From: Synechococcus sp. PCC 7335
GTDB lineage: Bacteria > Cyanobacteriota > Cyanobacteriia > Phormidesmidales > Phormidesmidaceae
Length of the DNA: 64,000 bases
Direction of reading: 5' to 3'
Assembly (NCBI RefSeq): GCF_000155595.1
Contig: NZ_DS989904.1
Span: 1,503,175-1,567,174 of the forward strand
Every line of letters begins with the position of its first letter. The first letter of the stretch is position 1. A program made the position numbers and the translations under genes. This document shows, piece after piece, positions 1 through 64,000 of the stretch. The notes beneath the pieces are model-generated. The model was not told where the DNA came from and searched no databases. It saw only the letters and a program-made list of their open reading frames with translations.

Positions 1-40
1 TCTTGACGCATAAGGAATACAACAAAGGGAAGTGGAAACT

Positions 41-439
41 ATGACAGCTATTGCATCTGATATTCGAAAGCAGTGGAGCGTGATCGCGCCGATTCTTACT
101 ATCCGCACAGAACAAGACTACGACCATAGTATTGAGCGTTTGAACAGCTTAGTAGATGAAGTCGGTACCGATGAAACGCATCCTCTCTATACCCTCTTAG
201 AGACTCTAAGCCTTGTCATACAGTCCTACGAAGAGACGCATCATGCCATTCCAGATAGTGATGGAATAGAAGTACTATCCTATTTGATGGAAGAACATGC
301 GCTTACTGAGTCAGACCTGCCAGAACTCGGCGAGAAAGTAGCTGTTACTAAGATCCTCGCTAGGCAAGAAGAGCTAGAGCTTCACCACATTCGTGCTCTG
401 GCCAATCGATTCAACGTTTCTCCTTCAGTTTTTATCTGA
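41..439 (+). CDS. HigA-like antitoxin with C-terminal HTH
   Basis: This small acidic protein of 132 residues looks like the HigA antitoxin family (COG5499 type): a helical N-terminal half with the pattern HPLYTLLETLSLVIQSYE, followed by a C-terminal helix-turn-helix that ends RALANRFNVSPSVFI. HigA antitoxins neutralise a HigB mRNA interferase and repress their own operon. A GTG at 32 is in frame, but ATG 41 is better placed behind the purine-rich stretch at 24-31. A TAA at 11-13 could be the end of an upstream higB, which would fit the usual toxin-first order, but that gene lies outside the window. The family call is fairly sure; an active toxin partner is inferred. Confidence 0.75.
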   Translation: MTAIASDIRKQWSVIAPILTIRTEQDYDHSIERLNSLVDEVGTDETHPLYTLLETLSLVIQSYEETHHAIPDSDGIEVLSYLMEEHALTESDLPELGEKVAVTKILARQEELELHHIRALANRFNVSPSVFI

Positions 440-446
440 AGAGAAT

Positions 447-1669
447 CTATTCTTTAGGTAGCTTGTACTGCCCTACGATGCGCTTGGCAAATTCGGGTAC
501 ATGCGCTGCTAGCTTCTCAGGATGGTTGCGCCGAGTATATAAATAGTTGCGGGTGAAGTGCGAATCGATCGAGAAGCGAGCGTATTCTAGTCCTTTGGGG
601 CCGATTTTTTCGATCACGACGCCCATAAGCTTAGCGGCCCACATTGGTAGGGTGACGCCTTTGTCGTAGGCGGGGATGCTGTTCTGGACTGCTTGGGTGC
701 GATCGCCGCTACTCTCTACTGGCTGCGTCTCAATAATGCCATCTAGCAGCTCAAACATCTGTGCGCCTGTCTCGTTACGCACGACAATCCACTGCCAGCC
801 AAAAGGCGCCCCCATATAGCCCACGACGATATCCGCTAGCGAATTGGTGTAGTCAAAGCAGCTCATACAAGAGGGCGCAAACACGTCCTTCAGCTTGTTG
901 GTCTTTAGGCCAAAGAACGGCACCTTCTCTTCCGAGCCGTCCTCATGCTTGAAATGCACCTGGAAATCCTGCATGAACTCATAGGCTACTACCGTCTCTG
1001 GCGAACGGCTGGTCGTCTCTAGAAATTTCTGCAGGCCCGCCCGGGTCACGTTATCTACGCACGGCATCCCCAGCACGTACAGCTTCTCTAGCCCGATCTG
1101 ATCTTGCACCGCTCGCAGCGCCTGAATCTGGCAGCCCACACCAATTACCAGCACTCGCTTCATGCCCGAACGCTCTATCTGGTCGAGCACCGATAGATTC
1201 GGAGAGAGCGTCGGCTTATTTACCCTTGCTGCTAAAATCTCTTCTGGCGTTCTAGCAATCACTGGCATCGGCTGAAAGCGGTCATCTTCCGTGTTCTGCA
1301 CACAGACCACGCCCTCTACCAGGCCACGATCCAGCATCTCAATTGCTAAAGTGCTGACAATTCCTGTCCATTGTGCGCCTTCAATCGGCGCTAGCTTTCG
1401 CGCAGCCACCATCTTCTGATGCACACCAAAATACAGCTCGTCCACGTTATCTAAATCTCTGGCGCGACCGTGATTTGCTGCCTCTAGATCACTTACCTGC
1501 TGATTCAAGAATGCGCAGGCATCTTTCACATAGTGAATATAGGACGTATCGCAAAGACCACATTCACTGCATCGTTCTTTTGCAGCTTGGCCGCACCCGG
1601 CTTAAGCGGTCTTGCTTTGCTGTGCGGCCGAGCAGAAAGATTAGCTGCCGAAAGATTGGCTGAAGTCAT
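447..1669 (-). CDS. bciB: 3,8-divinyl chlorophyllide 8-vinyl reductase (BciB/Slr1923 type), apparent frameshift
   Basis: The protein belongs to the F420-hydrogenase beta-subunit-like family that reduces the 8-vinyl group of divinyl (proto)chlorophyllide with ferredoxin (Slr1923/BciB). The main frame from 1529 covers residues equivalent to about 45 to the end, including GVGCQIQALRAV, LGMPCVDNVTRAG and APSCMSCFDYTNS. The 4Fe-4S ligand motif CSECGLC is encoded at 1551-1571 in that same frame, upstream of the first start codon. The N-terminal part, MTSANLSAANLSARP then LKPGAAKL, starts at ATG 1669 in another frame. Joining the two needs one extra base near 1583 (CTGCAAAAG to CTGGCAAAAG would restore K-L-A-K-E-R-C). 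The gene is therefore either inactivated or carries a sequencing error; a chlorophyll gene this well conserved elsewhere favours error or a very recent mutation. Confidence 0.85.
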
Positions 1670-1829
1670 ACACAAGAGGCGCTATCTAAAACAATGGGGC
1701 CATGATTAACCTATGATCACGATACCGCAATCCGCTAACTAGCCTAGCCACTACTCGTTGGTTTCGTAATTTTTCTTCTCTCCCCAAACTCTCTAAACTC
1801 CCCAACCTCCTCATTCCCACACTTCCCTA

Positions 1830-2663
1830 ATGCCTGAAGGTCCAGAAATCCGCATTGCCGCCGACAAGATTCAGCGCGCCATTCGACCCTATCCCACTAC
1901 TGAAGTTTTCTTTGCCTTCGATCATCTCAAGCCTTTCGAGGCTGATCTATCAGGCTGTCGGGTCACCGAGGTCGAAACGCGCGGCAAGGCTATGCTGACT
2001 CATTTTGACAATGGACTCAGCGTGTATACCCACAACCAGCTATATGGTAAATGGATGGTTCGAAAGGCTCACGACTTTCCTGAAACCAATCGGCAGCTCC
2101 GGTTTGCCATCCACAATGAAAAGAAATCAGCGCTACTCTATAGCGCCTCCGACATTCAAATTTTAAGCAGCCAATCAGAAATAGAAAATCATCCCTTCTT
2201 GAGCAAATTAGGCCCTGATGTACTCAGTAAGCAGCTGAAGCCAGAGGTCTTGCAGGCTTTGCTAAGCGCTAAAAAGCACTGCTGCCGTCGCCTGTCGACG
2301 CTTTACTTAGACCAGCACTTCTTAGCGGGAATCGGCAACTATCTACGCAGTGAAATACTGTTTGTGGCCCAGCTTCATCCTCAGATGCGGCCTATAGACT
2401 GCACTGACGAACAGCTATTTACTTTGGCGAATGCTTCTATTTCTATTGCGTATCAATCTTACAGATATAAAGGCGTTACTAACGACCTCGATTTAGCAAA
2501 CCGATTGAAAGCAAAGGGACTAAGCTACCGCGAATATCGATACCGGGTGTTTGGTCGAGTCAACCAACCCTGCTACGCTTGCGCTACGCCCATCATCAAG
2601 GAGATGGTCAGCAATCGTCGGATCTACTACTGTCCGACCTGTCAGCCGCTAGTGAGTGCATAG
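1830..2663 (+). CDS. nei: Endonuclease VIII-type DNA glycosylase
   Basis: This base-excision repair enzyme removes oxidised pyrimidines and cleaves the abasic strand. The catalytic N-terminus MPEGPEIR (Pro2, Glu3) is present, as is the conserved lysine in ETRGKAMLTHF (Lys53) and the helix-two-turn-helix segment with LAGIGNYLRSEIL. A C-terminal zinc finger has Cys248, Cys251, Cys268 and Cys271. The overall pattern (LYSHNQLYGKW-like and LLYSASDI segments) matches Nei more closely than Fpg/MutM. Length of 277 residues is normal. Upstream DNA at 1771-1829 is a long pyrimidine-rich tract without a clear Shine-Dalgarno. Imperfect 12-bp inverted arms at 2655-2666 and 2717-2728 flank the gene end and may act as a transcription stop. 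Confidence 0.9.
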   Translation: MPEGPEIRIAADKIQRAIRPYPTTEVFFAFDHLKPFEADLSGCRVTEVETRGKAMLTHFDNGLSVYTHNQLYGKWMVRKAHDFPETNRQLRFAIHNEKKSALLYSASDIQILSSQSEIENHPFLSKLGPDVLSKQLKPEVLQALLSAKKHCCRRLSTLYLDQHFLAGIGNYLRSEILFVAQLHPQMRPIDCTDEQLFTLANASISIAYQSYRYKGVTNDLDLANRLKAKGLSYREYRYRVFGRVNQPCYACATPIIKEMVSNRRIYYCPTCQPLVSA

Positions 2664-2741
2664 CATAGCGAGCTACTGCTACTGCTGTACGTTCTTATGT
2701 GCCAGATGCTCATAGGATGCTATGCGCTCTTAGGCATGTCC

Positions 2742-3254
2742 TTACACCAAGCTAGGTGGGCAGTAGCCTAGTTCCTGAACAAACTTAGTCCGGAATTCTG
2801 TCAAGTCAGCAGGTTGGATCTCACCATGAGAGACAATCACTAGATGATACTGTTTCATCACTTCAGAAATGCTGATACCCGCATCCAAGTGAGCGATCGC
2901 ACTTGCTACTCTAGTCGTCAAACTGAAGGGCGTCCCATTTTCATTGAGAAATGCCAAAAAGTCTTGTTTCTGCGGCGAATGAAGATAATCTTTTAGCTTT
3001 ATTCTGACGACCCATCTGTCCACTAAATGGATCACCGTAGCCGAATCTAAGCAAATAAATGCTTGCCCAGAGAGATAGGTCAAAAGGCGCAGCACTAGGC
3101 TGGTATTTGCGAAGTAGTAGATGTATTGCATAACCCCAAAACCCGTGATAGCTTTCGTAGAGTTGCTCAGGACATGCTCATTGGCTAAAACCTTTATGGG
3201 GCAACGGGCAGCTCTACCTGCAAAGTAAGAATGCATCCTTACTTTGCTATACAA
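2742..3254 (-). CDS. Hypothetical protein
   Basis: A 170-residue protein that I do not recognise. Its first 45 residues are basic and contain three cysteines or histidines without a clear metal motif. A hydrophobic stretch around residues 42-70 (MQYIYYFANTSLVLRLLTYL) might be one membrane helix or a buried core. The second half has a mixed, soluble composition ending in EFRTKFVQELGYCPPSLV. It stands alone between nei and an AEC permease on the same strand as the permease. Codon use resembles its neighbours, so it is probably a real gene, but the start codon is uncertain because several in-frame methionines lie near the N-terminus. Confidence 0.5.
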   Translation of the reverse strand: MYSKVRMHSYFAGRAARCPIKVLANEHVLSNSTKAITGFGVMQYIYYFANTSLVLRLLTYLSGQAFICLDSATVIHLVDRWVVRIKLKDYLHSPQKQDFLAFLNENGTPFSLTTRVASAIAHLDAGISISEVMKQYHLVIVSHGEIQPADLTEFRTKFVQELGYCPPSLV

Positions 3255-3441
3255 CTACTAGGATAGAGCCCAAATCTGACTAAATTATGAAGATCTGGCT
3301 TTTTAGAACTAATTCTGTGGTCCAAAGATAGCCGCTCTACAATTTTGTTCTTAGCCTATGTTTCTATGGGCTAGATGAAGGTGTGCTAGATGAAGGTCCT
3401 TTGGAGACTGGTAGCGGTGCTAGCTCTTATCTTAGTGACGT

Positions 3442-4332
3442 CTATCTTGTGATCAGCCAGAGTACCGTTGGCAAAGTGGCAAAGCTCAAGAGGGTCGATA
3501 GGACAATTGTCTTGGCTACGCGGACGGAATCGCCTCCGAACTCTGTTACCCAAATCAAAGTATTGACGGCGACGGGCATAGATGCCTGCATAACTAGGAC
3601 TGCGAGATCTACTCCTTCGAGTTGCAATAGTCGACCAATTCCATAGGCGCTCAGCGGTGAAACGACCAGACGTAGTCCGGTGGCCATCAGTTCGTACAGG
3701 CCAATCTTTACAGGGATACGAGATAGCTGAATGCCAAGCAGTAGCAGCGCAATCGGAATCGCGGCGTCTGCCATTAGTTCTAAGGCTCTATCAACCGCTA
3801 CCGGCACTTCCCACGTAAAGGTCTGCAATCCGATCCCAGCTAGCGTCGCCCAAAATACCGGCAGATTGACAGTGATCTTGAGCCCAGATCTGATACCTTG
3901 GCCCTTCAAGAAAGTAGGTCCAACGCTGGTGATGAATATAGCTGATGCTACCAAGTAGACGATTGCTCGCTCTAGGGCGACTTCCCCTAGGGCAAAGAGG
4001 ATAAAGGGTAGTCCAATATTGCCTGTGTTGGCGAGCAAGGTGGTGGCAATTAGGCTCTTTTGGGTGTCAGCAGGCAGCCGAAGTTTTTTACTTACTGCGA
4101 TCGCTACCCCATAAAGCACTGCGCAATTCAACAAAAACCCCGCTACAATCCGCGCTGTGGTGTCAATCTCTAGACTGCTGCTATAGACTCCTGTTAGAAC
4201 CAGGGCCGGTAAGAGTACGTAGATATTTAGCCGGGTTAGCGTTTTGATATCTAGTAAGAAAGCCCGGCCTACCCAGACGCCACACAGCGCGACTAGTGCG
4301 ATGGGTAGCACCGCTGAAATTACAACGCCCAC
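3442..4332 (-). CDS. AEC family permease (auxin efflux carrier/malate permease type)
   Basis: An inner-membrane transporter of the AEC family (PF03547), whose members export organic acids or auxin-like compounds. The 296 residues contain about nine to ten hydrophobic helices. Typical features are the N-terminal VGRAFLLDIKTLTRLNIYVLLPALVLTG segment, the central LANTGNIGLPFILFALG motif, and the C-terminal MQASMPVAVNTLIWVTEFGGD segment. Bacterial AEC proteins are usually about 300 residues, so this one is complete. The substrate cannot be read from the sequence. It is transcribed away from the HEAT-repeat gene that starts at 4437. Confidence 0.85.
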   Translation of the reverse strand: MGVVISAVLPIALVALCGVWVGRAFLLDIKTLTRLNIYVLLPALVLTGVYSSSLEIDTTARIVAGFLLNCAVLYGVAIAVSKKLRLPADTQKSLIATTLLANTGNIGLPFILFALGEVALERAIVYLVASAIFITSVGPTFLKGQGIRSGLKITVNLPVFWATLAGIGLQTFTWEVPVAVDRALELMADAAIPIALLLLGIQLSRIPVKIGLYELMATGLRLVVSPLSAYGIGRLLQLEGVDLAVLVMQASMPVAVNTLIWVTEFGGDSVRVAKTIVLSTLLSFATLPTVLWLITR

Positions 4333-4436
4333 ATTACAACACCCAAATCATTTAACCTCAGAGCTAGCTAGTCCTCTATGCTTAAACAAGTAGCCGCTTG
4401 AACAAGTAGCCAAACGTCCATCTACCTTGCTAAGCC

Positions 4437-5108
4437 ATGTCTTCTGCCCCTACGCCTGAGCAACTTCGACCCCTGCTCAACTCAGAGAACTTTGGCGATC
4501 GCATCAAAGGAATCAATCTATTGCGTGACATCGAGCCAGCCACAGCCTTCAAGCTGATTCAACCGCTCTGTCAAGATAGCAACACTCGCGTCCGCTACGC
4601 CGCTGTTAGTCAACTCTCTACCTTAGGAGAGCAAGATCCTACCGTTGCACTCAACCTACTAAAATCCGCGATCGTCGATCCCGAACCAGACGTACAGGCC
4701 GCCGCCGCCGACTCTCTAGGGGCGCTCAAACTCACTGAGGCTTTTTCCGATTTGCAAACGCTGTACCAAAACACATCTGAGTGGCTAGTCCAGATGAGTG
4801 TTGTCGCTTGCTTAGGAGAAATGGGCGATCCCCGTGCTTTTGACTTGCTTCAAACCGCTTTAGAAGAAGGGAACTCTCTGGTGTCAGTCTCGGCTATGGG
4901 TGCGCTTGGTGAGCTGCAAGACGAGCGCGCTATTCCTCTGCTACTCCCTTATGTAGACAACGACGACTGGCAAGTTCGACACCGCCTAGCCCAAGCGCTA
5001 GGTCACTTCGCTCAACATCCAGACGCCATAGCCGCCCTACAAACCCTCGCAAACGATAAATCGGACCTAGTAGCTGAAACTGCTAAAAGTCACCAGACCT
5101 CTGAGTAA
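4437..5108 (+). CDS. NblB-like HEAT-repeat protein
   Basis: A 223-residue all-helical protein built of about five HEAT-like repeats, seen as recurring patterns such as DSNTRVRYAAVSQLSTLGEQ, DPEPDVQAAAADSLGAL and DNDDWQVRHRLAQALGHF. The arrangement and N-terminus (EQLRPLLNSENFGDRIKGINLLRDIEP) resemble NblB, a cyanobacterial relative of the bilin lyases CpcE/CpcF. NblB takes part in phycobilisome disassembly during nutrient starvation, probably by handling phycocyanobilin. The family is clear; separating NblB from other single-chain HEAT bilin-lyase relatives would need a tree, so no symbol is given. Confidence 0.7.
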   Translation: MSSAPTPEQLRPLLNSENFGDRIKGINLLRDIEPATAFKLIQPLCQDSNTRVRYAAVSQLSTLGEQDPTVALNLLKSAIVDPEPDVQAAAADSLGALKLTEAFSDLQTLYQNTSEWLVQMSVVACLGEMGDPRAFDLLQTALEEGNSLVSVSAMGALGELQDERAIPLLLPYVDNDDWQVRHRLAQALGHFAQHPDAIAALQTLANDKSDLVAETAKSHQTSE

Positions 5109-5953
5109 CTCACGGTAATTGACATCATCGCTTTACTCAACTTGGCCGCAGTCTTTATAGCAGCCCGCACGCAAGCAGTCCGCACTCAGCGTGCTCTACT
5201 ATCAGGAGTCATAACGGTTGCCGAATCAAACTAAAGGCCTAGCCAGCTGCTGTAGGGGTAACCTTCTTATTGAGTATGCATCTAGTGAATTGCTATAGTA
5301 AATTGCTATCAAGATAAGCTAATTAGCCCTTGAGATAGCTGAATTATGAGTATGGTATCAACTTAAAAAGTTTGAAATAACATAGTCATTTGCGTGTTTA
5401 TACGAGTGGAAATGAAGTTCTGGTTTTAATCTACTTCTAGTTATAAGTTTCAACTTTTATCGATTGTTGTAAAATCCCAATCTTCCGAATTTGAACGGGT
5501 AATCGAGAAGGCTAATAGAGGGCTCAACTCTATGACAGGAGGCAGTGAGGATGGGTTTTGACTAACTGCAATTGCTCTAGATACAGATACTTTCCTCGCT
5601 AAAAAGAACTTGATTGAAACCGTCTTCAACAGACTCACCAACCTTGTCTATCCATGAGGCTAAGCACAGATATTTTTCACGTTTTAGCTATGTTTTAGCT
5701 ATCTAGTCAAATCTTCTGATAGAATATGATCATATCAAGAATGATTAAAATAGAACTCATTTTTATTGCTTCAAAAGTAATTCTGTTTGATAATACGAGC
5801 ATCAGCTGCTTGAGGCAGTTGTCTGCAGGGCTAATTGCTTAAGAGAACATTAGCTGGCCGATTCATCTAACTGTTTTAATAATTTGTTCGTTTTAACGTA
5901 TGTTTTAAGCCTCGCTTTAACGTAGTTTTCAAGCCTGTAGGAGAGTTGCTTAA
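5109..5953. other. Long AT-rich intergenic region
   Basis: This 845-bp stretch between the NblB-like gene and the anti-sigma kinase holds no convincing gene. It is richer in A+T than its neighbours, contains short TTGCTAT-type repetitions near 5286-5310, and has one 63-codon minus-strand frame (5450-5641) without a recognisable start signal or family resemblance. An RNA gene or long leader for the gene at 5954 is possible, but I see no specific structure. Confidence 0.4.
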
Positions 5954-6544
5954 GTGCGCGACAATGCACCATCTTCTCGGAAGCAATCTGTTAATGACCA
6001 GTGGTCTTCTATTACGGATTTAAGTACTGATCCCTGTACTGTAAAGCGGTGGGATAGCCTTAGTTTTTCCTCAACACTCTATCTTCGTCCCATTCTAGAT
6101 GCGCTATTAGCGCCTATGCCCGGACTGCTACATGACGAGCTGCGGTTGGGTTTGCAAGAAGCGCTAGTAAACGCTGCTAAGCACGGAAATCAGCTAGATC
6201 CTAGCAAAGTTGTATCGGTGCGCTATGCCAAAGCGAACGGCTATTACTGGTGGATTGTATCCGACCAAGGTAAAGGCTTTGAAAAGCCCACTGCCTGTCC
6301 CTGTCCGGCTGGCGACAGCTACTTGCTAGAGGCCCAAATGATCAGCGATTGTGGTCGTGGCCTTTATATATTGCATCAGGTATTCGATCAGGTCCGCTGG
6401 AGTAATGATGGCAAAGAGATTCAGCTTGCTAAGCAAATTCAGCCACCTCTACCCTGGTTGGGGATAGCTAGCCCAGCCCTTTTTATAAAGCGGATTGAGC
6501 TGTGGTGGCATAGGTGGTCTGCGGCTTCTATCCAAGGTCTGTAG
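5954..6544 (+). CDS. RsbW-type anti-sigma factor serine kinase domain protein
   Basis: A 196-residue protein with a GHKL ATPase fold of the RsbW/SpoIIAB kind. The N box is in ELRLGLQEALVNAAKHGNQL, the G1 box in VSDQGKGFEKP, and the G2-like glycine motif in DCGRGLYILHQVFD. Such proteins bind or phosphorylate anti-sigma-factor antagonists in partner-switching systems that control sigma factors or pilus and stress responses. The first 35 residues are polar, and the C-terminal 40 residues (LPWLGIASPALFIKRIELWWHR) are an extension beyond the domain. It starts with GTG at 5954 after AGGAGAG at 5939-5945, a good ribosome site. Its 3' end overlaps the convergent gene below by 17 bp. Confidence 0.8.
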   Translation: MRDNAPSSRKQSVNDQWSSITDLSTDPCTVKRWDSLSFSSTLYLRPILDALLAPMPGLLHDELRLGLQEALVNAAKHGNQLDPSKVVSVRYAKANGYYWWIVSDQGKGFEKPTACPCPAGDSYLLEAQMISDCGRGLYILHQVFDQVRWSNDGKEIQLAKQIQPPLPWLGIASPALFIKRIELWWHRWSAASIQGL

Positions 6545-6935
6545 CGGGCGCAGGCTCTGCAGTGCGTTTGCGCTTTCCATGCGTAGGACAAGGAGGTGCT
6601 TTGAGTGTCTTGTCTAGCCAGCCGACCGCTTGTGTCAGACGAGGTAAGGCTTCTTCGGGATTGTCTTTAAGCATGTACACTAGAGCGGCAGCAGCCTGCT
6701 CTTTGGCGCGGACATTACGATTAGCGCTGAGCTTGTGCCAATCGTGATTTGAGATAGCAAGCTTCTCAGCTAGCGTCTGAGCCAAGACCTCAGCGCTCAA
6801 CGACTGAAGCAGGGTACGTTCCTTAGTACTAAGTTTTTGGCTATTAAGCTTTTGCCTGGTGGTCTCTTTCGTCTCGAGCTCCTCGCTTGGAGCTTGATGA
6901 GTTGGTGGGATTGGGGGGTGACTGGAAGTGGTCAT
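6528..6935 (-). CDS. Conserved cyanobacterial hypothetical protein (DUF6439-like)
   Basis: This 135-residue soluble protein has a proline/serine-rich disordered N-terminus of about 30 residues, a helical core with LSAEVLAQTLAEKLAISNHDWHKL and AKEQAAAALVYMLKDNPEEALPRLTQAVGWLDKTL, and a basic tail. The core resembles the small conserved cyanobacterial family I know as DUF6439, of unknown function; that assignment is from memory and moderate. It overlaps the end of the anti-sigma gene and is divergent from the small membrane protein at 6976. Confidence 0.6.
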   Translation of the reverse strand: MTTSSHPPIPPTHQAPSEELETKETTRQKLNSQKLSTKERTLLQSLSAEVLAQTLAEKLAISNHDWHKLSANRNVRAKEQAAAALVYMLKDNPEEALPRLTQAVGWLDKTLKAPPCPTHGKRKRTAEPAPATDLG

Positions 6936-6975
6936 CGTTCTATACCGTAACGTCCTTCTATCCTTTGCAGCATAT

Positions 6976-7341
6976 ATGAAATTTTTCAGAAAGGCGTCTA
7001 CTAGGCTACCTCATTTACCCAGTGATGAAGAGTTGGCTAGCTTTGAGAAAGACCTGAAGCAGACGGCCGATGATTTTTTGCGACTACGCGATCGCTTTTT
7101 TGCCATTCGCCGTGCCAAAGTCAAATACGAAAAGCTGGCTATGAGCGATCTGAGTAATTTGCCTAGTGAAGATCTCGCTCACATGCAAGATCGCATTGAG
7201 GCGCTCAAAGTGACCTTAGAAAGCCACTTACTGTCTTGGCGGCAGCTGCGAGAACCCTTCTGGCAAGTCGTTCGTTTTGTTGGCCTAGGCATTGTCATCG
7301 GTTGGTTTTTGCATCTATGGCTAGGTGATCTAGTCGGCTAG
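6976..7341 (+). CDS. Small membrane-anchored helical protein
   Basis: From ATG 6976 the protein has 121 residues: a charged, largely helical, coiled-coil-prone domain (EELASFEKDLKQTADDFLRL to LKVTLESHLLSWRQLREPF) followed by one C-terminal transmembrane helix (VVRFVGLGIVIGWFLHLWL). This is the layout of a tail-anchored protein facing the cytoplasm. The open frame extends back to 6928, but that would overlap the divergent gene's start at 6935, so 6976 is preferred. I do not recognise the family. It is likely conserved in cyanobacteria, given its clean reading frame between two real genes. Confidence 0.6.
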   Translation: MKFFRKASTRLPHLPSDEELASFEKDLKQTADDFLRLRDRFFAIRRAKVKYEKLAMSDLSNLPSEDLAHMQDRIEALKVTLESHLLSWRQLREPFWQVVRFVGLGIVIGWFLHLWLGDLVG

Positions 7342-7518
7342 TTTGGTCTAGAAGTTCGCTTTAGGTGGCTAAAGAGAGTTGGTTGGTAAAATAGAAAACC
7401 TGGAAAGCAACCGGAGAAAGCAGTCATAGAAAGCAACTAGAGTTGAAAGCATAGAGGCTTGAGCGCATAGAATAGTAAGCACACTCGATACCAGAAAACC
7501 CGAGCTGCTGCTCTTTCT

Positions 7519-8925
7519 ATGACTATCTCCCAGCGCATCAAGCATATTCTAAAATCAGGTCAACCAGGCGAGAGCCTAACTATTCAAGGATGGGTAAGAA
7601 CGAAACGCAGCGCAAAGAAATTCACCTTTATAGAAGTCAATGACGGCTCTTCTATGAATGGTCTTCAGGTAATTGCACCTGAAGATATTCCAGATTATGA
7701 GAAACAGATAGAGCGCATTAGCACAGGTGCCTCCGTTCAAATCACGGGTACTCTCGCTGAGTCTCCTGGAAAAGGGCAAAGGGTAGAACTACAAGCGAGT
7801 GAGATCGAAGTTTTTGGCGAGTCGGATGGCGAAACCTATCCGCTGCAGAAAAAACGCCACTCCTTTGAATTTTTGCGCACTATCGGTCACTTACGAAGTC
7901 GTACAAATACACTCGGTGCTGTCTTTCGAGTCCGCAACGCCTGTGCCACCGCTATTCATGAGTTTTTCTGGAAACGTGATTTTCTGTGGATGCACACACC
8001 AATACTGACTGCTAGCGACTGCGAAGGTGCTGGTGAAATGTTCACCGTCACCCGCTTCAACCTTGATAGCATTCCGAAAACCGAAAGTGGTAAAGCCGAC
8101 TACGGCCAAGACTTTTTTGGCAGACCTGCCTATCTCACCGTTAGCGGTCAGCTCGAAGCCGAAATCATGTCGATGGCTTTTAGTAACGTTTACACCTTTG
8201 GCCCCACCTTTCGCGCTGAGAACTCTAACACCGCTCGCCATCTCGCTGAATTTTGGATGGTCGAACCCGAAATGGCCTTTTGTGACCTAGAAGGCAACAT
8301 GGATTTAGCCGAAGCCTTCTTGAAATATGTCTTTAGCTACGTGATGGAACACTGCGCAGACGACATGGCATTTTTCAATCAGCGCATTGACAAAACCGTT
8401 CTAGAGACAGCCGAAAATATTATTGACAACGACTTCGAGCGCATCACCTATACCGACGCGATCGCCCAACTAGAGCGCGCCATTGAAAACGGCGACAAAA
8501 CCTTCGAATTCCCCGTTAAGTGGGGGATTGACCTGCAGTCCGAGCACGAACGCTATCTTGCCGAAGAACTATTCAAAAAACCTGTCATTGTTACCGATTA
8601 TCCAGCCGAAATCAAAGCCTTTTACATGCGCTTGAATGACGACAACAAAACAGTTGCTGCCATGGACGTACTAGCGCCTCGCATCGGCGAAATCATTGGT
8701 GGTGCCCAAAGAGAAGAAAGACTAGACGTGCTAGAGCGCCGCATCAAAGCAGCCGGCCTACCCCAAGAAGACTACTGGTGGTACCTAGATCTTCGCCGCT
8801 ACGGCACAGTCCCCCATGCAGGGTTTGGCCTAGGCTTTGAGCGACTCGTTCAATTCATGACTGGAATGAGCAACATCCGCGATGTCATTCCCTTTCCCCG
8901 CACACCAGACAACCTAGATTTCTAG
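7519..8925 (+). CDS. asnS: Asparaginyl-tRNA synthetase
   Basis: A class IIb aminoacyl-tRNA synthetase that charges tRNA-Asn. The N-terminal OB-fold anticodon-binding domain (residues about 15-110, [20 protein letters not shown]) is followed by the catalytic core. Motif 2 is in [26 protein letters not shown] and motif 3 is [27 protein letters not shown] near the end. The sequence [18 protein letters not shown] is typical of AsnRS rather than AspRS. The 468-residue length is standard. ATG 7519 is preceded by no strong Shine-Dalgarno. Confidence 0.96.
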
Positions 8926-9276
8926 AACCAAAGACAAAGGTAAACAAGAAATCACCTCTAACCCTTCTTACCTGAAGTCTCTTCTTCGGGGGGTTGGGGG
9001 AGGCCACGTGCAGCCCCCAAGCAGACTGTAAAGTCTCTCAGCATAAGGAGGGGCATGGGGAAGACGCAATAGAGGCTCCGGGCCAGGGATCTATCTATAG
9101 TGTGTTTCCCAAAATCTTGAAGGCTTGCATCTTTCCCCGCTATTGATAATGCTCACAAGCACCGATCCCCAACCCCGTCGTAACAGGAACTATACAAAAT
9201 CAGCAGATAGTGGCAATAGCCCTTATTCTTAACACGTCGGCTGATCAAGCTAGCGACTCTCTCAACAGCCCCTTGT
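8926..9276. other. Intergenic region without a recognised gene
   Basis: The 351 bp between asnS and the ParA-like gene hold no plausible coding frame in the plus direction. A 7-bp inverted pair TTGGGGG/CCCCCAA around 8995-9021 could form a small GC-rich hairpin, but no T-run follows, so it is not called as a terminator. Confidence 0.4.
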
Positions 9277-9915
9277 ATGTCTCCAAAAATCCTAGTTGTT
9301 TTCAATGGTAAAGGCGGCGTCGGCAAAACCACCACCGCCGTCAACCTAGCCGCCATCTTCGCCCAAACCCAATCTGTTTTGCTAGTCGATGCGGATACAC
9401 AAGGCTCGGCAACTTGGTGGGCCAATCGAGGCGATCGCACCCTAGGCTACGACGTCAGCCAAGAAAGCGATCCAGCATTACTTGGTAAACTAAAAGAGAT
9501 AGACAGCTACGAATTGATTGTCGTAGACACCCCGCCTGCACTCAACTCAGATGTCCTTGCTGCCGTCATTCCGCTAGCCGATTATCTACTACTGCCGACA
9601 CCTCCGGCCCCGATGGACATTGCTGCTTTAGTGCATACAGTCAAACAATCTATCGTTCCTGTTGGCGTTGCTCACCGAGTCTTACTCACCAAAGTAGATT
9701 CTCGCTCTCTAGGTGAGGCGCTAGAAGCACAGACAATGCTGATGGAGCTAGACATTCCCGCTTGCCACGCCTTTGTTAGAACCTACAAAGCCCACGAACG
9801 AGCTGCGCTAGAAGGGGTCTCGATCACCCAGCTAAAAGGTAAAAACGTTACCGAAGCGAAAGCCGATTACAACCGAGTTGCCAACGAAATCAAAAGGGAC
9901 TGGAAAGACTCATGA
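9277..9915 (+). CDS. ParA/McdA-like positioning ATPase
   Basis: A 212-residue deviant-Walker ATPase of the ParA/MinD superfamily. The deviant Walker A motif KGGVGKTT is at residues 12-19 with the signature first lysine, Walker A' is [15 protein letters not shown] (Asp40), and Walker B is LIVVDTPP. There is no N-terminal HTH, so it is a short ParA like those that position plasmids, carboxysomes, flagella or chemotaxis clusters by nucleoid-bound gradients. Its stop overlaps the start of the next gene (ATGA, 9912-9915), so the two are translationally coupled and very likely partners. No ParB or parS-like repeat is visible nearby. Together with the neighbour's features this favours an McdA-type or other cargo-positioning role over plasmid partition. 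Confidence 0.85.
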
Positions 9916-10712
9916 CCAAAAAGCGGATTGCCGACCTGCTCAAAGAAGAAGTCGAAAAGCCAGTCTCAAGCGCTGAAAGTAGCGCCGACGGACCGACTGC
10001 CGAGACAAAAGCCAAAACTGCGCGGACTGCTAGCAAACCATCCGCTAAGAAAGCATCAGCCACCAAGACCGCGACGGCCAAACCTTCAGCTCAGGCTTCA
10101 TCTACAAAGGCTGCAGCGAATAAGTCAACTACTTCAAAAGCCGCTACTTCAAAAGCTGCTACTTCAAAAGCAACCACAGTAAAAACGAAAGCAGCGGATG
10201 CAAACACTATTCAGCTAAACCAGAAAATTGAGACTCTAGAGACCGCGTTGATCAAAGCAGAATCTCAAATTAGCGCACTACAAGATGATGTCGAAACCCA
10301 TCAAAATCGTATCTTTGAACTGAAGGATAGTTTAGAGAAGTCCGAAAGCAAGCATAGAGCAAAAGATGCTGACTTGGAGAAAGTGACTGCGCAGCTCAAG
10401 GAAGCTAGACAGACCATTCTCAAAATTAGCGAACGTCAAGCAGCAGAGAAAAAGCGACTAGCTGATGCCGAAAAACAAGCTATAGCGCAGCAAGCGGCTG
10501 AACAAAAAGCGGCTGAGCAAAAAGCCGCCGAAAAGCAAGCCGCCGAAGAGAAAGCTGCGAAAGCCAAAGCGGAGAAAAAAAGCGGTTTGAGCGTGAGACG
10601 TCCATACTCTAGCTACAAATCTATTCCCGAATATGCCATTCAAAGGGGTACCCCCGTGGGTGGGCAGAACAACAGCATGCTAAACGATGACGATATCGGC
10701 TGGGTTGACTAG
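9912..10712 (+). CDS. Disordered coiled-coil partner of the ParA-like ATPase (McdB-like candidate)
   Basis: The 266 residues fall into three parts. Residues about 1-95 are a basic, disordered Lys/Ala/Ser/Thr-rich tail with short repeats of the type TSKAA. Residues about 96-220 are a long coiled coil ending in an Ala/Glu/Lys/Gln-rich stretch ([19 protein letters not shown]). The C-terminus is a short tail that closes with DDDIGWVD, a tryptophan (Trp264) flanked by acidic residues. Partner proteins of McdA (McdB) are described as disordered, Gln/charge-rich proteins with an invariant acidic-flanked C-terminal Trp, which fits. The N-terminus [13 protein letters not shown] may be the ATPase-binding helix, since such basic N-terminal segments activate ParA proteins. 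Orthology to McdB is inferred; no ParB-like DNA-binding domain is present. Confidence 0.7.
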
Positions 10713-10838
10713 CCAGCATGCAGGAGTCGCTTGTTCTTTAAGGATGCCTTAAGTATCTTTCGTCTAGTGCTACACCTGCATAGTCATCCCTTGTTATTGT
10801 CTAGGAGGGTAGGACCCTTCGCTATCAGGATATTGATT

Positions 10839-11645
10839 ATGGCTTACGCTTGGGCAGACTCTTGGCAATCCGCACTGTCGACGGTTCGGCGCGTAGTTCG
10901 GTCAGCGGGTCGGTATGCGATCGCACTGACCTTGCTCGGGTTAGCTGCCTGTGGCAATCCATCCACCGAAGATGTAGCTAGCAGTCAAGTCGTAGAGCCT
11001 ACTGAGGAGGCCTCTCCTGAAGCAGCGCCTACTGAGGAAGAAGTCGCTGCCATGCGAGCAGAATGGGAAGCTCGCATGGCGAAGGTGCAATCGGTAGTAG
11101 ACGAAACGCCTCGCGATGAGCTGATAGCTAGCTCTGCGACTAAAGGACCTCGCGATGCAAAAGTGATGGTGTTGAAGTTTTCGGATTTTCAATGCCCTTA
11201 CTGTGCCGTTGCCGCTGCCAGCATGAAGACATTCGCTGAGGCGCACGACGAGGACGTACTCTATGTTTACAAGCAACTTCCCCTCGTCAGCATTCACCCT
11301 GAAGCCGAACCAGCCGCTAAAGCGAGTTGGGCCGCGGGGCAGCAGGGGCAATTTTGGCTGTATCACGACGGCCTCTTTGCCTTTCAAGATAGGCTTGGCG
11401 AAGACTATTACGTAGAGCTAGCCGAGCAGATTGGACTAGATATCGAAAAGTTTAATCAAGATCGCAACAGCCCTGAAGCTGAAGCTGCCATCAATCAAGA
11501 TATTCAGCTAGCGAAAGCCTTGGAAATACGTGGCACCCCTAATTTTTTGGTCACGAACACAGACCAGAGCTTCTTATTTCCGGGTAACACGCCGTTAGAG
11601 GTGTTTGAAGAGGCGACTGATAGGCTATCTACGACCGCACCTTAA
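10839..11645 (+). CDS. DsbA-like thioredoxin-fold lipoprotein
   Basis: Starting at ATG 10839 the protein has 268 residues. A signal peptide ends in a lipobox (LGLAAC, Cys38), so it is probably tethered to a membrane facing the periplasm or lumen. An acidic, proline-rich linker follows, then a DsbA-type thioredoxin domain (PF13462/PF01323 kind) with the active-site FSDFQCPYC and the cis-proline loop in RGTPNFLVTN. It should catalyse dithiol-disulfide exchange in exported proteins. The open frame runs back to 10731, but that start would bury the lipoprotein signal, so 10839 is chosen. It follows the coiled-coil gene by 126 bp. Confidence 0.82.
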   Translation: MAYAWADSWQSALSTVRRVVRSAGRYAIALTLLGLAACGNPSTEDVASSQVVEPTEEASPEAAPTEEEVAAMRAEWEARMAKVQSVVDETPRDELIASSATKGPRDAKVMVLKFSDFQCPYCAVAAASMKTFAEAHDEDVLYVYKQLPLVSIHPEAEPAAKASWAAGQQGQFWLYHDGLFAFQDRLGEDYYVELAEQIGLDIEKFNQDRNSPEAEAAINQDIQLAKALEIRGTPNFLVTNTDQSFLFPGNTPLEVFEEATDRLSTTAP

Positions 11646-11706
11646 GCCGCCATCCTCTAAAGTAAGACCGCAGTAAGACCGCAAGCAAGACGCATCTCAA
11701 CCAAGC

Positions 11707-12573
11707 ATGGCATACGACTCTAAAACCTACGGTCAAAGCCCCTTCGGAAATTCCCCCAAGCCGGATGAGGAACCTGGGAGAAAGTCGGTTGACGCAAGAG
11801 ATACAACGTTAGCAAGCAACGATAGACAAGCCGATAAATTTCCACCGATCTCGGCCATCCCTGGAGCCCAATCCGCTGGAGTCCAACCCGTTGAACGAGC
11901 TAGTAAGCTGGGACTTATTCGAGCTGATGACGGGGGTGCGATAGGCAAGACAGCGATCGCAACCGGTCTATCAAAGCGCAAATCGCGGACCTCTCGATCC
12001 AACTCTCGGCTTAAAGTGTCTAGTCCAAAAGTCTCTCGCGACTCTACCGCCACAAAACCAGCTCGAAAAAGCAAAAAGGCCAAATCTAACAGCACACCTG
12101 CCAAGACACTGAAGGCAGCGCCCGAGACCGTAGAAGTTGCGATCGCCCGCCGCTTCCAAGAAGAAGATCGAAGCGCCTACCTATCTTTGTTCTACAAAAC
12201 TGGCATCTCGGGTTTGATTTGGGCGGTACTACGCTTAGTTCGCTATCAGCTTTCCGAAAGGGCGATCGCCACTATCAACATCATTCTTCATCCTGTTCTC
12301 GTATCAATGCTGGCGCTCGGTGGAACTATTGGCCTTACCTTCTGGCTGCGACGCATCCTTAGAGACTTAGCCCTCCATACCCATCAGTTGGCCATTGATG
12401 CCGAAGTCACTGATGGCAAAAACTACCGACCGACCCTAGAGATAGTCGGTGACTCACTAGAGTACAATCCAAAGCTTCGCCAGCACCTCGCTCGACTCTC
12501 TAGCGCAGCGTCCATCCTAATCTGTACGCTGATCAGCTACATCATGACAAGCCTACTACTCCCCTGGGAATAG
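11707..12573 (+). CDS. Membrane protein with long disordered N-terminus
   Basis: I do not recognise this 288-residue protein. Residues 1-135 are low-complexity, rich in Ser, Lys, Arg and Pro and probably disordered (KSRTSRSNSRLKVSSPKVSR). The C-terminal half is conserved-looking and contains two or three hydrophobic segments: IINIILHPVLVSMLALGGTIG-like residues around 193-218 and ASILICTLISYIMTSLLLPWE at the very end. Between them lies a charged loop (LRDLALHTHQLAIDAEVTDGKNYRPTLEIVGDSLEYNP). It follows the DsbA-like lipoprotein by 61 bp on the same strand. Confidence 0.55.
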   Translation: MAYDSKTYGQSPFGNSPKPDEEPGRKSVDARDTTLASNDRQADKFPPISAIPGAQSAGVQPVERASKLGLIRADDGGAIGKTAIATGLSKRKSRTSRSNSRLKVSSPKVSRDSTATKPARKSKKAKSNSTPAKTLKAAPETVEVAIARRFQEEDRSAYLSLFYKTGISGLIWAVLRLVRYQLSERAIATINIILHPVLVSMLALGGTIGLTFWLRRILRDLALHTHQLAIDAEVTDGKNYRPTLEIVGDSLEYNPKLRQHLARLSSAASILICTLISYIMTSLLLPWE

Positions 12574-12608
12574 TGACTCGTCAAGCTGCCTATCGCTTTT
12601 CTATCCGT

Positions 12609-13568
12609 TTACGATGCCGCTGCTAGCTCGCCTCTGACTACGCGATCGCCCCTACACGACCCATAGGACTCAGTCACAATAGTACATTGCCCCTGTCGGC
12701 TGTCGGCTCCGTCCACTTTCTCGTAGTAGACAACAACCCAATCATTCGTTTTACCTAGCTCGTGTGCCCTAGCCGTGTTGGAGTAGAGAACGTTGAATGA
12801 CCAGCCTTCTTTCTGCAAGCTCATCACCGGTAGCCAGGGTTTGCCTTCCGGATTGAACCGACGGGGTGTAATCATCCTGAGCTGACCAGCTTTTGCCAAG
12901 TAACGATACTGGGCATCTACCTCTAACAGTAGCTTAGTAGAGGGCGAGTCTATGACCTGTTCTAGCGTTTGGTCGGTCGGTCTGCGTGCCTGTGAGCGTT
13001 GGGCAGCAGATGGTGACATCTTTCTGGACCTTACTCTATGTAGCTGTTGGACAGCAGCTCTATCTAGTATGGCACCGACCGAATCACGGACTAGCATTGT
13101 TCGTCCCTCTGCAAAGCCAGAAAGCTGAGCTAAGCTGCCGTCATAGGCCGCCTGCTCTAGTGCCTCTAAAGAGTCGATCTCTAGCATCTTATGAATGCGA
13201 CGCGCTAAAACTGGGCCAATACCAGGAATTTTGGTAAACAAACGTTCTGGAGATGTCTCTACTTGCAAACGAGCCAACAAACCTAGCTCACCAGTCTGTG
13301 CCAGCTCTTTGATTGAGGCGGCTAACCGTTTGCCAATGTAGGGAAGTTTTTCTAAGCCAACTACACCCTCAGCTTCAAAGATGTCCACTACAGGACGATC
13401 TTGAGCGCGAATAGATTGCGCTCCTTTGCGATAAGCACGAATGCGGTAGTAGTCATCCCCTTGAGTTTCTAAGAGGTCTGCGACTTGCTCAAATGCAAGC
13501 GCAATTTGATCGTTAGAAAGAGAAAAGATCTGCCTAAAAGTATCTGGAAATAGGGTGGTTTGAATCAT
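12609..13568 (-). CDS. PolX-like N-terminal HhH protein lacking the polymerase domain
   Basis: The first 180 residues match the N-terminal 8-kDa/HhH portion of family X DNA polymerases: NDQIALAFEQVADLLETQGDDYYRIRAYRKGAQSI, then the helix-hairpin-helix segments LEKLPYIGKRLAASIKEL and FTKIPGIGPVLARRIHKM. The catalytic nucleotidyltransferase domain (GS and DxD motifs) and the PHP domain of bacterial PolX are both absent. Instead the C-terminal 100 residues carry a different domain (LRMITPRRFNPEGKPWLPVM to GQCTIVTESYGSCRGDRVVRG) that I do not recognise by name. A structure-specific DNA-binding role in gap or abasic-site repair is plausible. The IS630 element inserted 229 bp upstream of its start does not break it. 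Confidence 0.75.
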   Translation of the reverse strand: MIQTTLFPDTFRQIFSLSNDQIALAFEQVADLLETQGDDYYRIRAYRKGAQSIRAQDRPVVDIFEAEGVVGLEKLPYIGKRLAASIKELAQTGELGLLARLQVETSPERLFTKIPGIGPVLARRIHKMLEIDSLEALEQAAYDGSLAQLSGFAEGRTMLVRDSVGAILDRAAVQQLHRVRSRKMSPSAAQRSQARRPTDQTLEQVIDSPSTKLLLEVDAQYRYLAKAGQLRMITPRRFNPEGKPWLPVMSLQKEGWSFNVLYSNTARAHELGKTNDWVVVYYEKVDGADSRQGQCTIVTESYGSCRGDRVVRGELAAAS

Positions 13569-13796
13569 GCCTAAACCTTTGCACAGCCAAGCTTAAAAGG
13601 CTGTTTGAATCTTCCTCTATTATCCAATATTTAAGCGAAAACGACAGGCTATTCCCTATCAGAAACAGCTGCGAGAGAACAGTAGAAATAGTGACAGCAA
13701 CCGTAGTCTTCTCTATTCGCACGAAGGCTAACTGTGAGGCTAACTTGAAAATACGAAAGCAAAGCAACAATTTACAACTAGCGCAATCAATAGATA

Positions 13797-13807
13797 TATA
13801 GCCATCC
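13797..13807 (+). repeat. Left terminal inverted repeat of the IS630 element
   Basis: The 11 bases TATAGCCATCC match the reverse complement of 14981-14991 exactly. The first TA is probably target site, giving IR sequence TAGCCATCC. Confidence 0.85.
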
Positions 13808-13890
13808 GGTATAAAAAGCGAAAAGCTGCACTAGCGGTCGAACTAACCCGAACAAGGAGAAATAGAATAGGGTTAGCAATGCTCTAATGC

Positions 13891-14981
13891 GTGGTTACAG
13901 CGATGGATAAGGCGTTTGTTCGAGAGACTGCGGCTGTTGATAAAGTTGAGCAGATAGCCGAGCTCAAAGCGTTCATCCGTAAGGAACGAGATGCGCGTCA
14001 GGTGAAGAAGGCGCTGGCGGTCAAACTGTTGTACGAAGGGCACGGCTATCAAGGCGTCGTCGATGTTCTGAATGTATCGCTCGGCGCTATCAGCGAATGG
14101 AAGCAGTTGTACGAAGCGTCCGGGCTAGCTGGGTTTGTTCCCCAGCACAAGGGCAAGAAGAGCTTTCTAAGTGGTGCTGAGAAAGCAGCGGTGCTGGCTT
14201 GGCTAGGTAGCAAACGTATCTGGACGCTCGGCGAGCTAGAGAGTCATCTGGCAGAAGACTACGATGTGGTCTATGCCTCGAAACAGAGCTACTACGACCT
14301 GTTCGAGTCAGCGGGTATCACCTGGAAGAAGACAAGCAAAGTCAACCCGAAGGGCGATGCTGAGGCGGTGGCGGCAAAAAAGCCGACATCGAGCGCTGCT
14401 TGGCGCACTACCGAGACGAGATAGGGCGTGGGCAGCTCAGAGTGCTGTTCATGGATGAATGTCACCTGATGAGTGCTGACCTGGAAGGCTACGTTTGGGG
14501 TACTAGAGGTCAGCGCGTCGAGGTGCCGATTGTGAACGAACGCGACCGGCAAACTTACTACGGTGCGCTCGACTTGCTGAGCAAGCGCGTGTTGTTTGGG
14601 GCTTACGGCGCTGGCAACACGGCTAACACCATCGCCTACTTGCGGTACTTACAAGTGCAGTTCCCACAGCAAAGACTACTGTTGCTATGGGATGGGGCGA
14701 GCTACCATAGAGCTCATGAGATTCGAGACTTCCTAGCACGGACCAACGACGGCCTACCAGCGTCGCAGTGGCCGATTCACTGCATTCAGTTTGCGCCCAA
14801 CGACCCGACTCAGAATCCGATTGAAGATGTTTGGCTACAGGCAAAGAACAGTGTGCGACGATTGGCAGGACTGAAGCCATCATTCAAAGGCGTCAAGTTC
14901 TTGTTCGAGCAATTCTTGTCGCTGGAAGTCTTCGACTTTCCCAAGATGCACATGTACGGCTCGTTTTCACAAATCATCTAG
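13891..14981 (+). CDS. IS630 transposase, two frames joined by -1 frameshift
   Basis: Frame one (13891-14424, GTG start) encodes the N-terminal helix-turn-helix region (AVKLLYEGHGYQGVVDVLNV; SLGAISEWKQLYEASG). Frame two, continuing to 14981, holds the DDE catalytic domain: first Asp in LFMDECHLMS, second in LLLWDGASYHRAHE, and Glu in NPTQNP-like NDPTQNPIEDVWLQAK. A -1 shift on the heptamer at 14376-14382 joins them as AAKKADIERCLAHYRDE, giving about 363 residues, the normal size for IS630 transposases. All three acidic residues are present, so the enzyme could be active. The stop codon overlaps the right inverted repeat. Confidence 0.9.
14376..14382 (+). promoter_or_regulatory. Slippery heptamer A AAA AAG for -1 frameshifting
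   Basis: In the zero frame the codons read GCA AAA AAG, so the heptamer is in the correct phase for tandem -1 slippage. The two transposase frames overlap from 14400 to 14424 and read through only with this shift. Confidence 0.85.
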
Positions 14982-14991
14982 GATGGCTATA
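14981..14991 (-). repeat. Right terminal inverted repeat of the IS630 element
   Basis: GGATGGCTATA is the exact reverse complement of the left end at 13797-13807. It includes the last base of the transposase stop codon. Confidence 0.85.
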
Positions 14992-15052
14992 GGAAACGCC
15001 CTAGAATCAATCCAGCTTGCAAGCAAGGTTTCGGTAGCCAGTGGCGAATGCT

Positions 15053-15955
15053 TTACAATACTCTGCCTGCTTGAAGCTCTTCAATCAAGTTCTGAAGCTG
15101 ATCGCTATTAGCATGGTAAACCTCGTTGCAGAACTGACAGGTGGCTTCTGCGCCATCGTCTACTTTGATCATGTCAGTAAGTTCGGTTGTCCCTAGCAGC
15201 TTGAGGGCGCCCATCATGCGATCGCGGCTGCACCGACAATAAAACCGTACATCCTGCGACTCCGACAAGATCTCTAGTCCCATATCGCCTACTAGCTCTT
15301 CAAAAATCTCAGGTAGTGTCTTCCCTGCTTTCAGCAGTGGCGTGAAGCCTGTCAAACTCTTCAGCCGAGACTCTAGTCGAGAGATCAGCACCTCATCGCG
15401 AGCTGCCTTTGGCAGCACCTGCAACAACAATCCACCTGCTGCTTCTACACCATCCGCACCAACAAACACACCTAAAACTAAAGCCGAAGGTGTCTGCTCA
15501 GAAGTCGCCAGATAGTGAGTCAAATCGTCGCCAATCTCGCCTGTGACTAGCTCCACTGTACTGGCATGCGGCTGACCGTAGCCCACATCTCGCATCACAT
15601 TCACATACCCTTCTCGTCCGATCGCCGCACCTACATTCAGCTTTCCGTCTGCACTTGGCGGCATCTCCACCTGCGGCTCTTCCACGTAGCCCCGCACCGT
15701 CCCATCTAGCCCTGCATCTACCATCAGCCCTCGTAACGGACCATCACCTTTAATCCGAATACTCACCCGTGATTCTGTCTTCTTCATACTCGATACCAGT
15801 AGCAGTCCGGCTGTCATGGCTCTACCCAAAGCTGCCGTCGCTACATAAGAAAGCTGGTGGCGATCACGCGCAACCTGAACCAGCTCAGTCGTCGTAACCC
15901 CTATAACACGAATACCTCCATCTGCTGCTGTTGCCCTAATTAACCTACCTGTCAT
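15053..15955 (-). CDS. hslO: Redox-regulated chaperone Hsp33
   Basis: Hsp33 is a cytoplasmic holdase that is switched on by oxidation, when zinc is released from four C-terminal cysteines. The 300 residues begin MTGRLIRATAADGGIRVIGVTTTELVQ and include the characteristic LLQVLPKA segment. The zinc centre is intact, with CxC in RFYCRCSRDRM and CxxC in ATCQFCNEVYH. The length is standard. The downstream side was invaded by the IS630 element, whose right end lies 62 bp past the stop codon. The upstream intergenic region contains the large palindrome at 16041-16078. Confidence 0.95.
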   Translation of the reverse strand: MTGRLIRATAADGGIRVIGVTTTELVQVARDRHQLSYVATAALGRAMTAGLLLVSSMKKTESRVSIRIKGDGPLRGLMVDAGLDGTVRGYVEEPQVEMPPSADGKLNVGAAIGREGYVNVMRDVGYGQPHASTVELVTGEIGDDLTHYLATSEQTPSALVLGVFVGADGVEAAGGLLLQVLPKAARDEVLISRLESRLKSLTGFTPLLKAGKTLPEIFEELVGDMGLEILSESQDVRFYCRCSRDRMMGALKLLGTTELTDMIKVDDGAEATCQFCNEVYHANSDQLQNLIEELQAGRVL

Positions 15956-16040
15956 CCGCTTACCTTCTTTTTACTCCGCTCAAATTATTGTATCGCTATG
16001 GCACAAGGATACTTAAGCACGAGTCAAACGCTGAATAAGT

Positions 16041-16078
16041 ATGAGAACTATATAACGAGCTCGTCATATAGTTCTCAT
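16041..16078. repeat. 38-bp near-perfect palindrome
   Basis: The two 19-base halves match at 18 positions and meet at the centre GAGCTC with no loop. The outer arm is ATGAGAACTATAT and its complement ATATAGTTCTCAT; the only mismatch is the A/G pair at the fourteenth position. It lies between the divergent hslO and histidine kinase genes, 86 bp from hslO and 168 bp from the kinase start. No T-run follows on either strand, so a cruciform or dimeric operator is as likely as a terminator. Confidence 0.8.
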
Positions 16079-16246
16079 CGGCCGAACTCCTTCGTGGCTT
16101 TGCAACTGAAAGTTCGACCCAGAAGCGCTATTTGGGAATTCTACACTTTGAGATAGCTATCACTGCCTTCTTCAAATCTCATCTTCGAAGAACTTCTTTG
16201 AGGATCCAAGACTGCTCTATATCCGTATCCTCTTATCCAACGAATC

Positions 16247-17575
16247 ATGTTTTTACTGGTGGATTCTATTACTCCATATCTTCCGGTCTTGCTGGCTTTA
16301 GAAAACTTCATTATCTCTGGCTGCTACGCCATGATTGCGAGTGGTATTTCCTATGGTATTTGGCAAAACCGAAAAGCGGGCATCAATTCGGTTGTTGCGA
16401 CTATCGTTCTGATTTTCTCTAGCTGCGCCTTAGGACATGGAATGCAGGGTTTTGGAATGCTAGGGTTCGGTCAGTGGGCCAGAATTCAAACGCTATTTGA
16501 CCTTTTGACTGTCGCCGTCGCAATCCGGTTTGTAAGCTATTACGAAAGCTTTGGGGTGCTAGCTCAGATAGGGCAAATCGCGGCGGCAAATGTGGAGTTA
16601 GAGTCTGAAAATCTTTCTTTGCAAGAAGCACTATCGCAGCTAAAGCAGACGCAATCTCAGTTGATTCACGCAGAAAAGATGACTAGCTTAGGACAAATGG
16701 TGGCTGGTGTAGCTCATGAAATCAACAACCCAGTTAACTTTATTTATGGCAATCTAAAATTCGTTGAGGAACATACTTTTGATCTTCTCAATATCTTGAA
16801 GCTTTATCAAACCCTTTACCCTCAGACATCATCAAAGGTTGAAGCTACTGCTAAAGATAAAGATATAGATATCGATTTCATTCAAGCTGACCTGCCTAAG
16901 ATTTTATCTTCTATGACGATGGGAACCGAGCGCATTCGCGATATAGTGTTAGGCCTTCGCAACTTCTCTCGTAAAGATGAAGCAAAATATAAAGCTGTGA
17001 ACATCCACGAAGGTATTGATAGTACTCTACTGATTCTGCAGCATCGCTTGAACAATGGTCCAGAGCATCAAGCTATTCAGGTTATTCGAGAATATGGAAG
17101 TTTACCGCCAGTGGAATGCTACGCCAGTCAGATGAATCAGGTGTTTTTAAACCTATTAGCTAATGCCATCGATGCGATTGAATATGCCAACACCAGTCGA
17201 GCTCTAGAGGAGATGGAAACTAAACCCGGCCAGATTACGATTCGGACGGTAAGTCTCCTTCATAACCAGGTAACCATATCGATATTGGACAATGGATGTG
17301 GAATACCCGATAGTATCCGCACCCACATATTTGATCCCTTCTTCACCTCAAAAGATGTAGGAAAGGGCACTGGTCTAGGGCTATTTATCAGTCATCAAAT
17401 TGTAACCGAAAGCCACCATGGGGAGTTGGAATGTCGTTCTATCTTGGGTAAGGGTACAGAATTTACGATTCACATACCTATTATTCAAACTGTTCCAGGC
17501 AAAGTGACAAAGGTAACTGATCCTGCTGTTCACGCATTGACTCTATCGGAACGTCAAACGACGACCACCGGTTAG
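16247..17575 (+). CDS. Histidine kinase with divergent ethylene-receptor-like three-helix sensor
   Basis: A 442-residue membrane histidine kinase. Three helices (about 12-38, 49-73, 80-100) are followed by a coiled coil (112-145), a HisKA domain with the phosphorylated His157 in VAHEINNPVNFIYGNL, and a HATPase with N box (NLLANAIDAIEYA), G1 (DNGCGIPD), F box (FDPFFTSK) and G2 (GKGTGLGLFIS). The first two helices align without gaps to Arabidopsis ETR1 as I know it: Asn20, Tyr27, Ile30, Ala31, Phe57, Cys60 and His64 fall on ETR1 Asp25, Tyr32, Ile35, Pro36, Ile62, Cys65 and His69, a constant offset of five. The copper ligands Cys and His are kept; Asp25 and Pro36 are not. There is no GAF or PAS domain. 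The kinase call is certain, the sensor call inferred. No response regulator is adjacent. Confidence 0.9.
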   Translation: MFLLVDSITPYLPVLLALENFIISGCYAMIASGISYGIWQNRKAGINSVVATIVLIFSSCALGHGMQGFGMLGFGQWARIQTLFDLLTVAVAIRFVSYYESFGVLAQIGQIAAANVELESENLSLQEALSQLKQTQSQLIHAEKMTSLGQMVAGVAHEINNPVNFIYGNLKFVEEHTFDLLNILKLYQTLYPQTSSKVEATAKDKDIDIDFIQADLPKILSSMTMGTERIRDIVLGLRNFSRKDEAKYKAVNIHEGIDSTLLILQHRLNNGPEHQAIQVIREYGSLPPVECYASQMNQVFLNLLANAIDAIEYANTSRALEEMETKPGQITIRTVSLLHNQVTISILDNGCGIPDSIRTHIFDPFFTSKDVGKGTGLGLFISHQIVTESHHGELECRSILGKGTEFTIHIPIIQTVPGKVTKVTDPAVHALTLSERQTTTTG

Positions 17576-17826
17576 GCAGAGAACTTACTACTGAATGTTT
17601 AATCGAAATCCTCTAAACTCAGAACCTTAACTTTTTGTTTGAATAGCGCTGCTAGTCGTACAACTAGCTTCGAAAGTCTTTTCTGGCTCTCAACCCTTTC
17701 GAAAGTTGTGTAATGGGACGTACTCAACTAAATGTCGGTTTGAAATAAGAAGAGCGTAAAAGGGACGATAGGTACGCTGAGATTGACGAAATTAATCAAA
17801 CCGTATCCTCCGATATGTCAAGCTTT

Positions 17827-17892
17827 GAAGACCAGGCTTTTTAGATGATGGGTGGGAGTAGGTGATCAACCCATCTAAAAAGCCTGGTCTTC
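17827..17892. repeat. Long inverted repeat with perfect 21-bp arms
   Basis: Arms at 17827-17847 and 17872-17892 are exact reverse complements (starting GAAGACCAGGC and ending GCCTGGTCTTC) and enclose a 24-base loop in which a further GGG/CCC pairing is possible. No T-run follows on the plus strand. It lies 252 bp after the kinase stop. It may be a structured RNA, a bidirectional transcription barrier, or a small mobile repeat. Confidence 0.75.
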
Positions 17893-17989
17893 GCTCCTGA
17901 TCTTCACCTAGGATAGGGCCATTAACCCGAACTGCCGCTAAGGTGAAACTGACTCAAGTGCTAACACAAAACTCAGCTCGCTTCAAGAA

Positions 17990-18026
17990 TAAAAAAAGCG
18001 TCCTTTAAATGACTAAAGGACGCTTG
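17990..18026 (-). terminator. Rho-independent terminator of chlP
   Basis: A perfect 12-bp stem (17996-18007 with 18014-18025; arm AAGCGTCCTTTA) and 6-base loop are followed on the minus strand by a run of seven T residues. This is a textbook intrinsic terminator placed 62 bp after the chlP stop codon. Confidence 0.9.
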
Positions 18027-18087
18027 AACAAAGAGAATAACGCAGGGTTAGCTAGAAATTGTTGAACAGAAGTTCACTGGGTGCAGG

Positions 18088-19326
18088 CTAGGGCGCAAGC
18101 GCATAGCCACGCAGCAAACTGCCGACCGTCTTGGCGGTAATCTTCATCTGAGTGAGCGGGTTAGCAGGGACAACAGTTTTGTACAAGTAGCTATCAAAGG
18201 TCAGCTTTTGTACATCGATATCAGAGCACATCTCGACGAACGCTTCGCGCGATGCATCGCTGCGGTAGAAGACACGCTGCAAGATATCGAGCACCTTGTA
18301 AGTGAGGCCGTATTCCTTGTCCCAACGCTTAATATAGAGCTTTAGCTCATCTTCTGTGAGTGCCCGCTCGCCACTGTTAGAAAATTCAACGATGGTCTCG
18401 GCGCACATCCGCGCAGACTTCGCTGCAAAGTAGATACCTTCGCCAGAAGATTTGGTCACAGTACCTGCAGCGTCTCCGACTAGTGCGACCCGGCCAACGA
18501 CGCGGCGCGGTCTGGGATGCTCAGGAATGGGATGAGCTTCTACCTTGATAATTTCGCCGCCTTCTAGACGCTTGGCTGCGCGCTGACGGATGCCGCGCTG
18601 AAGCTCCTTGATGCGAGCCTGGTTGGGGCGCATAGTGCCTGTGCCTACAGCCACGTGATCGTATTTGGGGAAGACCCAGGCATAGAAGTCAGGAGAGACA
18701 TCATCGCCGACGTACATCTCGGCTAGCTCTTCGTAGTAGGCCATCTTGTCTTCGGGTAGGCGAATGCGCTCTTGGAAAGCGATCGCATAGTTATAGTCAC
18801 CCGCATCAATTGCCCGAGCCACCCGAGAATTGGCACCATCTGCGCCAATTACCATGTCTACCTTGAGCGTCTTCGCCTCGCCCTGCAAGCCACCGTGTGA
18901 ATGATCAGCGTAGTGAAGGACGTAAGGATCTTTGTCGTTTCCAGGAATCTCCAGCTTATGAACCGTTCCGTTGATTACCTTAGTCCCTAGCCTTTCAGCT
19001 CGGTCTCTAAGGAACCCATCTAGGATTTCACGGCGGCACATGCCGATATATTCATCGTTATGTAAAGTCTCACCAATGTTGACTTCAACATTCGAGGGTG
19101 AGATCATCTTCATCTTGCGAACTCGACGATCGATAATCTCAGGGGGTAGATCAAATTCGTCAACCATACACAGAGGAATGGCCCCACCACATGGTTTCGC
19201 ATTGTCTAGCTTACGCTCGAACAAAAACGTTTCAATACCAGCTTTTACAAGTGTTTCCGCAGCGGAAGAACCCGCCGGACCACCGCCTACAACCGCAACC
19301 CGAAGTGCCAAGGGCTTATGCTCCAC
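18088..19326 (-). CDS. chlP: Geranylgeranyl reductase
   Basis: ChlP reduces the geranylgeranyl chain to phytyl, using NADPH and FAD, for chlorophyll a and tocopherol. The 412-residue protein opens with the FAD-binding dinucleotide motif RVAVVGGGPAGSSAAETLVKAG. It continues with CGGAIPLCMVDEFDLP, the second FAD-binding motif VDMVIGADGANSRVAR, and GRVALVGDAAGTVTKSSGEGIYFAAKS. The C-terminus (YKTVVPANPLTQMKITAKTVGSLLRG) is typical of the cyanobacterial and plant enzymes. A strong intrinsic terminator follows. The gene is divergent from the NurA-domain gene. Confidence 0.96.
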   Translation of the reverse strand: MEHKPLALRVAVVGGGPAGSSAAETLVKAGIETFLFERKLDNAKPCGGAIPLCMVDEFDLPPEIIDRRVRKMKMISPSNVEVNIGETLHNDEYIGMCRREILDGFLRDRAERLGTKVINGTVHKLEIPGNDKDPYVLHYADHSHGGLQGEAKTLKVDMVIGADGANSRVARAIDAGDYNYAIAFQERIRLPEDKMAYYEELAEMYVGDDVSPDFYAWVFPKYDHVAVGTGTMRPNQARIKELQRGIRQRAAKRLEGGEIIKVEAHPIPEHPRPRRVVGRVALVGDAAGTVTKSSGEGIYFAAKSARMCAETIVEFSNSGERALTEDELKLYIKRWDKEYGLTYKVLDILQRVFYRSDASREAFVEMCSDIDVQKLTFDSYLYKTVVPANPLTQMKITAKTVGSLLRGYALAP

Positions 19327-19532
19327 GTAATAAAAAAACCTATGGAGAGAATCGTATCACCGTCACTTATGCGAAAGTACTGAAACCCCGTTAATGTTAA
19401 GCAGATTGCAACACTGGTTTACATTCAGTAAGAGTAACCACTTCAGTCTGGCTGATCGCTTAAAGAGTTATAGCAATGTGAAACATTGGATTATTTTAGT
19501 ATTCTTGTTCTATCTGCTTAGTCTAGGATTCT

Positions 19533-20723
19533 ATGGCTATCAAACCGTCTCAAATTCAGTCAGTACTCAACAGCAAGCGGGCTGATTTTTCTAGCTTTGA
19601 TGCCAGTACTTCTAGCTATCTAACTCAGTATCGAACGGCTTGGGATGAGTGGATAGCGCTGCCTTCTACAAAGCGATCGCAGTGGATCCAAGCGCAGTCT
19701 AGTGACATCGGTGTGCGGCCCCTAGAGCCAATTAGCGCTAAGAGCCATGGTATTATGCGCAGCCATTTGCAATGGGATAACAGAGAGCAGAGCCTAGAAT
19801 GGGTCAAGCAGCACCTTAGCGATGTCACGACTTTTGCAGTAGATGGCTCGCAGGTGTTTCCCCAAAAGGATTTTTCCATTCCAATCGCCCTAGTTCAAAT
19901 TGGCTGGTTTGAGAATCATCACTCGGTAGCGGGCACATACGAGAAAGATATCCTGCTTGATGTAATGACGCCGAAAGATTTGGTCGCTGACAGGTCGCAG
20001 CCCATGGATCGGTGGATCAATATGCGGCGGTTCTCGATGGAGATGCAGCGGCTTACTGACTATATCAAGACTGCGAAAGATAGAGCGCTCCAGCAAGGCC
20101 GCGATCCAGAGAAATGTCTGGTCTTTTGTGATGGTTCGCTAGTGCTTTCTTTTGCCTCTATGCTCGAAGATAATATCCGTACCCCTTATGTAGAGCAGGT
20201 ATTAACACTGCTACAGGCTAGCGAAAAGTACCAGGTGCCCCTAGTGGGCTATGTAGATACGCCTGAATCAAACGACATCATCACGCTGCTACGGACTTTT
20301 CACGATTTAGATAAATCTCGTGCTATCTATGACGCCAAGCTGCTGAGCCCAATGATGCAGTGGGGCGATCACACTCCAATGATGATCTGTGATCGCGGCG
20401 GCATTCTCAACGACTATCGAGAAATGCGCGATCGCCTTGCCTTTACCTACCTGAAAACAAACACTGGCTACCCCGCTCGCCTAGAGTTGCCCAAATGGAT
20501 CTGGGAGGCTGGGCTAGCTGATACGGTGATCAATCAGGTCCGCGCTGAGGTGATCGTTGGCAACGGGTATCCCTACGCAATTGAAACCGCCGATCAGACG
20601 GCTGTTTTGCAAAGCCGCGATCGTCAAATTTTCTATCGTATCTTGCAAGACTGGGCTGCTAGAGAGCAGCTACAGCTTAGTCTGTCTCAAAAGATGATGA
20701 GTAAGGCTAGGCGCCGAGGTTAG
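19533..20723 (+). CDS. NurA-domain nuclease
   Basis: A 396-residue protein of the NurA superfamily (PF09376), RNase H-like 5'-3' nucleases that in archaea act with HerA in double-strand break resection. The metal-binding motifs are visible: VTTFAVDGSQVFPQ with the first Asp, VFCDGSLVLSFA with the second, and MMICDRGGILNDYREMRDRL. Cyanobacteria have such stand-alone NurA proteins, but their partner helicase is not established and none is adjacent here. ATG 19533 follows CTAGGA at 19523-19528, an acceptable ribosome site. A 63-codon frame with one membrane helix (19394-19585) overlaps its start; that frame is not called as a gene. Confidence 0.82.
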   Translation: MAIKPSQIQSVLNSKRADFSSFDASTSSYLTQYRTAWDEWIALPSTKRSQWIQAQSSDIGVRPLEPISAKSHGIMRSHLQWDNREQSLEWVKQHLSDVTTFAVDGSQVFPQKDFSIPIALVQIGWFENHHSVAGTYEKDILLDVMTPKDLVADRSQPMDRWINMRRFSMEMQRLTDYIKTAKDRALQQGRDPEKCLVFCDGSLVLSFASMLEDNIRTPYVEQVLTLLQASEKYQVPLVGYVDTPESNDIITLLRTFHDLDKSRAIYDAKLLSPMMQWGDHTPMMICDRGGILNDYREMRDRLAFTYLKTNTGYPARLELPKWIWEAGLADTVINQVRAEVIVGNGYPYAIETADQTAVLQSRDRQIFYRILQDWAAREQLQLSLSQKMMSKARRRG

Positions 20724-21160
20724 CGCAATTGTATTCGGAGTCCGTGCTGCTCAACTTACTGCGAAAATGCTAATTGCCAAACCGCTCAGTGCAGGTGTGG
20801 CTGTAACGAAGTGTCACAAGCTTAGAAGCATTGCTATACATGAGATGAAGATTAGTTTATTCACCATCAATTGGTATTACTGTACCGATAATCCATGGCG
20901 CCTCTTCAAAAGCGAGAAAGAACAAAGTATTTACGACATCTTCAGACTACCCATTGCAATGCAGAGGATGAAAAATACCGAAAACAGGTAAAAAGCTTGA
21001 ATGTTTCAACAGAATAGCAGACTTTGAATCGCAATCAACGTCTACTTCAAAAGATAGAGAGACAAAAGAGAGAAAAGAAACCTACTCTGGATGTAGAGAG
21101 TTATTAGGAGAGAAGAGATATCTCTTAACTTCTCATCTCTGTAGCAATAAAAAGAGTTAT
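20724..21160. other. Intergenic region with a 14-bp palindrome near its end
   Basis: 437 bp between nurA and the metallophosphoesterase gene. A 74-codon frame at 20767-20991 shows no family features or ribosome site. A purine-rich segment (21055-21085) precedes the palindrome at 21113-21126. Confidence 0.4.
21113..21126. promoter_or_regulatory. Perfect palindrome upstream of the metallophosphoesterase
   Basis: AAGAGATATCTCTT is a perfect 14-bp palindrome ending 34 bp before the start codon at 21161. Its placement suits an operator or a 5'-UTR element; no matching regulator is known to me. Confidence 0.4.
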
Positions 21161-22069
21161 ATGAGTGTTTTAAAGAGGATTAAATACGTCGCTATCGGAC
21201 TTGGTAGCGCGATCGCCCTGCTTGCTGTTTGGGGGCTTATTGAACCGCGTCTTCTAAACACAAAAGAAGAGACGGCTACAATTCCCAACTTACCGGCAGA
21301 TTGGGAAGGTAAACAAATTGTCCAGATTTCAGACTTTCAGATCGGCATGTGGGCTGATAATCCAGGTACTGCGCGTCGCAGCGTTGAGCAGGCAATTGAG
21401 GCAAACCCTGCCGCCGTCCTGGTTAGCGGCGACTTTATCTACCACGCTGGCTCTGACCCCACAAAAGAGATAGAAACCGCCGTCAGTATCGTCGAGCCAC
21501 TAGTGGATGCGGGCATTCCAACCTATGCAGTACTCGGCAACCACGACTACGGCATGAGCAGTAAAACAGCAGACCCCAGAGAGCAGCTAGCTAGCACCCT
21601 AACAGCTGAGCTAGAGGCCGCTGGCATAGTGGTCCTCCAGAACGAATCTACCCAAATGCAGCTAGCGGATGGTGGCGAACCGCTCTACCTTGTGGCTGTC
21701 GGTTCGCTTTGGGCCAATCGAGATGATGCGGACGCGGCCCTAGCCGAAGTTCCTGAAAGCAGCCCTAGAGTCGTATTAATGCACAACCCAGACAGCTTCG
21801 AACGCTTTCCGCCGAACACGGCACCCTTAGCCGTTGCTGGTCATACCCACGGTGGACAAATGCGAATACCCAACTCTCCCCAGTGGTCTTGGCTGAAATT
21901 CACTCAAGGCGACGAAGTGACTGCCGACGGCTGGATACAAGACTATGGACAGGCCGGCAATAACCTCTATGTCAACGTAGGTATTGGGATGAGTATTATC
22001 CCAGTAAGAATATTTTGTCCACCGGAAATGACGCTCTTTACGCTCGCAAGTGGTGATAGCGAAACGTAG
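21161..22069 (+). CDS. Membrane-anchored metallophosphoesterase
   Basis: A calcineurin-type phosphoesterase (PF00149, YkuE-like) of 302 residues. One N-terminal membrane helix (residues about 8-27) anchors it, with the catalytic domain outside the cytoplasm. Metal-binding motifs are VQISDFQIG (Asp58), VSGDFIYHAG, VLGNHDYGM, VVLMHNPD and GHTHGGQMR. The usual D-x-H of the first motif is D-x-Q here (Gln60), which I believe is a subfamily trait but changes one metal ligand. Possible substrates include phospholipids or sugar-lipid phosphates; this cannot be read from the sequence. A decayed inverted copy of its 3' part lies at about 24160-24395. Confidence 0.85.
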   Translation: MSVLKRIKYVAIGLGSAIALLAVWGLIEPRLLNTKEETATIPNLPADWEGKQIVQISDFQIGMWADNPGTARRSVEQAIEANPAAVLVSGDFIYHAGSDPTKEIETAVSIVEPLVDAGIPTYAVLGNHDYGMSSKTADPREQLASTLTAELEAAGIVVLQNESTQMQLADGGEPLYLVAVGSLWANRDDADAALAEVPESSPRVVLMHNPDSFERFPPNTAPLAVAGHTHGGQMRIPNSPQWSWLKFTQGDEVTADGWIQDYGQAGNNLYVNVGIGMSIIPVRIFCPPEMTLFTLASGDSET

Positions 22070-22183
22070 AGTTTATCTCGTGAGGTCAGACAGTTGCTTA
22101 GTTGCCAAACATCCAGGTGAGTTGAACATTTAGTTCGCTGACAATATTCTCTAAATTTGGAACTATCGAAATGCAAAGGCTTA

Positions 22184-22235
22184 ATTACATTGTTGTAACT
22201 TTCGAGCTTCTGCATTACATTGTTGTAACTTTCGA
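22184..22235. promoter_or_regulatory. Paired direct repeats, each with an internal dyad
   Basis: A 22-bp sequence occurs at 22184-22205 and again at 22214-22235, exactly 30 bp apart. Each copy contains the dyad TTACATTGTTGTAA (TTACA-N4-TGTAA; 22185-22198 and 22215-22228). Two identical dyads three helical turns apart, about 95 bp upstream of the lipoprotein start, look like a tandem operator for a dimeric regulator. Confidence 0.65.
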
Positions 22236-22329
22236 ATTTCCACACAGTTTGTCTTTCTATTGATAGAAAACTTTGGGCACTATTGTTGCGTACGCTCAAG
22301 TAGAACGCATAGAAAGGGACCGAATACAA

Positions 22330-23133
22330 ATGACAATTCTCTTGAGAAAGCTTTCTTGGCAACGCACAGTTGGGCTACTGCTAGCAGCTTCTATGACTGC
22401 AGTTGCGGCCTGTAGCGAAACACCTTCAGAGACAACCACTCAGGAAGAGGCAACCGAGAACGTCACCACCGAAGAGCTTTCTAGTGGCGCGGAAGGCCTA
22501 GTTGGTGAAATGGTTTCTCTGCGTGCAGAAGTTGAAGAAACCGTGGATGATACTTCTTTTCTACTAGAAGACGATCAGCTCTTTGGTGGTGAGGACGTTT
22601 TGGTTATCAATGTATCTGGAGAGCCATTCGTGCTAGCCGAAGGCGATGACACTGAAGTACAAGTAACTGGCGAGGTGCAGCAGCTTGTGGTTGCTGAGTT
22701 TGAAACTGAATACGAACTATCACTAGATCCTAACTTATACGCTGATTACGAAGATCGGCCTGTCGTCGTTGCTCAATCTATCGCACTCTCTCCAGACCCA
22801 GGTGATATCACGGCTAACCCAGAAGCCTACTACAACAAAAGAATCGCTGTTGCTGGTGAAGTAGAAGATAAGCTCGATGGTAATACCTTCACGCTAGACG
22901 AAGAGGAACTCTTTGGTGGTGAAGACTTGCTAGTTATATCGACGATGGCATCGCCACAGGCGAACGATGGAGAAAAAGTAACGGTCACAGGTGTGCTGCG
23001 CCCTTATGAGAAGGCAGAATTCGAGACCGATTATGACTTCACTTGGGATCTGTCTGTGCAAGAGCAAGTAGAAGCAGAATACACTGAAAAGCCTGTCTTC
23101 GTTGCTGACGAAGTCTATCCTTCTGCGATGTAG
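22330..23133 (+). CDS. Lipoprotein with duplicated OB-like domain
   Basis: From ATG 22330, behind AGAAAGGGACC, the protein has 267 residues. The signal peptide ends with the lipobox AVAAC, so it should be lipid-anchored. A Thr/Glu-rich linker leads to two related domains of about 90 residues. Both contain a VxLRAEVEE- or IAVAGEVED-like strand, a F-x-L-x-x-D/E-x-L-FGGEDLLVI core, and an EFETxYxxxxD motif. The pattern of short strands with VTGxV suggests OB-like beta barrels, but I know no function. The two FGGED cores are strikingly alike, showing an internal duplication. An in-frame extension to 22273 would place extra residues before the signal peptide and is rejected. Confidence 0.75.
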   Translation: MTILLRKLSWQRTVGLLLAASMTAVAACSETPSETTTQEEATENVTTEELSSGAEGLVGEMVSLRAEVEETVDDTSFLLEDDQLFGGEDVLVINVSGEPFVLAEGDDTEVQVTGEVQQLVVAEFETEYELSLDPNLYADYEDRPVVVAQSIALSPDPGDITANPEAYYNKRIAVAGEVEDKLDGNTFTLDEEELFGGEDLLVISTMASPQANDGEKVTVTGVLRPYEKAEFETDYDFTWDLSVQEQVEAEYTEKPVFVADEVYPSAM

Positions 23134-23198
23134 CTTATATGCGATGTAGCTTATAGTGGTAGTGCCATCGCACTCTTCTAGATAGATTGTCTCAAAAG

Positions 23199-23235
23199 AG
23201 TGCCTAGTAGTTTATCTACTAGGCACTTGCTTTAT
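23199..23235 (+). terminator. Intrinsic terminator after the lipoprotein gene
   Basis: A perfect 12-bp stem (23199-23210 with 23216-23227; arm AGTGCCTAGTAG) and 5-base loop, followed by TGCTTTATT. It lies 65 bp after the lipoprotein stop and just before the HAD gene. Confidence 0.8.
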
Positions 23236-23252
23236 TCACTCCCATTCAAACC

Positions 23253-24125
23253 ATGAGACAGATAACCAGAGTAACCACTAACAGAATTGCAGTTGTTTTT
23301 GATTTCGACGAAACGCTGACCCCAAGAGATAGCTTTGCAGTTCTGCTAGAAAGTTGCGGACTCAATTCGCAAGAATTTCAAGAGAACCGAGTCAAGGCTC
23401 TGGTGCAGCAAGGATGGGAAAAGTATCTAGCTAGGGCCTATAGCTTGATTCAGGAGTCTCACCGACGCGACCATAAGATTACTCAAGATTTGCTAGCTAA
23501 AGTAGGCCAGAACATTCCTCTATATGAAGGGACAGATAAGCTTTTCGAACGATTACAGCAGGCCATTCATCGGATTAGTAGCAATATTGAGCTTGAGTTC
23601 TATCTTATTTCGGGCGGCTTTGTAGATATTTCACGCAACACGGCGATCGCTAAAGATTTCAAGCGCATGTGGGGCTGCGAGCTTCATTACGACGAGACGG
23701 GCGCAGTCGACTTTATCAAAAAGCAGATGACGCATACCGAGAAGACGCGCTATCTGTACTACCTTTCCAAAGGAATCGAAGACTCCGAGGACAGCAACGA
23801 CTTAATCTATAACTACTCTAGCTTCCCTCAGGCAGACTTGCATATTCCGCTTAGCCAGGTAATCTACGTAGGTGACGGCGCTTCTGACGTACCTTGCTTC
23901 GATGTTATGAAGCAGTACGGTGGGATATCTATTGGTATCTACCCAGAAGACAGCAGCGCTGAAGAGTGGGAGTACATGGACAGTATCAGCCAAACTCAGC
24001 GGCTTTCCAACTTAGTACCTGCCGCGTATGAAGAAGACTCTGAGCTAGTGAAGTCTCTCTATCTTTGTGTTGAGTGTGTCGCGAAGCAGATCAAGCTCAG
24101 TCAGCTTAGAGTTAAAGAGAAATGA
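23253..24125 (+). CDS. HAD-family phosphatase
   Basis: A 290-residue haloacid-dehalogenase-like hydrolase. Motif I is VVFDFDETLTPRDSF (nucleophile Asp17, acid Asp19), motif II is YLISGGFVDIS, the lysine of motif III lies in the following segment (KKQMTHTEKTRYLYYLSKG), and motif IV is VIYVGDGASDVPCFD. The arrangement resembles the phosphoserine phosphatase-like branch. The substrate is not evident. It starts 18 bp after the end of the preceding terminator and appears to be its own unit. Confidence 0.82.
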   Translation: MRQITRVTTNRIAVVFDFDETLTPRDSFAVLLESCGLNSQEFQENRVKALVQQGWEKYLARAYSLIQESHRRDHKITQDLLAKVGQNIPLYEGTDKLFERLQQAIHRISSNIELEFYLISGGFVDISRNTAIAKDFKRMWGCELHYDETGAVDFIKKQMTHTEKTRYLYYLSKGIEDSEDSNDLIYNYSSFPQADLHIPLSQVIYVGDGASDVPCFDVMKQYGGISIGIYPEDSSAEEWEYMDSISQTQRLSNLVPAAYEEDSELVKSLYLCVECVAKQIKLSQLRVKEK

Positions 24126-24646
24126 AACGGGCGAAATACTCTCGCCGCTGATGCTTCCGCAGGCTAAGCTCTCAAGCGTAAAGAGCGTGATCTTTAATGT
24201 GTAGAACACCCGTATTGAAATGATCCCATTCTGATACCTACGTTGACATGCAGCTTATTCCCTGCTTGTTCATAACCTTCTGCCCAGCTATCGGCGTACG
24301 CCTTATCTTTGATGCATAAGCTGTAGTCAAGGCTGCTTAGGTGAGTTCGGTAATCGGCTCTGTCTCCCCGGTGTGTGCTCAATAGGGCTTGCGGGGCGGT
24401 GCTTGCAGGACAAACGAAGCTATCTGGGTATGTTGGTGATATCTAACCGGTCTTTGAGATTTTCCAAAGGCCGGTTTTTTCAGTGTGAATGGGCATACTC
24501 GAAGTACGAGAGTGTGCATGCTTACGAAAGCAACAAACTCTCATACGTTTGCTTCTGCTATATAACGGCTGCGCTCGCACTGCCCCTTCAGCGTAGATTT
24601 TTTTATCAATTGTGATCTCAACTATCGTTACTTTTTTCAAAAAGTC
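24126..24646. other. Intergenic region holding a decayed gene fragment
   Basis: The 521 bp between the HAD gene and the autotransporter-like gene contain the metallophosphoesterase relic described separately, and otherwise no convincing gene. Confidence 0.5.
24160..24395 (-). pseudogene. Degenerate 3' fragment of a metallophosphoesterase
   Basis: Read on the minus strand, this stretch matches the last third of the gene at 21161-22069. The peptide SWAEGYEQAGNKLHVNVGI corresponds to GWIQDYGQAGNNLYVNVGI, and upstream, in another frame, EHTPGRQSRLPNSP corresponds to GHTHGGQMRIPNSP. The final CACGCTCTTTACGCT is nearly identical to the intact gene's 3' end. Frameshifts, a stop and loss of the GHTH metal ligands show it is dead. 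It is either a relic of a duplication in inverted orientation or of a second paralogue. Confidence 0.72.
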
Positions 24647-27610
24647 ATGAATCAACGCTTCCGCCTATCTGTATTTACTTTGGTTTGTCTAGGAAGCGCT
24701 TTTATACCCAGCCTAACTGTTACTGATAGAGCGATCGCCGCCTGCATCGTCGAAAATACGGAAACGGCAGAAAGCGAAGGCACACCCGGCAACAACCCCA
24801 CATCACGTCAAACCATCGTCTGCGCTAACAATTTGGATAACGCTGGCGTCAACGGCCCAGCAGCCAATCAGGTCACCGTCCAAATTCAGGCTCCTGCTGG
24901 CGGCATCTCTGTTACAGGGCAACCTGGTATCCTCCTAGGTAACAGCGCAACAATCACCGTTGAAGGCCCCGGCCGCCCGATTAATACCTCTGGCGATAGC
25001 GCCACCGGTATCGATGTCTTAGAGGGTGCAACCATTACGATCAATGGCGTTGTTTCAACCTCTGGTGAAGTTTCTCCTGGTGTGACAACTGGTGAGAATG
25101 CGACGATTACAGTAGATGGCGGCACCGTTCGGACAGGCGGCGGTGAATCCCCGGCAATTTCAGCTGGCGCAGACTCTACAGTAGAGATCATAGGGAATGC
25201 TCGAATTGAAACGGGCAACTCCAATTCTGATGCGATTGTTTTAGCGGGTGAGAACGGTAAGCTAACGGTCGGATCAGAGGCCATCGTTACCACCTCCAGT
25301 GGCATGTCTAACCCTATACAAGTCGATGGGGCAGGCAGCTCAGTTACGGTAGCGGGCGATGTGCGCTCATCTTCAGGAAACGCCACTGCCATCTTCGGTA
25401 CGGCTGAAAATATTACTATCACGGTTCAAGATGGCGGTGTAGTCACGGCGCAATCTTCCAATTCCAATGCGATTGAGATAACCAGTACAGGCGCGATTAT
25501 CACCGTTGAAAATGGGGGTGAGGTCAAAATATCTTCGGGTAATTCGGCGGCAATTGTGTCGGGGGATAACGGCACTGTGAATCTAGATGGCACGGTGACA
25601 GCGTCATCGTCTCAAAGTCAAGGCGTTATGTTGGGTAACGGAGCGGAGCTGAATGTGCGATCGCGCGGCATTATAGAAACTTCCTCCTCCGAATCACAAG
25701 CTGTCCTGATTGACGAAATGGCTGCCACCGCCACTGTCAACGTGGAACGCGGTGGCAATATCGACGCCGTAGGAGCCCAAGCCATCGTCGATCGAGGCAT
25801 GACCAACACAACAGTCGTTGTAGATGGTACGGTCTTTGGCGGATCTTCTGAACCTGTATTGGACTTAGGCGCAGGCGACGACACGGTCACGGTCAATGGA
25901 ACGGTGCGAGCAAGTAGCGCTAGCCCAGTGATTGATCTTGGAGAGGGCAACGACACCCTCAACGATAATTCCAGCCAAACCATTGAAGGTCCCGGCATAC
26001 TGGCCTCAGGAGGCAGCGGCATGGATACCCTCAACCTTAGCAACGGCAAGCCGAACGATTCTACGCAGTACAGCGGATTTGAGATGACCAACGTTGGTCG
26101 TAACAACAATCCTGAAGACCCTGCCAATGGTCAGGAAACGACCTTCGAGGTGACCGACGACCAATCGGGCAATCAAATCAATGCCCGTGAAGGTGGCAGG
26201 GTGAATGTACAAGAAGGCGGTACAGCAGACGTCACGCCAGATACGGAAGAGGGCTCAGGCTCTGGTCAGCAAGGCGGTACCACTCGCTTCGCCCCTGGCT
26301 CTACCGCCAACGTTCGCACCGAAAACAGAACAGGCCCGCAAGCAACCCAGCAGTTTAGCAATACCCGCTTTGAAGGCGGCACTCGGGTCCGCACAGGTTC
26401 TGGCTTCGTTAGAGGAACCGCTGCCAACAATGAGGAAACCAGGCGGGGCGAGATTGCTATAGAGTCAGACTTTGCCAACGAGGCAAGCGGTGAGAATGCC
26501 CGCAGCTTTGGAAATGCACTCAATGAGCTAGCCGCTGACAGTACAAGAACGTCCGAACAGCAAGCCGCACTCGATGAGCTGATTGCGCAAGCGTCCAGCA
26601 TAGAAGAAGCGCAGACGCTCGTTGCTCGAATTTCTGGAGAAATTGGAGCACAAACTGCAGCCAGCGGCGTTCGAGCAGCTGCGCTCTTCAATAGCGTTCT
26701 GCTCCCTTCCAACAGCAGCGATGCTAGGCGTAATCTCTCTACAGCCGCTGGTGTTACGACGCCTGTGCTGATCGCCACGAAGCAAGCTGATGGTATTGAA
26801 ATTGTTGAGGAAGACGCGAACAATGGCGTCTGGGTGTCTGGCTTTGGTGGTGCGGTCGATGTTGATGATAATGAATTTTCCACCGACTTCAATTCAGGTA
26901 CCTATGGTCTAGCCGTGGGCTATGATCGCGCACTTAGGCTTGGCAGCAATCTGGCTGCGGTCGGTGTCGGGATTGGCTATTTCAATACCGACGTAGATGG
27001 GACAGGCGACTCAGCAAACATCAACGCTTATTCTCTCGGCGCTTATTTCGAAGGGGCCAGGGGTCCGTTGACGGGTAACGTTGCGGCATCTTACAGCTAC
27101 CTGGACATTGGCAACGGCAACTTTGGTGATGGCAACGGCAATATTTTTGTCGCCTCTTCTGAAGGATTCTACAACTTGAGCCGGAGCGATAACTTCATCG
27201 TCGGGCCATTGGGTCAAGTAGGAGTGGCATTCGGTGGCTATAGCGGCTTTGATTCGGAAGGGAGTGCGATCGCAGTCAACTACGACGGTGAAGGTATCAG
27301 CCAAGTAAACGCTGGGTTTGGAGTCCGGGTCGGCGGCCAAACTGACACGGGTGCTGGGCTTCTGTCACTCAATTTGGATCTGCTGTATGCCGGAGCGCTG
27401 GGCGATCGCACCATTCAGTTCGATGGTCAGCTTGCCAATAGCACTGTTAGCACAGCAGCCCCCTTCGCCAACGATGACAGCTTCTTGGTCGGCGCAGAAG
27501 CTGGGCTAGCCATTTCTGATAGCACCACCGTTGGCGTCCGATACGATGGAGAATTCGGCGGTGATATTCGATCGCACAGTGGAGAGCTAAAAGTATTGTT
27601 TCAGTTCTAA
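24647..27610 (+). CDS. Autotransporter-like outer-membrane protein
   Basis: A 987-residue secreted protein. Residues 1-32 form a signal peptide (FTLVCLGSAFIPSLTV ... AIAA). Residues about 60-470 are a repetitive Gly/Ser/Thr/Val-rich passenger with recurring patterns such as ATITVEG, ATITING, STVEIIGNARI and ENGGEVKISSGNSAAI, spaced as expected for a right-handed beta-helix. A linker (about 480-700) precedes a C-terminal domain of about 280 residues that begins GVWVSGFGGAVDVDDNEFST and ends GELKVLFQF. The alternating strands and terminal Phe are those of a type Va autotransporter barrel (PF03797). Residues 33-60 have two Cys. It is a surface or released adhesin by inference. It starts at ATG 24647 with no clear ribosome site. 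Confidence 0.82.
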   Translation: MNQRFRLSVFTLVCLGSAFIPSLTVTDRAIAACIVENTETAESEGTPGNNPTSRQTIVCANNLDNAGVNGPAANQVTVQIQAPAGGISVTGQPGILLGNSATITVEGPGRPINTSGDSATGIDVLEGATITINGVVSTSGEVSPGVTTGENATITVDGGTVRTGGGESPAISAGADSTVEIIGNARIETGNSNSDAIVLAGENGKLTVGSEAIVTTSSGMSNPIQVDGAGSSVTVAGDVRSSSGNATAIFGTAENITITVQDGGVVTAQSSNSNAIEITSTGAIITVENGGEVKISSGNSAAIVSGDNGTVNLDGTVTASSSQSQGVMLGNGAELNVRSRGIIETSSSESQAVLIDEMAATATVNVERGGNIDAVGAQAIVDRGMTNTTVVVDGTVFGGSSEPVLDLGAGDDTVTVNGTVRASSASPVIDLGEGNDTLNDNSSQTIEGPGILASGGSGMDTLNLSNGKPNDSTQYSGFEMTNVGRNNNPEDPANGQETTFEVTDDQSGNQINAREGGRVNVQEGGTADVTPDTEEGSGSGQQGGTTRFAPGSTANVRTENRTGPQATQQFSNTRFEGGTRVRTGSGFVRGTAANNEETRRGEIAIESDFANEASGENARSFGNALNELAADSTRTSEQQAALDELIAQASSIEEAQTLVARISGEIGAQTAASGVRAAALFNSVLLPSNSSDARRNLSTAAGVTTPVLIATKQADGIEIVEEDANNGVWVSGFGGAVDVDDNEFSTDFNSGTYGLAVGYDRALRLGSNLAAVGVGIGYFNTDVDGTGDSANINAYSLGAYFEGARGPLTGNVAASYSYLDIGNGNFGDGNGNIFVASSEGFYNLSRSDNFIVGPLGQVGVAFGGYSGFDSEGSAIAVNYDGEGISQVNAGFGVRVGGQTDTGAGLLSLNLDLLYAGALGDRTIQFDGQLANSTVSTAAPFANDDSFLVGAEAGLAISDSTTVGVRYDGEFGGDIRSHSGELKVLFQF

Positions 27611-27996
27611 TCTTCAAGCACTAGTCTTCAAGCACTAGTCTTCGAGAATCGGTGTCGATAGGGGCGGCATCTTTATGCGAAAGTATCTTGGAGATACTGG
27701 CTATCTCTTCGAGAATGCTCGCTCCACTATGGATAGTACGGATAGCTAGATAGCTGTTATAGATTGCTGTAAATCGCAATTTATAGGGTTTCTCTGATGC
27801 ATACTCACAAGAGGCTACGCCTACGAGAAATGTGAGTCAATTGGCCTGTTGTCTTAGTAGGCGTTCTCTAGCCCCGCAAAGCGACGTGGGACCCTACTGC
27901 TGTTTCGCATGGCTTTCAGCTAGAAAACTATACTTGAGCCAAGTGTTCCTATCGTGATAAACGCTATAGACGCCTTGCAAAATTCTTTTTTCCTCA
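27611..27996. other. Intergenic region with tandem 14-bp repeats
   Basis: The 386 bp after the autotransporter-like gene begin with two exact tandem copies of TCTTCAAGCACTAG (27611-27624, 27625-27638) and a partial third. TCTTCGAGAAT recurs at about 27639 and 27706. No gene or intrinsic terminator is seen. Confidence 0.5.
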
Positions 27997-29061
27997 ATGC
28001 CCTACCCTCTATCACCCCGGCTATTTGCGACCATTCTCGCGCTTAGTGCTACAACCCCCCTGGCGCTAGCTGCCTATGCAGACGAAATATCCGGTTCTCA
28101 CGTTTCCCAGGATCAAGCCCATTGGGACTTAGCCCAGCTTGATTCGCCTGCCCTAGATGCTACAGCTGACATGGATCGGATCTCGATTCCAGGAAGTAGC
28201 GTTTCACTACTTCCTCCAGCTGGATTTGTAGTTTCTGATCAGTTTTCAGGGCTGGTCAATCAAGAAAGTCTTGCGAGTATTGTGCTGGCTGAGCTGCCCC
28301 CAGACGCCTACACAGAACTCTCGTCTATTTTATCTTCTACGCCAGAGGCTGTGACCGACGCTTTCGCAGCGCGGGGAATCGTGCTGGAGGTAGAGACGAT
28401 CTCTAGCGTTCTAGTCGAAGGAAGCCAGGTCCCGTTTGTTAAAGGCACTCAGACTGTCGGAGGCACACAAATCGATAAGTATTTTGCACTGTTCGGCACA
28501 GAAAGTACGATATTGCTAACCTTTAATGTCACTGATCCGGCTTTGCTAAGTGAACAAGCGGTTGTTGAAACGATTAAGTCGGTAGAGGTCGCTCCGGCAC
28601 TTTCTATCGAGCAAAAGGTCGCCGAGCTTCCTTTCACCTTTGTGCCCGCGCCTCCGTTTCAAGTTTTCGAAGTTTTACTAGGCTCGACTGTCTTGTTGAG
28701 TCCCGGTGGCGAGCCTGATCCTTCTGGAGAAGCACCCGTCATCATTATTGCTAGTTCGGTGAGCCCTATTCTGGGCGCTGAACTCGCAGCCTTTGATATC
28801 GATACATTCTCTAGTCAGCTATTACTGAGTACAGAAGGGTTTGCCGAGGCGACTATCACAGCGCGATCGCCGACTGAATTTGCAGGCGGAGAGGGCTACC
28901 TAATTCAGGCCTCTATCTCTGATTCTACGGTATTTCAGTATCTAAGGATTCTGCCTGACAACTTCTACATAAGACTGCTGGCCGTTGGCAGCACCGACGA
29001 GATAGAAGATCTTGCGCCTACCATTGAAGCTATCCAAAGCTCGGTTGTCGCTAGGCCATAA
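27997..29061 (+). CDS. Secreted protein of unknown function
   Basis: A 354-residue protein with a signal peptide (residues 1-28, FATILALSATTPLALA then AYADE). The mature part looks like two related domains of about 140 residues. The first begins GSSVSLLPPAGFVVSDQFSGLV and the second LPFTFVPAPPFQVFEVLLGSTVLL; both continue with an IVLAEL/IIIASS strand and end with an alpha segment (VVETIKSVE and LAPTIEAIQSS). This resembles the fold of small exported alpha/beta proteins of the DUF1795/PsbP-like kind, but that is a weak impression. It is probably periplasmic. No function can be assigned. Confidence 0.6.
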   Translation: MPYPLSPRLFATILALSATTPLALAAYADEISGSHVSQDQAHWDLAQLDSPALDATADMDRISIPGSSVSLLPPAGFVVSDQFSGLVNQESLASIVLAELPPDAYTELSSILSSTPEAVTDAFAARGIVLEVETISSVLVEGSQVPFVKGTQTVGGTQIDKYFALFGTESTILLTFNVTDPALLSEQAVVETIKSVEVAPALSIEQKVAELPFTFVPAPPFQVFEVLLGSTVLLSPGGEPDPSGEAPVIIIASSVSPILGAELAAFDIDTFSSQLLLSTEGFAEATITARSPTEFAGGEGYLIQASISDSTVFQYLRILPDNFYIRLLAVGSTDEIEDLAPTIEAIQSSVVARP

Positions 29062-29156
29062 GCACTCTCTATATTGGCAACTTTATAATCAACAGCTCTC
29101 CGCTGATATTTCTGTATTGAGAGATTAGAACCCTGAGTGCTGACTCAAGCGGGAGA

Positions 29157-31442
29157 TTATCGCAATACTTTGCCCATATAGTCTCCCCAAAGTGCTGCGG
29201 CCCTAGCACTACTGCCATAGGTAGGGGCGTTGTCGTCATTTCCAAGCCATATCCCAGTAGCCATCTCATCGCTGGGCACATAGCCAATAAACCACATGTC
29301 AACGTTGTCATTCGTGGTTCCAGTCTTACCGGCTTCTCCCCGCCCAATATAGGCATTGCTGCCAGTGCCACCTTGCACCACACCTCGCATCATGCTGACC
29401 ATCGTGTCAGCTACAGACGCGTCTAATACCTGCACGTTTGCCTCTGCCGACTGAGAAAAGTCGTAGATCACCCGGCAAGTAGACGGATCGTCAAAGTCGA
29501 CGCAATCGCCACTGTCAAGCACTCGCTGAATGCCGTGGGGTCGATTCCACATGCCGCCATTGGCAAAGGCTGCAAAGGCGCCGGTAATTTCTAGGGGGGT
29601 GACTTCACTTTGACCGAGTATCAGTCCTGGCTCTGCTCGCAGCTCTGAGCTGATGCCCATTTGCTTCGCTAGGTCTATTACCGATCCTAGTCCGACTGTC
29701 TGAGCAATTCTAAGCGCAACTACGTTTTCTGAGCGAGCTAAGCCAGCGTACATATCAAGCGCGCCGCCGCCTGACCGACAGCCTGCATAGAATTGACCCT
29801 TCCAATTGAGGTCACTGCACGAGAAGCTCTCTCCCGCCGAGATGCCTTGCGTTAGGGCAGCGGCGTAGGCAAAGACCTTGAAGGTAGAGCCGGGCTGACG
29901 CAAGGCCTGACTGGCTCGGTTGAACTGACTTTGGCTATAGTCTACGCCGCCAACAAGGGCTTCGATTTCACCGTTGTGGGTGTTGAGGGTAACGAGTGCG
30001 CCTTGAGAAAACCCATCGGCCGCGCCTTGAGTTGCGACGGTATCGCGTAGCGCACTTTCTGCGGTGGTTTGAGCTTCTAGGTCGATACTGGTTTCGACGA
30101 TAAAGTTTCCCTCACCGGCGAGATCTTCACCGAGGACTTCTCTAAGCTCTTCGAAGATATAGCTATAGAAGTAGGGGGCAACGGCGCTTTTGAGCTGTTC
30201 TCTGGCCTTTGGGCTAATTTCGATGCGCGATCGCCTAGCACGCCTGCCTTCTTCGGCGCTGATCATGCCTAGGCCGACCATCCGCTCGATGACGCGATCG
30301 CGGTAATCGACTGCCGCCTGATAGTCTTGTACTGGGTTAAACGCATTCGGTGCAGGTAAAATGCCTACTAGGGTTGCAGCTTCACCAATGCTGAGATCCT
30401 TAGCATCTTTATCAAAGTAAAACTGCGAAGCGTCTTCAAATCCATAGAGATTGTTGCCTAGATAGACCCGGTTGAGATAGAGCAGCATCAGCGAGTCTTT
30501 GCTATAGAAAGTCTCTAGCTTTAGCGCCACAATGGCCTCTCGAATCTTGCGAGCAGCGCTGTCTTCGATGCCGACATAGTCTCGATACGTATTACGAGCT
30601 AGCTGCTGTGTGAGCGTGCTAGCGCCTTCTCTAATACCACCTTCTTCGACGTTGGTTTTGAGCGCGCGCACAATCCCTAAGGGGTCTACGCCGAGGTGCC
30701 AGTAAAACCGGGAGTCTTCAGAAGCGACAACGGCTTTGGGCAAAAAAGGAGAGTAGTCTCGTAGCTGACTATTCTCTCTATGAGTAATGCTGGGCAGTTC
30801 GTTTAGCGGCGTGCGGCCGGTTTCGTCTTCAGCAGTGACTAGTACCGGACCTTGTACGGATTCTGGCAGCGGATGGATAGACAGTTTGGGCCACTCTATA
30901 CCCACGATCCAAAGGGCCAAAAGGCTAGTGAACCCCGTGGCTCCATAGACGCCATAACGCAGCGTAGTGATATACCAAGGCGGTGGATCGATATAGCGAA
31001 CAGTCACCGCATCAGCGAGTTCTGCCGGCCCTAGCGTCAAGGTATCGCCGTGGCGCAATGGTCGTTTTGAAAGGCGTTTTTTGTTGCGATAGATGCCGTT
31101 AGTAGAGCCTTTGTCTTTGAGCACGAAAGGCCGACCGGGCAGGCCGTGATCGCGGGTTAGGGCCAGATGCGTTTGGCTAACGATGGGTGATCGCACGACG
31201 ATGTCATTTCTAGAAGACCGGCCCAGCAGGTAGTGCTCACCGACGAGGGGATACTCTTGGGTCTTGCCATTAGCGTCGGTCTCCACCACCAGCTTCGGCA
31301 CCCTAGCATCCGGCTTGAGCGGAACCTTGGAGAAATCTACATTGGCCTGAACGGTATGAAATGCCCGGGTAATCGGCCCTAAAAATGTCTTAGGTAGTTT
31401 TGAAGATGGCTTCGGTGGCCGCTTCGGGGGGGGAGAGGTCAT
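29157..31442 (-). CDS. Class A penicillin-binding protein with N-terminal FHA domain
   Basis: A bifunctional peptidoglycan synthase of 761 residues. An FHA phosphothreonine-binding domain (about 60-145; YLLGRSSRNDIVV, STNGIYRNKKRL) precedes one membrane helix (about 163-185). The GT51 transglycosylase follows, with VVASEDSRFYWHLGVDPLGIVRA (catalytic Glu) and EGASTLTQQLARNTYRD. The transpeptidase has SxxK in PGSTFKVFAY, SxN in ARSENVVALR and KTG in AGKTGTTNDNVDMWFIGY. FHA-fused PBPs are known in cyanobacteria and suggest control of wall synthesis by Ser/Thr kinases. The FHA faces the cytoplasm. Upstream lspA is on the same strand, 155 bp away. Confidence 0.94.
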   Translation of the reverse strand: MTSPPPKRPPKPSSKLPKTFLGPITRAFHTVQANVDFSKVPLKPDARVPKLVVETDANGKTQEYPLVGEHYLLGRSSRNDIVVRSPIVSQTHLALTRDHGLPGRPFVLKDKGSTNGIYRNKKRLSKRPLRHGDTLTLGPAELADAVTVRYIDPPPWYITTLRYGVYGATGFTSLLALWIVGIEWPKLSIHPLPESVQGPVLVTAEDETGRTPLNELPSITHRENSQLRDYSPFLPKAVVASEDSRFYWHLGVDPLGIVRALKTNVEEGGIREGASTLTQQLARNTYRDYVGIEDSAARKIREAIVALKLETFYSKDSLMLLYLNRVYLGNNLYGFEDASQFYFDKDAKDLSIGEAATLVGILPAPNAFNPVQDYQAAVDYRDRVIERMVGLGMISAEEGRRARRSRIEISPKAREQLKSAVAPYFYSYIFEELREVLGEDLAGEGNFIVETSIDLEAQTTAESALRDTVATQGAADGFSQGALVTLNTHNGEIEALVGGVDYSQSQFNRASQALRQPGSTFKVFAYAAALTQGISAGESFSCSDLNWKGQFYAGCRSGGGALDMYAGLARSENVVALRIAQTVGLGSVIDLAKQMGISSELRAEPGLILGQSEVTPLEITGAFAAFANGGMWNRPHGIQRVLDSGDCVDFDDPSTCRVIYDFSQSAEANVQVLDASVADTMVSMMRGVVQGGTGSNAYIGRGEAGKTGTTNDNVDMWFIGYVPSDEMATGIWLGNDDNAPTYGSSARAAALWGDYMGKVLR

Positions 31443-31597
31443 AAGCGCAGGTGGCTTGGTTCTGAAGTGTCTACAGTATAGGAATCAACACAGAAAATGT
31501 CGGATATTTCGGAACCATATCTCGGAACTAGGGATTTTCTAAGGCGAGCGCGACCCACCCAAAGTCACTGCTAGAAGGTGAGGTTTAGCAAAGTTGG

Positions 31598-32089
31598 CTA
31601 GCGCTTTCCAGAGTGCGGCTCGGGAAAGAATATGGCGACGAACAACAGGCAGAGAATGCCCACATTGATCCATACGTCGGCCAGATTGAATATGGGGAAT
31701 CTCGTTACTGGAAACACATGGAGAAAATCAACCACTTCTCCAAACAGCACTCTATCGATGCCGTTGCCGAATGCACCGCTCAAGATAAATCCATAGCCTG
31801 CCGCTTCCCATCGATTAGGCAACCGAGCAAACCAGCCGTATAGCGCTAGCCCTGCGCTCACCACCATCGAAAGCCATTTTAGCCACTCCCCACTGTCGCT
31901 AAACAAGCTCCAGGCCGCGCCCGGATTGGTGACATAGGTAAAGAGCAGCACCCCAGGCAGAATGGGAATGCTTTCACCTAGCTCAAAATTTTGCACTACC
32001 CAAAACTTCGTGAGCTGATCGAGACTGACGCCGACGATTGCCACTAGCCAAAACAGTCCGTTCTTGGGCTTTATTCTTCTAGACTTCAT
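31598..32089 (-). CDS. lspA: Lipoprotein signal peptidase
   Basis: Signal peptidase II cleaves diacylglycerol-modified prolipoproteins in the inner membrane. The 163 residues contain four membrane helices and the conserved motifs DQLTKFWV, VTNPGAAWSLF, SGAFGNGIDRVLFGEVVDFLHV and FPIFNLADVWINVG, including both catalytic aspartates. A short basic N-terminus (MKSRRIKPKNG) precedes the first helix. It sits between bioY and the PBP gene on the same strand. Several lipoproteins in this window would be its substrates. Confidence 0.95.
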   Translation of the reverse strand: MKSRRIKPKNGLFWLVAIVGVSLDQLTKFWVVQNFELGESIPILPGVLLFTYVTNPGAAWSLFSDSGEWLKWLSMVVSAGLALYGWFARLPNRWEAAGYGFILSGAFGNGIDRVLFGEVVDFLHVFPVTRFPIFNLADVWINVGILCLLFVAIFFPEPHSGKR

Positions 32090-32209
32090 GTTTGGGCTTC
32101 ATTTCTGAATGGGCGATTTTGTCTGAATGGGTAATTTTGTGGGTTGGTGTTCGTTAGATGTCTTTCCGTTAGCTGTCTATCAGATGTCTGTTGATTGCAC
32201 AGCTAACAG

Positions 32210-32818
32210 CTAATAGAACAGCAGCTTGCGTAGGCCGAAGGCGATCAGCGCGATCGCACAGCTCACCATCACCTGTCCTGGAATCTGTACGATCGAATAG
32301 CTCATTATCGCAGTCCCTAGGCCCGGTGGAGCAGGCAGCCACCGAAACAAATATCCCACAATCAGATAAGCCATCCCGCACAGATGCACTGGCACCAGTC
32401 CGCATAGCGCTGCAAACCCAATTCTTTCGAGCGATCGCTTCGAACGAAAGGCCAGCAGTCCACATAGCCATCCCGCTGGCACAAATCCTAGCAAATACCC
32501 AAAGCTAGGCTCTTGTACATACTCTATTCCCGCTCCATGCGCGAATATCTCGAGTCCAAAGAACTCAAATAGCAAGACGCCTAAGGCGATATAGGCGATC
32601 TGAGAGAGGGCCGCTGCGTTTTTCCCGCCCATACAGCCGGTAAATAAGACTGCGCCTACCTGAAAGGACACGCCTAAGGAAATGGCCTCAATACCACCTC
32701 CTTCACCCTGTAGCCATTCGCTAATCGGCAGACCGAAGACAAAAGCTTCTATCCACGTACATCCGATTGTCAAAATCAGCCCGATTACTGCCCAAAGTAG
32801 CTCAGAAGGGGCAAACAC
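32210..32818 (-). CDS. bioY: Biotin transporter S component
   Basis: BioY is the substrate-binding membrane subunit of ECF-type biotin uptake. The 202-residue protein has about six hydrophobic helices and the family patterns GVSFQVGAVLFTGCMGGKNAALSQ-like, and YVQEPSFGYLLGFVPAGWLCGLLA. The start is probably GTG 32818, preceded by no strong ribosome site. No ECF ATPase or T component is adjacent, so it either works with components encoded elsewhere or alone. It lies 120 bp upstream of lspA on the same strand, a pairing that may form one transcript. Confidence 0.88.
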   Translation of the reverse strand: MFAPSELLWAVIGLILTIGCTWIEAFVFGLPISEWLQGEGGGIEAISLGVSFQVGAVLFTGCMGGKNAAALSQIAYIALGVLLFEFFGLEIFAHGAGIEYVQEPSFGYLLGFVPAGWLCGLLAFRSKRSLERIGFAALCGLVPVHLCGMAYLIVGYLFRWLPAPPGLGTAIMSYSIVQIPGQVMVSCAIALIAFGLRKLLFY

Positions 32819-32932
32819 AGCTCACCATTGTCTCAACACAATCCTAATACCCAGATCTTAGGTCATTTCTTACAGAAGATTACTTTTGCGTAGTTCTCAC
32901 TAATTCATCCTGACGCAAGCTTTACACTGATA

Positions 32933-32960
32933 GCAATCCGCTGATGCATTAGTGGATTGC
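32933..32960. repeat. Intergenic hairpin upstream of hemB
   Basis: GCAATCCGCT (32933-32942) pairs with AGTGGATTGC (32951-32960) with one G-T pair and an 8-base loop. It lies 111 bp upstream of the hemB start, between divergent bioY and hemB. Its role is unknown. Confidence 0.5.
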
Positions 32961-33071
32961 GATGCGCTTAGCGCTATATAGCACCAGGATTACCGCTTCT
33001 AGAAATGGCTTAAGCTAGGTGCAAATCGCTACAGTTGCAATACTCCATTTACCTTGCTACGGCTTGCCGCT

Positions 33072-34052
33072 ATGTTTCCTTCCCATCGTCCCCGCAGACT
33101 GCGATCGCACAACAACATTCGTCGCATGGTCCGCGAAAATATTATCACTACTAGCGATCTGGTTTATCCCTTGTTTGCGGTTCCTGGCGATACCTTTGCT
33201 CAAGAAGTCCAGTCTATGCCAGGTGTCTACCAGCTCTCTGTCGATAAGATCGTTGAAGAAGCTAAGGAAGTCTACGACCTGGGCATTCCTGCAGTGATCC
33301 TTTTTGGGATCCCCACTGAAAAAGACACCGAAGCCACCGGCGCATGGCACGACCATGGCATTGTTCAAAAAGCTACCGAGGCGATCAAAAAAGCCGTCCC
33401 TGATCTAGTCGTGATCGTCGATACCTGCCTTTGTGAGTATACCGACCATGGCCACTGCGGTTACCTAGAGGTCGGGGATCTGTCTGGCCGCGTTCTCAAT
33501 GATCCCACCCTAGAACTTCTAAAGAAGACAGCTATTTCCCAGGCCAACGCAGGCGCTGATATTATCGCTCCTTCTGGCATGATGGATGGCTTTGTCCAAG
33601 CGATTCGGACTGGGCTAGACAGCGGTGGGTTTGAAGATATTCCTATCCTTTCCTACGCTGCTAAATATTCTTCTGCCTACTACGGACCGTTTCGTGACGC
33701 CGCCGAATCCGCCCCGCAGTTTGGCGATCGCCGCACTTATCAGATGGACCCTGGTAACGGCACAGAAGCACTGAAAGAAATTGAGCTAGATATCGCTGAA
33801 GGCGCAGATATGCTGATGGTCAAGCCTGCTCTGGCCTATATGGACATCATCTGGCGGGTCAAAGAGGCGACTAATCTTCCGGTTGCTGCCTACAACGTGT
33901 CGGGTGAATACTCGATGGTGAAGGCTGCGGCGCTCAATGGCTGGATCGATGAGGAAAAAGTGGTCATGGAAACAATGACTAGCTTTAAGCGCTCGGGTGC
34001 GGATTTGATCTTGACCTACCACGCCAAAGATGTCGCTCGCTGGCTAGATTAA
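33072..34052 (+). CDS. hemB: Delta-aminolevulinic acid dehydratase (porphobilinogen synthase)
   Basis: HemB condenses two 5-aminolevulinate molecules to porphobilinogen in haem and chlorophyll synthesis. The start is taken as ATG 33072, giving [20 protein letters not shown], the usual N-terminus; a TTG 18 bp upstream is less likely. The two active-site lysines are in [18 protein letters not shown] and [13 protein letters not shown]. The cysteine-bearing metal site [16 protein letters not shown] is the zinc-type arrangement. Length of 326 residues is normal. Confidence 0.96.
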
Positions 34053-34127
34053 TCGGCTCAGATTGACAGCCCAGAGCGACAGAGCAAGCTTAATAGCGAC
34101 TAGAGCTAACAGGGGAGTTCGGAACCC

Positions 34128-34793
34128 CTAATATGCCCCAGAACGTCTAGAGAGTAGCATCACTACGGTTCTAACTAGTAGCTTCACATCATAGAACGGT
34201 GTCCATAGCTGCTGGTAGGCCAAATCTAATGCGACCACCTCTTCGAAATCTTTGATCTCCGAGCGTCCATTCACTTGCCATTGGCCGGTGAGTCCCGGGC
34301 GTACGGCTAGACGTTGCCAGTGGTGAGCTGTGTAATGCTCTACCTCGTCAGCGGTCGGTGGACGAGTCCCTACTAGGCTCATATCACCGCGTAGAACGTT
34401 CCAAAATTGGGGAAACTCGTCTAGGCTCGTCTGACGCAGGATGCGACCCACGCGAGTGATTCTAGGATCTTCAGTATTTTTGAAGAGCAGACCGTTGGCT
34501 TCATTTTCGACAGTAGCTTTAAGCGCTTCGGCGTTGTTTACCATAGAGCGAAACTTGATGATAGTAAACGGTTTGCCCTGTAGGCCAAAGCGCTCTTGAG
34601 CATAGAAGATCGGCCCTTCGGAGTCTAGGCGAATCGCGATCGCAATTGGAATTAGCAGCACACCTAAGATCACTAGCCCTACTAGCGCACCCGTAATATC
34701 TAGCGCTCGTTTGAAAGTAGAACGGGTGGAAGCATGGGGAGCAGACGGGGCGTAGCCCTGTTTTTGCTTACTGCGCAAGATACTACGTGTCAT
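34128..34793 (-). CDS. Sugar transferase (priming glycosylphosphotransferase, short form)
   Basis: A 221-residue monotopic polyprenyl-phosphate sugar-1-phosphate transferase (PF02397) that would start a surface polysaccharide repeat on undecaprenyl phosphate. It has an N-terminal re-entrant or membrane helix (DITGALVGLVILGVLLIPI). The catalytic segments are SEGPIFYAQERFGLQGKPFTIIKFRSM, RQTSLDEFPQFWNVLRGDMSLVGTRPPT and RPGLTGQWQVNGRSEI. It lacks the N-terminal multi-helix domain of the longer paralogue at 44598. It is separated from the main polysaccharide locus by hetZ, pam68 and rpsO and converges with hemB. Confidence 0.9.
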   Translation of the reverse strand: MTRSILRSKQKQGYAPSAPHASTRSTFKRALDITGALVGLVILGVLLIPIAIAIRLDSEGPIFYAQERFGLQGKPFTIIKFRSMVNNAEALKATVENEANGLLFKNTEDPRITRVGRILRQTSLDEFPQFWNVLRGDMSLVGTRPPTADEVEHYTAHHWQRLAVRPGLTGQWQVNGRSEIKDFEEVVALDLAYQQLWTPFYDVKLLVRTVVMLLSRRSGAY

Positions 34794-35118
34794 GAATACT
34801 CTCGTTCGGAGTGGCTATGGCCAAAGGAAACGTCTAGCTATAGCTGAACGCCGATTTGACGGCTTAAAGCTTTGATGGGCGACACTACTGCATCTACTGG
34901 ACTGGCTTCTATTCGGTCTGTGAAAAATCGCTCAAGGCAGCTATCTTAGAAAACCTGCTCGTAAAGGTCAAGTCGCTTTTCTAGAGAGCGCCTGTTTGAC
35001 GGAGCGTTGATAGAAGAATAATGAGGCTCGCTAGAAACTGCCGTATCAGAGAATACCTGCAACTGCTAGAGCCTAGGAGTTCGGGGGGTTTGTATCTTGG
35101 GTTAAAGTAGGCAATAGT
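34794..35118. other. Intergenic region between divergent genes
   Basis: 325 bp between the sugar transferase and hetZ, which are divergent. I see no gene, hairpin or clear operator; promoters for both genes should lie here. Confidence 0.4.
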
Positions 35119-36354
35119 TTGGTTCGGGGAAAACAGGTGATACCAGCGAATACTAATGGTTATCAGAGCACTCATCAGGACAATAGCCAGCAAAAGAGTG
35201 CTCAAAATCAACTTCCCCAGAATGACTCTTCTCAGATATTGTCTTCCTGGCAGCGTCAGCTCAAGAGCGATCTGCCTGACCAGCCTGAACACACGCATGA
35301 TGCGATCGCTCAGTGGCTAATCGGTGATCCTGCTCGGTTTGAGCCGATGAGTGCGGCTGAAATCAAACTGGCCTGCAAGGCGATGGATTATCGCTATCGC
35401 ATCTTGATTTCGCGCTATTGGGGGCTATCGCCAGCGCGGGGCTATCAGCGACTGCTGCAAAAGCTCGGGGGATTGTTTTTGATTCGTAGTAAGGTGCGAA
35501 CCTGGATCGCCCTGAGCCGCGATCGCAAACGAGCCGTTAAGGATGTGCTGCAAGAGGTGATCCAAGAGATGCTGCAAAGCGATAAATTCTTGCGATCGCA
35601 GGCTCAGTGGATTGGCGAATGCACCGACAGGTCTAGCTTACGAAATCTGCTGACCTTGGCCACGATCGAAGAATATTGCCTGAGACCTATTCGCAATCAG
35701 CCTTTGTTGGTGTATCGGTTTGTCAACTACCTGCGGCGATCGCAGCGCGGTGGCATGACCCAGGTTCCTAGCGATGAACTCATTCAGCTAATCTCAGAAG
35801 AACTCGGCACTGATGATTCTGAAGGCACCTTGAGCTTGTTGGATTTTGAGGCGTTAGACCGCTACGAGGTTCAACAGGCGCTGGAAAATCAGCAGGCCAA
35901 CCGTCAGCTAGTCAAGCAGCAGTTTTCTGACTATCTGCAGACGAAGCTAGGGGATACTGCTGCCGGGTGGCTAGATTTGCATTTGCAAGGCTACGCTCAA
36001 GAAAGTATCTCTCGTCAGCTTGGGCTTACTGTGCGTGAGGCTTATCGTCTGCGTGAGAAAGTCAGCTACCATGCTATTCGCATCTTCACGCTCAAAGAGC
36101 AGCCAGATCTGGTTTTCTCCTGGCTAAAAACGTCTTTAATTCAGCATAATCTGGGTCTAACTTCGCAAGAGTGGGATCGCTACTGGGAGAGCCTTGATCC
36201 CCACCAGCAAAAGATACTCACTGCCCTCAAAGCGGGCAAGCCCATAGAGAAGATTGCCCAGTCTTTTGGTCTCACGCCGAAACAGGTCACAAGTCAATGG
36301 GCAGAGCTATATTTGCTAGCGCAGGCGGCCCGGGTATCGAGTGCTAATGCTTGA
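35119..36354 (+). CDS. hetZ: HetZ-family regulator
   Basis: This 411-residue protein matches HetZ of Anabaena through most of its length: YRYRILISRYWGLSPARGYQRLL, LFLIRSKVRTWIALSRDRKRAV, EYCLRPIRNQPLLVYRFVNY and RRSQRGGMTQVPSDELI. HetZ is a DNA-binding regulator needed early in heterocyst development, and homologues are common in filamentous cyanobacteria, including those without heterocysts. The C-terminal part has two helix-turn-helix-like segments (YAQESISRQLGLTVREAYRLR and KPIEKIAQSFGLTPKQVTSQW) suited to DNA binding. The first 50 residues are Gln/Ser-rich and variable. The start at 35119 gives a GTT/ATG choice that is not resolved by a ribosome site. HetP and PatU are not adjacent in this window. 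Confidence 0.9.
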   Translation: MVRGKQVIPANTNGYQSTHQDNSQQKSAQNQLPQNDSSQILSSWQRQLKSDLPDQPEHTHDAIAQWLIGDPARFEPMSAAEIKLACKAMDYRYRILISRYWGLSPARGYQRLLQKLGGLFLIRSKVRTWIALSRDRKRAVKDVLQEVIQEMLQSDKFLRSQAQWIGECTDRSSLRNLLTLATIEEYCLRPIRNQPLLVYRFVNYLRRSQRGGMTQVPSDELIQLISEELGTDDSEGTLSLLDFEALDRYEVQQALENQQANRQLVKQQFSDYLQTKLGDTAAGWLDLHLQGYAQESISRQLGLTVREAYRLREKVSYHAIRIFTLKEQPDLVFSWLKTSLIQHNLGLTSQEWDRYWESLDPHQQKILTALKAGKPIEKIAQSFGLTPKQVTSQWAELYLLAQAARVSSANA

Positions 36355-36478
36355 GCCTGGTAGTTGATTTCTATTGCTTTTCCTACTGCTTTGATTTCTA
36401 CTGCTCTAATTTCTTGACTATCGCGTCTAGCTATTTGTGCCCAGCCGTCTGTGCATAGGGTCTAGGCTAATTTAGGGC

Positions 36479-37123
36479 TTAGGTTTTAGACTGCCGTGAC
36501 GCTTGCCAAGCGTCTTTCATTCTGCCTAGATTCAGCTTGAATTCGTCCATTCCTATCAGGCTGCCAGGCGCTTCGTCCCAAGAGGCTGATAGCATGCCAT
36601 AGCTTAGACCTACAACGCCAAGGCCAAAGCAGCCCATTGTGGTCAGAAGCACGACCACTGGGGCAAATTCGACAATCTCACGACTGAGTAGATAGTAAGA
36701 CAGAAAAAAGATACCGACGCCTAGGGCAATCGGACTGAGTGCCAGTACTGCCATTCGCCGAAGCATACGCTTGCTGACGGCTGCTGGGATCGCGCCTCGA
36801 TCGTCTGCTTGGTTTTGGCCAGATGATTTGACCTTGGTTGCCTTTGCTTTGGCTTCTGCCTTCTTGCGATTGCTGGCTCTGATTTCATCTACTCTAGCCT
36901 GCGCCCGAGCGGATATGCCGGCGCTGCCCTGATCAGACGCGCTCTGATTAGATTTGCTAGGCTTCGCTGATGCTGCGCGGGATGATTTTGCCGATGACTG
37001 GTCAGCACGTGCTTTGCTAGCGGATTTGCTAACTTTCTTGCGATCGCGTCCGGGTTCAAAGGGTAGCGGCGCGCGATCGCCTTTCTTTTCGTCTTTAGCA
37101 CCGCGCCCAGACTTGGAGGCCAT
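36479..37123 (-). CDS. PAM68-family photosystem II assembly protein
   Basis: A 214-residue protein with a long basic, disordered, Lys/Ser/Ala-rich N-terminus (residues 1-115) and a conserved C-terminal PAM68 domain (DUF3464). The domain begins IPAAVSKRMLRRMAVLALSPIALGV, has two membrane helices (about 127-150 and 160-182), and ends SASWDEAPGSLIGMDEFKLNLGRMKDAW. PAM68 is a thylakoid protein that helps assemble photosystem II, notably CP47. It lies upstream of nothing else on its strand and is followed by hetZ in convergent orientation; rpsO is 140 bp upstream on the same strand. Confidence 0.88.
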   Translation of the reverse strand: MASKSGRGAKDEKKGDRAPLPFEPGRDRKKVSKSASKARADQSSAKSSRAASAKPSKSNQSASDQGSAGISARAQARVDEIRASNRKKAEAKAKATKVKSSGQNQADDRGAIPAAVSKRMLRRMAVLALSPIALGVGIFFLSYYLLSREIVEFAPVVVLLTTMGCFGLGVVGLSYGMLSASWDEAPGSLIGMDEFKLNLGRMKDAWQASRQSKT

Positions 37124-37263
37124 CTTGTCCTTGTGTGAAGTAACTAGCAGCTTGTGAGTTTCAGCGGAGTATAAATCTAACTGTCCACCTAACTGTTCAA
37201 TGCCTCATTCAATGGCGAGTTGATTCTAGCTATGCCGATTTAGCAATCGATTTTGCCAGAAGC

Positions 37264-37533
37264 TTAGCGGCGAATGCCTAGCTTCTTGATGAGTTCTCTG
37301 TAGCGCTCGGCGTCTTTTTTCATCAGATAGGCCAATAGGCGCTTACGCTGGCCAATCATCCTTAGCAGGCCACGGCGAGAGGAGTAGTCCTTCTTATTTT
37401 TTTGAAGGTGTTTACTGAGGGTGTTGATCCGATCGGTTAGCATTGCGATCTGGATGTCTGCAGATCCCGTGTCCGTCTCGTGGACCTGGTGCTCAGTGAT
37501 AATTTCTTGTTTGCGTTCTTGTAGCAGAGCCAT
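37264..37533 (-). CDS. rpsO: 30S ribosomal protein S15
   Basis: An 89-residue uS15 that binds the 16S rRNA central domain. Diagnostic segments are [57 protein letters not shown] and the C-terminal [13 protein letters not shown]. Length is normal. It precedes pam68 on the same strand, an arrangement common in cyanobacteria. Confidence 0.97.
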
Positions 37534-37767
37534 ACGCTTGGTGGTGACTTAGTAAGTGATTAGACAAAATGTGGATGTAGCAGTTCTCAATGATATCACA
37601 CGCCATTTAGAGATCAACTACTCAAAGATCACGCCTCGTTGCACTTATTTCGGATGGCATCAGTACCTTGGCAAAAGGTGATAGGTAGAGCGATTGGCGC
37701 AAAGGGGAACAGGCTTGGTTTTAGATAGAATATAGTCAGCGCTAACAGGAATTTTGGCTCAGCGGCG

Positions 37768-38448
37768 ATGGTCACAACTATTCGCGATACTCAAGAAACG
37801 CTTCCTCTAGAGAATGGGGATAGATTGACTCGCGATGAGTTTGAGAAGCGTTATGAAGATATGCCTCATCTTAAGAAGGCAGAGTTGATAGAAGGAGTTG
37901 TGTATTTGGCCTCGCCAGTTCGCGTCAAAAAACACGGTCAGCCACACCACGATCTAATTACCTGGCTAGGTACATACAAAGCCCTAAGGCCAGGAGTGAT
38001 GGGTTGTGATAATACAACCGTTCGATTAGATGCGGATAATGAACCGCAGCCAGATATATTGTTGCGGATTGATGCGGACAAGGGCGGACGATCACGCATT
38101 AGCGAAGACGATTATATAGAAGGGCCACCAGAGCTAATCGTAGAAATTGCTGCGAGTAGCGCTTCTTATGATCTGCATGATAAAAAGCAAGTCTATCGAC
38201 GAAACGGAGTGCAGGAATACCTTGTCTGGCAGGCTAGCAGTCAATCCATTATCTGGTTCAGTTTAAAGGCTGGAAGATACGAGGTCCTAACTCCAGATGA
38301 GGCAGGTATTTTGCGGAGTGTTGCCTTTCCTGGACTGTGGCTTGATAGTGAGGCTTTTGTTGCGGGTGATCTTGCTCAGGTACTGGAGACTTTGAGGCGG
38401 GGAATTAATCATTCATCTCACCAGGATTTTGTCAGCAAGCTTGGTTAG
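37768..38448 (+). CDS. Uma2 family endonuclease-fold protein
   Basis: A 226-residue Uma2/DUF820 protein with a PD-(D/E)xK nuclease-like core: the motif QPDILLRID followed by GPPELIVEIAASSASYDLHDKKQVYRRNGVQEYLVW. These proteins are expanded in cyanobacterial genomes, and their roles are mostly unknown; some are thought to belong to mobile or defence elements. The N-terminus (TRDEFEKRYEDMPHLKKAELIEGVVYLAS) is typical. The gene stands alone just before an AT-rich, gene-poor region and the polysaccharide locus. Confidence 0.88.
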   Translation: MVTTIRDTQETLPLENGDRLTRDEFEKRYEDMPHLKKAELIEGVVYLASPVRVKKHGQPHHDLITWLGTYKALRPGVMGCDNTTVRLDADNEPQPDILLRIDADKGGRSRISEDDYIEGPPELIVEIAASSASYDLHDKKQVYRRNGVQEYLVWQASSQSIIWFSLKAGRYEVLTPDEAGILRSVAFPGLWLDSEAFVAGDLAQVLETLRRGINHSSHQDFVSKLG

Positions 38449-38972
38449 TTGCGCTAGCTTGATTTTGGTGAGGTGGGATCGTGGAAGTGCGATCGCCTCT
38501 AAATGCAATTTATCATCCAACAGCCAACCAAGCCTTATCAAGAAAACATGATAGAACTCTGTCTTGCTAGGGCACTCTAGGCATGCAAGATAAGTTTTCT
38601 AGTGCCTTATGAAACTGTTCGAATAATTGGACTGATGAGCTACGCCGTTGAAATTTTTTACAACTCGTTTGTTCTTAGGTGGATAGTTGAATCTATCTAT
38701 CGCTCTATCCGAGTGATTCTGGGCTGGGTAATTTCGTGAATCAGATTGTTGAATTTACCTATTGCTGAAGCTCGTAATCAACTTCAGATGCTAGAAGATT
38801 AACTAACTGAAGGATACACGATGTTTACTGCTGATAATTTGTACGGAGAAGTGCACAGCCTAGTGTTGACTAGATTCCGATAGTAAGAGACAACGAAATA
38901 CTGACGGGGCCAATGTTTCAACTACCTCAGCACCATGAAGAAGTTAATCTACCTCATCTTTGATGCAAGTAC
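38449..38972. other. Gene-poor junction with short coding relics
   Basis: The 524 bp between uma2 and the flippase hold two short stretches that look like remnants. One reads LNLPIAEARNQLQMLED and stops at about 38802; EARNQL-type sequences occur in Phd/YefM-like antitoxins. The other is a 20-residue frame from ATG 38821 behind GAAGGA. Neither is long enough to be called a gene. Confidence 0.35.
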
Positions 38973-40298
38973 ATGGCCAAATATCTATTGCGTCGAAGGT
39001 TCAGGGATTTCTTTTCGTGGATAGCTAGAGAATCTGAATCGACAAGCATCATAGCAAGTACAGTTTGGCAGATTATCGAGAAATTCCTTCGACTATGTTC
39101 AGCTGCAATATCTGGGATTCTTATAGCTCGCTACCTTCAGCCCGAACAGTATGGCATCTACAACTATGCTTTGGCATTTACTAGCTTCTTCGTAGCAGTT
39201 TCAAGCTTAGGAACTAGTCAAATTTTTAGAAGAGAGCTTATTAAAGAGCCACAGTCTGGCGGAGAGATAGTCAGTTCAGCATTTTTCTTTAGAATTATGT
39301 CTGGGCTTTTATTCTTTCTTTTAGCTATTGGGACAGCCTTCGCATTCATTTCAGATGTGTTGGTTAGGTTGCTGATAGTCATATTTTCACTTCAAATGAT
39401 TTTCAGATCATCTGAAGCGATAGAGTTCTCTTTCGAATCAAAGCTAAAATATGGAGCTATCACCTTTTCTAAAAGTATTGCGTCCGCTTTGGCTACCGCC
39501 CTGATAGTAGTTTCTGTAGCAACAGAAAAATCAATTATTGTATTGGCTGTAGCTTCCTGTAGCGAGTATTTAATTGCCTTTATCACTATCATTTCAGTCT
39601 ATATATACCGAAGGCAAGTTCTTAATACATCTGCTATCTCACTATCTAGAATGACAAACGTTCTTTCCGATAGCTGGCCACTTATTTTCTCAGGAATTGC
39701 TATCACAGTTTATATGAGGATAGATCAAATAATGATCAATACTCTGGTAGGTAGCACAGAGCTAGGCTTATACTCTGCCACAGTCCAGTTGACAGAAGTA
39801 TTTTATCTTTTTCCGATTGCGTTCATAAGATCCAATTTTCCTAGAATCGTCCGCTTAAAAGAAGAAGGCGAAAGTGCGTTCTATAGTAATCTTCAAAAAC
39901 TATACAACCAGCTTAGTTTGATAAGCTATGCATTCATCGTATTCGTATCCATATTTTCACGAGAACTTTTGGGCATCTTGTATGGATCCAGTTACGCCAA
40001 AGCAGCACCTATTCTTACTTTGCTTATATGGAGCGTCCTGTTCGTAACTTTAGGCACTGCGCAAAGTGCGTTTATGGTTTCGATGAACTGGACAAAGATT
40101 CATTTAAAGACTGTTCTGGTAGCTAGTGTCGTTAACGTCCTTCTAAACTGCCTTCTAATACCGAAACATGGTGCATTTGGTGCAGCTATAGCAACAGTTT
40201 TCTCGTATTGGGTTGCTGTACATGGAGCTTGCTTTCTATTTGAACCTCTTCGTAAAACGAGAAACATGATAACAAGATCTTTCGTATTACTCAGCTAG
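38973..40298 (+). CDS. Polysaccharide flippase (Wzx/MATE-like)
   Basis: A 441-residue integral membrane protein with about 12 helices of the polysaccharide biosynthesis flippase family (PF01943/PF13440 type). The N-terminal IASTVWQIIEKFLRLCSAAISGILIARYLQPEQYGIYNYALAF is characteristic, as is DSWPLIFSGIAITVYMRIDQIMINTLVG in the middle. It should move lipid-linked repeat units across the inner membrane. It opens the polysaccharide locus. Its base composition is clearly more AT-rich than flanking housekeeping genes, consistent with horizontal exchange. Confidence 0.9.
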   Translation: MAKYLLRRRFRDFFSWIARESESTSIIASTVWQIIEKFLRLCSAAISGILIARYLQPEQYGIYNYALAFTSFFVAVSSLGTSQIFRRELIKEPQSGGEIVSSAFFFRIMSGLLFFLLAIGTAFAFISDVLVRLLIVIFSLQMIFRSSEAIEFSFESKLKYGAITFSKSIASALATALIVVSVATEKSIIVLAVASCSEYLIAFITIISVYIYRRQVLNTSAISLSRMTNVLSDSWPLIFSGIAITVYMRIDQIMINTLVGSTELGLYSATVQLTEVFYLFPIAFIRSNFPRIVRLKEEGESAFYSNLQKLYNQLSLISYAFIVFVSIFSRELLGILYGSSYAKAAPILTLLIWSVLFVTLGTAQSAFMVSMNWTKIHLKTVLVASVVNVLLNCLLIPKHGAFGAAIATVFSYWVAVHGACFLFEPLRKTRNMITRSFVLLS

Positions 40299-40569
40299 AG
40301 TTTTCCTTAGCTTGTTTGAGTTGTAGAGCAGCCTATCGACTAATTATCTTAAGCCGATCCGAAGATAAAGCGACTTAGTCTGCCTCTATAATTCTACGAG
40401 AAAATGATCTACAACCGGACCCTAATCAAAAGCTACATTCCACCACTGTTCAAAGTAGCAGTGAAGTATCTTATTCACTGTGCTAGAAAGAAAGACATTT
40501 AGGTCAAACAGAAATTCTACGACGCGGGTGCGAGCAATCTTGTGCGTCTTGCAAATAGATCAGAACACT

Positions 40570-41466
40570 ATGGAATCAGTCATATTCTTGATATTCAACA
40601 GGCCAGAAACCACCAAAAAAGTTTTTGAACGCATTCGAGAAGCTCAACCATCGCAACTATTTATCGTTGCGGATGGTCCAAGACTCGATAGGTTTGAAGA
40701 CAAAGAGAGATGCAAAGAAGCGCGCCGAATTGCTGAGCAGGTAGATTGGGATTGCCAAGTCTTTAGGAACTTTTCAGAGACAAATTTGGGTTGTAAGGCG
40801 CGTGTAGAAAGTGGGCTGAGCTGGGCTTTTGAAGAAATTGATAGAGCAATCATATTAGAAGATGACTGCCTTCCAGATGCTTCCTTTTTTCGGTTTTGCA
40901 GCGAATTGTTGGACTACTACGAAAATGACGAAAGAGTCATGGCGATATCGGGGAATAATTTTCAGTTTGGATGCGAAAGAACGAAGGATAGTTACTACTT
41001 TTCTCGTTATCCTCACTGTTGGGGCTGGGCAACGTGGAAGCGTGCTTGGCGACACTATGACGCTGATATGCAGTTTTGGCCTCAAGTTAAACAAGACAAT
41101 CGATTGAAAGATATTTTCTATGGTAGAACAGCAATTAGTTACTGGCACAGTATATTTCAACGAACTTATACTGGCGACATAGATAGTTGGGATTATGTAT
41201 GGACTTTGGCTTGTTGGTTACAAAGCGGACTATGTATATTACCAAAGAATAATCTAGTATCAAACATTGGCTTCGCGGCTGATGGAACCCATCTGACCTA
41301 CGCAAAGTCTCCCTTTTCAAATATGTCAACTACAGAGATGACATTTCCTCTGAAGCATCCTTCTATCGTCTTGAGAAATGACCAAGCTGATCGATTTACT
41401 CAGTTTTATCAGTTTGGTTTATTGTTTCGTCTGTATAGAAAGATCCGGTCAATCGTTAGGTATTGA
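40570..41466 (+). CDS. Glycosyltransferase (GT-A fold, GNT-I-like)
   Basis: From ATG 40570 the protein has 298 residues. It has a GT-A nucleotide-sugar fold: MESVIFLIFNRPETTKKVFERIREAQPSQLFIVADGPR at the start and RAIILEDDCLPDASFFRF with the metal-binding DDC motif. HCWGWATWKRAWRHYDADM follows, a segment typical of the hypothetical sugar transferases related to GNT-I. The open frame begins at 40480, but that extension lacks homology-like sequence and the 40570 start gives the usual N-terminus. Donor and acceptor sugars are unknown. It lies in the AT-rich half of the locus. Confidence 0.8.
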   Translation: MESVIFLIFNRPETTKKVFERIREAQPSQLFIVADGPRLDRFEDKERCKEARRIAEQVDWDCQVFRNFSETNLGCKARVESGLSWAFEEIDRAIILEDDCLPDASFFRFCSELLDYYENDERVMAISGNNFQFGCERTKDSYYFSRYPHCWGWATWKRAWRHYDADMQFWPQVKQDNRLKDIFYGRTAISYWHSIFQRTYTGDIDSWDYVWTLACWLQSGLCILPKNNLVSNIGFAADGTHLTYAKSPFSNMSTTEMTFPLKHPSIVLRNDQADRFTQFYQFGLLFRLYRKIRSIVRY

Positions 41467-41538
41467 ATCAAAGAAAGTAGGTTTAATGCTGTCGCTGGGC
41501 AAACTTAACTAGTTAGATACGGTGAGGCGCACTATCAG

Positions 41539-42384
41539 ATGAGTATGAACTCTGTGGTTTGCCCGGTATGTCATCACAAAAAGAGCAAGCAACTGCATCA
41601 ACTAGAAAGAGGAGACCTAAAGGTTTGTAAGGTATGCCACGTTGTATTCTTCTCACCTATGCCTACCCAGCAAGAGCTAAGCGATTTTTACAACAATGGA
41701 TATCATGACGATTTCAGTCAGAGTAGAATGGTGGGTGAATTCTTTGCTGAAACTCGCTATCAGTCACTAGAAAAACTATTGACGGCACACGCCTCTTCAC
41801 TGATAGGCAAACCTAAAAGGTCCCTTCTAGATGTCGGCTGTGGCACAGGAGACTTTCTCCGTGCTGCGAAACGTGCGCAGTGGGATGTGACTGGCACAGA
41901 GCTAGCTAAAACCGCAGTTCAAACAGCTAATCAGAAGACGAATAATTCTGTATTAGAGGGCGATATCCTTTCTCTTGATCTTCCAGTAGATTCCTACGAT
42001 CTAGTGACCAGCTACCACGTTATTGAACATCTCATCGATCCAGTAGGTATGCTTCATCGGTGCTATCAGCTGCTGTCATCCCAAGGCGTCTTGTTTGTTG
42101 AAACGCCTAATATCGGTAGCCTGGGAGCGCGCATACGAGGACCTAAGTGGTCTCATATAATCCCACCAGAGCATATTGTGTATTTCTCTTCAGATTCTTT
42201 GCGGCATGCACTACAGGAAGCTGGATTTGATAGAACCATTATCCTATCGAGCAGTCCTCAAGTTATTGAGAGTGTACAAGACTGGCCAGAGCTTGCTAGA
42301 AGGCTAGTCAGATTTTTATACGACCTTGCGCCAAAAATTGGAATGGGCGCAGCATTGCAGGCGATCGCATTCAAATATGACTAA
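41539..42384 (+). CDS. SAM-dependent methyltransferase with N-terminal zinc ribbon
   Basis: A 281-residue class I methyltransferase. Two CxxC pairs at the N-terminus (VVCPVCHHKK and LKVCKVCHVVFF) form a likely zinc ribbon. The SAM-binding motif I is SLLDVGCGTGDFLRAA, with later YDLVTSYHVIEHLIDPVGML and GVLFVETPNIGS. This arrangement is common in sugar or glycan C- and O-methyltransferases of surface-polysaccharide loci. It lies in the cluster between two glycosyltransferases and probably decorates the exported glycan. Confidence 0.85.
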   Translation: MSMNSVVCPVCHHKKSKQLHQLERGDLKVCKVCHVVFFSPMPTQQELSDFYNNGYHDDFSQSRMVGEFFAETRYQSLEKLLTAHASSLIGKPKRSLLDVGCGTGDFLRAAKRAQWDVTGTELAKTAVQTANQKTNNSVLEGDILSLDLPVDSYDLVTSYHVIEHLIDPVGMLHRCYQLLSSQGVLFVETPNIGSLGARIRGPKWSHIIPPEHIVYFSSDSLRHALQEAGFDRTIILSSSPQVIESVQDWPELARRLVRFLYDLAPKIGMGAALQAIAFKYD

Positions 42385-42467
42385 TAAGAAAATGTGTTGA
42401 AGCTGAGTGCCTAAAAAGTGAATAAGCAGATGCTTGATTACTAATATCAACGACAGGATGAGTTTGA

Positions 42468-43682
42468 ATGAAGATACTGATGGCTCACAATCGATATCAG
42501 AATCGTGGTGGAGAGGACGAGTCTTTTGACCGCGAATGCAGTCTACTAGAGCAGTACGGGAATACAGTCATTCGCTACGTCAGAAACAATAAAGACATAG
42601 AAGATATCCCGAAGTTACGGCTAGCACTTCGAACGTTTTGGAGTCAACAAGATTATGCAAACGTGCGAGCAATAATTCGGAAAGAAAAAATAGATGTTCT
42701 ACATATACAAAATCATTTCCCTTTAATCTCACCAGCTATCTACTATGCAGCAGGGGCAGAAGATGTTCCCGTCGTTCAGTCTCTGCAAAATTACAGATTG
42801 TTCTGCTTGAACGCTTATCTCTTTCGTTCTGGGAAAGTCTGTGAGGACTGTTTGCACCAGCCGGTTCCATGGTTAGGTGTGTATCGCAGGTGCTATCGTA
42901 AGAGCCGAATCGCTTCACTTGTTTTAGCTAGCTCACTTGTCTTCCATAGGCTGCTAAATACATATAAGAGAAAAGTTGATCTATTTATCACTCTTACAGA
43001 ATTCGCGAGACAGAAATACTCTGAGAATGGTCTTCCAAAGGAAAAAATTGTATTAAAGCCTAACTTTGTTTCTCCTACTCCATCTGAGGGCTGTGGGTCA
43101 GAAAATGGCGTTGTTTTTGTTGGAAGGCTCTCTCCGGAGAAGGGGATAACGACGCTACTTGAAGCGTGGAAAATACTTGGCTCTTCTGTTCCTCTTCGCG
43201 TTATAGGTGATGGGCCTTTGAAAGAATCTGTTCAAATTGCTGCGCGAGAAAATTCTGGCATAGAGTACTTGGGACGTAGATCTATTGAAGAGGTAAATTA
43301 CTTTATGGGAAAGGCCAAAGCGCTTATTTTTCCTTCTCTTTGGTATGAAGGTATGCCCCTGGTAATTGTTGAATCTCTTGCAAAAGGTACCCCTATCATT
43401 AGTTCTAATCTAGGCGCAATGTCTACCATGATCACTCACAAAGTCAACGGATTACATTTTACGGCTGGCGATACTAACTCATTAGTTCGGCAAGTGCAAT
43501 GGATGGTAGACAACTCAGAGATCTGGACCTCAATGCGAAAGCTGGCGCGACGGGAGTTCGAAAATCATTACAGTGCCTATGCTAACTATAAAGCTCTAAT
43601 TGAAATTTACAATCAAGCAATTACAGATAAGAAAATGAGTGCTTTACCGCTTTGTGCGCCAAATTCAATTATGGAAGGGTGA
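42468..43682 (+). CDS. Glycosyltransferase family 4
   Basis: A 404-residue GT-B enzyme. The N-terminal domain begins MKILMAHNRYQNRGGEDESFDRE, typical of GT4 enzymes of this type, with VLHIQNHFPLISPAIYYAA. The C-terminal donor-binding domain has NGVVFVGRLSPEKGITTLLEAW, LRVIGDGPL and FPSLWYEGMPLVIVESLAKGTPIISS (the E-x7-E motif). It carries several CxxC-like cysteines (VCEDCLHQ) in the middle, as many of its relatives do. It transfers a sugar to the lipid-linked chain; specificity is unknown. ATG 42468 follows AGGATGAG, a usable ribosome site. Confidence 0.9.
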   Translation: MKILMAHNRYQNRGGEDESFDRECSLLEQYGNTVIRYVRNNKDIEDIPKLRLALRTFWSQQDYANVRAIIRKEKIDVLHIQNHFPLISPAIYYAAGAEDVPVVQSLQNYRLFCLNAYLFRSGKVCEDCLHQPVPWLGVYRRCYRKSRIASLVLASSLVFHRLLNTYKRKVDLFITLTEFARQKYSENGLPKEKIVLKPNFVSPTPSEGCGSENGVVFVGRLSPEKGITTLLEAWKILGSSVPLRVIGDGPLKESVQIAARENSGIEYLGRRSIEEVNYFMGKAKALIFPSLWYEGMPLVIVESLAKGTPIISSNLGAMSTMITHKVNGLHFTAGDTNSLVRQVQWMVDNSEIWTSMRKLARREFENHYSAYANYKALIEIYNQAITDKKMSALPLCAPNSIMEG

Positions 43683-43725
43683 GGTTTTCTAGCCAAATTC
43701 GTGAACTATCAGCTATGTATCTGCA

Positions 43726-44538
43726 ATGGTTCTCGCTATGCGTGCAAAGAAAATCTCTTCAGAAATTCTGAGCGTCCGAATCAATAATACTAGCTACAGT
43801 GAAGCTTGTGATCGCATTCAAACCCTTGTCCAGGCCAAGCAATCTAGCTATATCGTTGCTGCCAATGTGCATGTTGTCATGACTGCTCTTTGGTGTGCTC
43901 AATACCGAAATATTCTTGACCATGCTGCTATTGTCACTCCAGATGGAATGCCTTTGGTGATAGGTATGCGTTGGTTAGGAGCCAAGCGTCAGTCACGCGT
44001 GTATGGCCCAGATCTGATGCTTGCCTGGTGCGATCGCGCTGCCGCTACAAATCTTCCTATCTATCTTTACGGAAGCACACCGCAAACCCTGCAAAAGCTT
44101 TCTGATAGACTCCAAACCAGATTTCCAAAGCTTGAAGTTGTAGGCACTTATTCTCCCCCTTTCAGAACGCTGACTGCGGCAGAGGAAGCGGCCGACGTCG
44201 AGAGGATTAGGCAGTCTGGTGCTGATGTTGTTTTCGTTGGACTAGGTTGTCCAAAACAAGAAGAGTGGATGTACCGTCAGATGGGTAAGCTAGATGCCGT
44301 CATGATTGGTGTGGGCGCTGCTTTTCAATTTCATAGTGGTGAAGTTGCCCAAGCGCCGAGGTGGATGATGAGATCAGGTCTCGAATGGTGCTTTCGACTC
44401 GTGCAAGAACCAAAACGGCTCTGGCGGCGTTACTTGTTCACCAACCTTGCCTTTGTGTTTTTGTTCTCTGGCCAGCTACTGCAGCATCATCTAAGTCGCT
44501 ATTTGGGTCACAGTCGCATCCAAAAACCGCAAAGCTGA
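43726..44538 (+). CDS. WecG/TagA/CpsF family glycosyltransferase (GT26)
   Basis: A 270-residue enzyme that adds ManNAc- or glucuronate-type sugars to a lipid-linked acceptor. The motifs are YIVAANVHVVMTALW, IVTPDGMPLVIGMRWLG, RVYGPDLMLAWCDRA and DVVFVGLGCPKQEEWMYRQMGKLD, followed by VGAAFQFHSGEVAQAPRWM and GLEWCFRLVQEPKRLWRRY, which are diagnostic for PF03808. A C-terminal hydrophobic helix (LFTNLAFVFLFSGQLL) may anchor it. It precedes the long priming transferase by 59 bp, and this pair recurs in cyanobacterial loci. Confidence 0.93.
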   Translation: MVLAMRAKKISSEILSVRINNTSYSEACDRIQTLVQAKQSSYIVAANVHVVMTALWCAQYRNILDHAAIVTPDGMPLVIGMRWLGAKRQSRVYGPDLMLAWCDRAAATNLPIYLYGSTPQTLQKLSDRLQTRFPKLEVVGTYSPPFRTLTAAEEAADVERIRQSGADVVFVGLGCPKQEEWMYRQMGKLDAVMIGVGAAFQFHSGEVAQAPRWMMRSGLEWCFRLVQEPKRLWRRYLFTNLAFVFLFSGQLLQHHLSRYLGHSRIQKPQS

Positions 44539-44597
44539 TCGGTATATCAACCCACGAGATACAGCGTATCTGTGTTGTAGTTCTTGATAGTTAACTT

Positions 44598-46046
44598 ATG
44601 AGTTCGCGCCCGACCACTGTTCAAAAGCTTGGGTTGCAAAGCGATATTCGCGCATCTCGTAAGTATCACCGACATCGAAGCACCAGACAGCCGTGGATAA
44701 AAGGGTTTAGTCTGGTTCTTGCAGATGTCTGCGCGATCGCTATTGCCTGGAAACTAGCCCAATTTCTCAATCAATTCTATTCGCCAATACCCCACGTCTT
44801 CATCTGGTGGACTTGGCTAGGGCTGCCAAGCTTATTTTGGCTGCTAGTTCTAGCTACTATCACCACATTTGCGCACTACCGACTATATAGCCACAGCAAT
44901 GCCGTTCAAGACTACACCAAAGCCGCAAAGCTAATTAGCTATATCTACTTAGGCTCGCTGATTGTCATCTACTTTTACGATCCTCATTTGAATCTGCCCC
45001 GCTCGCTCTTTCTCTCAGCTTGGTTAGGCAGCGTGCTGAGCATCTTTTGCTTCCGGTTCCTGACTAACCTATGGCTGACGAAGCTAGAATCCTGGCACAG
45101 ACCCGCAACCGTTTTTTTGATTGCACCCGCCCATAGGCTAAAAACACTTTCCCAGATAGTAGACAAGCAGCATAACTATCTTGTTGTTGGAGCAGCGATC
45201 GCATCTACTGCCCATTCAGCCACCACTTGGCAATCGATCATGCGGCTACGTCCAGAAGAAGTGTTGGCCGAAGATATTCCTGAGGCAGAGCTTGCCTCTA
45301 GCCTATTCTGGCAGCTACGGAGCATTGGCGTTGTGCTAAGGCTGTTGCCGTCTAGCCGAGAGATGATCTATCGACGCGGTATGCCAGAAATCTTTGCTAG
45401 CTTACCAACCCTTAGAATCGAATCCTCTTTTTTTAGAGGCGCCGACTACCAGCTAAAGCGCGGGCTAGATTTTTTGGTTGCTGTGACTGCAACTATTCTG
45501 CTGTCGCCGCTTTTCCTCGCCATTGCGGTTTCGATCAAAGTCTCTTCAGCAGGTCCTATATTTTTTCGTCAAGAGCGGACTGGACTGCATGGCAAACTCT
45601 TCTATGCCTGGAAGTTTCGCACGATGGTTGTCAATGCGCCCGATCTGCAAGCTAGCTTAGAGCAGCAAAACGAACATACAGACGGCGTTATGTTCAAAAT
45701 CGCTAGCGATCCACGCATTACCTCTATTGGAAAGCTACTTAGACGCACCAGCCTAGATGAGTTACCGCAGTTGTTCAACGTGCTGTTAGGACAGATGAGT
45801 ATCGTCGGTCCGCGCCCGCTACCGATTAGAGACACATTGCTATTCGAGTCATGGCACCATGTTCGCCATCAGGTGCTACCTGGCATCACCGGACTGTGGC
45901 AGGTCTCAGGTCGGGCTAATATCAAAACATTCAACGACGCGATTCGGCTAGATCTTCACTACATCGATAACTGGTCGCTCAACCTAGATCTAGAAATTTT
46001 GTTAGAAACCATCAAAATAGTTTGTTTAGGAAAAGGGGCATATTAA
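44598..46046 (+). CDS. Polyprenyl glycosylphosphotransferase (WbaP/CpsE type)
   Basis: A 482-residue priming enzyme for lipid-linked polysaccharide assembly. The N-terminal half carries about four or five membrane helices and a CoA-binding-like domain. The C-terminal catalytic domain includes YQLKRGLDFLVAVTATILLSPLFL, SSAGPIFFRQERTGLHGKLFYAWKFRTM, RRTSLDELPQLFNVLLGQMSIVGPRPLP and LPGITGLWQVSGRAN. It is the long paralogue of the protein at 34128. The usual acceptor is undecaprenyl phosphate and the sugar is commonly glucose or galactose, neither decided here. Confidence 0.93.
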   Translation: MSSRPTTVQKLGLQSDIRASRKYHRHRSTRQPWIKGFSLVLADVCAIAIAWKLAQFLNQFYSPIPHVFIWWTWLGLPSLFWLLVLATITTFAHYRLYSHSNAVQDYTKAAKLISYIYLGSLIVIYFYDPHLNLPRSLFLSAWLGSVLSIFCFRFLTNLWLTKLESWHRPATVFLIAPAHRLKTLSQIVDKQHNYLVVGAAIASTAHSATTWQSIMRLRPEEVLAEDIPEAELASSLFWQLRSIGVVLRLLPSSREMIYRRGMPEIFASLPTLRIESSFFRGADYQLKRGLDFLVAVTATILLSPLFLAIAVSIKVSSAGPIFFRQERTGLHGKLFYAWKFRTMVVNAPDLQASLEQQNEHTDGVMFKIASDPRITSIGKLLRRTSLDELPQLFNVLLGQMSIVGPRPLPIRDTLLFESWHHVRHQVLPGITGLWQVSGRANIKTFNDAIRLDLHYIDNWSLNLDLEILLETIKIVCLGKGAY

Positions 46047-46074
46047 GCCAGATCAGTTTATCCCAATAGGAGAT

Positions 46075-48612
46075 ATGGAAATTACGAATGGTGCTTTATC
46101 TCTCGCTGCTACGCCAGCACGATCCTGGCTCACTCTACGCAGCCATTGGCTAGGCTACTTCGGCCTGTTTCTTCTGCTCAGCTTTAGCTGGATTCCGAAT
46201 AGCTATTCTGCGATGGTTGGCTGGCCCTGCATTTTGATATGGCAAGTTGCTTTTCTCTTATTGAGTCTATGTACCATAGGGAGTCTTCGAAAGTTTTCGA
46301 CACCTTTTTTCGCCCTTGGATACGGATTGGATTGGATAGTAGCTGCCATGCTAGCTGTCACTCTTTTTTCCGTTGCAAATGCTGATTTTACAGCAGTAGC
46401 GGTTTGGAACTTTCTACTTTTTGGTAATTACATTGTCGCTCTATATCTCTTAGTTCATCTACTTCGAAGCGGACTATCTAGAACCTTTCTATGGTTCTCA
46501 ACTGTAGTATCTGGAACGGTCACCACTGTCGTCGGCCTATGGCTATGGCAGCCCAATCCTGATATGTGGCTCTCAGATAACTTTCACAGCGCTTTGCGTA
46601 ACTCTTCGCCCTTAGGACATCACAATTTTGTCGGTGGCTACAACCTGCTAATTTTCCCAATCTCGCTTAGTCTTTGCGTGACGCAGAAAGGATGGAAAAG
46701 GTGGGTATGTATTCTTTTTAGCGGCGTCATCGGCGTCGGCTTATACGTCAGTGGCTCTAGAGGGGCCATGGTAGGCGCGCTTATGTTGCTTTTACTAGGA
46801 ATGCCCTTTCAACTCTGGCAGCATCGCAGAAAAGTCCAAAAAAGTTATCTGGTTGGCGGTGTTTTGATACTTTTGACAGCCCTAGCACTTGCTTTCAGCA
46901 ATCCGCGTATGAGTGAGCTGTTCGAATTTTCAACTTCACCAGAAGTCGATGAGACAGCATCCGTTGTTGTAGCAGACGGCCCAACTGCCGATCGCCTGTT
47001 TATGCTGCAGGCGGCTAGAAACATCTTCTTAGAACATCCCATCGTAGGTGTTGGTCCAGGCAACTTATCTCGGGTCTATAGCCTGTACCGTCCTATAGAA
47101 GCTGGTGGTGGAATGGCCCTAATTCAACAGCTGCACAATACGCCAGCTCAGATTTTGGCTGAGTTAGGCGCACTTGGCTTTGGGGTTTATATTGGCTGGT
47201 TAGTCTGGCTGATCAGAATGACTGGCAGAATCTATTCAAAAGTAACCGACTCTACAGATCGATACCTACTCTATGGTATCGCTGCTAGCTTTGTAGGATA
47301 TGGCTTTTCTAGTCTGACAGACTATCAGCTAGAGAATATAGGAATTAGCAGCTCGCTGCTCATCCTCACCGCACTGCTGGTCAGACTTGGAGATGCGTAC
47401 ATTCAGAAACCGGATCTAAGCATTGAGTTATCGCGCCGATCACGTCGTATCATCAGCCTATCAGTCTTTGTTTTCATTGGCATCAACGTCCAAGCTTGGG
47501 CAAGATTTGATACGGGTCTATATCTAAGCCTAGCGGCTGCAAACGATGTTAAGAATGGAAATGTCGTTTCAGCCGATGCCAAATGGTCTAGAGCCTCTGA
47601 TGTGGTGGGTTGGGATCCCACCTATGCTGTGCTAGCAGCAGAGCGATTGGTTAAGCTTAGAAAAGGTGCTGCTAACCAAAAAGACAAAGACATACTGACA
47701 GCATCGGCGATTGAGTATTTAGAATCAGCAATCAGATCAGCGCCCAATGACCCCTGGTTTAACCAAAATATAGCGACATTATTGATCCAAAATGGCAGAG
47801 CGGAAGCAGCAGAAAGCTATGCAGAGCGGGCCGTATCACTAATCCCACGTAGCCGCAACTACACTTACTACACGCTAGGTCTGTCTTACCTAGACCAAGG
47901 AAAAACTAACCAAGCTACTTCAGCGTTCTCATTAGAAGCCTTATCTAATCCAAAATTTTTGACCACAAATATATGGATGAGCGAACCGTTCTCAGAGCTG
48001 CTACCCTCTGTTTTGGATCAAACTATCCATAGCTACCGTCGGATTTTAGCCCAGACCAATCCTCTCTCAGACCACTTCAGCTGGTTGAACGAGCAGCTAG
48101 CCCTGCTTAGCTGGTGGTACCAGAGGCTAATAGAAGGAGTCGATGTCACCTCTTTGAGTCCGATAGTTCAGATTCTCATAGAAATAGATAGTAATCCTGA
48201 GATAGCCGCTAACACTATACAAACGTATGTCGACCAAGCGCCTGACGATTCTAGCCTACAGTTGATACAAGCTTGGTTACTACCGGACCAGTACCTGTCA
48301 AACTATCTAAAAGATTTTGAAGGAACCCAACAAGAAAAAGACCAGGTTATTCAAAACATCAACAAACACAGAGATATTCGCTCGTGGATGAATTCTGTCC
48401 AGCGGGTAGTGCCTCCTCAAGAACGTCATATGGTCGGGTTTGCTTATCGAAATCTGTACGCTAACCAAATCAAGCAGTCCCTATATCCAGGTGCTCTTCA
48501 AACCAGCTTTTTTCTAGATCCTTTAGAGCTCTATCAAGAACCACCAAGAACTTTCCCTCAACTAGATAGAGAGATTGATAGATTGAACACAGAAAGACGA
48601 TCACTTTCCTAA
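46075..48612 (+). CDS. O-antigen ligase/polymerase family protein with C-terminal TPRs
   Basis: An 845-residue protein. The first half has about 10-12 membrane helices and the Wzy/WaaL signature region (RNSSPLGHHNFVGGYNLLIFPISLSL, VSGSRGAMVGALMLLLLGMP, HPIVGVGPGNLSRVYSLYRP with the HNTPAQILAELG motif). The second half, from about residue 475, is soluble and TPR-like (AIEYLESAIRSAPNDPWFNQNIATLLIQNGRAEAAESYAERAVSL). Such fusions are common in cyanobacteria and likely polymerise or ligate the exported glycan. It follows the priming transferase by 28 bp. Confidence 0.88.
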   Translation: MEITNGALSLAATPARSWLTLRSHWLGYFGLFLLLSFSWIPNSYSAMVGWPCILIWQVAFLLLSLCTIGSLRKFSTPFFALGYGLDWIVAAMLAVTLFSVANADFTAVAVWNFLLFGNYIVALYLLVHLLRSGLSRTFLWFSTVVSGTVTTVVGLWLWQPNPDMWLSDNFHSALRNSSPLGHHNFVGGYNLLIFPISLSLCVTQKGWKRWVCILFSGVIGVGLYVSGSRGAMVGALMLLLLGMPFQLWQHRRKVQKSYLVGGVLILLTALALAFSNPRMSELFEFSTSPEVDETASVVVADGPTADRLFMLQAARNIFLEHPIVGVGPGNLSRVYSLYRPIEAGGGMALIQQLHNTPAQILAELGALGFGVYIGWLVWLIRMTGRIYSKVTDSTDRYLLYGIAASFVGYGFSSLTDYQLENIGISSSLLILTALLVRLGDAYIQKPDLSIELSRRSRRIISLSVFVFIGINVQAWARFDTGLYLSLAAANDVKNGNVVSADAKWSRASDVVGWDPTYAVLAAERLVKLRKGAANQKDKDILTASAIEYLESAIRSAPNDPWFNQNIATLLIQNGRAEAAESYAERAVSLIPRSRNYTYYTLGLSYLDQGKTNQATSAFSLEALSNPKFLTTNIWMSEPFSELLPSVLDQTIHSYRRILAQTNPLSDHFSWLNEQLALLSWWYQRLIEGVDVTSLSPIVQILIEIDSNPEIAANTIQTYVDQAPDDSSLQLIQAWLLPDQYLSNYLKDFEGTQQEKDQVIQNINKHRDIRSWMNSVQRVVPPQERHMVGFAYRNLYANQIKQSLYPGALQTSFFLDPLELYQEPPRTFPQLDREIDRLNTERRSLS

Positions 48613-48717
48613 AAAGCTTGTCGAAGCAGGCTGTGTTGTCCCATGGGGATTTAGCACGCTCTGCTTTTACAGCGTCATCCACACAAATGAGCTGGCTTAT
48701 GCTCTTTCAAGTGTTGA

Positions 48718-49512
48718 TTAGCGTGACTTATCAGTAGGGAATTCAACTTTGAACTGTCCATTCTCAGTGATAGTTACTTTTCCACCTAGTTTTTCGATCT
48801 GATCGATCGCCTGCTGCCGAGTTGTCTGGTTCAAGGCGCTTGCCAAAAGGCTACTCCATGCTTTCATCTGGGCGATTTCACTTTCTGGGTTCTGCGCAAG
48901 AAATTCAGCAGTCTGTCTAGACGCTTTTTCGATCACATCACTGTCCGCATAGTCAGACTGCGCCGCCCAGTCAGCGGCGGTTTCAAAGGAGTGCTGAGCG
49001 GCTTTGCCATCGCCTAGAAACAATAGCTCATCGATCCCCTTATAGCGCCAGATATAGAAGCCGTCGGCTACCGTAGTCGGCTCTATCTGCTCCAAACCTC
49101 TTTTCATCAGTTCGATTGTCTTCTCAGGTCGGGCCGCGTGGAAGGTTGTACTAGTTGATAGGAAGAGATAGTAGGGGGTATAGAATGGCTCGAACGTGAG
49201 AATGGTATCAAAAAAGTCAGGACTTAGGCTCTTACTATCGTCAGGGTATGTCAAGGTATCACTAAAGTATTGAAGAAAGTTTAGAAAAGTGCCGCCTGCT
49301 AACAAGTTTCTAAATCCAAAAGTAGGAGAATTTCGCAGTACAATTAGGCGCTTTTTCAGACCGACTGCGTTTATCCGAGGGTCGCTTTGAAGCCCGGTAG
49401 ACTTTGACTGTCGAATTTCGCTAGTCTGAAGCATTGCGATCAGCACGCAGCAAAAAGAGGCGGTAAGGATCAATAGACTCTTTAAATGCTTTCTTCTTTT
49501 TTGTAGACGCAT
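48718..49512 (-). CDS. Membrane-anchored hypothetical protein, TPR-like
   Basis: A 264-residue protein with an N-terminal signal anchor (LKSLLILTASFCCVLIAMLQT, residues about 10-30) and a helical, TPR-like remainder (YLFLSTSTTFHAARPEKTIELMKRGLEQIEP, KAAQHSFETAADWAAQSDYADSD). I do not know a named family. A role in polysaccharide export or pilus function is suggested only by position, between the Wzy-like gene (convergent) and the pilin gene (same strand, 200 bp upstream with a terminator between). Confidence 0.6.
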   Translation of the reverse strand: MRLQKRRKHLKSLLILTASFCCVLIAMLQTSEIRQSKSTGLQSDPRINAVGLKKRLIVLRNSPTFGFRNLLAGGTFLNFLQYFSDTLTYPDDSKSLSPDFFDTILTFEPFYTPYYLFLSTSTTFHAARPEKTIELMKRGLEQIEPTTVADGFYIWRYKGIDELLFLGDGKAAQHSFETAADWAAQSDYADSDVIEKASRQTAEFLAQNPESEIAQMKAWSSLLASALNQTTRQQAIDQIEKLGGKVTITENGQFKVEFPTDKSR

Positions 49513-49552
49513 TTTTATGTGCTTATCTGTTTTCTGAAAACCTATTGATGGA

Positions 49553-49590
49553 AGAAAATCGGTGAGAATATGACAAATACTCTCACCGAC
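49553..49590 (-). terminator. Intrinsic terminator after the pilin gene
   Basis: A perfect 9-bp stem (49559-49567 with 49581-49589; arm TCGGTGAGA) is followed on the minus strand by TTTTCTT. It should end the pilin transcript before the hypothetical gene at 49512. Confidence 0.8.
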
Positions 49591-49601
49591 TAATCTACTT
49601 G

Positions 49602-49637
49602 AAACAGATGTTTTTCTGTGAAGAGAAACATCTGTTT
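49602..49637. repeat. Second hairpin downstream of the pilin gene
   Basis: Exact 12-bp arms AAACAGATGTTT (49602-49613) and AAACATCTGTTT (49626-49637) with a 12-base loop, lying between the pilin stop and the terminator at 49553. It could protect the 3' end of an abundant transcript or form a tandem terminator. Confidence 0.65.
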
Positions 49638-49712
49638 AATTAATTGCTGGACGTCGCCGAATTGAAGGGATGAACGAGCTTCGCTGTATCTGAATGCCTA
49701 GCTATCGTCCTA

Positions 49713-50252
49713 TTAGCCGCCGATTTGTGTCATGCCGGTACCGCATACCAGATTTCCAGCACCACTGTAAACTGCGACCGGAGGCGTATCTGTTCCAGCA
49801 GCATCCGCTTCACAGACAATAGATAAGGATGTGAAGTTATCTCCGACCTCCTCTAACCCAACGCCTCCAGCGTACCCTCTAAGGGCTAATTCTCTGGCTT
49901 CCGCTATGTTGGTTACTCTCTGATCAGCTGCTGAAGTTGCTGTAGCTGCGTCAGCACTATATGAGTAATTTTCTGTTTCCTCTGGAATGCCCAATCCTAG
50001 GTCGTCCATTGTACCTGTGAACTCTCCGTTCTCTAGGTAGAAGGTTTGCTGAGCGCGATTCATAGAACCAACATAGGTTTGAGCTTCAGACTGGCGGGCT
50101 CTGTTTCCTTGGTTCAAGAAAGAAGGCAGAGCGATCGCCGACAAGATACCGATAATGATGATTACAACTAAAAGTTCGATGAGAGTGAAACCGCCGTTGG
50201 CCTTTTTGCTTGCAAAGTGCTGAAGCAGTTTTGCTTTTAAGTTAGTTGTCAT
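49713..50252 (-). CDS. Type IV major pilin-like protein
   Basis: The true start is ATG 50252, after GGAG at about 50259-50262, giving 179 residues; the frame continues open upstream but without a start signal. The leader MTTNLKAKLLQHFASKKANGG is cleaved before FTLIELLVVIIIIGILSAIALPSFL, the type IV pilin signature with Glu5. The mature part has a globular domain with a C-terminal pair of cysteines (IVCEADAAG and NLVCGTGM), probably disulfide-bonded. PilA-like proteins form motility pili in cyanobacteria; the hmp cluster nearby is the chemotaxis system that steers such pili. PilA1 identity is likely but not shown. Confidence 0.9.
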   Translation of the reverse strand: MTTNLKAKLLQHFASKKANGGFTLIELLVVIIIIGILSAIALPSFLNQGNRARQSEAQTYVGSMNRAQQTFYLENGEFTGTMDDLGLGIPEETENYSYSADAATATSAADQRVTNIAEARELALRGYAGGVGLEEVGDNFTSLSIVCEADAAGTDTPPVAVYSGAGNLVCGTGMTQIGG

Positions 50253-50645
50253 GATTGTCTCCGTGATGGTTGAAGTAAGTTGCGTATGATTAAAGGGCAA
50301 GCTTGTCCATCTGCATGCATAAGGAATCTCAAAGACGATTGAAACTCTCTGTGCAGTTGGATTTTTAGTCAACCCGTACAATCGGTGACTTGCTTTCCGC
50401 TCCCAACTTAATCTGCCCCTCAAGAAAACTTGAACAGTCAGCTGATATACACAAGCGTGAATACTTCCAACAAAAATTAATCCGTAATTTACCGGTACCT
50501 AAAAGAATTTTTACAAGCGATCCTCCCACAGAGCTACAACAGCACTATCTTTCCCACTCACACATCAAAATAACTTGTTGTAAAAACTTCTCTAGGTTGC
50601 TTGGCTCTGAGAATTCAATCTGAAAGCTCAGTGTTGAATGCCATG
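50253..50645. other. Upstream region of the pilin gene
   Basis: 393 bp between the pilin start and the glcD end (both minus strand). I see only the ribosome site of the pilin gene and no independent gene; the pilin promoter and a long leader should lie here. Confidence 0.45.
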
Positions 50646-52139
50646 CTAAAAGTTCTCCAAATCAGCAAACTGTCCCTTGCTAGCATGCGCTGATTCTCCG
50701 CAGGTCTTCGGTGTTGGAAATATTTTTGTTGGATTTGCTAATCCCTTCGTATTCAGCGCCCCTCTCACCCACTGCATCGTCTCTAGGTCCGTCTCGCTAA
50801 ACATATCTGGCATATAGCAGCGCTTGTCTGCCCCCACGCCGTGTTCACCCGAAATACTCCCTCCCACTCGCACACACAGCTTTAAGATATCGCCACCTAG
50901 CTCTTCTACTTCTTCTAGCTCACCCGGCACACTGTTGTTATACAAAATCAACGGGTGCAAGTTGCCATCACCGGCATGAAACACGTTCGCTACCCGATAG
51001 CCATGCTTTTCCCCTAGCTCTCCAATCTCACGCAACACTTCTGGCAGCTTTGTGCGGGGAATCACCCCATCTTGCACATAATAGTCAGGGCTAAGCTGGC
51101 CCATCGCCGCAAAGGCCGCTTTTCTCCCTTTCCATAGACGGGCTCTTTCATCTGGATCAGTTGCCTGGATAATCTGCCGAGCGCCGTTTTTACGACAAAA
51201 CCGATCTATCTGCTCGGCAGTGGCTGCGACCTCGGCGGGCATGCCGTCTATTTCTATTAGCAGGATGGCGATCGCATCTCTGGGATAGCAGTTCGTCGCC
51301 ACCGTATCTTCTACCGCATTAAGGCTAAAGTTATCCATCATTTCCATCCCCGCTGGGATAATCCCGGCTTGAATGATGTCTGATACTGCCCCTCCTGCCG
51401 CCTCAACGCTGGTAAAGTCGGCTAAAAGCACCTGCACAGACTCAGCCGACTTCAAAATCCGTAGCGTCACCTCAGTCACAATTCCCAGCGTTCCTTCCGA
51501 GCCCACGACCACACCCGTCAGATCAAACCCAGGCATCTCAGAAACCGCTCCACCGGTATCTACAATGTCGCCATTTGGCAATACCAGCTTCAGTCCCAAA
51601 ACGTGGTTTGTAGTCACCCCATACTTCAGACAGTGGACGCCGCCGGAGTTCTCGGCGACATTGCCCCCAATCGAGCAGGCAAGCTGACTAGATGGGTCGG
51701 GCGCATAGTAAAATCCTGCCCCACTGACCGCCTGAGTAATCCAGTTGTTAATTACACCTGGCTGTACAACCACTCTTTGATTGTCGTAGTCAATATCGAG
51801 TATCTGCTGCATGCAGGTCGTCACAATCAGCACGCATTCTTCAATCGGCAGCGCCCCACCTGAAAGCCCGGTCCCTGCCCCTCTGGTCACAAAAGGAATC
51901 TCTTGCTCATGACACAGCCGCACGAGCGCTGCGACTTCTTCAGTTGTCTTTGGCAGCGTCACCACCGCTGGCCGCTGACGGTAGCTAGATAGCCCATCGC
52001 ACTCATACACCAGCAGCTCTTCCTTGCGCCGCATCACCCGATTAGCATCTAGCAGCTTCTCAAAAGCCTGCACCACCGGTCGCCAATCTCGCTTAGCAGA
52101 AGTACTCTTAGCAGAAAAGGCATTTGTAGCGACAACCAT
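50646..52139 (-). CDS. glcD: Glycolate dehydrogenase subunit D-like FAD oxidase
   Basis: An FAD-linked oxidoreductase of 497 residues, of the GlcD/lactate dehydrogenase family. The FAD-binding part (PF01565) has PFVTRGAGTGLSGGALP and SIGGNVAENSGGVHCLKYG, and VVGSEGTLGIVTEVTLRIL closes it. The C-terminal domain (PF02913) includes VANVFHAGDGNLHPLILYN and GGSISGEHGVGADKR. Cyanobacterial glycolate dehydrogenase oxidises photorespiratory glycolate to glyoxylate; GlcE and GlcF are not adjacent. It is followed by the pilin gene and preceded by hmpE on the same strand. Confidence 0.9.
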   Translation of the reverse strand: MVVATNAFSAKSTSAKRDWRPVVQAFEKLLDANRVMRRKEELLVYECDGLSSYRQRPAVVTLPKTTEEVAALVRLCHEQEIPFVTRGAGTGLSGGALPIEECVLIVTTCMQQILDIDYDNQRVVVQPGVINNWITQAVSGAGFYYAPDPSSQLACSIGGNVAENSGGVHCLKYGVTTNHVLGLKLVLPNGDIVDTGGAVSEMPGFDLTGVVVGSEGTLGIVTEVTLRILKSAESVQVLLADFTSVEAAGGAVSDIIQAGIIPAGMEMMDNFSLNAVEDTVATNCYPRDAIAILLIEIDGMPAEVAATAEQIDRFCRKNGARQIIQATDPDERARLWKGRKAAFAAMGQLSPDYYVQDGVIPRTKLPEVLREIGELGEKHGYRVANVFHAGDGNLHPLILYNNSVPGELEEVEELGGDILKLCVRVGGSISGEHGVGADKRCYMPDMFSETDLETMQWVRGALNTKGLANPTKIFPTPKTCGESAHASKGQFADLENF

Positions 52140-52200
52140 AGCGATTCTAAGGGCTGAACCTAAGCGGATGAATATCCCTTTGATCCTAGCGTAGAAGTGT

Positions 52201-55200
52201 TTAGCTACCTTGCCCTTTTGTTTGAACTTCGCCCGCGAGCATCTCTTGCGCGGCTTCTAAGAGCGCTTCTTCTAGATACGGCTTGGTAAAGTAGCCACTC
52301 GCACCTAGCGCTAGTGCTAGCTGACGGTGACGATCGGCGCCGCGCGAGGTCAGCATTGCCACCGGAATTTGCTTGAGAGTCTGCTCTTTTTGCATGCGTG
52401 AAAGTAGCGTCAATCCATCCATTCGCGGCATTTCTATATCGCAAAATACCAAGTCGTAAGGGAGTCCAGATTGCAACTTTGTCCAAGCTTCTTTGCCATC
52501 ACGCGCTTGCTCGACCCGATAGCCGACTTTGCTAAAGGTCATTGAGAGCAACTCGCGTACGGTAATCGAATCATCGACAATCAGCACCGTAGGAACGTGC
52601 TTTGTCTCTTCAGTGGTCTCGTCTGATTCTGACCACCGCAGCGAAACTGGCTCACGACGTAACCGTCCGGTTGCAATATCAACTAGTTCTAAAACATCTG
52701 CAATCGGCATCACCCGGCCATCGCCTAGTATTGTGGCACCCGAGATGCCAATCGGTTTAGGCACCGGCCCTTCTAACTGCTTAAACACGATCTCTTCTTC
52801 GCCCAATACCTGATCTACTTGAACAGCCACAAAGGTATCGGCGCTTCTGAGCACCACAATCGACAGCATCTCGTCGTCTAGCCTGCTGCCGTATACTTGG
52901 CTGCGGCCTATCTTTCGATTGAATCTCAATAAATCAGCGACTGGGCGAACGGGTAGCAAACTCTCACGCCAGCGGATACAGTCTTGCTCTTCTTCGTTTT
53001 TAACCAAGCGATAAGGCCCGATGTCGAGCATATCCTCAACCCCATCCATCGGAAAGGCAATCCGCGCCTGAGCGCTGATACAGCACAGCGCCTTAGAAAT
53101 ACTCAGTGTCAATGGCAGTCGAATGGTGAACTTCGTACCGCTACCTAGCTTTGAATCAATCGTAACCACGCCATGAAGCTCTGCTAGAGCGGTCTGCACA
53201 ACGTCCATGCCCACCCCTCGGCCAGCAAAATCATCCGCATAATCCCTTGTGCTAAATCCGGGCTGAAAGATTAATCCATACGCTTCGATTAGGGAAAGCT
53301 CCTCGGCTTCAGCTTGAGTGATCAGCTTTTTCTCGATTGCTTTACGTTTGACGAGGTCAGGATCGATTCCACTGCCATCGTCTGAGATACAAATTAAGGT
53401 TTGATTCCCTTGGTAGAATGCCTTGATTGTAATTTGCCCTTCAGGGGGCTTCCCTGCTGCCACTCTTTGTTCAGGCGTTTCGATCCCATGGGTAATGGCA
53501 TTATTAACAAGATGCGTCAGCGGATCATAGAGGCGCTCTACGATCATCTTATCGATTAAGGTATCTTCGCCTTCTATCACTAGCGTGGCTTCTTTTCCAC
53601 ACTTTATCGATATATCTCGTACTGCTCTGGGCAATCGAGCTGACGCATGAGAGAAAGGCACCATGCGAGCTTTGTTCAATCCCTCTTGTAGCTCAGTCGT
53701 AACGTGCCTGAACTGACGGGTAACTTGATCAGTCGATTCTACAGTGTATCCCACATCAGAAGCCGACTCTCGTAACCGAACGATTAGCTCGATCATCTCT
53801 TGAGAAAGGGTATGGAAGCCGGTGAAGCGATCCATCTCCAGCGCGTCAAAAGTCGCTCCAGTGGCATGGCCTTCTGCCTTGGGCGCGGTACTGCTGGTCA
53901 CCGCAGCATAGGATTTTTGGCTGGCTACTAAAGAACTTTCTAGAAGCGATCGCTCATAGAGATCGCGCATCTGCTGGCCCACCTCATTCATCTGCTGCAC
54001 CTGAGACATCAAATTATCAAGGAAGTGCCGCAGCCGAGTTTGATCTTTTTCTAGCGTGTTGCGGTTGACCACCAGCTCTCCAACCAAATTACTCAGGTTG
54101 TCTAACTGCTCAACTGGCACACGCATCGTTTGTTCGTGTGTACTGTGCTTTCTTTGGACTGCTCCAGACCCTGAGTGATGACTAGGGGTAGGGCTTGGCG
54201 ATTGTCGCAGCTTACCTTCTCCATCGTCTGATAGCAGCCGCTCCAAATCTTCAAAATCACCGCCTTCAAAATCTTCGGTTTTACTATTAGGCTCGATTGC
54301 ATCAGCAGAACTATCTGTCTGTGAGATAGGAGCGACGGAAGGTTCGTTTGAAGGCGCCTCAACATCTGATGAAGAATTCTCAGACACACTCTGTTCTTCG
54401 GATAAAGAAACCTCTTCTAAAAAATCGTCTGAGGAGTCCTCTTTTGAACGATCTGCTTCAGGTAGCGCTTCAAACGAATCTTCAAGCAGATTATTTGCTT
54501 GAAAGATCTCTGTTGCAGTAGAGTCAGTTTCCGTGGTTTCAGTAGATTCTTTCCCAAAGGCTTCTTCGAACTCTAGAAGGTCTTCTGGCAATAGCTCATC
54601 GAAACTGAAAGCGCTATCCTCGATATCTTCTTCGACAGCATCTTCGGCAACGTCGTCTACTGAAGCAAAAAGGCGATCAAAATCCTCATTTGTACTAGCA
54701 CTAGCGTCGCCATCATCGCCTGCTACGGAACGGCTACTCTGTTCTGCGAGTAAGTCAGCTTGCGCAAAATCATCACTTTCAGAGAAAAAGCTATCAACAT
54801 CCTCTTCCGCCTCATTTAGTTTGATTCCTGTCAACGTTGGAAATTCAATCTCTTCCTTGCTAGGGCTGGTCGGTTGATTTGAAAGAAATCCCGAAGACAA
54901 AGTTTCTGAAGTGATGCCTTCAGCTGTTATTTCTTCGGCTGTTAGTAGTTCTTGGTCAAACGCAGGTAGATCAAAAGCTTCTGATAGGCTTTCTGAATTA
55001 GCGACTTCATCGTCAGACTCTGATATGTTCGAATTCTCGTAAAATGTTTCATCGAACAGATCATTCGCAGGGGAAGCATATTCTATTTGATCGCTGCTAG
55101 ACGCTTCGCCCAAAGAAACCTCGGTGAATAGATCTGCGATGTCATCTTGTTCCTGTTGATCTAGGTTTTCAGGATTTAGTTGTGCCTTTTCAGGCATCAA

Positions 55201-56304
55201 AACATGACTCTCTGATGTATCGTCGAGTTTTTCTAGCTTATCCTCAAACAGGTCTGCAAAATCTTCTAGCCCTTCGCTGCCGATGTCTGGTGCAACGCTG
55301 TTTTCTGTCGCGAATAGTGCGCTAAGCGATTCATCTATCTCTTCCTTCCTTTCGCTATGAAGATCAAGCGTAGAAAGCTCTGAAGGAACCTCGTCGAAGT
55401 CCAGTTCCTGGTCAGTAAGGTCTAGAGAATCTAATTCATCAGCACCAGAGTGATCAGTCTCAGGCAGACTGCTTGCTTGCTCAGTTTCTAGAACGTCTCT
55501 AGGAAGTAGCGATCGCATCGCATCAGAAGCCACAATCTCTGACTCGCGACCTGCAAGGACTAGGTCTTGAGCATTCTTGATCTCTTTAATCAGAGTGGGC
55601 GCTAGAACTCGGTACGCTTTCTCAAGATTAGTCGTGGCTAGCCTAGCAGTTTCTAATAGTTCACACCAGCCAATCAGCCTAAACCTCTCTCCGAGCGCAG
55701 TTAGTTGGCTACACACGGTCTGAAGCTCTTGCCTACTTTCTGGCGAATCTGGCTGTTTGAACAAACTCAGCATCTGTCGTAGTAGCGCTGCGACATCTTG
55801 CCCAAAGCTAACTTGTATCGCTTCTACATTTGCCGAGCTGTTATCACGACTGCTGTCGGTTGGGGAGACACTATCCTGATTATCCGCGATCAAGGCGTTT
55901 AGGTGCGCATCTATCTGCACAAACACTGGATCGATCTCAGCCGTGATTGATTGGGCTTTTTCAGAAGTGAGCCCCGAAGAACCTTCTAGCTGTTCTACGA
56001 GATCTTGTAGTCCATCCGAAACCTTCAAGAACATAGTTTCCAATGTCCTATCGACCTGGAGCGTCGACTCTTTTAGAACCTTGAAGTAGTCCTCCAGGCG
56101 ATGGGCCGTTTTTTGAATACTCTCTAATCCGAGCATCGCCGCGCCGCCTTTTACTGAATGCGCTGCTCTAAAAATCTCATTGGCCTTCTCTGAATCCTCA
56201 ATAGTAGCTTGAAGGTTGAGCAACCCTTGCTCAATGGTATTGAGATGGTCTTTGGCCTCCTCAATGAAGTATCCCATGATGCGCTGTTGTTGCTCAGGCA
56301 GCAT
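52201..56304 (-). CDS. hmpE: CheA-type hybrid histidine kinase of the pilus chemotaxis locus
   Basis: A 1367-residue kinase for phototactic or chemotactic pilus control. The N-terminal Hpt domain has the phosphorylated His49 in FRAAHSVKGGAAMLG. A long acidic, Ser/Asp/Glu-rich linker spans about 290-700. The dimerisation (P3) helices start at TMRVPVEQLDNLSNLVGELV, and the HATPase has HLVNNAITHGIETPEQR, SDDGSGIDPDLV and FAGRGVGMDVVQ. A CheW-like domain and a C-terminal receiver (VLIVDDSITVRELL, phosphorylated Asp in LVFCDIEMPRMDGL, lysine in YFTKPY) complete it. This is the PilL/HmpE/PixL layout. It is the last gene of a minus-strand operon with hmpC and hmpD. Confidence 0.92.
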   Translation of the reverse strand: MLPEQQQRIMGYFIEEAKDHLNTIEQGLLNLQATIEDSEKANEIFRAAHSVKGGAAMLGLESIQKTAHRLEDYFKVLKESTLQVDRTLETMFLKVSDGLQDLVEQLEGSSGLTSEKAQSITAEIDPVFVQIDAHLNALIADNQDSVSPTDSSRDNSSANVEAIQVSFGQDVAALLRQMLSLFKQPDSPESRQELQTVCSQLTALGERFRLIGWCELLETARLATTNLEKAYRVLAPTLIKEIKNAQDLVLAGRESEIVASDAMRSLLPRDVLETEQASSLPETDHSGADELDSLDLTDQELDFDEVPSELSTLDLHSERKEEIDESLSALFATENSVAPDIGSEGLEDFADLFEDKLEKLDDTSESHVLMPEKAQLNPENLDQQEQDDIADLFTEVSLGEASSSDQIEYASPANDLFDETFYENSNISESDDEVANSESLSEAFDLPAFDQELLTAEEITAEGITSETLSSGFLSNQPTSPSKEEIEFPTLTGIKLNEAEEDVDSFFSESDDFAQADLLAEQSSRSVAGDDGDASASTNEDFDRLFASVDDVAEDAVEEDIEDSAFSFDELLPEDLLEFEEAFGKESTETTETDSTATEIFQANNLLEDSFEALPEADRSKEDSSDDFLEEVSLSEEQSVSENSSSDVEAPSNEPSVAPISQTDSSADAIEPNSKTEDFEGGDFEDLERLLSDDGEGKLRQSPSPTPSHHSGSGAVQRKHSTHEQTMRVPVEQLDNLSNLVGELVVNRNTLEKDQTRLRHFLDNLMSQVQQMNEVGQQMRDLYERSLLESSLVASQKSYAAVTSSTAPKAEGHATGATFDALEMDRFTGFHTLSQEMIELIVRLRESASDVGYTVESTDQVTRQFRHVTTELQEGLNKARMVPFSHASARLPRAVRDISIKCGKEATLVIEGEDTLIDKMIVERLYDPLTHLVNNAITHGIETPEQRVAAGKPPEGQITIKAFYQGNQTLICISDDGSGIDPDLVKRKAIEKKLITQAEAEELSLIEAYGLIFQPGFSTRDYADDFAGRGVGMDVVQTALAELHGVVTIDSKLGSGTKFTIRLPLTLSISKALCCISAQARIAFPMDGVEDMLDIGPYRLVKNEEEQDCIRWRESLLPVRPVADLLRFNRKIGRSQVYGSRLDDEMLSIVVLRSADTFVAVQVDQVLGEEEIVFKQLEGPVPKPIGISGATILGDGRVMPIADVLELVDIATGRLRREPVSLRWSESDETTEETKHVPTVLIVDDSITVRELLSMTFSKVGYRVEQARDGKEAWTKLQSGLPYDLVFCDIEMPRMDGLTLLSRMQKEQTLKQIPVAMLTSRGADRHRQLALALGASGYFTKPYLEEALLEAAQEMLAGEVQTKGQGS

Positions 56305-56395
56305 AGCCGCGTTCTCTCCATCTATGTCTTTATCAGACGTGTATGTACAGGTGTTGTCGAAACTAACTTGTCGAAACTAACACTGATTTGTCTGC

Positions 56396-59300
56396 TTAGG
56401 TATCTTCAGCCGTACCCAGCTTAAACTTACCAACTGAAGCTAATAGGTCACTAGCAACGCCGACTAAATTTTGCATTGATCCTGATACTCGCTGGGATTC
56501 GTGCGAGGTTTCTTGAGCAGTCAGTTCTACAGATTGCATCACCTGAGCAACCGCTTTTGAGGTTTCAGTTTGCTCAACAGTATTTGCCGTAATCGAGCGT
56601 ACTAAGACATCAATCCGGTTAGATACTTGGATAATATCCTCTAGCGACTGTTTTGCTTGTTCTGCTAAGCGAGTCCCTTCAATCACTTGCTGCGTGCCCT
56701 CTTCCATAGCAGTCATTACTCCCCCTGTATCACCTTGAATTTGTATCACAATTTGCTCGATCTCTTTAGATGCTTTGGCAGCACGATCGGCAAGCTGTCT
56801 GACTTCGTCAGCGACAATGGCAAATCCACGACCCGCTTCTCCGGCTCTTGCCGCCTCAATACTGGCATTCAGCGCAAGCAAATTAGTTCGAGATGCGATT
56901 TGTGAGATCAATGCCACAATCTTAGAGATTTCCTGAGAAGATTCCGCCAAACGTTTGACTTTACGAGTGGTATCCGCCACAGTTTCTCGAATATCTAGGA
57001 TGCCAGCAACGGTTCTTTCTACCGCTTCACCGCCTCGCAGGGCTGTTTCAGAGGCAGTGCGAGCAACTTCTTCGGCTTCGCGAGCACTTTCAGCAACCCG
57101 TTGAATAGAATCAGTCATTATCTGGACAGAATTGAGCGTAACAGCTAGCTCTTCAGCCTGCCGAAGAGCATCGGCGGATAGGGATTTGGCAAATTGTTCG
57201 TTTTCTGTCGAGCCTTGGCTGACTTGTCTTGCTGCAACGCTGACTTGCTTAACGATCTCACGTAGATTTTCAATTGTTAGATTAAACGAATCGGCTACCG
57301 CTCCTAGCACATCGGCGGTTACCTCAGCTTTTACGGTTAGATCACCTCTGGCTGCGCCCTCTACATCGTCTAGTAGGCGAATCACCTGACGCTGCAAGTC
57401 TTCTTTGGCTTGTTCTTGCTCTTGTGCCTTGAGCTGCGCTTCTTCTGTTGTTTTAGAAATAGCGCCAGCCATGTAGTTAAATTCTTTAGAAAGCTGCCCA
57501 AACTCATCTTTGGTTGAGATGGTTGCTCTTGCACTGAAATCTCCGGTTGAGAGTTGGGTGAATTTTTCTCGTAGCGCTTCTACGCTTTCTTTGGCATGTC
57601 TATCCATCAGGGAGCCTAAGCCGAAGACGCTGCCAAAACTAACTAGCCCTGCGGCTACACTGACCGCCAGCGGTGCGGCAGGGCTAGAACCTCTTTGTCC
57701 TGTTGGATTTCCACTTGCTGAAGGGATCATCAGTAGCCCAACGGTGCCAACTGCAACCATAGACAAAAGTCCTGCTGATCCTGCTAGTATCAGCCGTTTG
57801 GTCCTCATTGGAGCATTTCCTAGAAAGCTCGGCTTTCTTTGCTCTTGAAGCTTCGAGCTGCTCGTTGTGTTGTCGAAGCTAGGCATAACTGGACTTTGCC
57901 TATCTGAGCTATCGGTACTATCGGGGCTATCGGTACTATTAGAGCTATCGGTACTGTTTGGTGCGATCGCGTCAGGTAAATTGTCCTCAAGTCCGTCAAC
58001 CTGTTCAGGTTCAATCCTTGCAGGCGAAGTCGTAGAGTTCATAGAACTATCCACAAGCGCAAACTCTGGAATAGTCTCAAAGTTGTCAGAGTCATCAAAA
58101 CTATCAGATAACTCAGGTAGTTCCCCTGGTAACCCATCAGAGGCGAGGGTCGTTTGCTTATCTGTAGCGGCTACTTTGTCTGAGTCGGTTTCCTCCAATC
58201 GGTTATCTATGCGCTTATCGCCCCCCATCAAGAAGGTGTTTTCTTCTGCTTGAGTTTCTATCTGGGGCTCAAAAGATACTCCCTCAAACGAACCATCGTC
58301 TTCTTCATCCAAAGAATCATCACGCTTATCCCCCATCAAGAAGGTGTTTTCTTCTGCTTGAGTTTCTATCTGGGGCTCAAAAGATACTCCCTCAAACGAA
58401 CCATCGTCTTCTTCATCCAAAGAATCATCACGCTTATCCCCCATCAAGAAGGTGTTTTCTTCTGCTTGAGCCTCTATCTGAGGTTCAAAAGATACTCCCT
58501 CAAACGAACCATCGTCTTCTTCATCCAAAGAATCATCACTATCAAGCGTTGGAGAACTATTAGATTCATATTCAGACGTTTCATCAGCACCAGTACCTGA
58601 GTTTTGGCCCACTGCCAATAGTGAGTCTCGCTCGTTAGCTTCTCCGGCATCGCCAAAAGCTTCATCGAACTCTGCTATGTCAAAGTCAACATCAGCGTCA
58701 TCGCTCAATACAGACATATCGTCCTCTACAGAAGACCCGCCAGATACTTCATCGGTAAAGGGCATACCAAACGGACTATCTGAGGTCGCCGCTAGCGGAT
58801 CATCTGCCACGCTGCTCTCTGCCACGCCATTTAGATCGAACGGATTGTCCCCATCCTTTAATGCTGACGAAGGATCCTCACCTTCCATATCTAGCTGGTC
58901 AGCAGAAAGTTCAAAAGGATTGCCATCACTGCTTACCCACGACCCTGTGTTCTCAAAGTCGTCCCCGTCGTAGTCGCTATCAAAATCGTCTGTCAAGTCG
59001 CCGAATTCGCTTAATTCATCGCCACGAGCTTCGGCTTTATACTCTTTAGACCAGGCTAGTGTATCTGCCTGGCTGTCCATATCATTTGAAGTGAAATCCT
59101 CTGGTTGGATATCGACCTCAGCTATAGGCTCTAGGAGGCCATCGTCGAATTCTTCCGGCATGGGAGAGGGCACTACCTCTCCTAGTTGTTCTTCATCGAA
59201 GAGATCTTCTTCTGAGTAGCTTCCTTCACTCTGTTTGATAGATTGATTAGCATAGGCCAAGCCGTTATTAGCATAGTCGGCAAATTCTGGATCAGAAGAG

Positions 59301-59551
59301 ATATGCAAGAGAGCTTTGTATTGTTGCTTAGCTACTTCGTACTCTTGTAGGCCATAGCAATAGATATGGCCCTTGAGTAACAGCACGCTGACGTCATCTG
59401 GATAGTCCTCTGCCAACACATCAATCGCCTGAGCAGCTTCTTCAAAGCGACCTTGCATATATGCTATTTCTGCTGCTTGATATGTTTGTGCGTAGTCCGT
59501 AGCCGATGTCATTGTTCCTTTCCTCTTGCCGACTCTGAAATCCTGATGCAA
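56396..59551 (-). CDS. hmpD: Methyl-accepting chemotaxis protein of the pilus locus
   Basis: A 1051-residue receptor-type transducer. The N-terminus has a TPR-like segment ([27 protein letters not shown] and neighbours). A long acidic Ser/Asp/Glu-rich region (about 120-560) follows and contains three 36-residue repeats. One or two membrane helices sit near residues 590-640 ([21 protein letters not shown] and [23 protein letters not shown]). HAMP-like and MCP signalling domains follow, with the hairpin tip [44 protein letters not shown]. This is the PilJ/HmpD layout. Light- or signal-sensing GAF domains, as in PixJ, are absent. It overlaps neither neighbour: 91 bp to hmpE, 33 bp to hmpC. Confidence 0.92.
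58225..58548. repeat. Three tandem 108-bp repeats within hmpD
   Basis: The unit starts with CCATCAAGAAGGTGTTTTCT at 58225, 58333 and 58441, a period of exactly 108 bp. It encodes 36 residues per unit on the minus strand, [20 protein letters not shown] followed by [16 protein letters not shown]. Copies one and two are almost identical, copy three slightly diverged (for example IEAQ in place of IETQ), pointing to recent expansion. Confidence 0.95.
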
Positions 59552-59584
59552 AATTTGTGGGTATCACGGATGATAGGACTACTG

Positions 59585-60109
59585 CTAAGCCACCCATCGA
59601 GCTGAGTGCAAAATAGCAACATGGTCAAGTAGTTTCAAAGGACTGCCTGAGCCTAGAAGCCATTCTCCTTTCAAAAAAGGTGCCATTCCGTCTGATGGGT
59701 TTGTGGTTGCCTTAAGCGATTCAGGATCTAGCCAGTCTGTGCCTACCACTTTGTCGACCGCTAGACCTAGCACTATTCCCTGCTCTTCTACAGCAATAAC
59801 TGGAATTTCGGCGCAGTCTGTGTTCATCAACTTGGCACAGCCTAGGAATTGACCTAAATCCGCGACCCAGATGACTTGTCCCTGTTGGTTGAGTGTCCCT
59901 AGTAGAAGAGGCGAAACATTAGGTACTGGGGTGATGTAATCAGGGGCATGTTGAATGATTCGACGAATTCCCGTAGCCGGCAGTGCAAATTCACTCCCCT
60001 CTGCAACAAAAAAACGCAGGTGAAGTTCCCCCTCGCGCGTCTCAGCTTTCTGAGGCTTTGAAGCTTGATGATTTCCTTCTGTTGCCTGAAAGTCAGGATT
60101 CTCTACCAT
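59585..60109 (-). CDS. hmpC: CheW-type adaptor of the pilus chemotaxis locus
   Basis: A 174-residue CheW-family protein that couples receptor HmpD to kinase HmpE. The recognisable core is LHLRFFVAEGSEFALPATGIRRI, VSPLLLGTLNQQGQVIWVADLGQFLG and VLGLAVDKVVGTDWLD. The first 25 residues are polar and variable. The start ATG 60109 has no neighbouring competitor. It begins the minus-strand operon. In Nostoc this position follows hmpB, which is missing here. Confidence 0.88.
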   Translation of the reverse strand: MVENPDFQATEGNHQASKPQKAETREGELHLRFFVAEGSEFALPATGIRRIIQHAPDYITPVPNVSPLLLGTLNQQGQVIWVADLGQFLGCAKLMNTDCAEIPVIAVEEQGIVLGLAVDKVVGTDWLDPESLKATTNPSDGMAPFLKGEWLLGSGSPLKLLDHVAILHSARWVA

Positions 60110-60465
60110 AGCGAATGTTGTCAGTTTCTTGTATACATAGATCTTCTCCGCCTAGGTGTGAGGACGAAGTCCTTCAACCTTTTGCTTGGCTCGCGCTTCT
60201 CGGATGCATCCGATTGGGCATCACAATATCTAACAGCACCCGTGCAGCTTGCTGGTCAATCATTCCCTACGTTGTCATCAAAGTACCGGTTGATGGCCTA
60301 AGCGCTAACTTTATTTATCAACTATGGGATAGCAGCTGGTAGATTCCTCAAAAACTTTTGACCTTGCCTTTTGCTTGATGAGTGTCAGTACAGATGTGTC
60401 TCGCTCAGCGAATGCTGGGCATACTGGGAGCCCGATAGCCTGCACAAGTAAAGGGAATTACCAGC
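60110..60465. other. Divergent intergenic region between hmpC and hmpF
   Basis: The 356 bp hold promoters for the hmp operon and hmpF, and a short receiver-like relic at 60177-60263. Plus-strand frames here (up to 78 codons) look like shadows. Confidence 0.45.
60177..60263 (-). pseudogene. Possible relic of a receiver-domain gene (hmpB position)
   Basis: On the minus strand an ATG at 60263 opens a 28-codon frame reading MIDQQAARVLLDIVMPN, then RMHPRS, and stops. The segment VLLDIVMPN is the phosphoacceptor strand of CheY-like receivers (x-LLDIVMPxxxG). It lies directly upstream of hmpC, where hmpB (a CheY) sits in Nostoc. The flanking bases do not give the acidic N-terminal or lysine C-terminal motifs in any frame. 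A chance match cannot be excluded. Confidence 0.4.
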
Positions 60466-62226
60466 GTGCTTTATCTAGCCGAGACACAAAGGAAGAGTGG
60501 ATTTATGGGTGGTGGCAAAGCTACTTTTAAGCTGATTGCTGCCCAAAGATCCGAGCATGACTGGACAGGTGTGCCGAATGAAGAGCTAATTCCTGCACCC
60601 GATGACGCGCCGTATGCCAACGGAGTTCTGGTGATGGTAGAGCTCACTAGCAACCGCCAGGTGAAACGTCATCAAGAAGCTGGCCGGCCGCTAGTGAGCG
60701 TCTTGCAGAACTTCTCTGGAATGAACAAGAAGTTTAAGTCTCAAGGTGAAGAGATAGAACAGTGGAAGGAGTCGTTGACCTATCAGAGCCAGGCCTTGAG
60801 CCGTCGAGAGATGGAAATAGAGACCAGGCGAGAACAGATAGAGCAAGCTGAAGCTGACTTAGAAAGCGTTAGGGCACAGCAGCAGGAGATAGAGGAACAG
60901 AAGGCTGCAGTAGACCAACTACAAGCAGATCTAGCTCGTAAGAACGCCGAGTTAAAAGGTGCGTGGGCACATCTAAATGGCGAAATTCAGCAGTTTGAGG
61001 AGCGAAAAGAAGAATTTCAAGCGGAGCATCATCGCGGAGGTAGCCTTAGCGATGAGCAGACTGCTCAAATCAATTCGGCGCTTGCGGACCTTGGCCAGCC
61101 AGATTCAATTGCTTCGACTGTCGCCGGTAAGGTGACAAATGCTTTTGAGCTAATGACTGGACATCAAGCCGATCTAGATAAGGAACGACAGCACCTCGAA
61201 CAAAGACAGGCTGAGCTGACGGCGGCACAAGCGGAGCTAGACGCTCAAACCCAGAACCTGCTGGCGATGAAGCAATCGCTGGTAGAAGCTGAATTAAAGC
61301 TTCACAATACCCAGGTTCATTTGCAGCAGCAGCAGTCCCTGCTTGTTACCAAACAAGAGCACAATCACCTCTTGACGGAGCAGTTAAAGAACCAAACTGA
61401 GCTGCATCAGCAGGTATACGAGCTACTAAGTGCTACTGACAAAGTGAGGCTAAGCAAGAAGGTAGACGTTGCATCCTTGGAAGCGATGGCGGAGGAAGAG
61501 CTGCAGGCACTAGTGACTAAGTTAGAGAAAGACTTAGAAAAAATGATTCAGTTCGTCAACGATCAAGAAGAAGAGCTGAAGCTTCAGCAAGATGAAATTG
61601 ATGCGCTTAAAGGTAAGCTGACTGAGGTAAATGATTATGACCGGCTGCAGCTAGAAACAGAGATCGAAGAAGCGAATGATCGCCACGTGATGCTGGCCCG
61701 AACGCTGGTAGGCCAAAGGCGAAATCTACTAGAGCGTCAGGAAGTGCTAAGCCAACATCAAGCCGTGCTACTACGCCGTCAGGGGCTAGCCGCTGACGAG
61801 GAAGGAACAGGGACTGAACTGGAGCCAGTTTTAGATGAGATTGACAAGCTGCGGGCGTTGCTAGATGAGCAGATCCAGCAGCTAGAAGCGGAGATTGCCC
61901 AGATACAGTCTGAGCTAGACACACTGAAGCAGACTCGGCAGCAGCAGCAGCAGGCTACGGATAAGCAGCGACAGAAGATCGCTGACGCAGATTTGGCCTG
62001 TCGAGCCCAATATCAAGTAGTCGGTGAATTGCAGGGCCAGGTTATGCTATACGAGTCTATGCTATCGATTATGGAAGGGCATATAGGCGGATTTGAACAG
62101 GTGTTAGAGGAAGTCTCGATAGCGGTTGGCCAGTGGCAAGAAGCGAAGGCAGAGCAGCAGCGTAAGATAACGCTTGCTCAGCAGATGATTGAAACCCTTA
62201 GCTCACCAGAGCCCGCTCTGGTCTAA
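60466..62226 (+). CDS. hmpF: Pilus motility and taxis protein HmpF
   Basis: A 586-residue protein needed for type IV pilus motility, found at the cell poles or junctions. The N-terminal domain (residues 1-95) starts MLYLAETQRKSGFMGGGKATFKLIAAQRSEHDW and continues VLVMVELTSNRQVKRHQEAGRPLVSVLQNFS, typical of HmpF. The rest is nearly continuous coiled coil (SQALSRREMEIETRREQIEQ to QQQQQATDKQRQKIADADL). It is divergent from hmpC, the same arrangement as in Nostoc punctiforme. The start at 60466 (GTG) is supported by the conserved MLYLAE N-terminus. Confidence 0.93.
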   Translation: MLYLAETQRKSGFMGGGKATFKLIAAQRSEHDWTGVPNEELIPAPDDAPYANGVLVMVELTSNRQVKRHQEAGRPLVSVLQNFSGMNKKFKSQGEEIEQWKESLTYQSQALSRREMEIETRREQIEQAEADLESVRAQQQEIEEQKAAVDQLQADLARKNAELKGAWAHLNGEIQQFEERKEEFQAEHHRGGSLSDEQTAQINSALADLGQPDSIASTVAGKVTNAFELMTGHQADLDKERQHLEQRQAELTAAQAELDAQTQNLLAMKQSLVEAELKLHNTQVHLQQQQSLLVTKQEHNHLLTEQLKNQTELHQQVYELLSATDKVRLSKKVDVASLEAMAEEELQALVTKLEKDLEKMIQFVNDQEEELKLQQDEIDALKGKLTEVNDYDRLQLETEIEEANDRHVMLARTLVGQRRNLLERQEVLSQHQAVLLRRQGLAADEEGTGTELEPVLDEIDKLRALLDEQIQQLEAEIAQIQSELDTLKQTRQQQQQATDKQRQKIADADLACRAQYQVVGELQGQVMLYESMLSIMEGHIGGFEQVLEEVSIAVGQWQEAKAEQQRKITLAQQMIETLSSPEPALV

Positions 62227-62324
62227 GACTCTCCTAACCTCTAAGCTAGTCCCCTTCAAAAGCTGGGAACCAAAGCGAGGTCACATTAACAGCGCTCTTG
62301 CTTTTTGCAAGGCAAGTGAGGCTA

Positions 62325-62385
62325 TGCACTTAGGCTTCGTAGGACGAGGGTTTGTAGCATTTGAACATGCTATAGGCTAAGTGCA
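62325..62385. repeat. Nested inverted repeats upstream of the S4 protein gene
   Basis: Outer arms TGCACTTAG (62325-62333) and CTAAGTGCA (62377-62385) enclose an inner pair TAGCAT (62355-62360) and ATGCTA (62367-62372). The element ends 43 bp before the start codon of the S4 gene. It could fold as a leader structure of that mRNA or end the hmpF transcript. Confidence 0.5.
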
Positions 62386-62428
62386 GGTTGCTATAGTATT
62401 ACAGGTTATATGCAATGCTTATAGGGTG

Positions 62429-62629
62429 ATGGCAGCAGACTTCATCAAGCTCGACCAATTTCTGAAGATAATCAACGTCGTCCGCTCTGGCGGTGAAGCG
62501 AAGCTAATTATCCGCAGTGGAGAAGTTTTAGTGAACGGTGAGATGGAACTTAGAAGGGGTCGTAAGCTATATGACGAGGATATCGTGACTATAGAAGATA
62601 CCTCTTTTACAGTGCATATTTCCACCTAA
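62429..62629 (+). CDS. S4-domain RNA-binding protein
   Basis: A 66-residue protein consisting of one S4 RNA-binding domain: FIKLDQFLKIINVVRSGGEAKLIIRSGEVLVNGEME then RRGRKLYDEDIV. It is of the YaaA/YlmH-like minimal S4 type, expected to bind rRNA or tRNA-like structures; related small S4 proteins act in ribosome quality control or DNA-replication-linked loci. The start is taken at ATG 62429; an earlier in-frame start at 62381 would add residues unlike the family. Confidence 0.88.
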   Translation: MAADFIKLDQFLKIINVVRSGGEAKLIIRSGEVLVNGEMELRRGRKLYDEDIVTIEDTSFTVHIST

Positions 62630-62779
62630 GATTTCCAGTTAAGAAGATCTGCATCAGTATTAGGCGTTCTCTAGATGTCTTCTATAGGTCTTCTTCTATA
62701 GACCTTGCTTCTTGATACAGTCGAATTGCAAAGAACATTTTAGACTAGAGGTACATACGGTGCTATTTAGAGGAAAAGT

Positions 62780-63040
62780 ATGCAGCCTAAGATTGAGATT
62801 TATACCTGGAGTCGCTGTCCATTCTGTATTCGAGCTAAGTCTCTATTAGATAGGAAAGGCGTCGAATATACGGAGTATTGCATTGATGGCGATGAAGAGG
62901 CCCGTAGCAAGATGGCTGAACGTGCTGGGAGAAGATCGCTGCCTCAAATTTTTGTCGATGAGCGTCACATCGGCGGCTGTGATGATATCCACGCGCTTGA
63001 GCGCAAGGGCAAATTGGATAGTTTATTGAAAGCTGCCTAG
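62780..63040 (+). CDS. grxC: Glutaredoxin (GrxC type)
   Basis: An 86-residue dithiol glutaredoxin. The active site is WSRCPFCIRAK (Cys13 and Cys16), close to the GrxC CPYC/CPFC consensus. SLPQIFVDERHIGGCDDIHAL contains the cis-Pro and the glutathione-binding GG motif. It reduces protein-glutathione mixed disulfides in the cytoplasm. The start ATG 62780 follows AGAGGA at 62769-62774, a good ribosome site. Confidence 0.94.
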   Translation: MQPKIEIYTWSRCPFCIRAKSLLDRKGVEYTEYCIDGDEEARSKMAERAGRRSLPQIFVDERHIGGCDDIHALERKGKLDSLLKAA

Positions 63041-63063
63041 CTCTCGATTAATTTCAGTTGAAG

Positions 63064-63102
63064 TAGCCCTCTCTCTATAGGCTAGGAAGAGGGCTATCTT
63101 TC
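63064..63102 (+). terminator. Probable terminator after grxC
   Basis: Nine-bp arms TAGCCCTCT (63064-63072) and AGAGGGCTA (63088-63096) with a 15-base loop, followed by TCTTTC. It lies between the convergent grxC and lrtA genes; the short T-rich tail makes it a moderate call. Confidence 0.55.
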
Positions 63103-63171
63103 GAAAGCTCACCTTTGGTAAGAGGCGATAGAAAGCAAAGAGCAATCAAGGGAAAAGGCAACAGAAATTCG

Positions 63172-63846
63172 CTAGATAGCTTTTGCAACAGGAGTCAACC
63201 TGCTTGCCTTGTTCTCTTTGTGGTTGTTATTTTGAGCAACTTTGGTTTGGTGGTTCTGTCGAGGCTGTAGCAGACCGTAGCCCTTGTGGTTGCGCTCGTA
63301 GATAACATTAATTTCTCCAGTTTCTACGTTGCGGAACATGTAGAAGTCATGTCCAACGAGCTCTAGATTCTCGAGGGCAGTCTGTACAGTCATTGGCGGC
63401 ATCGCAAAGTACTTGCTGCGTACAACTGTGTCAGGTAGTTTGGGCTGGTGGTTGAGTACTTCGCTAATATCGGCATTGTGAGAAGTAATATCAGGCGCGT
63501 TGATAGTGGCATCGACGTCTGTTGGCCGTACAGTAGCGTGATCTTGATCGCGACGCTTCTCTTTGTATTTCCTAAGCTGGCGGGTAAGCTTATCGGTCAC
63601 CATGTCGATGCTGGCATATAGACTCTCGCTGCTCTCTTCAGCGCGAACAACGACATTGTTGAGGAAGACAGTGACTTCTGCGGTTTGTTTCGGGGCAATT
63701 CGGGGGTTGTTTTGGACAGACAGGCAGACATCTACTTTGTTGATAAGTGTTTGAAAGTGAGCGGTTGCCTTTTCGATTTTCTGATGTACATGACTACGGA
63801 TGGCGTCAGTGATCTCGATGTTTTTCCCCTGGATTACTAGCTTCAT
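63172..63846 (-). CDS. lrtA: Ribosome hibernation promoting factor, long form
   Basis: A 224-residue long HPF. It binds 30S subunits and pairs ribosomes as 100S dimers when growth slows; in cyanobacteria the gene is light-repressed (lrtA). The N-terminal domain is MKLVIQGKNIEITDAIRSHVHQKIEKATAHF with VCLSVQNNPRIAPKQTAEVTVFLN. The C-terminal dimerisation domain is VVRSKYFAMPPMTVQTALENLELVGHDFYMFRNVETGEINVIYER. The start is ATG 63846 behind GGGGAGG at 63853-63859, a strong ribosome site; the frame's upstream extension to 63903 is leader sequence. The remaining 150 bp to the window end are its long 5' leader and promoter region. Confidence 0.94.
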   Translation of the reverse strand: MKLVIQGKNIEITDAIRSHVHQKIEKATAHFQTLINKVDVCLSVQNNPRIAPKQTAEVTVFLNNVVVRAEESSESLYASIDMVTDKLTRQLRKYKEKRRDQDHATVRPTDVDATINAPDITSHNADISEVLNHQPKLPDTVVRSKYFAMPPMTVQTALENLELVGHDFYMFRNVETGEINVIYERNHKGYGLLQPRQNHQTKVAQNNNHKENKASRLTPVAKAI

Positions 63847-64000
63847 GAAGTAGCCTCCCCTGTGGCGGTTTAGTTTTATGCTTTTTAAGCCTAGCATCGG
63901 CATTTTGGCCGAGTATCAAACTGTCAAACTTTTTAAGCATCCGTTGATAAATCTTGACTTGAGCCTAGGATCCGATATGTAAAAAAAGTGCTAGTGGGTA

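Follow-up and report, generated by a model that had tools for sequence, protein, structure and literature searches.

The N-terminal membrane domain of a histidine kinase encoded in the window, by which we mean the whole stretch of 64,000 nucleotides that was analysed, raises two questions: is it related to the ethylene-binding domain of ETR1, and if so, what does it sense? In the parts of the literature that we drew on, plant ethylene receptors are thought to derive from the cyanobacterial ancestor of the chloroplast (PMC11819568, PMC6682694), and bacterial receptors are recognised by their likeness to the ETR1 domain together with seven ethylene-binding residues. Because three of the seven are changed here, proteins of this kind may be passed over, and the portions of papers reached by our literature search held no published account of the clade described below. 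The gene and its domains are as follows.

16247..17575, + strand: sensor histidine kinase gene, 442 amino acids (open reading frame with ATG start; ETR1_N-like three-helix domain, linker helix, HisKA, HATPase_c)
16289..16546, + strand: ETR1_N-like membrane domain, residues 15-100 (PF25487 covers residues 15-93; also alignment A1; helix limits by eye)
16547..16687, + strand: linker helix, probable coiled coil, from sensor to kinase (read by eye; no Pfam domain)
16688..16774, + strand: HisKA phosphoacceptor domain, residues 148-176 (PF00512, E 6.4e-7)
16715-16717, + strand: predicted phospho-accepting His157 (from the H-box AHEINNP)
17126..17482, + strand: HATPase_c catalytic domain, residues 294-412 (PF02518, E 2e-24)

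Both PF00512 and PF02518 score above their Pfam cut-offs, as the domain definition of a sensor histidine kinase asks. After the sensor, the Pfam scan of the 442-residue protein finds HisKA and HATPase-type domains and nothing else; sensor and kinase are joined without a GAF or PAS, which bears out the preliminary description of this DNA on that point. PAS and GAF are likewise absent after the sensor in seven of eight full-length relatives scanned with Pfam, the eighth (L126) having a PAS.

Homology of the input domain to the ethylene-receptor domain

When residues 1-118 were scanned alone, residues 15-93 matched the Pfam family ETR1_N (PF25487) with an E-value of 0.0019 and a score of 18.9 bits, below the curated cut-off of 27 bits. 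ETR1_N is the sole Pfam family found in these first 118 residues, so that the profile search for an unrelated family leaves the homology proposed earlier unrefuted. The evidence for that homology becomes stronger when relatives are considered together. All 14 members of an alignment of the query with 13 relatives (A1) match ETR1_N at an E limit of 10, the best at 1.9e-6, as do four of the six members of a second group (A4: L117, L126, L099-L101 and L127; E up to 10), and the clade member L117 reaches 31.4 bits, above the Pfam cut-off. At E 0.01, five of the eight full-length relatives match (L087, L090, L091, L094 and L126), with no match in L092, L096 and L098.

Profile-profile comparison with hhalign pairs the A1 profile with that of 12 canonical-type domains (A3) at a probability of 90.5% and a score of 41.4, aligning Cys60 with Cys65, His64 with His69 and Asp85 with Lys91. 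In controls, 100 permutations of columns within helix or loop segments gave a maximum of 22.8, and the reversed profile gave 8.8. The alignment as scored, before realignment, spans 55 columns only, and many matches of the family profile to canonical domains stop after helix 2. A combined profile (A5) reaches loci with ETR1_N scores of about 36-102 bits at E 4.5e-7 to 8.0e-6, among them G141:C5:185908 (E 4.7e-7; 101.8 bits). The single-sequence match, weak and under the cut-off, would on its own suit a chance likeness between hydrophobic hairpins, but the far lower scores of the permuted and reversed controls, the agreement of every A1 member and the existence of bridging loci practically refute this. 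We conclude that this input domain and the three-helix ethylene-receptor domain are truly homologous, though deeply diverged.

Searches against solved structures returned, for the canonical profile, three light-harvesting chains (E 0.005 to 0.52), which we took as hydrophobic chance matches, and for the family profile two chains only (E 0.73 and 1.8).

Residues of the core and the Asp91 clade

For the residue table, 116 matches were merged into 83 distinct domains, identical or overlapping copies being joined, and aligned with ETR1 using MAFFT. The truncated L093 and L201 are included in the counts, with gaps at their missing sites; the marginal matches L102 and L103 (E 0.008 and 0.009) were kept out, as was L004, whose weak ETR1_N match contains internal stops. 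Among L005-L084, a sensor-profile match (E limit 1) was obtained for L005 only, and the others, which had matched the kinase part of the query, were dropped. Twenty-five rows, the query included, carry Asp at the position of ETR1 Lys91 (the Asp91 rows), and it is to them that the following counts refer.

16304..16306, + strand: Asn20, ETR1 Asp25 position; Asn in 23 of the 24 clade rows reaching the site
16325..16327, + strand: Tyr27, ETR1 Tyr32 position; 24 of the 24 rows reaching the site
16424..16426, + strand: Cys60, ETR1 Cys65 position; Cys in 23 of 25 rows
16436..16438, + strand: His64, ETR1 His69 position; 25 of 25 rows
16445..16447, + strand: Gln67 (CAG), ETR1 position 72; a second His in the other 24 of the 25 clade rows
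16487..16489, + strand: Gln81 of helix 3, ETR1 Met87 position; 25 of 25 rows
16499..16501, + strand: Asp85 of helix 3, ETR1 Lys91 position; 25 of 25 rows

The seven residues to which the preliminary description drew attention (Asn20, Tyr27, Ile30, Ala31, Phe57, Cys60 and His64) are all present in the 442-residue protein, and their constant, gapless offset of five from ETR1 positions 25, 32, 35, 36, 62, 65 and 69 is confirmed. We take the ETR1 residues at these positions to be Asp, Tyr, Ile, Pro, Ile, Cys and His. Positions D25, C65, H69 and K91 agree with those given in PMC11819568. Like the ETR1_N domains of plants and of SynEtr1-like proteins, the domain is N-terminal and hydrophobic, has the gapless spacing of helices 1 and 2, and is followed by a histidine kinase; it keeps Tyr32, Ile35, Cys65, His69 and Thr94. 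It differs from ETR1 in having Asn for Asp25, Ala for Pro36, Phe for Ile62, Asp for Lys91 and Gln at the position of Met87, and it lacks the PHGHCYLW segment of the aligned canonical cyanobacterial domains. Four of the seven ethylene-binding residues (Tyr, Ile, Cys and His) are thereby kept, those at 25, 36 and 62 being changed, and by the seven-residue definition, applied to the sequence, the protein is not an ethylene receptor.

Three further points of the preliminary description hold in part. It had the copper ligands retained, which is true of Cys and His, but Asp25, placed by PMC12643061 with Cys65 and His69 in the essential copper site of ETR1, is Asn. It had the acidic residue lost, which is correct for the Asp25 position itself, yet there is an invariant Asp on helix 3, Asp85. 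It also had the proline lost; Ala31 does stand at the Pro36 position, but this is not diagnostic because 12 of the 36 cyanobacterial Asp25-type domains have Ala there and one has Ser. Asp85, Gln81 and the second His of the clade (replaced by Gln67 here) are additions to that description.

According to PMC11819568, Asp25 of ETR1 is modelled as positioning His69 and pairing with Lys91, and mutation of Asp25 or Cys65 abolishes binding. The query does not have this pair, carrying Asn20 and Asp85 instead. None of the 36 Asp25-type rows (ETR1 excluded) has Asp at position 91, where 33 have Lys or Arg and three Thr or Ser; over the 83 rows, Asp25 is paired with Lys/Arg91 in 33, Asn25 with Asp91 in 23, and Asp25 with Asp91 in none. 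The remaining Asp91 rows have His at position 25 (L127) or are truncated before it can be read (L093). Position 62 is Phe in 25 of 25. In L096 and L098, which retain both His residues and the Asp, Cys60 is replaced by Gly; not all members of the clade can therefore have a Cys-based site. At position 72 the query alone has Gln; its codon, CAG at 16445-16447, is one base away from a His codon.

Asn25 by itself does not mark the clade, because 22 rows carry it without Asp91, four of them with Lys or Arg at that position (L121-L123 and L200) and 18 with an alignment gap, the L125 group among them. These Asn25-type ETR1_N domains resemble the query in Asn25, Cys and His, but they have Pro36 in 21 of 22, lack Asp91, His72 and Gln87, and in the tree they lie on the side of the canonical domains. 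As read from the alignment, the marker of the clade is Asn25, Asp91, Gln87 and His72 together. The A4 members share this Asn/His/His/Gln/Asp core, with His for Asn in L127; they differ from the query in a longer second loop and, in L126, the only one of them scanned with Pfam past the sensor, in a PAS between sensor and kinase.

Two other groups among the ETR1_N matches may be recorded here. The L125 group (L125, L159-L168 and L170-L173), with open frames mostly of about 640-673 residues, keeps Asn25, Tyr, Pro, Cys and His and seemingly has no charge at position 91, which is a gap in the MAFFT alignment and Val when aligned by eye without gaps, and for which we make no claim about charge. L190, L195 and L198 are short ETR1_N proteins (open frames of about 300 residues) with Asp25, Arg72 and Thr or Ser for Lys91.

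In a tree from which columns 25, 72, 87 and 91 and the truncated L093 and L201 were omitted, 24 Asp91 rows form one side of a single branch of length 2.69, with support of 100/99 and recovery in 100% of 200 bootstrap trees. The tree is built on just 90 columns, its bootstrap had not fully settled and a long-branch warning was raised; we therefore make no claim about the root or the order of divergence.

Conservation among the Asp91 rows gathers on one face of each of the three hydrophobic stretches of the query sensor (permutation p <0.0002, that is 1/5000, then 0.0098 and 0.0006; helix limits set by eye). Asn20, Tyr27, Cys60, His64, position 67, Gln81 and Asp85 all lie within 60 degrees of the centre of the conserved face; the well-conserved Ser59 (106 degrees) and Gly63 (66 degrees) lie off that of helix 2. 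Helix 3 is the weak part of the alignment because its spacing varies, position 91 lying 19 to 27 residues beyond His69 in six sequences counted (22 in ETR1, 21 in the query). Support for its register comes from the Lys/Asp-x2-Thr anchor, from agreement between MAFFT and realigned hhalign, and from the Pfam match extending to residue 93. If the topology is that of ETR1, Asn20, Cys60, His64 and Asp85 would lie about equally deep, in the outer portion of the membrane. An AlphaFold2 model of residues 1-138 from two sequences (query and L005), with a pLDDT of 52.7 and a pTM of 0.28, is too weak to show which residues face one another.

What the rearranged core may sense

We favour, with a probability of about 0.5, the reading that the protein is a membrane sensor kinase with a metal-binding Cys-His-Asp core, homologous to the ETR1 domain and not a tight binder of ethylene. 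The acid appears to have been relocated, Asp25 of helix 1 becoming Asn and Lys91 of helix 3 becoming Asp, usually with a second His after the C-x3-H pair. Cys60, His64 and Asp85, with Asn20, Gln67 and Gln81 nearby, would make up one polar core at about equal membrane depth that could bind a metal, most likely Cu(I). In simulations reported in PMC6586836, copper stayed on Cys65 and His69, and contact with Asp25 was infrequent. The helices would move in response to the metal or to a small ligand bound to it, and this movement could pass through the continuous linker helix to alter autophosphorylation of His157, from which the phosphate would go to a response regulator encoded elsewhere. Pfam (E 0.001) names no response regulator and no metal transporter among ten neighbours in the window. 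With three of the seven residues that ETR1 requires changed, tight binding of ethylene is unlikely, and because of the relocated acid and the Phe at Ile62 in the pocket the ligand would be a different one; it is plausible that something other than ethylene is sensed. Against a Cys-His-Asp metal core in this particular protein stands its lack of the clade's second His.

More tentatively, and with less confidence than we place in the metal core of this one protein, the clade may be a separate class of ETR1-related sensors in which a helix-3 carboxylate ligand and an added second His provide a novel metal site within the membrane that serves another signal, whether copper itself, a different gas or alkene, or redox state.

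Cys60 is less conserved than His64, Tyr27 and Asp85, being Gly in two relatives, and this opens an alternative in which there is no metal site at all and a pocket of Asn20, Tyr27, His64 and Asp85 responds to protons or quinones, so that the kinase reports the proton or redox state of the membrane. Hsp33, whose gene lies next to that of the kinase both here and in L005, is a redox-activated chaperone, and its position would suit such a role. We nevertheless regard this reading as rather unlikely, since the Cys is present in 23 of 25 rows and, among the stretches compared, Hsp33 is a neighbour in L005 alone.

It is less probable still that the domain remains a receptor for ethylene or a small alkene, with Cu(I) on Cys60 and His64 and Asp85 of helix 3 standing in for Asp25. 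Its Tyr, Ile, Cys and His are those of the receptors, the change at Pro36 need not matter given the Ala found there in Asp25-type domains, and Asn25 also occurs where a domain is canonical in other respects, L122 being an example. This has to be set against the loss of binding on mutation of Asp25 in ETR1, the uniform replacement of Ile62 by Phe, and a canonical domain already present in the same genome.

Loss of the second His in the query (Gln67) might be taken to mean that sensing has been given up and the domain persists as a structural membrane anchor and dimeriser; we consider this very improbable because an anchor would not need His64, Gln81 and Asp85, which are invariant in 25 rows from eight coded families.

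Distribution and gene neighbourhood

A search with the single protein (E <=0.01) gave matches in 20 of the 388 genomes sampled from the class, two of them marginal. Profile search of the class found matches in 24 of 388 genomes, at least 19 with the Asp91 type, spanning eight coded families, and five with other ETR1_N types; an overlapping second draw (completeness >=98) gave at least 33 of 387 at E 1e-5, canonical types included. As 12 candidates were scored per genome in these profile searches, the counts are lower bounds. At E 0.001 there was no match in 299 genomes of Pseudomonadota (the phylum of L070) or in 198 of the phylum of L067, titled Cyclobacteriaceae; eight assorted genomes gave none at E 0.01. 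These results, from other-phyla searches that ran without a positive control, suggest that the clade is restricted to cyanobacteria. Plasmids gave no match and viral contigs no relative.

The source genome also encodes a canonical ETR1_N domain (L002, G000:C1:3159647-3159934, 125.8 bits), which keeps D25, Y32, I35, P36, I62, C65, H69 and K91 and makes a natural internal control. The occurrence of a clade with a rearranged core in this phylum, here together with a canonical domain in one genome, offers a natural test of the residues that set copper and ethylene binding, and of the way in which sensors of the ethylene-receptor type diversified.

Neighbourhoods were compared over 14 stretches of 9-15.5 kb, L005 and 19 kb of the window, using open frames of at least 90 residues and blastp at E 1e-8. 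Apart from the kinase group, no group of open frames recurs in three or more stretches. The kinase gene is flanked upstream by Hsp33 and downstream by a geranylgeranyl-reductase-like gene, both on the opposite strand; both neighbours are common to L005 and occur in no other stretch compared. L005 comes from Cf. Phormidesmis sp. LEGE 11477, and its sensor is identical in sequence to that of L085, which belongs to a genome of the window's genus; on this ground we take the class to be cyanobacterial.

Some features of the surrounding DNA may be noted. Between Hsp33 and the kinase, upstream of the latter, lies a 19-bp inverted repeat with adjoining arms that are 95% complementary (16041-16078). 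Downstream of the kinase there is an inverted repeat whose perfect 21-bp arms are separated by 24 bases (17827-17892), to which 3289-3308 is a weaker match, with three mismatches over 20 bases. The transposase at 13891-14981 is split into two overlapping frames, a helix-turn-helix part followed by a DDE_3 part.
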